From Cyanobacteriota bacterium (GTDB lineage: Bacteria; Cyanobacteriota; Cyanobacteriia; PCC-6307; Cyanobiaceae): DNA of 32,120 bases. The DNA lies in contig JAPLIE010000147.1 in assembly GCA_026389265.1 (NCBI GenBank), positions 1-32,120 of the forward strand, in the 5' to 3' direction. The position numbers and the translations under genes are program-made. The first letter of the stretch is position 1. The number at the start of each line of letters is the position of its first letter. The notes under the pieces are model-generated. The model did not search any database. It saw nothing but the letters and a program-made list of their open reading frames with translations, and was not told where the DNA came from. Below, one piece after another: positions 1 through 32,120 of the stretch.

Positions 1-1029
1 CTCTTGGAGTTTTGACACTCTTTGTTGCTCATCCCAGAAACCTCGTTGGCCCACTGTCGCAATCAGATCTGATTGCGTAATGATAGCCATGATTCCGCCA
101 GAATCAAGTCCACTTAGCAATTTTCGAGGTGCCCTAAAGCAACTCGGCGAATCAAAACCTGAATAGCCCACATAAACGCTGGTTGATGATTGATTGGCCG
201 GGGTCAACCAGCGGTAGCCAAGCTCCGTGGAGATACCAGCAAACCCGTCAAAATTGGAGCCGACTGCGCTATAGGAATACAGCATCGATGCTGCGCGCTG
301 CTGGCTCAACGGCACAAAGGTGTTGGCCGTGGCCAGGAGCATGCCCCCAGACGAGGGGAAAGCGTTGGCAAAACCACTCGCCCCGACCCCGAAGCTGGGC
401 GCAATGACGGGAAAGCGTTGATTGATGTCATAATCTTCGGGGATCAAGGTTTCAGCATTAGAATCAATGTCTACAGTGCCAGCGAGCACGGCAACAGTAT
501 AATTACCCTGAAGATCTTGCTGAACAATAAATACCGTTTTCCGGCTATTGCCCTTGCGAGTATTTTGGGCAAAGCACACACTCCCAACACCGCTTAGAAG
601 TATTTTCTGGCCAGGATTAGATGAATCGAGTTGCACGCAGTCTTTGCCAAGGAAGAAGCTGGATTTATCCCGCATCACCAAATCGGTTGACTCACGAAAA
701 AAGGATCCAGCCTTAGTATTTGTTGCTGATACAATTTCGCCAGCCGAGATTCTAGCGGTAGCCGTAGTTTTATCCGTTGTTTGAACAAGCTCTTTAAGTT
801 TTGCCGAGTCACCCTCCGCAACAGGCTTGCCATTGATCGTAACCCTCGCAGACTTTGATTTTTTTGCAATCGTCTCGATGCGCAACTTCGTTGGCCTCCA
901 AGGAACCAACCCGGCACTTGCTTGGTCCGGCAGAGCAAAAGCCATGGCCAGTACAGCTACTGATAGCGAAGCAACCAGCGAAACGGATGAGCCGCCAAAA
1001 TTCTTGGCTGTCTTATCGAATACAAACAT
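1..1029 (-). CDS. Secreted/outer-membrane type protein, partial (runs off the left edge)
   Basis: An uninterrupted minus-strand frame of 343 codons starts at ATG 1029 and is still open at base 1, so the C-terminus lies outside the window. Residues 1-39 form a long signal peptide: Lys at position 6, a hydrophobic stretch at about 15-32, and an ASA cleavage motif at 37-39. The next ~160 residues are Thr/Ser/Lys-rich. The stretch ending VAVLAGTVDI recalls FecR-like beta domains, but this is weak. From about residue 265, alternating hydrophobic/aromatic strands (ISTELGYRWLTP, SSTSVYVGYSGF) look like the first strands of an outer-membrane beta-barrel. The AT-richer codon use differs from the GC-rich genes to its right. 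I see no strong Shine-Dalgarno sequence before the ATG. Being an edge ORF, it is easily missed in favour of shorter shadow frames. Confidence 0.75.
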   Translation of the reverse strand, partial: MFVFDKTAKNFGGSSVSLVASLSVAVLAMAFALPDQASAGLVPWRPTKLRIETIAKKSKSARVTINGKPVAEGDSAKLKELVQTTDKTTATARISAGEIVSATNTKAGSFFRESTDLVMRDKSSFFLGKDCVQLDSSNPGQKILLSGVGSVCFAQNTRKGNSRKTVFIVQQDLQGNYTVAVLAGTVDIDSNAETLIPEDYDINQRFPVIAPSFGVGASGFANAFPSSGGMLLATANTFVPLSQQRAASMLYSYSAVGSNFDGFAGISTELGYRWLTPANQSSTSVYVGYSGFDSPSCFRAPRKLLSGLDSGGIMAIITQSDLIATVGQRGFWDEQQRVSKLQE

Positions 1030-1340
1030 GAATTGGTCGGCGGAGGAAACCCAGCCAGATCTGATTACACATACCTGACAACAGTTAAGATGATGCTGAT
1101 TCCGCAAATCACCCATTAACCATGTGCCAGTTTAATGCGTGGTTAACCTATAGACCTGATGCGGATTGCTGCGGATTCACATCTAAGCCTGTGAGCATGC
1201 ACCTGGGATGAGTATCGGTTCGTAGGATGAGTGGTTAATTCGATTCTGTCGTTGATTCAATTCTGCCGTTCACTCGACTCCGTCAACAACCAACCGGATG
1301 TTGCACCGCGCGAGCACCATCCCCCATGCCGGCACAAGGA
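1030..1340. other. Intergenic region with TTAACCA/TGGTTAA inverted repeat
   Basis: No gene is visible in these 311 bases. They lie upstream of the minus-strand secreted protein. TTAACCA at 1116-1122 and TGGTTAA at 1140-1146 form 7-bp inverted arms with a 17-base spacer, and TGGTTAA occurs again at 1232-1238. These could be protein-binding sites upstream of that gene, but nothing confirms it. Confidence 0.3.
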
Positions 1341-2163
1341 TCACAGCTCCCGCGTAGCTTCTGCAGGATGCAACTCCCGTAGCACCGCGTCCGCCAGCAA
1401 CCCATGGAAGGCCGTGGTGAGGTGGGCCCAGCTGTCCCACCAGAGATAACCAACACCCGCGGGGGTTGCGCCGAGGGCTTCCGAGCACGGCTCAGCTGGG
1501 AATGGCAAGCAAGCAGCAGCCGATCGAACCCGTGCGGCACCAGGAACCTGCAGCGACGGTGCAGCGGCGACAGCCGGACCCCCCGGAGAGCCTGCACCCT
1601 CGCCATCGAGCTCCAGCACCGGCCGCCCGATCTCCGTGAACCCGTAGGCCGCCGGATCGGCCCGCACCGCCAGGAAGAGCGCGTGGAAATCCGGCTGCAC
1701 CACCACCAGCCCCCGCCGCGCCGCCAGGTCCTGCAAGGCCCAGGCCGGCCGCCGCCAGGCGCTCCACGGCACCGAGCAGATGCCGGTTCACCCCCTCCCC
1801 GACGGCGGGTGAGGGGGGTGCATCGAGGTAATCGTTGGCGCCGGCCCGCAGCACCACCAGGGCCTCGGGATCGGGCGGGGCTTGCTCCAGAAACCCCGCC
1901 ACCTGCTCGATCAGGTTGGGCATTCCCTTCGGCGATAGGCCTGCTCCAGAGCGGGCGCCGCCGAAGGCATGATTCGTGCCGCCGGCCAGGGAGTGGACCA
2001 GGGGAGGCAAGCCAAGCCGCTCAGCCAGCTGCTCCACCCACACCGGACCATCGCAGCGGCGGCCCCGCCAATGGGGCGGGCACGGGAAGGCGGCATCACC
2101 CCGGAGCGCATAGGCGTTGCCCCCATCGCAGAGGCTGTCGCCGAACACGATCAGGGAGACCAC
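1341..2163 (-). pseudogene. GDSL-type lipase/esterase, broken by internal deletion and frameshift
   Basis: The first frame starts at 2163 and carries GDSL blocks in the right order: FGDSLCDGGN with the nucleophile Ser near residue 9, NHAFGGARSG, and AGANDYLD (block III GxND). The ORF is lost after about residue 130, near 1750. The end of the protein continues in another minus frame (about 1770 to 1341): LQDLAARRGLVVVQPDFHAL, YGFTEIGRPVLE, and the catalytic Asp/His block WWDSWAHLTTAFH. Family members normally have about 60 more residues between block III and this helix, so a deletion plus frameshift is the simplest reading. The usual block V is DxxHP; here it is D-S-W-A-H-L, a further sign of decay. 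As an intact enzyme it would hydrolyse ester bonds. Whether either half is made is unknown. Confidence 0.65.
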
Positions 2164-2239
2164 GGCAGACTTCTCACATCGGGGTGCTCAGGACATGGTG
2201 ATCTGAGCCCATCCTGATGGCCCCGAAGACTCTGCACAC

Positions 2240-2473
2240 TCACGCAGGCGATCGCCTGGGGATCAACCCTCCGGCCACAGGAGCACCGGGATGCACGCAG
2301 AGCCGGTTGCGACCGGCCGCCTTCGCCGCGTAGAGCATCGTGTCGGCGGCGGCCACCACCTCCTTCGCGGCCCTGCCGGGTTGCGCCATGCACGAGGCGA
2401 GCCCGTGGGGAATCGCCCTGCCGCCGTTTGCCAACCTGACCCCAGAGCTATTCACACCAGCAATCGGCTCCAT
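2240..2473 (-). pseudogene. C-terminal tail of a GGDEF (diguanylate cyclase) domain
   Basis: This short minus-strand frame contains the typical end of a GGDEF domain: a HGLASC strand, then AAKEVVAAADTMLYAAKAAG followed by RNRL, matching the family ending 'A..ll..AD.aLY.AK..GRN'. The GG(D/E)EF active-site loop and everything before it are absent, so it cannot make cyclic di-GMP. The ORF has an ATG at 2473, but the first ~20 residues have no resemblance to the family and look like chance coding after a truncation. It is divergent from the acyltransferase gene that starts 3 bases away. A HIP1-type palindrome (CAGGCGATCGCCTG, 2245-2258) sits at its end. Confidence 0.55.
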
Positions 2474-2475
2474 CG

Positions 2476-3987
2476 ATGCCCAGCCCCACCTCCCTGGAAT
2501 TCATCCCGCCCCGGCTGGACGGCCGGGTGCTGGCCGGCGCCCGCCGGCTGCTGCCGCTGTGGCTACACCGGGCCGGCCTCCGCAGCGTGCGGGTGGAGGG
2601 CATGGAGCGGCTGCAGGCGGCGATGGAGGCGTTCCAGGGCGGCCGCAGCCGGCTGCTGCTGGCCTTCCGCCACCCCAGCCTCGATGATCCGGCTGTGATG
2701 GCCCACCTGCTCTGGGTCGACCTGGCCCGGGCCGGCCCACCCGGCAGCGAGGGAGAGCGCCGACGCCGCTTCCGCCCCCGCCCCCATGCCCAGTTCCTCT
2801 ACGACCGCGGCATCCCGCTCTGGGCCGGTGCCCCGATCGGCTGGCTGCTCTCGCACCTGGGGGGCTGCTCGATCCAGCGCAGCAAGCTCGACCTGCCGGC
2901 CCTCCGCACCGCCCGCGCCCTGCTCCTGGATGGCCCCTATCCCTTTGCAGTAGCGCCGGAGGGGTCCACCAATGGCCACAACGAGGTGATCAGTCCGTTG
3001 GAGCCGGGGGTGGCCCAGCTGGCCCTGTGGACTGCCGACGACCTGGCCCGGGCCGGCCGACCGGAGGCCACCACCCTGCTGCCGATCGGCCTGCAGTACA
3101 GCTTCATCGCTCCGGTGTGGCCGGCGATCGAAAGGCTCCTGCGCGAGCTGGAAACGGAAGTGGGGTTGCCCCCCGCCCCGGACCGCTCCCTGGAGCCGCA
3201 GCGGCTCTACGGGCGTCTTTACAGCCTGGCCGAGGTGATCCTCACCCGGATGGAGAGCTTCTACCGCGACGCCTACCACCAGCCTCTGCCCAAGGTCCCG
3301 GACACGACCACATCCAGCGACAACGCCAGCCAGGAGCCGGGCGGCCCCGTCCCGCAACCCTTGGAAGCCCCAGCCAGCAACAACAGCGATTTCGGCGCGC
3401 GGCTCAGCCGGCTGATGGAGGCGGCCCTGCAGGTGGCTGAGCGCGCCCTGGCGGTGGAGGGGCGCGGCGATGTGAACGAGCGCTGCCGGCGGCTGGAGCA
3501 AGCCGGCTGGGACCGCCTCTACCCCGCAAGCGGCACCGCCACACCCCTCGCCGCCAGCGCCCTGGAGCGAGGCCTGGCCAGCCGGCTGGCGGAGCAGACC
3601 GCCCAGCAGCTGTGGCACATGCGATTGGTGGAGTCGTTCGTGGCGGTGAGTGGGAGCTACGTGAAGGACGACCCCAGCCAGGAACGCTTCGCTGACACCC
3701 TGCTGATCCTCTGGGACACCCTCTGCCGCATCCGCGGCGGCAACCCGGAACGGCGCCCTCGCCTCGGGAACCGCCGGGCCCAGATCCGCATCGGCGAGGC
3801 CATCGCAGTGGCCCCCCGCCTGGCCGCCTACCGCACCGATCGCCGCAGCGCCGTGGCCGCCCTCACCGCCGACCTGCAGCGGGAAATGGAGGGCCTGATC
3901 GTGCCCTCCGGTGATGGAGGGGATCGCGGAGAACGCGGCGACAGGACCCGGACCCCAGCTCAGCCAGCCGCCAGCCGGGCCAGGTAG
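2476..3987 (+). CDS. PlsC-like lysophospholipid acyltransferase with long C-terminal extension
   Basis: 503 residues. The N-terminal half has the acyltransferase signature: H66-x4-D71 (FRHPSLDDP) for catalysis, and a phosphate-binding PEGS motif at 162-165 (VAPEGSTNGHNE) corresponding to the FPEGTR block. The family transfers acyl chains to lysophosphatidic acid or related acceptors at the membrane; the exact acceptor cannot be told. PlsC enzymes are usually about 250 residues. Here a Pro/Ser-rich linker (about 275-305) is followed by a ~200-residue mostly helical domain that I do not recognise. The gene overlaps the convergent oxygenase gene tail-to-tail by 28 bases (3960-3987). GC content and codon use match the core genome. 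Confidence 0.75.
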   Translation: MPSPTSLEFIPPRLDGRVLAGARRLLPLWLHRAGLRSVRVEGMERLQAAMEAFQGGRSRLLLAFRHPSLDDPAVMAHLLWVDLARAGPPGSEGERRRRFRPRPHAQFLYDRGIPLWAGAPIGWLLSHLGGCSIQRSKLDLPALRTARALLLDGPYPFAVAPEGSTNGHNEVISPLEPGVAQLALWTADDLARAGRPEATTLLPIGLQYSFIAPVWPAIERLLRELETEVGLPPAPDRSLEPQRLYGRLYSLAEVILTRMESFYRDAYHQPLPKVPDTTTSSDNASQEPGGPVPQPLEAPASNNSDFGARLSRLMEAALQVAERALAVEGRGDVNERCRRLEQAGWDRLYPASGTATPLAASALERGLASRLAEQTAQQLWHMRLVESFVAVSGSYVKDDPSQERFADTLLILWDTLCRIRGGNPERRPRLGNRRAQIRIGEAIAVAPRLAAYRTDRRSAVAALTADLQREMEGLIVPSGDGGDRGERGDRTRTPAQPAASRAR

Positions 3988-4586
3988 GCCTCGCGGCTGC
4001 CGGCATTGATCCAGCCGGTGGCGATCGTCTTGGTGTGGCTGTGGCACACCCGGCCGCGGTGGATGTGGGAGAGACCCGCCGGGAAGATCGCCAACTTGCC
4101 CCGCTCGGCCGGTTCGTGGTGCCCCTGCCAGTGAAACTCGGTGCCGCCCTCCTCCACGTCGTTGCAATAGAGGATCCAAGCCAGCACGCGGCGGATCGGT
4201 TCGGTGGCCTCCTCGCTGGTGGTCCAGTCGCAGTGCCAGCGGTGGAAGCCCTCGCCGGGGGCGTAGCGCTGCAGGTTGAAGATCGGATTCACGAACAGCT
4301 CCTGCTCCGGGCAGCAGTCGCGATACAGGGGCCGCTCCTCGAGCCAGCGGTTCAGCCCGGCCGTCACGCCCCGCAGGATCACCTCGGCCAGGGCGAAGGC
4401 CTCCGGATCGCTGCGATCGATCGCCACCAGGCTGATATCGGTGGACACCTTGGCGGGATCGCCGCCGCCGCCGGGCCCGAAGGCCACGCCGGGCCGCTGC
4501 AGATCACCGCGGCGATCGAAGAAGGCCAGCACCCCATCGGCCAGGGCGGCATAGCCGGTGTTGCGATAGGTGCCGATTAACTGCAT
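3960..4586 (-). CDS. 2-oxoglutarate/Fe(II)-dependent oxygenase (prolyl-4-hydroxylase-like)
   Basis: 208 residues from the ATG at 4586; a TTG at 4604 in frame is less likely. The iron site is visible: H118-x-D120 in FHRWHCDW, a distal His in SHIHRG (about 174-176), and Lys186 as 2-oxoglutarate ligand before the typical TGWIN strand. The double-stranded beta-helix order (VNPIFNLQRYAPGEGF, then HxD, then LYCNDVEEGGTEF) matches the P4Hc/SM-20 type that hydroxylates a protein or small substrate using O2 and 2-oxoglutarate. The substrate is unknown. The acidic EEGGTEFHW strand and the GKLAIFPAGLSHIHRG turn are well conserved in form, and nothing appears broken. It converges on the PlsC-like gene. 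Confidence 0.8.
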   Translation of the reverse strand: MQLIGTYRNTGYAALADGVLAFFDRRGDLQRPGVAFGPGGGGDPAKVSTDISLVAIDRSDPEAFALAEVILRGVTAGLNRWLEERPLYRDCCPEQELFVNPIFNLQRYAPGEGFHRWHCDWTTSEEATEPIRRVLAWILYCNDVEEGGTEFHWQGHHEPAERGKLAIFPAGLSHIHRGRVCHSHTKTIATGWINAGSREAYLARLAAG

Positions 4587-4858
4587 GGGGGAACGGGAGA
4601 ACAATGCAGAAAGCGGGTCAGAGCGAACCGGTGGTGCCCACCCCGGTCATCGGCCGCAGGGCCAAGAACGCCTCGACTTCAGTCGAGGGCTTCGCTGGCC
4701 TACAGCATCGTGTCAAGGGCACCATCAACAGCGCGAAGGACCTTGGGCCGAAAGAAGGGGCCGGGCTCCACCAGACAAGGCGCACCGCAGGCTGGATCAC
4801 AGGTTCAGCCCCACCAGTGAGGCAGAGGAATTGGTGGATCATCTGCGCGGGCCCCATC

Positions 4859-4910
4859 CCGGTTCAGCAAACCGGTTCAGCTAACCAGCTCAGCGAACCA
4901 GCTCAGCGGA
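4859..4910. repeat. Four tandem copies of a 13-base unit
   Basis: Four head-to-tail 13-mers: CCGGTTCAGCAAA, CCGGTTCAGCTAA, CCAGCTCAGCGAA, CCAGCTCAGCGGA. The last copy covers the stop codon of the neighbouring minus-strand gene (TGA at 4903-4905), so the array lies in its 3' untranslated region. The unit length is not a multiple of three. Function is unknown. Confidence 0.7.
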
Positions 4911-5454
4911 ACGGAATCACCACCCCGCCATCGCGACGCTGCCAGCGCTGCCGGTCGGGAACCACTAGGGAAGCCAGACCAACGGCATCCAGGGCGGCGG
5001 ACACCGGCTCCAGATCGGACTCCTCCGCGGACGCTTCCCCGACGGCGGACAGACCCCCCTCCACCAGCACCTGCCCTTCAGCCGGATCCGCCAGTAGCCG
5101 CAGACCGGTGGCCTCGAACTCCCGGCTGAAGAACAGGCGACGCAGGCGGCCGGAGCGCTCTGGGCCCAGAGAGGCGGCAAAGGCCTCCAGGGAGGCCGTG
5201 TCTCCGGCGCAGCCGCTGTTGAGGGCCAGCCAGATCAGCAGCTTGGCCCAGCTCTCGATTGTCCAGGGCGGCGCAAAGCTGGTGCGGTGCTGCCGCACCA
5301 GCTCCGCCAGGGCGAAATCGGCCAGGTTGGCCCGCAGGGTGTCCTGGGAGGGCAGGGCATCGGCCGAGGCCCCTGCAAGGCCGCCCGGCTGGGCCGGCAA
5401 CGCTTCCGCAGCCTTCCCCGCTGGGTGTGGCGGCGCTGATCGAAACTCATCCAT
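4903..5454 (-). CDS. Conserved hypothetical protein, probably cyanobacterial
   Basis: 183 residues from ATG 5454 (MDEFRSAP); a TTG nine codons upstream is an alternative. After a ~45-residue Pro/Ala-rich start comes a helical, apparently globular domain: LADFALAELVRQHRTSFAPP, WTIESWAKLLIWLALNSGC, then a ...GPERSGRLRRLFFSREFEAT helix. The tail (about 110-183) holds short strands ending DRQRWQRRDGGVVIPFR. I associate this pattern with an uncharacterised protein of marine and freshwater Synechococcus but cannot name a function. It is divergent from the 84-residue protein at 5516, with 61 bases between the starts, so the two may share a control region. Confidence 0.6.
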   Translation of the reverse strand: MDEFRSAPPHPAGKAAEALPAQPGGLAGASADALPSQDTLRANLADFALAELVRQHRTSFAPPWTIESWAKLLIWLALNSGCAGDTASLEAFAASLGPERSGRLRRLFFSREFEATGLRLLADPAEGQVLVEGGLSAVGEASAEESDLEPVSAALDAVGLASLVVPDRQRWQRRDGGVVIPFR

Positions 5455-5515
5455 GCGGCCATCCTCCCCGGCGGGGGGCAAACTGCAGAGGCATGCAACC
5501 TGCAGGAGACGCTCG

Positions 5516-5770
5516 ATGACCCTCGATCTGAACGATCCGGAACTCGAGTTCAGCGACCTGGTGACCGCCTACCAGAGCTGGGTGATGGCCGTGATCAACG
5601 ACGAAAAACTGGGCGGCGAGAAGCTGCTCACCGATGAGATCGCCGACGACGCCATCAATGCGATGCGCTTCCTGCCCGACGTGGTGACCAGCGCCATCGA
5701 AACCACCCTGGCCCGGGTCTACGACGTGGATCCGGAGGAACTCTCCGACCTGCTCTATCCGGAGGACTGA
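5516..5770 (+). CDS. Small acidic conserved cyanobacterial protein (84 aa)
   Basis: The start is fixed by AGGAG at 5504-5508, seven bases before ATG 5516. A longer in-frame ORF reaches back to 4604 but its upstream part is low-complexity and runs antisense to another gene. The protein is highly acidic with no transmembrane segment: two amphipathic helices (FSDLVTAYQSWVMAVINDEK and EIADDAINAMRFLPDVVTSA) and the tail VYDVDPEELSDLLYPED. I believe it is a conserved picocyanobacterial family without known function. Size, charge and helix content suggest a soluble protein-binding factor, but that is a guess. Confidence 0.75.
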   Translation: MTLDLNDPELEFSDLVTAYQSWVMAVINDEKLGGEKLLTDEIADDAINAMRFLPDVVTSAIETTLARVYDVDPEELSDLLYPED

Positions 5771-5799
5771 GGATCAGGTCGAAGGAAGGGCCGCCGGAC

Positions 5800-6647
5800 T
5801 CACCGGCGCGCCCGGGAAGGGATCGGCCGCTCTTTCTGGTCATCCTCGGTCCACTCTTTGGGGTACGCGGATTTTTCGACGGCCCCCGGTTTAAACGCAC
5901 TGCGGAAGCCCGTCGACGAAGGCGGGTTGTTGATCAGGTCCTGACCGAAGTATTCGCCCACCTTTTGGCCCGAAACCCCAATGGCGGCCAGGTTCTGCCG
6001 CCGAAGACCCAACAGCCCGGCGGCAGCCACCAGTGCCACACCACCAGTGCCACAAGGGTGGAAGCGATCGTGCGCTGCACCAATCCCTCCAGCCGGCTGC
6101 GCCTCTGGTCATCCAGCCGTGTCACGAGGCGGGTTTCGCCGTCGCTGAGGGCCTTGGCGAGCTTGGCCTTCACCTGGCTCGCCGTTTCGGTGGGGTCCAC
6201 CGCCATGGAGATGCTGGGATAGCGCTGCACCACCCGGGCCACGGCCAGGGGCGTGCTGAGCGGGGCCACCTGATCGAGCAGCTGTCGGGTGCGGTAGGGC
6301 TGCAGCTGGCCAGCGATTTCCGACTGCACGGCCCTATCGAAACCCATCGCATCGCGAATCATCAACGGCACCAGCAGCAGGTAGCCCACGAGCAGGGGGA
6401 GCAGCAGCCGATGGAGAAGCTGCACCGGCAACTGCTCATGGCTACGCCGAGCCCGGTTCCCCTGCAGGAAGATCAGGGCAAGAGAAAGCAGCAGCCAGGG
6501 CACAAAAGCAATCAGACCATTGGCGATCGAAAGCCGGCCAACAACGCTTCTGAGCATGTCGGGCGACAGGGTGCCCCGGAACAAAAAATTGATCGCACCG
6601 ATCGTTAAGAGGCCATAACCGGCCAGGCGCAATTGGAAACAGTTCAT
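5800..6647 (-). pseudogene. HpsJ-like membrane protein, frameshifted by a 14-bp tandem duplication
   Basis: The start is ATG 6647 (MNCFQLRLAG). Segments visible: hydrophobic helices at about residues 7-22, 40-60 and 80-98; a soluble periplasm-like part with AMGFDRAVQSEIAGQLQPYR and ISMAVDPTETASQVKAKLAK; then a last helix TIASTLVALV. At 6027-6054 a perfect 14-base duplication (CCACCAGTGCCACA twice) shifts the frame. Removing one copy gives TLVALVAAAGLLGLRRQNLA and carries the protein on to the stop at 5800, 277 residues in all. As read, translation ends out of frame at 5934. The fold resembles the HpsJ family (polysaccharide/hormogonium associated) of cyanobacteria; that name is tentative. The break could be real, reversible by slippage, or an assembly error. 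Confidence 0.65.
6027..6054. repeat. Perfect 14-bp tandem duplication
   Basis: CCACCAGTGCCACA occupies 6027-6040 and again 6041-6054 without a mismatch. Fourteen is not divisible by three, so the second copy shifts the reading frame of the HpsJ-like gene inside its last transmembrane helix. A clean duplication with both flanks still coding suggests a recent event. Confidence 0.9.
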
Positions 6648-7335
6648 CCTTGCGACGAGAGAAATCCCTGGGGTAATTTTAAAGAAATCTATGGATAAAT
6701 CCCGGCCGATCCCGGTTTCGCAGCGGATGTGCGCAACCCTGCACCGCAACAGCACCATTGCCGCTCACGGCGCGCATCAGCCGCCGGGGACAGCGGCCTG
6801 GCAGCGCCGTTCGGCGATCCGCCCAGGCAAGAGCGCCGGAACGTTGTAGGGTTTCAAAGATCTGGAATGGACCGAGGCCGATCCTCGAAGCCGTCCCTCC
6901 AGACCAGCCCAGAATCACCATCAGGGCTCGCGCTCCCGAACCGCGACCAGCCCCGATCTCCCGTCTGCGCTTCAGCAAGGCCCGAACCATCCCCGAGAAA
7001 CCCGGGATCGGCCATCGCCCAACCAACCCCACCCCATCCGGTCCCGGCGAGCAGCCCCACGCAATGGGCAAGCCGCTCGGAGGCCTTTGGACCCACAGCC
7101 CCCTTGAGGGCATTCACCGCATCAGCATGACCAAACCGACCATGACGACACCAAAAACAGCCATCCCCATGGCCCGGGCCCACCCCTTCCGGGGGGCGAG
7201 CCCCTGGCCCAACCAACCCCGGACCGGACAAGGGACGCGCTCCACCGCTGTGGCCCCCTCCTGTCCCCTGCCGCGCCGCACCGCCAGCGGCCCGGGCCGA
7301 CCAGCCCCCACCTGGGAGGAACTCCTGGGTCAGCG
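6648..7335. other. 688-base stretch without a recognisable gene
   Basis: Several Pro/Gly/Arg-rich frames are open on both strands, as expected in GC-rich DNA, but none shows a known domain. The only candidate I would keep is the small minus-strand ORF at 7114-7311. The rest may hold the promoter of the HpsJ-like gene and decayed sequence. Confidence 0.4.
7114..7311 (-). CDS. Possible small single-pass membrane protein (65 aa)
   Basis: The GTG start at 7311 is preceded by CAGGAG at a workable distance. The first 45 residues are basic and Gly/Arg/Pro-rich. The C-terminus (RAMGMAVFGVVMVGLVMLMR) is a clear hydrophobic helix ended by Arg, which would anchor the protein in a membrane with its tail inside. 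No family is recognised. It lies just downstream of the RluA gene on the same strand. A plus-strand frame over the same bases is Pro-rich and less convincing. Confidence 0.3.
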   Translation of the reverse strand: MGAGRPGPLAVRRGRGQEGATAVERVPCPVRGWLGQGLAPRKGWARAMGMAVFGVVMVGLVMLMR

Positions 7336-8058
7336 CTAAGGGGCCCCAAGCCCTCGCCCAGGCTGCGGGTCAGATCCCAAGGGCGGCGTGAGCGGCCCCG
7401 GTGGCGCGCCTTGCCAGGGCAGGGGAGCCTCGAGACTGAGGGGCTCACCGGTGCGCGGATGCACCAGGTTGAGCCGCCAGGCATGCAGCCGCAGCCGGCC
7501 AGCAGCACCGCGACTGCGGGCAGGGCCATAGAGAGGATCCCCCAGGATCGGGTGACCCAGCCAGGCCAGATGGACCCGCAGCTGGTGGGAACGACCGGTG
7601 TGGGGCTCCAACCGCAGCCGGCACCAGCCCGCTCCCCGCTCCAGGCACCACCAGTCGGTGCGACTGGGCCGGCCGGCGGGATGCACCCGATAGAGGGGTG
7701 GCCGGTGGCGGGCCTTGGCCAGGGCCGCCTCCACCCGCCCGGCCGGGGCAGACGGCCAGCCGGCCACATCAGCCAGATAGGTGCGTCGCAGCCGCCGTGC
7801 CTCCAAGGCCATCGAAAGGCTCCGGTGCGTCTCCGGATCGCGGGCGAGCAGCAACAGGCCGGAGGTATCGCGATCGAGGCGATGGGGCAACCGCAGCGGC
7901 CCCCAGGCCGGCTCCAGACGGGCCGGCACCGCGTCGGCCAGGGCTGGGCCGCGGCCGCTCTGGCTGAGCAGCCCCGAGGGTTTGTCGATCACCAGCAACC
8001 AGGGATCGGCATGGAGCACCACGGGATCCGCCGGGACAGGACTCGGCATGGCAGGCAT
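7336..8058 (-). CDS. RluA-family RNA pseudouridine synthase
   Basis: 240 residues. Of three clustered ATGs, 8058 is preferred because GGGAGG precedes it by six bases. The family rearranges uridine to pseudouridine in rRNA or tRNA. The catalytic motif HRLDRDTSGLLLLAR is present with Asp at about residue 62, as is the second conserved block EPHTGRSHQLRVHLAWLGHP and the following GDPLYG. The opening strand DPWLLVIDKPSGLLSQSG is also typical. No S4 domain is present, so it belongs to the shorter RluA/TruC-like type; the target base is unknown. Length is normal for that group, and the gene appears intact. Confidence 0.88.
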   Translation of the reverse strand: MPAMPSPVPADPVVLHADPWLLVIDKPSGLLSQSGRGPALADAVPARLEPAWGPLRLPHRLDRDTSGLLLLARDPETHRSLSMALEARRLRRTYLADVAGWPSAPAGRVEAALAKARHRPPLYRVHPAGRPSRTDWWCLERGAGWCRLRLEPHTGRSHQLRVHLAWLGHPILGDPLYGPARSRGAAGRLRLHAWRLNLVHPRTGEPLSLEAPLPWQGAPPGPLTPPLGSDPQPGRGLGAP

Positions 8059-8152
8059 TCCACACCTCCCCATGCTGCTGCGTGATCTGAACCTGCTGGC
8101 GGAGTCCTATCCCCACCTGCGGGAACACCTGTGGCTGCGGCCAGCTGAGCGC

Positions 8153-8368
8153 TCAGGCCGAATCGCCCCCGGCCGGCTCCGGCAAGGGGCAGGTGGTTTC
8201 GATCCGCTCCGCCAGGGCCAGGCAGCGATCCATCTCCTGCCAGAGCAGCTCGCGCCGCTGGGCATCAACGGCGAAGGAGCGGTGATGCAGATCCCGCCCC
8301 ACGTAGCGAAGGGCATCCCGAAGGCGCAGCCAATCGTCGGGGCTGAAGGCTGGAAGTGGCGACTCCAT
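8153..8368 (-). CDS. Small conserved hypothetical protein (71 aa)
   Basis: The start at ATG 8368 gives MESPLPAFSPDDWLRLRDAL; the 25 codons upstream in frame are Pro-rich and unlikely to be coding. The protein is one long amphipathic helical unit (RLRDALRYVGRDLHHRSFAV, then QRRELLWQEMDRCLALAERI) with a short acidic tail. It has no membrane segment and no metal motif. I do not recognise the family. It lies between the pseudouridine synthase and the zinc-peptidase-like gene on the same strand, with gaps of about 85-95 bases, so co-transcription is possible. Confidence 0.5.
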   Translation of the reverse strand: MESPLPAFSPDDWLRLRDALRYVGRDLHHRSFAVDAQRRELLWQEMDRCLALAERIETTCPLPEPAGGDSA

Positions 8369-8453
8369 CGGACTAGGGGCGGGGAAACAAGGGCGGAACA
8401 ACAAGGGCGGCGGACCGGGGTGGAAGGCGATAGCCCCCCTCAAAAGTCCCCGC

Positions 8454-9167
8454 TCAACCCGAGGGCCGGCAGCGGGCCTTCAGAGCAGCGCGGAGGCGAG
8501 CCACCGCGTCATCCTGACCCTGCAGGGCAAAGGCCTCCTGCTCCAGCAGCCTGCTGCCGTGGTGATAGCTCGTGGTGAGAATGCCGCCGATCTCCTGGCG
8601 CACCACCGGATCGAGGCGCAGCCGCCAGCCGATCGGGGTGAGCTGCCCGTTGGGACAGCTCTGCACGGCATGCACCGCCTCATGCAGGAAGGTCTGGGGG
8701 CCGATGCCCAGATCGAAGGCGATCGGCGCCACCCAGAGGGTGCGACTGGCGGGCACGAACTGGCCGTAGGCCCGCGCTGCGGGGGGCGGAGCCCAGCGCA
8801 GCCGGAACCCATACCGCTCCAGATCGCGGGCCAGGGAGCGCAGCTCGGGGGGCAGCTGCGCTGACAGCTGGGGGTCAGTAGACCCCTGGGCTCCCCCGGG
8901 GGCCAGCCGGGCGGCCGGCCGCGATCCCGAAGGCGATCCCGAACGCGAACCCGGCGAGGCGGACGCCTGGGCCCGCAGGCTGCCGGTCCCGGGCAGGAAT
9001 GGAGCAGAGATCAGCAAGGATCGAGACGCGGCTGGTCGAGACGCAGAGGGTCGAACCGGGGCGGGTCGAACCGGGGCGGCTGGTGCACCGGTGGATCGCG
9101 GAGCAGTCACGCCGAGGGCTGCCAGCGGCAACGGCGCAGGAACGGAGAGGGGGGCGATCCAGGCCAC
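8454..9167 (-). CDS. Zinc-metallopeptidase-like protein with HEAVH motif
   Basis: 237 residues. The first ~100 are an Ala/Pro/Ser/Arg-rich low-complexity region with a possible hydrophobic leader. The C-terminal domain has HEAVH at 162-166 (TFLHEAVHAVQSCPNG), the HExxH zinc site of gluzincin-like peptidases. A conserved-looking EQEAFALQ at about 209-216 could give the third zinc ligand (Glu211). A strand YGQFVPASRTLWVAP precedes the motif as in edge-strand peptidases. The family is uncharacterised, so peptidase activity is inferred from the motif alone. It is followed on the same strand by the small 71-residue gene. Confidence 0.6.
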   Translation of the reverse strand: MAWIAPLSVPAPLPLAALGVTAPRSTGAPAAPVRPAPVRPSASRPAASRSLLISAPFLPGTGSLRAQASASPGSRSGSPSGSRPAARLAPGGAQGSTDPQLSAQLPPELRSLARDLERYGFRLRWAPPPAARAYGQFVPASRTLWVAPIAFDLGIGPQTFLHEAVHAVQSCPNGQLTPIGWRLRLDPVVRQEIGGILTTSYHHGSRLLEQEAFALQGQDDAVARLRAALKARCRPSG

Positions 9168-9185
9168 GCGGAAGGGGCGGGTTCT

Positions 9186-10145
9186 TCAGGGTCCCATCAG
9201 ATTGATGCGATAGAGCACCTCCTCCAGGGCCTCGGCGGCCCGCACCCCAGCCCAGCGCTGGGGATGGGCGGCGCTGCAGCAGGAAGGCACCGGCGCCAGG
9301 ATCGTGCTGGGGCGGGCATGGCAGAACTGCACCACGCTGTGGCGCTCGCCACTGGCGCCCGGGGGGGCCACCACCCGGTGCCAGCCGGCCGGAATGGTGC
9401 CGTTGCTGAGGCGCTCCAGCATCAGGCCGGTGTTGAGGATCACCCGACCCTCCGGCGGTGCGGCCGCCTGCCAGCGGCCATTCACCTCCACCTCAAGGCC
9501 TGCAGCGGTGGCGCGGGGCAGGGCGGTGATCAGGTTGATGTCGGCATGGGGGGCGGCCCAGTGGTGCCCGGCCGCCGGCGCGGCGGCCATGGGGGGATAG
9601 CGGATCGCGCGGGTGAGGGTGGGGGCCTCGTGCACCATCTCCTCGAAGAAGGTTTCGGCGCAGCCCATGCCGAGGGCGATCACCCGCAGGAAGCGCCGCT
9701 GCAGGTCGGCGAGGGCGGCATGGAAGCGCTCCAGCACCGCCGTGATCCCCGGCACCGCCACCTCGGGCAGCACCGGCTCCGGATAGAGCACGGGATAGCG
9801 GCGCCGTAGCGGATGGCCGCCGGGCAGCGGCGCCGACCAGTTGAGCATCTCCTTCCAGTCGGCCCGCTCGTGGCCGGCGGCGGTTTCCACCAGCAGGCCG
9901 GTGTAGCCGCTCTGACCATGGCTCAGGGGTGCGTGGAAGCAGGCCTTGCTGGCTGGATCGAGGGCAAAGAAGCGTTGCAGCAGGCCATAGGCGGTGTCGA
10001 GCAGATCGACGGGCAGATCGCTGCTGGTGTACACGAAGCCGGTGGCCAGGCTGCGGCGCACCCCATCCACCACCGCGGCGCGGGCCGCCCCATCGCCCCG
10101 CTCGAAGGCCAGCAGATCCACATCGAGGATGGCCAGTTCAGCCAT
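9186..10145 (-). CDS. Isopenicillin N synthase-like 2OG-Fe(II) oxygenase
   Basis: 319 residues. The non-heme iron site is complete: H200-x-D202 (APHADINLITAL), His256 (PAGWHRVV), and the 2-oxoglutarate-binding R268-x-S270 (ERHSVVQF). The N-terminal DIOX_N region (RRSLATGFVYTSSDLPVDLL) and the GYTGLLVETA block are also present. Family members oxidise small molecules; despite the name, most bacterial members do not make penicillins, and the substrate is unknown. A damaged copy of its first ~55 codons, plus about 45 bases of upstream sequence, lies at 11541-11750. The downstream gene on the same strand begins 19 bases after its stop. Confidence 0.85.
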   Translation of the reverse strand: MAELAILDVDLLAFERGDGAARAAVVDGVRRSLATGFVYTSSDLPVDLLDTAYGLLQRFFALDPASKACFHAPLSHGQSGYTGLLVETAAGHERADWKEMLNWSAPLPGGHPLRRRYPVLYPEPVLPEVAVPGITAVLERFHAALADLQRRFLRVIALGMGCAETFFEEMVHEAPTLTRAIRYPPMAAAPAAGHHWAAPHADINLITALPRATAAGLEVEVNGRWQAAAPPEGRVILNTGLMLERLSNGTIPAGWHRVVAPPGASGERHSVVQFCHARPSTILAPVPSCCSAAHPQRWAGVRAAEALEEVLYRINLMGP

Positions 10146-10274
10146 GGGCCGGGCAGCGCGGGAGTGCCCCGATCCTGGGCGACTACCGCTGCCGCGGCGA
10201 CCTCCTGCCTGAGAGCCTGAATCTCCTGCTGCTGAGCGACCTGAGCTGGCTGTTGATCGTTCCGGCCAGAGACC

Positions 10275-11408
10275 TCAGGTCCAGCATCGCCCGTTGATCC
10301 AGGCCGTCGTCTGCTGATCCGCCCAGCTGAGCGGGCTGCCACCCGGGAGGCGTTCGACCTGGTTGCGGCTGTGGAAGCCGTTATGGCCGCCCCGGGATGT
10401 GATCACGGTGTCCAACCAGGGACATTGCCGCCGCTGCGCCTGCATCGCCAGCTCGGCGGTGGCCGCCACCGGCACCCAGGGGTCATCGGCGGCATGAAGC
10501 AGCAGGATCGGGGGCAGAGTGCGGCTGCTTTCCACCGCTGCCAGCAGGGGCAGCAGCGGACTGGCGGCCGTGTAATAAGCCACCAGGGAGGCATGCCCCC
10601 AACGCGGCGCGGTGATGGCCGCATCGAAGGCCTGCAGGCTGCGCACCCGCCGTGCTCCGCGCAGCAGAGCCCGTTCGGCCGGCGTCACCCCGTGGGGATC
10701 GTCCAGGGTCAATTGGCACAGACGCCGCAGCACCCAATGGCGATAGAGCCGGTTGCGCGGACGATCGAATTGATCGGCGCACTGAACCAGATCCAGGGGG
10801 CTGCTGATGCAGACCAGGCCATCGAGCAAGGGCTGCTCCAGCGTGGCGTTGAGCAGCATCGTGCCACCCAGAGACAATCCCACCCCGACCAGGGGCAAGG
10901 AGGGTGTCCCTGCCGCCAGCTGATCGGCCAGCTGATCGGCCAGCTGGCGGGCCTGCCGCAGGGCAGGCAGCAGATCGCGGTTGCAAAGCGCGGCATAGGT
11001 GCCCGAAGCCAGAGGCCTGCCGGCGCCGGCACCGCGCATGTTGAGCCGCAGCACGGCAACCCCGGCGTTCACCAGATGGGCCGCCAGACGGCGGATGCCT
11101 GGTCCGTTTGAACAACCGCCAAGCCCATGGATCAGCACCACCAAGGCCCTGGGCGCTTCCGGCTGCGGTAGGGAGAGGCAACCCAGCAAGGCATCAGCAC
11201 CGCCGAGGTCGATGGTGAGCGCAGAGGAGCGATCCTCCGGCAGCCGCTGGGAACGGATCGTGTCCCGCATCGTCTGGAGATCGGCACCCCACCAGGGCAG
11301 CCGCTGGCGGAAAGGGGATGGCCTGAGCTGGGGCTGGTGGGACTCGCTCAATGGATCGCTGGGAATCGGATCAAGGGGAAGGTGTTGGCGTCGCCTGACG
11401 CCCGGCAT
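10275..11408 (-). CDS. YheT-type alpha/beta hydrolase
   Basis: 377 residues from ATG 11408; the ORF is open 33 codons further upstream, but that part overlaps the chimeric gene scrap. The nucleophile elbow is GVGLSLGGT (Ser179), the acid probably in ADDPWVP, and the catalytic His in SRGGHNGF. LIHGLGG gives the oxyanion loop, and the LPWWGADLQTM start is typical of YheT/embryogenesis-associated EMB8 hydrolases. These are membrane-associated serine hydrolases of unclear substrate, probably lipid or ester. A 12-base in-frame repeat near 10917-10948 encodes LADQLADQLA. The gene appears intact. Confidence 0.82.
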   Translation of the reverse strand: MPGVRRRQHLPLDPIPSDPLSESHQPQLRPSPFRQRLPWWGADLQTMRDTIRSQRLPEDRSSALTIDLGGADALLGCLSLPQPEAPRALVVLIHGLGGCSNGPGIRRLAAHLVNAGVAVLRLNMRGAGAGRPLASGTYAALCNRDLLPALRQARQLADQLADQLAAGTPSLPLVGVGLSLGGTMLLNATLEQPLLDGLVCISSPLDLVQCADQFDRPRNRLYRHWVLRRLCQLTLDDPHGVTPAERALLRGARRVRSLQAFDAAITAPRWGHASLVAYYTAASPLLPLLAAVESSRTLPPILLLHAADDPWVPVAATAELAMQAQRRQCPWLDTVITSRGGHNGFHSRNQVERLPGGSPLSWADQQTTAWINGRCWT

Positions 11409-11427
11409 CAACGTGGCTCCGTCAGCT

Positions 11428-11701
11428 CTAGCAGCATGAGCCGCTCGCGGCGTGCGTGCCTGATGTGGCAGCCGCTGCGGAAGCCGGCTCTGCTGCGCCC
11501 CTGTCAAACGGCAGGGAAGCGCCGCAGCCTTCGAACAGCCTGTAGGTGGTGTCGAGCAGATCGACGGGCAGATCGCTACCGGTGTAGACGAAGCCGGTGG
11601 CCAGGCTGCGGGGCACCCCGTCCACCACCGCGGCCCCGGGTTGCCCTATCGCCCCGCTCGAAGGCCATCAGATCCAAATCGAGGATGGCCGGTTTCGCCA
11701 T
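11428..11701 (-). pseudogene. Chimeric scrap: IPNS-like oxygenase start joined to ArsM end
   Basis: Reading from ATG 11701, the scrap begins like the oxygenase at 10145 (MAKPAILDLDLMAFERGD against MAELAILDVDLLAFERGD). It then suffers a one-base shift near 11650 and resumes as VDGVPRSLATGFVYTGSDLP. About 30 bases are identical between the copies around 11550. At the codons for TTYR it changes into the end of the arsenite methyltransferase at 12796-13899: LFEGCGASLPFDRGA here against LFEGCGSVLPFDGGA, both ending in a Cys-Cys pair. The junction lies where both parent genes encode Y-(G/R)-L, which suggests joining at microhomology. Homology to the oxygenase copy extends about 45 bases upstream of the ATG. 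It is not expected to be functional. Confidence 0.7.
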
Positions 11702-11908
11702 GGGCCGCGCAGCGCAGGGCTCCCCGATCTTCGGCGAAGGCTGCTGCGCCGGCCAGCCGTAAGGCCTCCACCGGATCGGCCCAGCAGAGGGTGGCGGTTG
11801 CCGGAATCGCGATCATTGATGGTAGGCAACATTCCCAGGTGTGCTGGGCGACAGCAAGGCAATGCGGGTGAATCATAATCCAACCCAACACCCTGAGACA
11901 TCGAAGCA

Positions 11909-12727
11909 GTGGCCTTCTCCTCAGTCCAGATTCAAGAGCTCTTATTTCTCTATCTCGGCAAGATTGCTTCGGCAACTGCTTTGTGGCTTGCAGGAGGTTG
12001 GGGCATCAAGCTCCTGCTGGGAATCTGCCGACGCTCCCTCATCAAAGGTGGCATGCAGCACGGCCTGGTGTCCTACATCACCTCAGTGATTGGCACTACG
12101 TTACGCGTTTTTCTTCTACTTTCCATCCTCGGTATCTTTGGCATTCAAACCACTAGCTTTGCAGCCTTGATTGCCGGTGCCGGCCTGGCCGTTGGAGCGG
12201 CCGCCAGCGGTTTATTGAGTAATTTTGCTGCTGGAGCCTTCCTCCAAGGCCTGCGGCCCTTCAAGGTAGGCGACTACGTTATCGCCGGCAACGTCGAGGG
12301 CACGGTCGAAGAAGTCGGCATGCTTGTCACCACGATCGTCACACCTGATCACGTGCACACCCTGGTTCCAAACGGCAAATTACTCACCGATACCGTTAAG
12401 AACTTTTCCTCTAATGATTATCGACGGGTGGAGTTGGAGGCGAACTTGGAAGAAGGCGACGACGTTGTGAAAGCAATTGAATTGCTGCAAAGCTCTCTGC
12501 AAACCGTTCCCAATCAGACCGCAAACAAACCGCCGATTGTTGATCTGATAGAATTTAAAAAGAAGGGACCGCGTCTTGCCGTTTGGCTTTACGCCCACAC
12601 GGAACATTATTGGCAGGTTTATTTTGACGCTAATCGCGTCATCTCCAACGTTTTGCTCCGCCATAATCTCAAGCCGACAGCCATCCCCAGCGATGATCCT
12701 TCAGGCGTGGTGTCCGGCACCTATTAG
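11909..12727 (+). CDS. MscS-family small mechanosensitive channel
   Basis: 272 residues with a GTG start at 11909. Three hydrophobic helices: about 8-33, 52-75, and the pore-lining TM3 AALIAGAGLAVGAAASGLLS at about 85-104 with its Gly/Ala pattern. Then follows the MscS beta domain (RPFKVGDYVIAGNVEGTVEE) and VPNGKLLTDTVKNFS, the most conserved blocks of the family. It would open under membrane tension and release solutes on osmotic downshock. The length suits the minimal MscS type. Its codon use is AT-richer than that of the flanking genes, so it may have been acquired separately; the flanking pieces are recombination scraps. Confidence 0.88.
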   Translation: MAFSSVQIQELLFLYLGKIASATALWLAGGWGIKLLLGICRRSLIKGGMQHGLVSYITSVIGTTLRVFLLLSILGIFGIQTTSFAALIAGAGLAVGAAASGLLSNFAAGAFLQGLRPFKVGDYVIAGNVEGTVEEVGMLVTTIVTPDHVHTLVPNGKLLTDTVKNFSSNDYRRVELEANLEEGDDVVKAIELLQSSLQTVPNQTANKPPIVDLIEFKKKGPRLAVWLYAHTEHYWQVYFDANRVISNVLLRHNLKPTAIPSDDPSGVVSGTY

Positions 12728-12795
12728 CCAAACCTGGTTGACTGCTGGATTGACTACTGCTCCAAGATCTCCCGGTTCCATGATCAGCTACTCCC

Positions 12796-13899
12796 TCAAC
12801 AACAGCCGCTGCTCGCTGAAGAGGTAGCTGCCGTGGAAGCCGGAGCGGCAGCGGCAATAGCACTTTTGGTTGCCCCCCCGTCAAAGGGCAGAACGGAGCC
12901 GCAACCCTCGAACAGGCCGTAGTGACGGCTGAAATCACCGATGAAGCTGAAATGGGGCGCCAGACGGCTATCGGCGAGCATGCGGAAAGTGTTGCCGCAC
13001 ACCGGAAACACCTTGCCGGCCTCGATCCAGTGGTGCTTGTCGAAGGGCAGGGCGTGGGGGTGTTCGGCAATCGTGCCGCGGTAGATCACCGCCTGGCCGT
13101 GGTCTTCGCAGGCATCCTCTAGCTCGGGGAGATGAAACAGGCGGTAGGTGGCCGAGAAGAAGCGGATCGCACCGGTGCGGGCGGTGAGCGCCGCATCGGT
13201 GATCTCTAGGGGCCGGTCGCTCACCAGGCGGGGATCGGCGAAGCCGGCCTGGCGGGCCAGGCGCAGGAAATCGTTCCAGTACAAGGCACCACTGAGGCAT
13301 TCGCCGTATAGCACCGGATCGTGGCGCAGCGCCTCGGGCACACGCCGGTCGGCATAGACATCGGCGAAGAAGAACTCACCGCCGCGCTTGAGCAGACGCC
13401 GCACCCCGTTCAGCACGGCCAGCTTGTCGGTGGAGAGATTCACCACGCAGTTGGAGATCACCAGATCGAAGCTGCCGGGCTCCAGCGGCAGCTGCTCGAG
13501 CTGTTCGATGCGGCCCTCCAGAAACCGCACGTTGTCGAAGCCGAACCGCTCGGCGTGGTGCTGCTGATGAGTCCGGGCCACCGCTAGCTGCTCTGGCGTC
13601 ATGTCCACGCCCACCACCTCACCGCCGGCGCCCACGAGCTGGGCCAGAAGGTAGACATCGCGGCCGCTGCCGCAGCCCAGATCCAACACCCGCAGACCCT
13701 CCAGCAATGGCGGCACCACCAGCCCACAGCCGTAGTAGCGCGACAACACCTCGGGATGGATGCGGGCCAGGAGCGGGCGCAGGCCCTCGGGAACACTGCT
13801 GGCGTCACAGCAGGCGTTGGTGCGCAGATCGGCGCTGCTGCTGAGGGTGGCGCCGTAGTACTCCTGCACGCCATGGCTCAGGTCGGTGGAGGTCGTCAT
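12796..13899 (-). CDS. arsM: Arsenite S-adenosylmethionine methyltransferase
   Basis: 367 residues from ATG 13899; the frame is open to 14130, but the extension is Arg/Pro-rich and overlaps a repeat. The SAM-binding motif LDLGCGSGRDVYLLAQLVGA is intact. Arsenic-binding cysteines expected in ArsM are present: the CC pair in TNACCDAS, Cys in LVISNCVVNLS, and Cys in FPVCGNTFRML. The gene ends in a Ser/Ala-rich tail with terminal Cys-Cys, as in several cyanobacterial ArsM proteins. The enzyme methylates As(III) to mono-, di- and trimethyl arsenicals, detoxifying it in the cytosol. No ArsR-type regulator is seen next to it. A second copy of its 3' end sits in the chimeric scrap at 11428. Confidence 0.9.
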   Translation of the reverse strand: MTTSTDLSHGVQEYYGATLSSSADLRTNACCDASSVPEGLRPLLARIHPEVLSRYYGCGLVVPPLLEGLRVLDLGCGSGRDVYLLAQLVGAGGEVVGVDMTPEQLAVARTHQQHHAERFGFDNVRFLEGRIEQLEQLPLEPGSFDLVISNCVVNLSTDKLAVLNGVRRLLKRGGEFFFADVYADRRVPEALRHDPVLYGECLSGALYWNDFLRLARQAGFADPRLVSDRPLEITDAALTARTGAIRFFSATYRLFHLPELEDACEDHGQAVIYRGTIAEHPHALPFDKHHWIEAGKVFPVCGNTFRMLADSRLAPHFSFIGDFSRHYGLFEGCGSVLPFDGGATKSAIAAAAPASTAATSSASSGCC

Positions 13900-14103
13900 G
13901 GCGGTGGGCGGAAGGATGGAGGTGCGTGCTTGGTGGGGCCCAGCCCCAACCACCTCGCTGGTCAGGAGCATGTCAGGTGGTCGAGCTGGCACGGAATCAC
14001 CCGAAGGCACACGCTCACCATCGCCGCGAGGGCGTGGGCAGCCGCATCGATGCCCGCGTCGCCAAGCGCACGGATGTCTGTGGCTAGGGGAACACCCCGT
14101 CTT

Positions 14104-14140
14104 GCACTCAGAGCGGTTCAGCCCCTTCACTCAGGATGGT
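14104..14140. repeat. Left copy of a 37-bp exact direct repeat
   Basis: Identical base for base to 31514-31550, in the same orientation, 17.4 kb apart. The right copy includes the last codons and stop of the fic gene (TILSEGAEPL on the minus strand); the left copy has the same bases without a fic gene. The pair encloses the restriction/toxin-antitoxin region and may mark the ends of an inserted island. Confidence 0.75.
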
Positions 14141-14351
14141 CGCGGATTTCCCTCAGCCAGCGAGAGGAGAGGCGGAAACCACTGGCCATCCGGGCCAAGC
14201 CGTGTTCGAGCGCCGCCACGTAGTTCGATACCTCCCCAACATCGTCAAAGGGAACCCCAGGAGCCTCCTCAAGCTCGAACAACAGCAGGTCTGACAGCGA
14301 CGACAGGGTTCCCTCGATCTGGGAAACCGGGCCACTAAGACTGACACACAT
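14127..14351 (-). CDS. Small hypothetical protein overlapping the zinc-ribbon gene (74 aa)
   Basis: ATG 14351 (MCVSLSGPVSQIEG) lies 17 bases inside the end of the upstream zinc-ribbon gene, an overlap typical of coupled genes. The sequence is a plausible soluble helical protein: LSSLSDLLLFELEEAPGVPF, then VSNYVAALEHGLARMASGFR and SSRWLREIRDHPE. No known family is recognised. Its final codons and stop fall in the 37-bp direct repeat, so its natural C-terminus may have been replaced by the repeat. Confidence 0.4.
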   Translation of the reverse strand: MCVSLSGPVSQIEGTLSSLSDLLLFELEEAPGVPFDDVGEVSNYVAALEHGLARMASGFRLSSRWLREIRDHPE

Positions 14352-15150
14352 AATCAAATGCTGATTCTTCCATTGTTCCCGGCAACACCTCGGTCCAGGT
14401 CAATTGATCAATAGTCCTGTAGCGCTTCGAGGGTGAAGAGCAATAAAACAAGTAGGGGGTGGGCCTGCCGAAGATATTGGCTTTTCCGAGTTCTCCTATT
14501 CCTCGTTTCTGAATAATCCGAACTGACATTACACTGCCATCGACAGCAGTTGCAACGTTGCACCAGCCATTAGCTCCACATTGTATTTTGTTTGCTGAGG
14601 TCTGAGGCGAAGACGCATCAACGGGGGAGGGCGAAGGGGCCGCCTGGGCAGGTGAAGGGGCCGCCTGGGTAGGTGAAGAAGCAGGCGGGGATGCGGACGG
14701 CGGACGGTACGAACCCATCTCCTCAGGTGAGACAAAGTTGGGCGAGCCTTTCCTGTTGGCCTCAAATATGGCTTTTGCCATAGGCGACGTCGTGGAGGCA
14801 GTCAGCGTCGGGGCTGGCGGAGGCGGAGGTTGCGGAGCAGGTGGCGGGAGCGAAGCGGCAGGCGGTGGGGATGGTGGCGGGGATGGCACAGCTTCACCCG
14901 TGTCGATGGTCCTTGGATTTGCAAACACGTATAAAACCCCCAGTAATCCGACTGGAATGAGCCAGGCTATGGTTGCTTTTTGATTTTTAATATTGGATCT
15001 TGGCGCTTTTCCCAAGGGGATGCTATAGCCTGCCTGTCGAGAATCAAGCTCGCTAAGTGCCATTCCGCATGCGGCGCAGACAGCCCTGCCGGCAAGACTC
15101 CTGTCATGCCTAATAGTCTTGCTGTTGCATTGGGGGCACTTAAAGGCCAT
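14335..15150 (-). CDS. Zinc-ribbon membrane protein with proline-rich linker
   Basis: 271 residues. Layout: residues 1-35 are a zinc ribbon (CPQC...CAAC, spaced like TFIIB/DUF-type ribbons); about 60-78 are one transmembrane helix (ATIAWLIPVGLLGVLYVFAN); about 88-200 are a Pro/Ala/Ser-rich linker including PSPPPSPPPAA and AAPSPAQAAPSP repeats. The C-terminal ~75 residues form a compact domain with Cys pairs (IQCGANGWCNV, LFYCSS, YVCQS), perhaps disulfide-bonded outside the membrane. No known family is recognised. The architecture suggests a cytoplasmic sensor ribbon joined through the membrane to an external domain. It lies between the 37-bp repeat and the cas3 remnant, and its Cys-containing C-terminal domain looks unlike the core genes. 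Confidence 0.6.
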   Translation of the reverse strand: MAFKCPQCNSKTIRHDRSLAGRAVCAACGMALSELDSRQAGYSIPLGKAPRSNIKNQKATIAWLIPVGLLGVLYVFANPRTIDTGEAVPSPPPSPPPAASLPPPAPQPPPPPAPTLTASTTSPMAKAIFEANRKGSPNFVSPEEMGSYRPPSASPPASSPTQAAPSPAQAAPSPSPVDASSPQTSANKIQCGANGWCNVATAVDGSVMSVRIIQKRGIGELGKANIFGRPTPYLFYCSSPSKRYRTIDQLTWTEVLPGTMEESAFDYVCQS

Positions 15151-15163
15151 ATGTCCAAGTAAA

Positions 15164-15259
15164 TCAGCGACTATAGCCTAAGGCAATGGTTGAAGCTGGT
15201 CGCACGGCGAGATCATCAAGGCTGGCAACGAATTCATGCAATTCCTGCATAACTGGCAT
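15164..15259 (-). CDS. Possible 31-residue small ORF upstream of the zinc-ribbon gene
   Basis: ATG 15259 follows AGGAGGAGA closely and reads MPVMQELHEFVASLDDLAVR, ending at TGA 15164, just before the zinc-ribbon start. The ribosome-binding site is strong, though spaced tightly. It may be a leader peptide or the remaining tail of a lost gene. Nothing further supports it. Confidence 0.25.
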   Translation of the reverse strand: MPVMQELHEFVASLDDLAVRPASTIALGYSR

Positions 15260-15277
15260 TCTCCTCCTACTGGATCC

Positions 15278-15332
15278 CCTCCATGTGCGCTGTCTTCTCC
15301 TGAGCCCATGGCTAGAGGTAAGCCACCAGCCC
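15278..15332. repeat. Left copy of the cas3 5' leader (55 bases, 53 identical to 30016-30070)
   Basis: This stretch lies directly before the Cas3-like ORF and recurs in the same orientation at 30016-30070 with two mismatches. A further 21 bases from within the cas3 coding sequence (15428-15448) follow at 30073-30093. The right-hand copy is therefore a deleted version of the same cas3 start. Confidence 0.8.
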
Positions 15333-15342
15333 ACCCGCCCAC

Positions 15343-16359
15343 TTGCACCCCGCCAGCTACTTCGAGGCTGCAGCAGGCTTCCCGCCGCTTCCCTTCCAGC
15401 TGGCCTGGATGGAGCAAGCAGAAGCCTCGCCGATCCGCACCCTGGAGGCGCCCACAGGGCTGGGCAAGACCTTGGCCACGCTGGTGGGCTGGCTGTGGGA
15501 CCGGAAGCAACGGCCTCAAGCCACCCCCCGGCGGCTGGTGTATCAGCTGCCGTTGCGCACCCTCACCGAGCAGATTGCGGTGGAGTGCCGGGCGGTGATG
15601 GACCGGCTGGGGGTGGCCATCCCGGTACATGTGCTGCGGGGCGGCCAGATCGATAACGATTACGCCGATGCCTTGGCGGCCGAGGCGGTGATCGTGGGCA
15701 CCCTGGATCAGGTGGTGAGCCGCCAGCTGATGCGCGGCTACTGCTGCTCGCGCTGGAGCTGGCCGCGCCACTTCGCCGCCCTCAACACCGATGTGCGGGT
15801 GGTGGTGGACGAAACCCAGCTGCAGGGAGCCGCGGTGCGCACCGCCATCCGCCTGCAGGAGCTACACCAGCAACTAGGCGGCCCGGCGCCTCGGGAGCTG
15901 GTGCTCTGCTCCGCCACCCTTGATTCCGCGATCCTGCCGGCCGGCACTCCCCGCCATGGCCTGAGCGATGCCGACTACGGCCATCCCGTGGCGCAACGGA
16001 AGGTGGGCCGCACCAAGTCGCTCACCTTGGCGGGCGACACCGATCCGGCGGCCTTGGTGAGAAGCCAGCACCAGGAGGGAACGCTCACGCTGGTGGTGGT
16101 CAATCAGGTGCGGCGCGCCCAGGCGATCGTTGCCCAGCTGCAGGGCCTGCCAACCCTGCTGCTCCACTCCCGTTTCCGCCGGGCTGAACGGCAGGCCATC
16201 GAAGTCCAGCTGCGGGAGTTCCGGGGCGTGGTGGTGGCCACCCAGACGGTGGAGGCCGGGATCGATCTCGATGCCCGGCTACTGATCACCGATCTGGCTT
16301 TAGCCATGAGCTGGCTTCTGCTCTGGTGGCCCTGCAACTCGTTGAGGAGTCGGTGCTGA
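15343..16359 (+). pseudogene. cas3: Truncated Cas3 helicase, type I-G-like, orphan
   Basis: A 338-codon frame from TTG 15343; a stop lies in frame at 15319 and no ATG is available. It starts like type I-G (formerly I-U) Cas3 (YFEAAAGFPPLPFQLAWMEQ). Helicase motif I is APTGLGKTLATL, motif Ia LVYQLPLRTLTEQ, motif II VVVDETQLQG (the DExQ form typical of I-G Cas3), motif III LCSATLD, and later VVATQTVEAGIDLDA. The VGTLDQVVSRQLMRGYCCSR block is also characteristic. After LLITDLA the similarity stops abruptly, so the motif VI QR..GR arginines and the C-terminal part (including any HD nuclease) are missing. No other cas gene or CRISPR array is visible. It is probably dead. Confidence 0.7.
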
Positions 16360-16732
16360 GATCTCTGCTGATGAGCCGCCACGGCACGATCCGGATCCAG
16401 CCCCAGCCCATCATTTTCCGCGGTGGGCGGTGTGAAGAATGCAGATTCGCCAGGCAATCCCCTAGGAGGTTGATCGGAAAAACTATGCACCCAGCGCATA
16501 GGCAGACCGTCATGGGGATGGAGAAAGCACATCGCTTGCCGCTGTCTCGCTGTAGATCTGAGCAAGCTGGGGCAAAGTGAACTGATGGTCGCCAACAGAC
16601 CCTGATCTGGTCTTTCGCGCGGCGACTGACCTGCTTCAGGCCCCTCAATGGCATCGTGAAGCCCTTGAGGCCATGCTCCAGTCCCAGCCCAGGCCCAGCT
16701 TCCCTGAGCGCCCGCGTCCCTAACCCGCCCCA
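16360..16732. other. 373 bases without a recognisable gene
   Basis: The region lies between the cas3 break and hsdM. A plus-strand frame just before hsdM (about 16582-16722: DPDLVFRAATDLLQAPQWHR followed by EALEAMLQSQ) reads like the tail of a lost protein but has no start. The hsdM promoter should be here; I could not pick a convincing one. Confidence 0.35.
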
Positions 16733-18712
16733 ATGCCCCTCAGCACCGACCTCACCGACGCCCTGATCGCCTTGATCCCTGAGGACGGCAGCCGGATCAG
16801 CAATGGCGAGATCAAGGCGGCGCTGGAGCAGGAGGTGGAAGAGCCGCTCAGCGACGCGCAGGTGGAGGAAGCCAAAAACCTGGTGGTGGCGATGGGTGCG
16901 GCCGAGAAAGCGCGAGGGCCCGGCGGTGGCTTGAAGGCACCGGGTATCGAGCCGCCACCACGAGCGGCGGCTCGCTCACGCAACAGCAATGGTGGCCCGG
17001 CCCAGGAGCGCAAGGCGTCTGAGACTGCAGCACCCGCCTCCAGCCCGCCCCCGGAGCCCGGAGATCCTTCCCGCGGCTTCCATGGCTGGGTGGCACCGCC
17101 CCAGCGCGACCTGGGTAAGGCCGCGATGGAGAAGAGCCTCTGGAGCGCGGCCGATCAGTTACGCGCCAACTCGGGTCTCAAGGCTCAGGAGTATTCGGGC
17201 CCGATCCTCGGCCTGATCTTCCTGCGCTTCGCTGATGCCCGCTTCATGCCGAAGTGGCAGATCCTCAAGGCCGCCGGCGGCAGCGAACGGCGCGGCAGCC
17301 GTGAGGAGGATCCCAACGCCTACCAGAGCGAGGGCCTGCTCTACCTGCCTCCCGGCGCCCGCTACCAGCAGCTGCTGGAGTTGCCCGAGGGCGCCGATAT
17401 CGGCGAGCACCTCAACACGGCCATGCAACTGATCGAGGAGCACAACAGCAAGCTCGCGGGGGTGCTGCCACGCAGTTACAACCTGTTCACGCCCCAGCTC
17501 CTGAAGGAGCTGCTCAAAGGCATTTCCGAGATCCCTACGGATCTGGAGTTCGATGCCTTCGGGCAGATCTACGAGTATTTTCTGGTGGAGTTTGCCCGCA
17601 GTGAGGGGCAGAAGGGGGGCGAGTACTTCACGCCGCCGCCGATGGTGATCCTGATTACTGAGATCGTGGAGCCCTTCGCCGGTCGGCTGCTGGATCCCGC
17701 TTCAGGTTCAGGCGGTATGTATGTGCAGAGCGCCCGCTTCGTGAGCGCCCACCGCGGCAACCCAGCCGGCGACCTGGCCATCTTTGGTGTGGAGAAGACA
17801 CTGGAGACCGGCCGACTCTGTGTGATGAATCTCGCTGTTCATGGCCTGGAGGGAAACATCAAATATGGCGGCGACAGCAACAGCTACTACGAGGATCCGC
17901 ACGCTGCTGTCGGCGTCTTTGACTATGTGATGGCCAACCCGCCGTTCAACGTGAACGCGGTGGACATGAAGAAGTTGAGTGCCGTGACCGGCCCCGGCCG
18001 CCGCTTTCCGTTCGGAACGCCGAACGTGGACAACGCCAACTACCTCTGGATCCAGCTCTTCTACTCCTCGCTGAACGAGAAGGGCAGGGCCGGCTTCGTG
18101 ATGGCCAACTCCGCCTCCGATGCGCGGGGTTCAGAGCAGGCGATCCGCCAGAAGTTGATCGAGGCGAAGGCGGTGGATGTGATGGTGGCGGTGGGGCCGA
18201 ACATGTTCTACACGGTGACGCTGCCCTGCACCTTGTGGTTCTTCGATCGCGGCAAGGTGGGCACGGCGCGGGAGAACACGGTGCTGTTCCTCGATGCCCG
18301 CCATCTCTACCGCCAGATCGACCGGGCCCATCGCGACTGGAGCGAAGCCCAGATGGGCTTCCTGGCCAACATCGTGCGCCTCTATCGCGGCGAGGCGGTG
18401 GACGTGACCCTCGGCGGCGAGGAGGCGCAGCGCTGGATCGAGGCCTATTTCGGTTCGGAGTCCGGCGACGCGCCCGCCTATCGCGACATCGCCGGCCTGT
18501 GCAAGGCGGCCACGCTGGATGCGATCGAAGCCCAGGGCTGGAGCCTCAACCCCGGCCGCTATGTGGGCGTGGCGGCGGGGGAAGACCTCAGCGATGAAGA
18601 CTTCAAGGAGCAGCTGGAGAAGTTGCAGGAGGAACTGGAGGGGCTGAATGGCCAGGCCAGGGAGCTGGAGGCGACGATTGCCGCGAATGTGGCGGGGATC
18701 CTGGAAGCATGA
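16733..18712 (+). CDS. hsdM: Type I restriction-modification methyltransferase subunit
   Basis: 659 residues. It transfers methyl from SAM to adenine N6 in the site chosen by HsdS and is also needed for HsdR cleavage. Residues 1-65 look like a small winged-helix domain (ALIALIPEDGSRISNGEIKA), followed by a Pro-rich linker (about 70-118). The HsdM N-domain begins at MEKSLWSAADQLRANSGLKA. The SAM motif DPASGSGGMYVQSA lies at about 320 and the catalytic NPPFN at about 402. The last 29 residues form a coiled-coil-like tail (LNGQARELEATIAANVAGIL), the part that packs on HsdS in type I enzymes. That tail is encoded twice more downstream. Its TGA overlaps the next ATG (18709). Confidence 0.95.
   Translation: MPLSTDLTDALIALIPEDGSRISNGEIKAALEQEVEEPLSDAQVEEAKNLVVAMGAAEKARGPGGGLKAPGIEPPPRAAARSRNSNGGPAQERKASETAAPASSPPPEPGDPSRGFHGWVAPPQRDLGKAAMEKSLWSAADQLRANSGLKAQEYSGPILGLIFLRFADARFMPKWQILKAAGGSERRGSREEDPNAYQSEGLLYLPPGARYQQLLELPEGADIGEHLNTAMQLIEEHNSKLAGVLPRSYNLFTPQLLKELLKGISEIPTDLEFDAFGQIYEYFLVEFARSEGQKGGEYFTPPPMVILITEIVEPFAGRLLDPASGSGGMYVQSARFVSAHRGNPAGDLAIFGVEKTLETGRLCVMNLAVHGLEGNIKYGGDSNSYYEDPHAAVGVFDYVMANPPFNVNAVDMKKLSAVTGPGRRFPFGTPNVDNANYLWIQLFYSSLNEKGRAGFVMANSASDARGSEQAIRQKLIEAKAVDVMVAVGPNMFYTVTLPCTLWFFDRGKVGTARENTVLFLDARHLYRQIDRAHRDWSEAQMGFLANIVRLYRGEAVDVTLGGEEAQRWIEAYFGSESGDAPAYRDIAGLCKAATLDAIEAQGWSLNPGRYVGVAAGEDLSDEDFKEQLEKLQEELEGLNGQARELEATIAANVAGILEA
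18623..18712 (+). repeat. hsdM 3'-end repeat, copy A (in hsdM)
   Basis: The last 30 codons of hsdM. Copy B (19501-19590) matches 75 of 90 bases; copy C (20780-20836) matches 52 of the last 57 bases. Every copy ends with the TGA that overlaps or directly precedes the next gene's ATG. Confidence 0.95.
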
Positions 18713-19113
18713 CCGCCGCCACCCTCGCCGACTGGAGCACCCCCCGCCCCTTCGCCCTGCCCGACCTGGGTCCGGGCCTCGACGGCGAGCGGCGCGTGGA
18801 CTTGGAACTGGCGCTGCGGGCAATCGCGGCCGATCCCACGGTGCAAGCGCTGGTGCTGTTCGGCTCCCGCGCCACGGGCAGCGCCCGACCCAATTCAGAC
18901 CTCGACCTGCTGGTGGTGGAGCACACCCCCCACCTGGAAGGGCAGGAGAAGGTGGCCAGCTGGTGGCGACACTTTGAGCCACTCAAACCGCTGAAGCTGC
19001 CGGTGGACCTGATCGTGAGCGGCAGCGCTGATGCCGCCCGTCTGGCCGGCTCCCGCTGGCATGTGATCAGTGAAGCAGCCCGCCATGGGCGGGTGCTGGT
19101 GGTACGGCCATGA
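18709..19113 (+). CDS. mntA: MNT-type minimal nucleotidyltransferase (antitoxin of MNT-HEPN pair)
   Basis: 134 residues; its ATG overlaps the hsdM stop (ATGA). The nucleotidyltransferase motif LFGSRATGSARPNSDLDLLV (about 45-64) gives the GS and D-x-D metal site, and a third Asp follows in LPVDLIVSG. Members of this family paired with HEPN proteins inactivate the toxin by adding AMP to it. The gene immediately upstream of a HEPN gene, with a four-base overlap, fits that pair exactly. It is inserted between hsdM and hsdS and flanked by copies of the hsdM 3' end. The ~40-residue N-terminal extension is slightly longer than in the minimal forms. Confidence 0.85.
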   Translation: MTAATLADWSTPRPFALPDLGPGLDGERRVDLELALRAIAADPTVQALVLFGSRATGSARPNSDLDLLVVEHTPHLEGQEKVASWWRHFEPLKPLKLPVDLIVSGSADAARLAGSRWHVISEAARHGRVLVVRP

Positions 19114-19478
19114 CCCCCCAGGATGATGCCCGCGTGCTGTTAGCCCTGGTGGATCGCCACTTGCGCGCCCTGCGGCTCAACCTGGATCCGGCCTACCCGG
19201 ACGAGGAATGGGGCTTCACGGCCCAGCAGGCGGTGGAGAAGCTGCTCAAGATAAAGATAGTCCTACACGATGACCGGCCGCCGTTCACCCACATGCTCAA
19301 CGTGTTGGCTGAGCTGGCGGGGGTGGAGCTGGATCCATTGCTGTTAGCGCTGCAGCCCTATGCAGTAGAGGCCCGTTATGAGGAGGGGCCATTTCCGTTG
19401 CCGAACGGTCGGATGGGGATCCTGGCGGAAATTGAGCAATTACGGGATGATGCTGTTCGTGGGATTGGGGAGGAGTAA
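19110..19478 (+). CDS. hepT: HEPN-domain protein (toxin of MNT-HEPN pair)
   Basis: 122 residues, starting in an ATGA overlap with the nucleotidyltransferase gene. The helical HEPN pattern is clear: WGFTAQQAVEKLLKIKIVLH, then THMLNVLAEL. An R56-x4-H61 string (RPPFTH) fits the R-x4-6-H motif used by HEPN ribonucleases, though I cannot verify that it lies in the active position. The family cuts RNA when released from its MNT partner and is used in phage defence. The stop at 19476-19478 is followed one base later by the ATG of the small hsdM-tail ORF, with GGGGAGGAG at the end of this gene as ribosome-binding site. Confidence 0.82.
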   Translation: MTPQDDARVLLALVDRHLRALRLNLDPAYPDEEWGFTAQQAVEKLLKIKIVLHDDRPPFTHMLNVLAELAGVELDPLLLALQPYAVEARYEEGPFPLPNGRMGILAEIEQLRDDAVRGIGEE

Positions 19479-19479
19479 A

Positions 19480-19590
19480 ATGAGCCTTTGGCATGATTGG
19501 TTGCAGCAGGAACTGGAGGGGCTGAATGCCCAGGCAAGGGAGCTAGAGGCAACGATTAGTCTGAATGTGGCGGGAATCCTCGATTTATGA
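19480..19590 (+). CDS. Mini-ORF encoding an HsdM-like C-terminal tail (36 aa), copy B
   Basis: ATG 19480 has a strong upstream GGGGAGGAG and reads MSLWHDW, then LQQELEGLNAQARELEATI and SLNVAGILDL, nearly the tail of HsdM. Codons 8-36 are the copied part. The stop TGA overlaps the ATG of the dinD fragment (19587). The peptide would be a lone amphipathic helix. It may be made as a translational coupler or HsdS-binding peptide, or merely be left over from cassette insertion. Its divergence from copy A (15 of 90 bases) suggests it came from a different hsdM allele. Confidence 0.55.
   Translation: MSLWHDWLQQELEGLNAQARELEATISLNVAGILDL
19501..19590 (+). repeat. hsdM 3'-end repeat, copy B
   Basis: 90 bases aligned without gaps to the last 90 bases of hsdM, 75 identical. 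Many differences are third-position changes, so the copy was kept as coding sequence for some time. It separates the mntA-hepT pair from the dinD-rhuM pair. Confidence 0.95.
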
Positions 19591-19901
19591 ACAGCGAATC
19601 CATTCAGGAACTGACAACCACATTTGCAGGCCATGCCCAGCAGACGGAGAGCGGCATCGAGTTTTGGCAGGGTCGCGATCTTCAGCCGCTGCTGGGCTAT
19701 ACGCAGTGGCGGAACTTTGTGAGCTTTATCGGCAAACCAAAAACCGCTTTTGAACGTTCAGGCAGGGAGCGTAAAGACCATTGTGCTGACGTCAGCAAAA
19801 TGGTCGATCTTGGCTCTGGTAGCCAGCGTGGAGCCGAGGACATCATGCTGATGCCCGGAGACTTGCTTGTGAGGACTAGGACCAGAGGTGTATGGGCATG
19901 A
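19587..19901 (+). pseudogene. dinD: Truncated DinD (DNA-damage-inducible protein D)
   Basis: Residues 1-88 match the DinD/BRO-N-like start: GIEFWQGRDLQPLLGYTQWR, then FVSFIGKPKTAFERSG, and the block KMVDLGSGSQR..EDIML. In intact DinD (about 270-280 residues) this is followed by RYACYLIAQNGD. Here it changes to an unrelated 17-residue ending and stops at 19901, so about two thirds of the protein are lost. In E. coli DinD inhibits RecA filaments after DNA damage. The stop overlaps the rhuM ATG (19898) as ATGA, so the fragment could still serve to pass ribosomes on to rhuM. Confidence 0.75.
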
Positions 19902-20698
19902 CGGCACAACCTGGTGGGCAATTTCTCATTTATCAGACTGAGGATGAGGAGCTGAAGATCGAGGTTCGCCTGGAGGCCGAGACCGTCTGGCTGAGCCAGC
20001 AGCAAATGGCCACCCTGTTTCAGACCAGCAAGCAGAACGTGAGCCTGCATCTTCGTAATATCTTCGCCGAGAGCGAGTTGCGCGAAGATTCAGTTGTCAA
20101 GGAATCCTTGACAACTGCCGCTGACGGGAAGAGTTATCGCACGAAGTTTTATAGTCTCGATGCCATTATCTGCGTTGGCTATCGGGTCAAGAGCACCATC
20201 GCAACACGCTTCCGCATCTGGGCCACCCAGAAACTGCGCGAGTACATTGTGAAGGGATTTGTCCTGGACGATGAGCGCTTAAAAAATCCTGATCAGCCCT
20301 TCGATTACTTCGATGAGCTGCTCAGACGGATTCAGGACATTCGCACGTCCGAGCGTCGCTTTTATCAAAAGATCACCGACATCTACGCCACCAGCATCGA
20401 TTACGATCCAACCCAGCCGGAGAGTATCGACTTCTTCAAAACGGTGCAGAACAAGATGCACTGGGCCGTGACCGGAAAAACAGCAGCCGAGATCATCCAA
20501 TCGCGTGCTGACAGCAAACAACCCAATATGGGGTTGACAAATTGGCGCGGCGCCAAAGTCCGCAAGCAAGATGTGACCATTGCCAAGAACTACCTCAGCG
20601 AGGAAGAGCTGGCCTCCTTGAACAATCTTGTTGAGCAGTATCTGATCTTTGCCGAGGGCCAGGCCATGCGCCGCACTCCCATGCACATGAAGGATTGA
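19898..20698 (+). CDS. rhuM: RhuM-family protein, probably shortened
   Basis: 266 residues from ATG 19898, in an ATGA overlap with the dinD fragment; another ATG lies two codons upstream. Typical RhuM blocks: VRLEAETVWLSQQQMATLFQ (winged-helix-like), FYSLDAIICVGYRVKS, FRIWATQKLREYIVKGFVLD, and the C-terminal EQYLIFAEGQAMRRTPMHMKD. Usual members continue with a Trp (KDW...) and about 60-70 more residues. Here the Trp position is read as TGA, and one extra G would restore the Trp, so a one-base deletion is likely. Function is unknown; RhuM genes are common in pathogenicity islands and beside restriction systems. Confidence 0.75.
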   Translation: MTAQPGGQFLIYQTEDEELKIEVRLEAETVWLSQQQMATLFQTSKQNVSLHLRNIFAESELREDSVVKESLTTAADGKSYRTKFYSLDAIICVGYRVKSTIATRFRIWATQKLREYIVKGFVLDDERLKNPDQPFDYFDELLRRIQDIRTSERRFYQKITDIYATSIDYDPTQPESIDFFKTVQNKMHWAVTGKTAAEIIQSRADSKQPNMGLTNWRGAKVRKQDVTIAKNYLSEEELASLNNLVEQYLIFAEGQAMRRTPMHMKD

Positions 20699-20752
20699 TC
20701 AGGCCATCAAGCTGCTCCCACAAGCCAAGCCGAGAAGGAGGGGAGGCGAGTC

Positions 20753-20836
20753 ATGAGATTGGATAGTCTTGATGTTTGGGCCAGGGAGCTGGAGGCCACG
20801 ATTGCCGCGAATGTGGCGGGGATTCTGGAGGTGTGA
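20753..20836 (+). CDS. Mini-ORF encoding an HsdM-like C-terminal tail (27 aa), copy C
   Basis: ATG 20753 follows a very strong AAGGAGGGGAGG at 20734-20745. The peptide MRLDSLDVW is followed by ARELEATIAANVAGILEV, identical to the HsdM tail except for its last residue. hsdS starts three bases after its stop. It may ensure efficient translation of hsdS, or be the original hsdM end left behind when the accessory genes entered. No database family is expected for so short a product. Confidence 0.55.
   Translation: MRLDSLDVWARELEATIAANVAGILEV
20780..20836 (+). repeat. hsdM 3'-end repeat, copy C
   Basis: 57 bases, 52 identical to the end of hsdM (copy A). Closer to A than B is, and placed immediately before hsdS, where the real hsdM end would be in an uninterrupted operon. 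Confidence 0.95.
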
Positions 20837-20838
20837 GC

Positions 20839-22119
20839 ATGAGCGACTGGTACGAATCAACACTGGGGCAGGTGTGCGACGCAGTCAATGGGCTGATCCA
20901 GACGGGACCATTCGGATCGCAGCTGCATCAGTCTGACTACACGGAGCACGGTGTTCCCGTTGTGATGCCAAAGGATATTGTCGGAGGCCGTATCACGTCG
21001 GAGACCGTCGCTCGTGTCTCTGTTGATCACGTCGAACGTCTGTCTCGCCATAAGTTGAATAGTGGCGATATCATCTATGGGCGTCGCGGCGATATTGGTC
21101 GTCAGGCTCTGATTAGGTCAGATCAAGCAGGGTGGATGTGCGGCACTGGTTGCCTGCGCATCAGCCTCGGGGAATCCACCCTTGATCCACACTTTCTTCA
21201 CTATTACTTGAGTCAAGATGAGGTGATCAGCTGGATTACAAATCAAGCGGTTGGCGCGACCATGCCCAACTTGAATACTGCGATTCTCCGCTCAGTTCCA
21301 GTCAGCTACCCCGACCTTCCTGTCCAGCGCCGCATCGCCGGCATCCTCTCCTCCTACGACGACCTGATCGAGAACAGCCAGCGGCGTATCAAGATCCTGG
21401 AGGAGATGGCCCGCCGGCTCTACCGCGAGTGGTTCGTTCACTTCCGCTTTCCCGGCCATGAGGGCTGCCGGTTGGTGGAGTCTCCGTTGGGGGAGATTCC
21501 GGAGGGGTGGGCAATTTGCGAGCTCAATGATTTTGTTCAGTTCAAATCTGGCTTTGCGTTCAAAAGCGGGACTTTCGCCGCTGACGGTGAATACCGTTTG
21601 GTCACGATCAAGAATGTTCAGGATGGCGTTTTCAATCCTGAGTCCGACACCCGCATGAGCGAAGTGCCTGCAAACATGCCGACATATTGCGTCCTTAATG
21701 ATAAGGATATTCTATTGTCGCTGACTGGCAATGTTGGTCGCGTCTGCCTGGTCCATGACGGCCCGTTTCTGCTGAACCAGCGGGTATCCAAGCTCGCGCC
21801 CGTTGAAGCCTTCGATTGGGCGATGGTCTACTGCATGTTTCGACAGCCAGAGATGCGTGTGAAGCTGGAGCAGATTTCTAACGGTGTCGCACAGCAAAAT
21901 GTAAGTCCGGTCCTCGCATCTAAAATAGATTTTGCTCAACCGCCGCGAGAACTACGCCGGCGATTCTCCATCATTGCTGAGCCGATGGGGCTGAGCATAG
22001 TTCAGCTCTACACCACTATCCAAAACCTCCGCCGCACCCGCGATCTACTTCTGCCCCGCCTACTTTCCGGTCAGATCGATGTAGATTCCCTCCCTGAGCC
22101 TGTCCTATCCGAATCATGA
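20839..22119 (+). CDS. hsdS: Type I restriction-modification specificity subunit
   Basis: 426 residues from ATG 20839 (MSDWYESTLGQVCDAVNG). It chooses the bipartite DNA target. Layout: target-recognition domain 1 (about 1-155); central helical spacer PVQRRIAGILSSYDDLIENS and RRIKILEEMARRLYREWF; target-recognition domain 2 starting at GEIPEGWAICELNDFVQFKS; and a distal spacer RRTRDLLLPRLLSGQIDVD. Domain 1 uses more AT-rich codons than the spacers, normal for a domain exchanged by recombination. Its stop overlaps the ATG of the nuclease fragment (22116). Recognition sequence cannot be read from the protein. Confidence 0.93.
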   Translation: MSDWYESTLGQVCDAVNGLIQTGPFGSQLHQSDYTEHGVPVVMPKDIVGGRITSETVARVSVDHVERLSRHKLNSGDIIYGRRGDIGRQALIRSDQAGWMCGTGCLRISLGESTLDPHFLHYYLSQDEVISWITNQAVGATMPNLNTAILRSVPVSYPDLPVQRRIAGILSSYDDLIENSQRRIKILEEMARRLYREWFVHFRFPGHEGCRLVESPLGEIPEGWAICELNDFVQFKSGFAFKSGTFAADGEYRLVTIKNVQDGVFNPESDTRMSEVPANMPTYCVLNDKDILLSLTGNVGRVCLVHDGPFLLNQRVSKLAPVEAFDWAMVYCMFRQPEMRVKLEQISNGVAQQNVSPVLASKIDFAQPPRELRRRFSIIAEPMGLSIVQLYTTIQNLRRTRDLLLPRLLSGQIDVDSLPEPVLSES

Positions 22120-22430
22120 CCAACACTCCACCCCTCAGCAAGCTCGAATGGGTGCCCTCGCGGGAGGCCTGGAAACACGAAGCCACTGATTTCACACCCT
22201 GGCTCGCCGAGGACGACAACCTGAAGGCCCTGGCAGAGGCCCTGGGCATCAGTGAGCTGGAGCTTGTCGCCAATGAGCACTTGGTGGGCGACTTCAAGCT
22301 CGATATTCTCTGCACCGATGGCGATCAGCAGGTGGTGATTGAGAACCAGCTGGAGGAGACCAGCCACAAGCACCTGGGGCAGATCCTGGCCTATGCCGCA
22401 GGTGTCGATGCCATTACGCATCTGGCCTGG
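22116..22430 (+). pseudogene. Truncated PD-(D/E)xK nuclease-like protein (DUF4268-type N-terminus)
   Basis: About 105 residues match a family found beside restriction systems: EWVPSREAWKHEATDFTPWL, then the nuclease core VGDFKLDILCTDGDQQVVIE with NQLEETSHKHLGQILAYAAG (Asp63, Glu76-x-Gln78). Family members have a further ~200 residues including a DUF4268 domain; here similarity ends at ITHLAW, about 30 bases before the 3' end of the antisense vapC. The frame stays open to 23111 only as the shadow of vapBC. It begins in an ATGA overlap with hsdS. Insertion of vapBC probably removed the rest. Confidence 0.7.
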
Positions 22431-22461
22431 CTGCTGCTGATCGGCTGTCGCCAGCGCGGGC

Positions 22462-22836
22462 TTATTCCTGTTCTGGTTGGCTTACTCCCAACCCTTGCTC
22501 CTGGGCCACGGCGGCCAGCCGTCGGTCTTGAGTCCACAGCCGGCAGTGGCTCAACCGGGCAGAGGCCAACAGGTGAGCATCGATGTAGCCAATGCCCCGG
22601 CCCATCAGCTGCTCACGCTCAATCAACAGCAGTGCTTCCGCGTCGCTGGCCACCGTTGCCATCGGCAGGCCCAGCAACAACTCCAGGACTTGTTGGCGAT
22701 TGCGCAGATTGCCGCAGGCCAGTTCGCCGATCACCCAGGGATGGATCAGCACCTCGCCCTCCTGCAGGAGCGTGGCGAGACGGGGCAAGCCATGGCGCAG
22801 ATGCTCCACCCAGACGGACGTGTCGACCAGGATCAC
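22462..22836 (-). CDS. vapC: VapC-type PIN-domain ribonuclease toxin
   Basis: 124 residues. The GTG start overlaps the vapB stop (GTGA). PIN acidic residues are in place: MILVDTSVWVEHLR (Asp5), HPWVIGELACGN (Glu), GYIDAHLLASARL (Asp) and LWTQDRRL (Asp). The family is a Mg-dependent RNase that cuts tRNA or rRNA when freed from VapB. It lies antisense inside the hsd operon, between hsdS and yhcG. Length is normal and nothing appears damaged. Confidence 0.9.
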   Translation of the reverse strand: MILVDTSVWVEHLRHGLPRLATLLQEGEVLIHPWVIGELACGNLRNRQQVLELLLGLPMATVASDAEALLLIEREQLMGRGIGYIDAHLLASARLSHCRLWTQDRRLAAVAQEQGLGVSQPEQE

Positions 22837-23027
22837 GCTGCGCTCTGCCGGCGGGGGATCGTCTCCAGCGCGGGTTCACTGCCGCCCAGGGCCGCCAGGC
22901 GCTTGGCGCTCTCGCGCTGCACCAAAGCCCGCAGGGCCTCCTTGAGCAGGGCGCTGCGTTCCAGATCTCCGCACAGCTGCTCGGCCTTGGCCAGCAGTTC
23001 ATCGTCGAGCGTCACGGTGGTGCGCAT
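22833..23027 (-). CDS. vapB: VapB-type antitoxin
   Basis: 64 residues. MRTTVTLDDELLAKAEQLCG is the ribbon-helix-helix DNA-binding start seen in VapB antitoxins of the DUF2191 type. A helix with LKEALRALVQRESAKRLAAL and a Pro/Arg tail follow, which would bind VapC. It precedes vapC with a four-base overlap, the usual order. It would bind VapC and, with it, repress its own promoter in the 76-base gap shared with yhcG; a short palindrome there (23058-23069) is a candidate operator. Confidence 0.88.
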   Translation of the reverse strand: MRTTVTLDDELLAKAEQLCGDLERSALLKEALRALVQRESAKRLAALGGSEPALETIPRRQSAA

Positions 23028-23057
23028 GGCTCAGCCCAGGACTTGCATCACTTTAGG

Positions 23058-23069
23058 CATCATTTGATG
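23058..23069. promoter_or_regulatory. Candidate VapB operator palindrome
   Basis: CATCA-TT-TGATG, 31-42 bases upstream of the vapB start and in the divergent gap before yhcG. Ribbon-helix-helix antitoxins bind short inverted repeats in this position. The site is short and could be chance. Confidence 0.3.
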
Positions 23070-23103
23070 ATGGATTGGATGCGCGCCTGGGTTGGTGGTG
23101 GCC

Positions 23104-24147
23104 ATGCCTGAGATCGTCCCCCTGCCCGTCGACTACGGCCCCTGGCTCACCGAGCTCAAGGCCCGCATCCACGCCGCCCAGCAGCGGGCGGCCCGCAGCG
23201 TCAACAGCGAGCTGGTGCTGCTCTACTGGCAGATCGGCCGGGGCATCCTGGAGCGTCAGGGCCGCGAGGGCTGGGGCTCCAAGGTGATCGAGCGGCTGGC
23301 GCAGGACCTGCGTAATGCCTTTCCAGCCATGAAGGGCTTCTCACGCGCCAATCTCCTTTACATGCGCGCCTTTGCCGAGGCCTGGCCGGATACGCAAATT
23401 GTCCAACAGGCTGTTGGACAATTGCCCTGGGGGCACAATCTGGTGTTGCTCAGCAAGATTAAATCTCCCGAATTACGGCTGGCCTATGCCCAGCGAGCTG
23501 TCGATCAGGGCTGGTCGCGCTCTATTCTCGTGCATCACATCGAACGGCGTCTGTTGGACCGCGAAGGGCAGGCCGTGTCCAACTTCAACCTCCGCCTGCC
23601 CCCTCCCAACTCCGATCTCGCGCAAGAAGCACTCAAGGATCCCTACTTGTTCGACTTCCTAGGGATTGGTGACGAAGCCGGCGAGCGGGCTATTGAAGAC
23701 GCACTCGTCGAGCACATCACCCGCTTCCTGTTGGAACTGGGGGCCGGCTTCGCCTATGTGGGCCGCCAGGTTCCGCTGGAGGTGGGCGGCGAGGATTTCT
23801 TCATCGATCTGCTCTTCTATCACCTCAAACTGCGCTGCTATGTGGTGATCGAGCTCAAGGCCACGGCCTTCAAGCCCGAACATACCGGCCAACTGAGCTT
23901 CTACCTTTCAGCCGTGGATGCCGAGCTGAAGGGCGAACACGACGCACCCACTATCGGCATGTTGCTGTGTAAGAGCAAGAACAAAGTGGTAGCGGAATAT
24001 GCCCTGCGCAACATCAACCAGCCGATTGGTGTTGCTGAATACCAGCTCACCGAATCCCTACCTAGCGACCTGCAATCCAGCCTGCCCAGCATTGAAGCGA
24101 TCGAGCAAGCCCTAACCGAACCAGACGGCAGCACCTCGTTGCCATGA
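23104..24147 (+). CDS. yhcG: YhcG/DUF1016 PD-(D/E)xK nuclease-domain protein
   Basis: 347 residues from ATG 23104; the frame has an upstream GTG at 23092. N-terminal DUF1016 helices: ELVLLYWQIGRGILERQGRE, RLAQDLRNAFPAMKGFSRAN, and the block QLPWGHNLVLLSKIK. The C-terminal nuclease core has FFIDLLFYHLKLRCYVVIEL with KATAFKPEHTGQLSFYL (Asp, then Glu-x-Lys). Such proteins commonly lie within type I restriction operons and probably act as accessory nucleases; the role is not settled. The stop overlaps the hsdR ATG (24144). A perfect 27-base palindrome lies inside the gene at 23397-23423. Confidence 0.88.
   Translation: MPEIVPLPVDYGPWLTELKARIHAAQQRAARSVNSELVLLYWQIGRGILERQGREGWGSKVIERLAQDLRNAFPAMKGFSRANLLYMRAFAEAWPDTQIVQQAVGQLPWGHNLVLLSKIKSPELRLAYAQRAVDQGWSRSILVHHIERRLLDREGQAVSNFNLRLPPPNSDLAQEALKDPYLFDFLGIGDEAGERAIEDALVEHITRFLLELGAGFAYVGRQVPLEVGGEDFFIDLLFYHLKLRCYVVIELKATAFKPEHTGQLSFYLSAVDAELKGEHDAPTIGMLLCKSKNKVVAEYALRNINQPIGVAEYQLTESLPSDLQSSLPSIEAIEQALTEPDGSTSLP
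23397..23423. repeat. Perfect 13-bp inverted repeat with 1-base centre inside yhcG
   Basis: Left arm AATTGTCCAACAG, centre G, right arm CTGTTGGACAATT. Both arms are fully complementary, so RNA here could form a strong hairpin. It encodes QIVQQAVGQL within the conserved YhcG region before PWGHN. Confidence 0.9.
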
Positions 24148-27100
24148 CCCCCAACCCCTACAACGAAGACCACCTGGTGGAACAGCCCGCCCTGGGGCTG
24201 CTGGCCGAGTTGGGCTGGCAGACCACCTGCGGCTTGGAGGAAACCTTCGCGCCGGAGGGCGGCAGCCTCGGCCGCCGTGATCGCCGCGAGGTGGTCTTGG
24301 TGCCGCGCCTGCGGGCCGCCCTGGAGCGTCTCAATCCCGGCCAGCCGTCAGAGGCGATCAACGCCGCCATCGAGGAGCTCAGCCGCAACCGCTCGGCCAT
24401 GGGCCTGGTGGCGGCGAACCGGGAGGTCTACAGGCTGCTCAAGGACGGTGTGCTGGTGTCGGTGCCCGACCTTGAACGGGGCGGCCAGAGCAAGGTGCGG
24501 CTTCGGGTGGTCGATTGGGACCGACCGGCGGAGAACGACTGGCTTGCGATCAACCAGTTCAACGTGAAGGGGGATCTCTACAACTGCTGGCCCGACCTGG
24601 TGGGCTTCGTGAACGGTCTGCCGCTGGTGGTGATCGAGTTCAAAAAGCCCGGCGTCTCGGCCCGCGTTGCCTTCACAGACAACCTCAGCCACTACAAGGC
24701 CGCCATCCCGCAGCTGTTCTGGAGCAATGCCTTCCTCATCGCCTCCAACGGCACCGCCAGCCGCATCGGTTCGCTCAGTGCCGACTGGGAGCGTTTCTTC
24801 GAATGGAAGCGGATCGAAAGCGAGGACGAACCACGGCGCGTGTCGCTGGAGGTGTTGCTGCGTGGTGTCTGTCAGCCCAAGCGCTGCCTCGATTACGTCG
24901 AGAACTTCATTCTGTTCAGTGACAGCAAAGGTGGGCTGATCAAGATCAGCGCCCAGAACCACCAGTTCATCGGCGTCAACAACGCCATCGCCGCCACCCT
25001 CGAGGCCCGCCGACGCGGCCATGGCCGGGCGGGCGTGTTCTGGCAGACCCAGGGCAGCGGCAAGAGTTATTCGATGGGCTTCTACAGCCAGAAGATCCAG
25101 CGCAAGATTCCCGGCGATTGGACCTTCGTCATCGTCACCGACCGCACCGACCTTGATGAGCAGATCGCCGAAACCTTCAAGGCCGCTGGGGTGGTCTCCC
25201 AATCCGAAGGTGATCAGTGCCATGCCGGTAGTGGCGCCCAGTTGGCTGAGCTGCTGCGCGGCAACCACCGCTACGTGTTCACCCTGATCCAGAAGTTCCG
25301 CATCCCCGAGCTTCTTTGCGACCGGACCGATGTGGTGGTGATCACCGATGAAGCCCACCGCAGCCAGTACGACACCCTGGCCTTGAACATGCGCACGGCC
25401 CTGCCGAAGGCGTTGTTCACCGCCTTCACCGGCACACCGCTAATCGATGGCGAGGAACGAACCCGTGAGGTGTTCGGTGAGTATGTCTCGATCTACGACT
25501 TCCAGCAGGCCGTGGAGGACGGCGCCACCGTGCCGCTGTTCTATGAGAACCGAACGCCCGAACTGCAGCTGGTCAATGCCGATCTCAACGAGGACCTTTA
25601 TGGAGTGATCGAGGCGGCAGATCTCGACGGTGAGGAGGAGAAGAAACTCGAACGGGAACTGGGCCGGCAGTACCACATCATCACCAGGGACGACCGCCTC
25701 GAGACGATCGCCCGCGACATCGTCCGTCACTTCCTCGGTCGGGGTTTCATGGGCAAGGCAATCGCGATCTCGATCGACAAGGCCACCACCCTGCGCATGC
25801 ACGACAAGGTGCAGCGCTATTGGAAAGCGGAAACCGAACGGGTGCGCGCCCTGGTGGAACAACTGCCACCCAATCCCAGCGAGCTCGATCCCACCGAGGA
25901 AGCGGGGGAGCTGCGCCAGCGGCTGCACATCCTCACCACCACCGAGCTGGCCGTGATCGTGTCGGCTGCCCAGAACGAGATCGCCGACATGGCGGTCCTG
26001 GGCCTCGACATCGAACCCCACCGCCGCCGGCTCACCACGTCCGATCCGCCGCTGGATCAACGCTTCAAGGACCCCACCGATCCGCTGCGGCTGGTGTTCG
26101 TGTGCGCCATGTGGCTCACCGGCTTCGATGCGCCGAGCTGTTCGACGCTGTATCTCGACAAGCCGATGCGCGACCACACCCTGATGCAGACGATCGCCAG
26201 GGCCAACCGCGTGTTCCCCGGCAAGCACAGCGGCCTGATCGTGGATTACGCGAATGTGTTCGCCTCGCTGGAGAAGGCGCTTGCGCTTTATGGCGGGCGC
26301 AGCGGTGGCGGCTCCAAACCCACCCAGGACAAGGCGGTGCTGGTGGGTCAGTTGCGCCAGGTGCTCGATGACGCCATTCGCTTCTGCGTGGAGTATCAGG
26401 TGGATCTCGCGGCGATCCATGCCCAGACGGACGGTATGCAGCGGCTGCAGCTGATTAAGGATGCGGTTGAGGCTTTGATCGCGCCGGAGTCGCTGCGGCA
26501 GAAGTTCCTGGAGCAGCAGCGCCTCGTGCAACTGCTGGTCGCCGCGATCAAGCCGGATCCAGCGGCTCAGGAATTCGCCGCCTCGGTGGGGGCTCTCAAC
26601 AGCATTGCCGCTGAAATTCGCCTAACGCTCAACCCCAACCCGCCCGACATCAGTGCCGTGATGGGCCAGATCGGCCAGGTGCTCGATCAGTCGATCACCG
26701 GCATCGCCATCCGTGATCAGGGCCCCCCCAGCATCGATCTGTCCAAAATCGACTTCCAGGCTCTGGCTGACAAGTTCAAGCAGAAGCGCAACAAGAAGAC
26801 GGAGCTGGAAGAACTCAAGGCCCTGATTGCGGCCCACCTCGCCCGGATGGTGCAGCTCAACCCAACCCGTGCCGACTTCCGCAAGAAATTCGAAGCCCTC
26901 ATCGCCAGCTACAACGCCGGTAGCCGCAGCGTGGAGGAGATCTACAAGCAGCTGCTGCAGCTGAGCCTTCAGCTCAGCCAGGAGCAGCAACGCCACATCC
27001 GCGAGAATCTCAGCGAGGAGGAGCTGGCGATGTTCGACATCCTGATGCAATCTGCCCCGGATCTGTCAGACAGCGACCGCGCCAAGGTCAAGCAATCCGC

Positions 27101-27320
27101 CCGCGAGCTGGTGGAGCGGATCAAGGCGCTGCTGGTGCTCAACTGGCAGCAGAAATCTTCAGCCAGGGCCAAGCTGAAACTGCAGATTGAAGAGGCTCTC
27201 GACATCGGGCTGCCCCGCGCCTATACCCCGGAGCTTTATCAGCAGAAGTGTGAGGCGGTCTTCTCCCACATCGAGAAGGCTTACCCCGAGCGCGACCTGA
27301 GCGTCTACGCCAGTCTCTGA
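24144..27320 (+). CDS. hsdR: Type I restriction-modification endonuclease/translocase subunit
   Basis: 1058 residues, starting in an ATGA overlap with yhcG. N-terminal nuclease domain: NEDHLVEQPALGLLAELGWQ and the catalytic block DLVGFVNGLPLVVIEFKKP (Asp then Glu-x-Lys, about 150-172). Helicase/translocase motor: Walker A QTQGSGKSYSMGF (about 300), DEAHRSQ (about 400), TGTPLIDGEERT, and a second RecA-like domain with CAMWLTGFDAPSCSTLYLDK and TIARANRVFPGKH. A ~300-residue helical C-terminus binds the methyltransferase core. The enzyme pulls unmodified DNA past itself using ATP and cuts at a distance. All key residues are present, so the system looks functional. Confidence 0.95.
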   Translation: MTPNPYNEDHLVEQPALGLLAELGWQTTCGLEETFAPEGGSLGRRDRREVVLVPRLRAALERLNPGQPSEAINAAIEELSRNRSAMGLVAANREVYRLLKDGVLVSVPDLERGGQSKVRLRVVDWDRPAENDWLAINQFNVKGDLYNCWPDLVGFVNGLPLVVIEFKKPGVSARVAFTDNLSHYKAAIPQLFWSNAFLIASNGTASRIGSLSADWERFFEWKRIESEDEPRRVSLEVLLRGVCQPKRCLDYVENFILFSDSKGGLIKISAQNHQFIGVNNAIAATLEARRRGHGRAGVFWQTQGSGKSYSMGFYSQKIQRKIPGDWTFVIVTDRTDLDEQIAETFKAAGVVSQSEGDQCHAGSGAQLAELLRGNHRYVFTLIQKFRIPELLCDRTDVVVITDEAHRSQYDTLALNMRTALPKALFTAFTGTPLIDGEERTREVFGEYVSIYDFQQAVEDGATVPLFYENRTPELQLVNADLNEDLYGVIEAADLDGEEEKKLERELGRQYHIITRDDRLETIARDIVRHFLGRGFMGKAIAISIDKATTLRMHDKVQRYWKAETERVRALVEQLPPNPSELDPTEEAGELRQRLHILTTTELAVIVSAAQNEIADMAVLGLDIEPHRRRLTTSDPPLDQRFKDPTDPLRLVFVCAMWLTGFDAPSCSTLYLDKPMRDHTLMQTIARANRVFPGKHSGLIVDYANVFASLEKALALYGGRSGGGSKPTQDKAVLVGQLRQVLDDAIRFCVEYQVDLAAIHAQTDGMQRLQLIKDAVEALIAPESLRQKFLEQQRLVQLLVAAIKPDPAAQEFAASVGALNSIAAEIRLTLNPNPPDISAVMGQIGQVLDQSITGIAIRDQGPPSIDLSKIDFQALADKFKQKRNKKTELEELKALIAAHLARMVQLNPTRADFRKKFEALIASYNAGSRSVEEIYKQLLQLSLQLSQEQQRHIRENLSEEELAMFDILMQSAPDLSDSDRAKVKQSARELVERIKALLVLNWQQKSSARAKLKLQIEEALDIGLPRAYTPELYQQKCEAVFSHIEKAYPERDLSVYASL

Positions 27321-28199
27321 GCCATTCCAGCCTCGGGGTGGTGCGGCTGGCCGATCCCTCTTACCGAGACCGTCTGCGGGAGAGCGTGGCCCAGACCCGC
27401 CGCAATCCGCTTTGGGAGCCGATACAGATAATCCTTAGCGATCACATGGCCGGTCGGAGCGGTACCAGGGAGCGGCCGGGCGATCCGGGGCTGCGGGATT
27501 TCATCCTGCTGATAACGATCCTGGTGGTGTTTCTGGAAAGCGCCGCCCGCACCATCACCCCCTTGCGGCCCGCCCTCACGATGACCTTCGAGCAGGGGAT
27601 CACCCCGTCGAATTCTGGAGCTGCTCCATCAACAGCCCGAAACAATCGGTTGAGTCATTGATTTCCCGGCCCTTCAGTGATCTGGCCCTAGACGATCTTC
27701 TGATATGGGGCTAAACACTGATATTTGCTCCGTCTAGGCCGTGACCCAAGCCACGAGAGAGAGCACCCAAAACTAAGTACGGGACCCCAAGGAATCCTTC
27801 CTGATGTTGTAAGCAGCGCGGCAGACGTGGTAAGCCGGCTCTGGCCTGCCATCGCCGCCAGTGATCCAGAAAGGTTGCTGCGGGCGGTGGAGGTGCCGGT
27901 GCATCCGCGCACCCTCGGGAGGGCGAAGGCTGGGGGGTGAGGGTGGGCTCCTGGCAGCCTCCTGCCTTCTCCCGCGCAGCATCCTGATCGAGGTCACGCC
28001 CGGGGCGGCGAGGCGGCGATGGCCGCTGATCTCAGCCACCTTGCGCAGGCTCAGCCAGGCGGCAGGGGGCGTGGCCAGGCCAAGGGCTGGGGGCGATAGG
28101 CCAGCACATCGGCCAGCAGCTGGACCAGATCATCGGCAGGGTGTGCCATCGGCGGCGCCGGGGTGCTAACTCCTCTGCAGAGTTTCCAGGGGCGGTCAG
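27321..28199. other. Roughly 880 bases without a supported gene
   Basis: Downstream of hsdR, frames on both strands are short and compositionally odd. One plus frame (27338-27661) begins LADPSYRDRLRESVAQTRRN and contains a hydrophobic DFILLITILVVFLESAA, but has no recognisable family. On the minus strand around 28050-28160, HPADDLVQLLADVLAYRPQP followed in another frame by LSLRKVAEISGHRRLAAPGV looks like a frameshifted scrap. I read the stretch as decayed DNA. Confidence 0.4.
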
Positions 28200-28257
28200 G
28201 TGAAGGGCACTAACCCCAGGATCAGGCGCCTTTGGAGGGTGCTGGAGCCCTTCCTGC

Positions 28258-28776
28258 GTGTTCTTGGAGATTTTCTCACTACCCCCCTGGTGGAACGCCC
28301 TATGGGAGCCCCTCCTCCTCCTCTGGGAAAAGCTCCTCTGGGAAAAGAGCTTCGAGTGTCCACTGGCAGGGTTTTGCCCCCCTTTTGTCCAGGTACTGGG
28401 CGCGACCTGGCTCGGCTTGCCAGACGAAAGGCTGAAAGACCTGCTCTCAGTGTTTGCGTTTGACAAGACCGGTGGCAGGTGGCCCTATGAAACGATTACA
28501 ATTTTGGTCTTGGTCATTCTGTCAACCATCTACGGAGCCGAATATGGCTATCGCCTCCAGACAGCTCTCTCGCTTGCGGCAACGGACACAAGAGCTCAAA
28601 GCGCAAGAACAGACGCTGAAGCGCGAGACAGAGACGCTGAAAAAGACCAACTTGAACTTAGAAAGTCTCTTATCCGCAATCAAATCGCGGCAATCGAAGA
28701 CCCTGTCGAACGAAACTTCATATTGAGAAGCTTTCTTCAATCCTCGAATCAGGCATTGACTGCTAACAACCCTTGA
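28258..28776 (+). CDS. Novel membrane protein with coiled coil (172 aa)
   Basis: GTG start at 28258. Trp/Leu-rich beginning (WWNALWEPLLLLWEKLLWEK) containing a 15-base tandem repeat, then a loop and one transmembrane helix (TITILVLVILSTIYGAEYGY). A charged coiled coil follows (DAEARDRDAEKDQLELRKSL). No family is recognised. The frame just upstream (GTG 28200: GTNPRIRRLWRVLEPFLRVL and GDFLTTP) reads like its natural N-terminus. Removing one C from the C6 run at 28282-28287 would join both into a longer protein (LTTP-WWNALWEP). The real start may therefore be 28200 with a slipped or shifted C-run. Confidence 0.5.
   Translation: MFLEIFSLPPWWNALWEPLLLLWEKLLWEKSFECPLAGFCPPFVQVLGATWLGLPDERLKDLLSVFAFDKTGGRWPYETITILVLVILSTIYGAEYGYRLQTALSLAATDTRAQSARTDAEARDRDAEKDQLELRKSLIRNQIAAIEDPVERNFILRSFLQSSNQALTANNP
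28322..28351 (+). repeat. Two tandem copies of a 15-base unit
   Basis: CTCCTCTGGGAAAAG occurs twice head to tail (position good to a base or so), encoding LLWEK-LLWEK in frame. It lengthens an amphipathic Trp/Leu helix of the membrane protein without breaking the frame. Confidence 0.7.
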
Positions 28777-28824
28777 TTTCGTCGCTTACTCCTCAAGCAC
28801 CAGGTAGACGATTACGTCAACCGC

Positions 28825-29211
28825 TTGCTACCCAAAAACCTTGGAGTTACTAGCCTCCACGCCCTGGCTGACTGGGACAATGAGAAGCATATCTTCACGG
28901 TGGGCGAAGTGGTTCTCGGCACAGTGCTGGACATCAAGCCCTATGGCGCCTACATCGGCATCGGCGGCGACAGGGGCCTGCTGCACATCTCTGAGATCAG
29001 CGACCAGCACATTGAAACTCCACACATGGTCCTCAATGTTGGCGATCAGTTAAGGGTGATGATTATCGACCTAGACCCCATCTCCCTCTCCACAAAGGCC
29101 CTGGCGCCGGGCCGGCCGACATCATCACAGATCCCCCAGAGGATGTTCGAGAAGGCTGAAGAGATAGCCGCCCGCTACAAGAGGATGCCAGGAGGCGAGG
29201 GATTGGAGTGA
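28825..29211 (+). pseudogene. Fragment of ribosomal protein S1 (last S1 domain and tail)
   Basis: 128 codons from a TTG. FTVGEVVLGTVLDIKPYGAY and RGLLHISEISDQHIETPHMV are the third S1 (OB-fold, RNA-binding) domain of cyanobacterial ribosomal protein S1. ISLSTKAL and MFEKAEEIAARYKRM are its conserved tail. Before ISLSTK the usual AERGR is missing (DLD-PISLSTK), an internal deletion. The first two S1 domains are absent; whole S1 proteins of this group have over 300 residues. The real S1 gene must be elsewhere. This appears to be a displaced duplicate, though a small single-domain RNA-binding protein cannot be excluded. Confidence 0.65.
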
Positions 29212-29697
29212 CCACCGAATGAGCCCCCGGCGGCGGACAAGTTGGGTTGGCTCACCCTTCGAGGGCCCGCTTGAGGATGTTGTTTTCAGCGTTGAAGACG
29301 GCGTTGGCTCCTGCGCGGGAGCCTCCCACGGGACAGGCAGCTCTCGCCTGCTATGGCTTTGGGCACCGCACCACCCCACGCAGGCGGGGCAACTTGCGAC
29401 GAGAAGATGAGGCAGGTACGGCGGCCTGGGCCACAGGATCCCAAAGCGGTCAGGCGGGGCAGGGCAGAAGCGATCCCAGGGGCGGACATCACCCCACCAG
29501 CAGACAGTCGAATTGCTGGTAGCAGCACAACCGCGATTTCGATCTGCCTTCACCCCTGATCCGCTGCTGCGCTTGACCCAGGCTCGTGTAACACTGTTCA
29601 GGAGGTCACAAGTAGGCGAAGACATCGCAGGCTTGGCCTTCGGCAAGCAGGGCCACCAAGGCGGGGGCCGCTGCAAGGGTCAGCAGCAGGTCCAGGG
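29212..29697. other. 486 bases without a supported gene
   Basis: Frames are broken on both strands. On the minus strand near 29260-29400 there are scraps such as RRKLPRLRGVVRCP and RAGANAVFNAENNILKRALE that could be the end of a decayed gene, perhaps of a mobile element, but stops interrupt it. Nothing can be named. Confidence 0.35.
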
Positions 29698-29994
29698 CTA
29701 TTCACACATTCGGCGTAAATCAACTTCAAATCTAGCTTGTTGAATCTGCATCTGAGTTAGCATCGCTCCTATAACTTGCATGATTAAAAAAACTACTAAA
29801 TCATAGGGAAGAGGAGCACTATCCGCTATCGCCATTATTATAACTATTGCCAATACTATAATGCAAGGTTTGTAATTGCGGATTAATCTACCGCTTATGA
29901 ATGGGCCTATTAGGCTTACAATTGGAAGAAGCCACAGAAGCCAATGCCGCCAGATTTTTTGCCTTGCAATCCTCAGGAGTAACTTATCATCAAT
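29698..29994 (-). CDS. AT-rich small membrane protein, probably 5'-truncated
   Basis: About 98 residues ending at 29698. Three hydrophobic helices: WLLWLLPIVSLIGPFISGRL, CIIVLAIVIIMAIADSAPLP and YDLVVFLIMQVIGAMLTQMQ, then a basic tail. The DNA is much richer in A/T than its surroundings, suggesting foreign origin. No ATG is in frame near the N-terminus (ATT 29994 or CTG 29976 would be needed). The upstream sequence switches to the copied cas3 leader at 30016, so the true start was probably lost at that junction. No family is recognised. Confidence 0.4.
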   Translation of the reverse strand: MDDKLLLRIARQKIWRHWLLWLLPIVSLIGPFISGRLIRNYKPCIIVLAIVIIMAIADSAPLPYDLVVFLIMQVIGAMLTQMQIQQARFEVDLRRMCE

Positions 29995-30015
29995 GACTTT
30001 GCTTGACTCTTGGCG

Positions 30016-30093
30016 CCTCCATCTGCGCTGTCTTCTCCTGAGCCTATGGCTAGAGGTAAGCCACCAGCCCGGCGCCGATCCGCACCCTGGAGG
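30016..30093 (+). repeat. Second, internally deleted copy of the cas3 5' region
   Basis: 30016-30070 matches 15278-15332 (53 of 55 bases). 30073-30093 matches 15428-15448, inside the cas3 coding sequence (all 21 bases). The ~95 bases in between are missing here. It lies 14.7 kb from the first copy, in the same orientation, and has no helicase gene attached. Confidence 0.8.
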
Positions 30094-30174
30094 GATCGTG
30101 GAGGGAAGGGCGAAGGCATCGGCGTGAATCCACGGAGCATGGCAATAAGTGTGCAGTAGGCGACACAATCATTT

Positions 30175-30190
30175 GGACAGTCGATTGTCC
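30175..30190. promoter_or_regulatory. Near-perfect 16-bp palindrome upstream of hicB
   Basis: GGACAGTCGATTGTCC: all positions pair with their reverse complement except the 6th/11th pair. It lies 78 bases before the hicB start, where HicB antitoxins with DNA-binding ability or other repressors could bind. Confidence 0.4.
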
Positions 30191-30267
30191 ACTCAGATGC
30201 TTGAGGTCAAGATCCTTCGCATCAACTCTGATCTGAGCTAAGTTAAGGACAGAACCTGGGTACAGAG

Positions 30268-30486
30268 ATGACTTCAGCATCCGCCTACACCGCTGTGATT
30301 CGACAGGATGGTCCTTGGTGGATTGGATGGGTGGAAGAGGTTCCTGGCGTGAATGCTCAAGAGCAGAGTCGCGAAGCGCTTCTGGAATCATTAAAAGAGG
30401 TTCTGCGCGAAGCACTGGAATTGAACCGTCAGGATGCATTAGAAGCTGCAGGCCCAGGGGCCGAGGAGCTGGCCTTGCTCCTGTGA
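30268..30486 (+). CDS. hicB: HicB-like antitoxin
   Basis: 72 residues from ATG 30268. YTAVIRQDGPWWIGWVEEVP followed by GVNAQEQSREALLESLKEVL is the HicB partial RNase-H-like fold that binds and blocks HicA. No C-terminal DNA-binding domain is visible; the short tail after the fold is Ala/Glu-rich. Its stop overlaps the hicA start (GTGA), the common hicB-hicA order. The antitoxin appears intact although its toxin gene is interrupted. Confidence 0.85.
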   Translation: MTSASAYTAVIRQDGPWWIGWVEEVPGVNAQEQSREALLESLKEVLREALELNRQDALEAAGPGAEELALLL

Positions 30487-30668
30487 AGCGTAGAGATCTG
30501 CTTCGCTACCTCACCAGCTCTGGCTGTGAACAGCTGAGGGAGGGTGGCAACCATCCATGGTGGTAGAACCCATCACGAAATCTTCGTAGCTCGATTCCGC
30601 GCCATACTGAAATCAAGGAATTACTTGTACGGAAGATCTGCAAGGATCTGGGACTACCTCCACCATGA
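30483..30668 (+). pseudogene. hicA: HicA-like toxin with one in-frame TAG stop
   Basis: From GTG 30483: MKRRDLLRYLTSSGCEQLRE, then GGNHPWW with the conserved His of the HicA dsRBD-like active site. A TAG follows at codon 28 (30564-30566). Past it the same frame continues without a shift as NPSRNLRSSIPRHTEIKELL and VRKICKDLGLPPP to TGA 30668, the complete second half of HicA. A single base change (for example from CAG or GAG) explains it. Intact, it would be a 61-residue mRNA interferase. As read, it yields only a 27-residue stub unless the amber codon is read through. Confidence 0.8.
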
Positions 30669-30763
30669 CTTACATAGTGGGTGATTCATTCGGCGACAGT
30701 CCGCATAAATGAACTGCAAGGTAGCGACACTTCGAACAAGCCCTTCGAGTGGACAGGCCGCCA

Positions 30764-31109
30764 TCAGCTCTCAGCTTCACCACCCCAAGCTCCCTGCCTG
30801 CCACTCAAGGGCAACGTTGGATAGATTATGATATCACCATCAGAAATCAGAGAGTCCCCAAGCTGACCGCATAAAGATTGAGTCTCGCGTCTGATCCCGC
30901 CTCGAACTATCTCACCCAGCTCCTCTCCGGCAACGGAGCCGCCACGGCGCAGCGCATCGAGCAGCAAGCTGGCCACCCGGCCACCCAGTGACTTGCCGCA
31001 GAGGAACAGCGGCCGTTCCCCGCCCTCCAGGATCAGCTGATCGCAGAAGCTCCCCAAAGCAACACCAGCAGCCGGTCGGGGCCGGCGCGGCGGCCAGGCC
31101 GTCGATCAA
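30764..31109 (-). pseudogene. Remnant of an alpha/beta hydrolase (KANL3/Tex30-like)
   Basis: The readable part has RPLFLCGKSLGGRVASLLLD, the nucleophile elbow (G-K-S-L-G-G) of the dienelactone-hydrolase/KANL3-Tex30 type. Upstream, LIDGLAA appears in a different frame, so at least one frameshift separates the start from the Ser. After LRRGGSVAGEELGEIV the similarity is lost and the Asp and His parts of the triad are missing. It lies end to start behind the DUF427 gene on the same strand. No activity is expected. Confidence 0.5.
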
Positions 31110-31399
31110 CCGTTGCTGACCGTGACCCCTTTCCAGAAGGCCACGCGGCCGCGAATCTCCTCGGCGGCGGCCTTGGGGTCGGGATAGAACCAGGCGGCGT
31201 TGGCATTCACCTTCCCGTCCACCACCACGTCGTAGTAGTGGGCCTCACCCTTCCAGCCGCAGACGGTGCGGTGGCTGGAGGGCCGGAAGCAGTCGCCGCT
31301 CAGCGCCTCCGCCGGGAAGTAGGCGTTGCCCTCCACCTTCACGATGTCGCCGCTATCAGCGATCACCTGGCCAGTCCAACTCGCCTGCATCGATGTCAT
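31106..31399 (-). CDS. DUF427-domain protein
   Basis: 97 residues from ATG 31399 (MTSMQASWTGQVIADSGDIV); a second ATG lies three codons in, and the frame is open upstream into the 37-bp repeat, which is not needed. The family pattern is complete: VEGNAYFPAEALSGDCFRPS, then TVCGWKGEAHYYDVVVDGK, AAWFYPDPKAAAEEIRGRVA and FWKGVTV. DUF427 is a small beta-rich (beta-tent) fold, common in cyanobacteria, with no established reaction. Length is normal. The gene runs in the same direction as the upstream fic gene. Confidence 0.85.
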   Translation of the reverse strand: MTSMQASWTGQVIADSGDIVKVEGNAYFPAEALSGDCFRPSSHRTVCGWKGEAHYYDVVVDGKVNANAAWFYPDPKAAAEEIRGRVAFWKGVTVSNG

Positions 31400-31513
31400 G
31401 GGATTAGGGATGGCAATCATGGCGAATCCCGGGAGCCCGCGAGCAGGATCCCACCACCGGTAGCCGGCGAATGGCGCCGAGGCCCTGATGGCATGGGCTG
31501 TGGGTCTTGCAAG

Positions 31514-31550
31514 GCACTCAGAGCGGTTCAGCCCCTTCACTCAGGATGGT
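31514..31550. repeat. Right copy of the 37-bp exact direct repeat
   Basis: Identical to 14104-14140. Here it covers the last codons and stop (TGA at 31518-31520) of the fic gene. An element that integrates at the 3' end of a gene duplicates just such a piece, which makes this the more original copy. Confidence 0.75.
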
Positions 31551-32120
31551 GAGGTAGGCGTCGTAGGCAAACACCCGATTGCGCTGGCCTCCGGTCACTT
31601 CTCTGGCGATTCCCAGAGCCACCAAGCGCTCCATGGCCTTGGCTGCGGTGGGGAAGCTCACCTGCGCCCTGGCCGCGAGCTGGGGAATCCCGACCAAGGG
31701 CCGTTGCCTGAGCGCCGCGTAGACCTGTCTCAGGCTGGTGCCCGATCGGCCCAATCCTGTGAGCTTCATCTCGTCGCTCCGGAACAGGTCGAGCAAGCGA
31801 TGGGCCGAGTCCACAGCGGCAGCAGCAGTGCTCTCCACGCCCTCCAGAAAGAACGCTATCCACGCCTCCCAGTCACCCTGCTGGCGCACCTCATTGAGGA
31901 GCTCGTAATAGCGGCTGCGGTGCTCTTTGAAAAACAGGCTGAGATAGAGCAGGGGCTGGCGCAGGATGCCGCCATCCACCAGCATCAGCACGATCAGCAG
32001 TCGTCCGAGGCGGCCATTGCCATCCAGGAACGGGTGGATCGTCTCGAACTGCACGTGGGCGAGGGCGGCCTTCACCAGTACGGGCAGATCGTCGTCGGCA
32101 TGGATAAACCGCTCCAGCTC
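31518..32120 (-). CDS. Fic-family AMPylation protein, partial (runs off the right edge)
   Basis: 201 codons are visible and the frame is still open at base 32120, so the N-terminus is outside. The Fic catalytic motif HPFLDGNGRLGRLL is complete, including the His and the GNGR phosphate loop; the family transfers AMP from ATP to protein hydroxyl groups. After it come LYLSLFFKEHRSRYYELLNE and a C-terminal winged-helix-like region (IPQLAARAQVSFPTAAKAME, then RLVALGIAREVTGGQRNRVF), typical of the stand-alone class II/III Fic proteins with DNA-binding tails. Its last codons lie in the 37-bp direct repeat. Whether an inhibitory helix is present cannot be seen. Confidence 0.88.
   Translation of the reverse strand, partial: ELERFIHADDDLPVLVKAALAHVQFETIHPFLDGNGRLGRLLIVLMLVDGGILRQPLLYLSLFFKEHRSRYYELLNEVRQQGDWEAWIAFFLEGVESTAAAAVDSAHRLLDLFRSDEMKLTGLGRSGTSLRQVYAALRQRPLVGIPQLAARAQVSFPTAAKAMERLVALGIAREVTGGQRNRVFAYDAYLTILSEGAEPL

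Follow-up and report, generated by a model that had tools for sequence, protein, structure and literature searches.

On the minus strand at 11428-11756 of the window, by which we mean the whole 32,120-nt stretch of cyanobacterial, presumably picocyanobacterial, DNA analysed here, the head of a 2OG-Fe(II) oxygenase gene runs into the tail of a gene for an ArsM-like methyltransferase. The reading we favor, with a probability of roughly 0.58, is that this chimeric scrap is a dead recombination joint of the tandem-duplication type. The scrap alone matters little, being the scar of an old rearrangement and ordinary in kind. It is, nonetheless, one case where junction sequence, position and relatives favor a duplication-type origin over a deletion.

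The chimera and its join

The self-comparison of the window that was proposed in a first-pass annotation of this DNA aligns 11543-11753 with 9988-10198 at 86.3% identity over 212 columns (E 2e-65). About 210 nt of the scrap head thus correspond to the start of the window's own oxygenase gene together with the 53 nt 5' of its ATG, whose equivalent in the scrap is 11701. The annotation had noticed this upstream homology and had ended the scrap at 11750, which is about right, as the homology reaches 11753-11756. At the other end, the stop codon TAG lies at 11428-11430, and the last ~38 codons are ArsM-like, closing with Cys-Cys-stop. In DNA comparisons the tail matches the arsM tails of two relatives in the genus, G023 (116 nt, 72%, E 4e-11) and G026 (116 nt, 73%, E 4e-12); in the self-comparison the match to the window's own arsM is weaker (52 nt, 77%, E 5e-4). 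Protein searches recover the scrap from both sides, with residues 19-67 of the oxygenase query (E 6e-12, 42 genus genomes) and residues 325-367 of the ArsM-like query (E 2e-6, genus genomes). When the scrap was used as a DNA query against its own genome, the best 40 of 108 candidates comprised the scrap, the oxygenase and, beyond these two, matches with E of at least 0.055; the own arsM was absent among these listed matches. The two-sided homology upholds the annotation's view that the start of an oxygenase gene has been joined to the end of arsM. Both pieces are fragments, of ~52 of 319 oxygenase codons and ~38 of 367 ArsM-like codons.

Table 1. Features of the scrap and its surroundings (window coordinates)
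Feature	Position	Strand	Description
Intact 2OG-Fe(II) oxygenase, source of head	9186..10145	-	PF03171 and PF14226; matched in 40/42 genus genomes
Alpha/beta hydrolase	10275..11408	-	PF12146 on ORF 10275-11507; 86% to G023, opposite orientation
ArsM-like tail of scrap	11428..11535	-	LFEGCGASLPFD...GSCC and stop TAG; 72-73% over 116 nt to G023/G026 arsM tails
Junction	11536..11545	-	Scrap CTACAGGCTG; own arsM and G023, G063, G026 oxygenases CTACGGCCTG
Oxygenase-head part of scrap	11546..11756	-	53 nt upstream and first ~52 codons of 2OG-Fe(II) oxygenase, 1-nt insertion; 86% to 9988-10198
Low-GC segment (53.3%), scrap to arsM	11757..12792	+	MscS-type channel gene 11909-12727, PF00924
Intact ArsM-like methyltransferase, tail's family	12796..13899	-	PF13847; NF008823 169.8 bits

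The methyltransferase gene that we call arsM scores under the NCBIfam arsenite-methyltransferase cut-off (169.8 versus 263 bits for NF008823). Its product is best described as ArsM-like, with arsenic methylation a putative activity. The terminal Cys-Cys that the annotation saw in the scrap, a putative arsenic-binding pair, is indeed kept, and the same CC end is found in all 30 arsM tails read, the own one included, with some further listed arsM falling outside these 30.

Where do the two parts meet? The 10-nt string CTACGGCCTG is common to the own arsM and to the oxygenases of G023, G063 and G026. The own oxygenase today reads TATGGCCTG at this place, with TAT replacing TAC. The G023 oxygenase and the own arsM share seven exact matches of at least 10 nt, and the join lies on one of them; in the own-own, own oxygenase-G023 arsM and G023-G023 pairings no exact match of that length falls on the join. 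A short repeat of the sort expected at a duplication joint is therefore present with the oxygenases of the three relatives and is inexact with the present own oxygenase. The annotation placed the join at codons where both genes encode Y-x-L; to this we add the correction that the exact 10-nt identity links the own arsM with the oxygenases of the three relatives. The comparison points to a scrap formed by joining at a short repeat, provided that the oxygenase then read as it does in the relatives.

Several other explanations of the sequence were set aside. An assembly duplicate is unlikely, because the two copies of the oxygenase head differ by 14% and an indel. An inverted repeat of the scrap ends (11508-11533 / 11735-11760) was equalled in 71 of 200 shuffles, as by chance. 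No Rfam match to an RNA element was found in 9000-14500, and the scrap strand folds slightly better than its shuffles (z -2.4; 2/100 equally good).

Gene order and a probable duplication-type origin

Read along the plus strand, the region runs from oxygenase (-) through hydrolase (-), scrap (-) and MscS (+) to arsM (-). The scrap thus sits between the oxygenase and arsM on their strand, and its two parts are the head of the gene downstream and the tail of the gene upstream, as in a duplication joint. Adjacent oxygenase-arsM pairs, which the annotation had suggested looking for, were not found in any of the 32 relatives for which matches to both genes were listed, as far as contigs show. The two genes lie on different contigs in 30 of these and more than 1.1 Mb apart on one contig in the other two; contig ends could hide neighbors, the arsM contig of G023, for example, being 4,567 bases. 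The order arsM-hydrolase-oxygenase is absent from every relative examined. In G023 the oxygenase adjoins the hydrolase and no scrap was found, and relative to that genome the hydrolase in the window is inverted. The hydrolase ATG, a start of our choosing, comes 19 nt after the scrap's stop. The MscS gene, whose closest relative in the genus is 55% identical, belongs to a segment of 53.3% GC in surroundings of 66-68%.

A duplication would account for this layout as follows. The ancestral minus strand probably carried arsM, hydrolase and oxygenase in that order. An exchange between CTACGGCCTG in the arsM tail and CTACGGCCTG in the oxygenase head, whether by unequal sister exchange or through a circle that was excised and reintegrated, would duplicate the segment between them. 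Both genes would remain whole, and a joint of oxygenase head and arsM tail would come to lie between them. The duplicated middle would later have lost one of its two copies, with the low-GC piece and its MscS gene now in that place. A tandem duplication would thus give the product seen, in the position seen, in one step.

We say that the scrap fits a tandem-duplication joint, which is short of proof of membership, because its flanks are without homology and there is no second hydrolase. The sequence after the scrap's stop (11370-11427) has no homology with that after arsM (12701-12795; 189/300 shuffles equal), and a search of 11757-11908 for remains of another hydrolase copy found none (163/500 shuffles equal). 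Flanking homology amounts to the 53 nt 5' of the oxygenase. A weak candidate for residual duplicated sequence was rejected. Lenient comparison gave hits down to E 0.004, with 11743-11862 resembling the hydrolase interior; 16/500 shuffles equal this when the ends are set at 11740-11908, against the 163/500 for 11757-11908, and after several tries it is put down to chance.

Age of the head and parentage of the tail

How old is the joint? Here G000 denotes the window's own genome. The scrap head differs at 16/159 sites from the own oxygenase and likewise at 16/159 from that of G023, the two oxygenases differing from each other at 4/159. Across seven genes of the block that G000 and G023 share, four-fold sites diverge by 7.6-23%; ORFs 1404-2201 and 7122-7769 (3% and 4%) were dropped from this range, since codon position 2 has the most changes in them, suggesting a wrong frame. 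Set against this range, the head differences suggest a joint roughly as old as the G000-G023 split. The tree does not separate placement of the head with G000 from placement with G023 (AU p 0.47 and 0.50).

The annotation held that both parents are still present. For the oxygenase this stands. For arsM, the adjacent gene is of the right family and is no more than a candidate parent of the tail, since the tail is no closer to the own arsM than to the tails of some other species: of its 42 core bases, 31 agree with the own arsM, 32 with G026 and 34 with G061, and the own and G026 cores differ from one another by one base. The tail has also diverged more (11/42 versus the own arsM) than the head (16/159; Fisher p 0.011), and the contrast holds with the G026 arsM as reference (Fisher p 0.035). 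Such a difference is not expected if the scrap arose in one event from the genes now present.

Could the tail derive from an older arsM allele, the arsM at the joint having later been replaced by the present one? We put this forward tentatively, as something less probable than its contrary. It would be compatible with either a duplication or a copied patch of the kind considered below, and the odds of these readings are therefore not additive. The tail tree, in which G000, G023, G026 and G034 form a starred clade (97/93) that excludes the scrap, speaks for it, and so does the comparison with G034 (L054), in which identity is 94% for the arsM at 12796-13899 but only 74% for the oxygenase; within the genus, arsM seems to pass from lineage to lineage. 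Against this, the tail tree has just 57 aligned columns, and the AU test does not reject the scrap inside the four-tail clade (p 0.18-0.39; scrap with G000, p 0.18) or together with all four tails (p 0.43). The full arsM tree, moreover, keeps G000 with G023 (87/96, not starred). A sister grouping of the G000 and G034 tails in the tail tree was discarded, the full gene disagreeing with it (AU p 0.028 against). The scrap tail may nonetheless preserve a trace of an earlier arsM allele.

Alternative routes and coding status

A second way to make the scrap is by templated insertion. A repair polymerase would have started by copying the oxygenase head, changed template to an arsM tail at the 10-nt string and changed again into the hydrolase start, leaving a patch of ~330 nt with the intervening DNA unduplicated. 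This would explain why homology extends no further than the stop codon of arsM on one side and 53 nt beyond the oxygenase start on the other, and it fits a hydrolase that is flipped, with new ends, relative to G023. The price is several switches, and short repeats have not been shown at the two outer ends. Such a patch is a live rival, because the flanks are without homology, there is no second hydrolase and a low-GC MscS piece occupies its space; we nevertheless think it unlikely, at perhaps one chance in several.

The annotation itself took the scrap for the product of a deletion in a former oxygenase...arsM arrangement. In detail, a second oxygenase would have stood upstream of an arsM, head to tail and near the surviving genes, with a deletion between 10-nt repeats. 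A deletion would account just as well for the short repeat at the join, and the tail may derive from another arsM. A deletion requires, however, extra copies of both genes and the opposite order, since the window has arsM upstream of the oxygenase, and the survey of the 32 relatives (matches listed, within the limits of their contigs) offers no such neighbors. Nor does it predict the scrap's place exactly between the parents on their strand. Duplication fits better than deletion on these two counts, and we rate deletion somewhat below the templated patch.

Does the joint encode anything? The frame from the oxygenase ATG equivalent stops after 41 codons because of the 1-nt insertion in the head, a disrupted frame such as pseudogenes have. 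A frame of 66 codons at 11428-11628, opening with GTG at 11628, does cross the join in the frame of both parents. Among 300 sampled family genomes, 85 of which gave some match to it, no match outside the own genome spans all 66 residues. The other matches are oxygenase starts, some reaching residue 58 in long open frames, or arsM tails, classes that were judged by ranges and frame lengths and not individually. Relative to the own oxygenase, the 16 changes in the scrap head fall 7/2/7 over the three codon positions (few changes), versus 3/6/16 for the G063 oxygenase and 1/5/13 for that of G026. That the open 66-codon frame is a small real gene for a Cys-ending peptide is most improbable, given the lack of a full-length match in the family sample, the codon pattern without third-position excess and the finding of no sigma-70-like site in 10100-12000. 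Caution is due here, and the frame should not be annotated as an arsenic-binding protein. The joint would yield no protein from the oxygenase start and would simply drift; we infer that it has no function.

In the genomes searched, the scrap is also confined to its own genome. In a sample of 300 family genomes a degenerate junction pattern occurs in the own genome and in no other, and a stricter pattern finds six stretches in 84,980 species genomes, a set that may omit the own genome or one very close, in Pontibacter (3), Actinoplanes, Segatella and Ruminococcus. The annotation's reading of it as a scrap is upheld against the refuting case that the annotation itself named: an intact fused homologue was found neither in the genus, nor in the 300 family genomes, nor in the 84,980 species genomes. 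The own genome is the sole carrier among 42 genus genomes (on the arsM side, among the matches listed). In that set the match in G005 to the widespread oxygenase is weak and partial. The second oxygenase matches in the genus are the scrap and the split oxygenase of G008, nothing else, and among the arsM matches listed the scrap is the sole short tail piece of its kind observed.

The surrounding region and comparable joints

Rightwards from the oxygenase the contig forms a hot spot of rearrangement. Two pieces of it, a helicase fragment (15594-15973) and a stretch at 31024-31441, recur in G023 with their order unchanged, and between them lies the window's extra DNA, which includes a type I restriction system. 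The helicase fragment belongs to a Cas3-like piece at 15343-16359 (338 aa; PF22590, PF00270), and its shared part is 93% identical to G023 L081 15174-15553. Two pairs of direct repeats, each pair ~15-17 kb apart and placed within small frames or at their ends, lie at 14104-14140 and 31514-31550 (37 nt, exact) and at 15278-15332 and 30016-30070 (55 nt, 96%). In G023 a fragment at L081 14622-15104, which we take to resemble an amylase end, runs antisense into the hydrolase end and is possibly a further scrap at the hot spot.

Within the restriction system the end of hsdM (its last 51-84 nt) is present three times, at 18622-18705, 19500-19583 and 20779-20829. The first and second copies enclose an MNT-HEPN pair (18709-19478), the second and third a RhuM gene (19892-20698), and the third stands directly before hsdS. 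In G019, G095 and G029 the hsdM tail recurs once 1.4-2.8 kb downstream, and the small genes in the interval resemble toxin-antitoxin pairs by eye. G024 has a single copy with an hsdS-like frame immediately behind it, and in G063 the contig ends before the region can be judged. This looks like repeated cargo capture in which the hsdM end is recopied. Might one process, copying the 3' end of a resident gene beyond captured DNA, have made the arsM-tail and the hsdM-tail copies alike? In the first case arsM would be followed by the MscS piece with the oxygenase head and then by the arsM-tail copy, which stops 19 nt short of the hydrolase; in the second the layout would be hsdM / MNT-HEPN / hsdM-tail copy / RhuM / hsdM-tail copy / hsdS. 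We consider a common process improbable, at long odds.

How does the scrap compare with known structures? In the novel joint of a tandem duplication, which lies between intact copies, the downstream gene contributes its head and the upstream gene its tail. The scrap is unlike such a joint in that the middle is not seen twice and flank homology is missing; it is like one in its head-to-tail fusion between intact copies. Gene remnants and chimeric pseudogenes, more broadly, arise by illegitimate recombination at short direct repeats. Like them, the scrap has two gene pieces, a join at a repeat of ~10 nt, a broken frame and a distribution limited to one lineage. Nothing essential sets it apart from these pseudogenes, and it lies between both of its source families in the order of a duplication joint.
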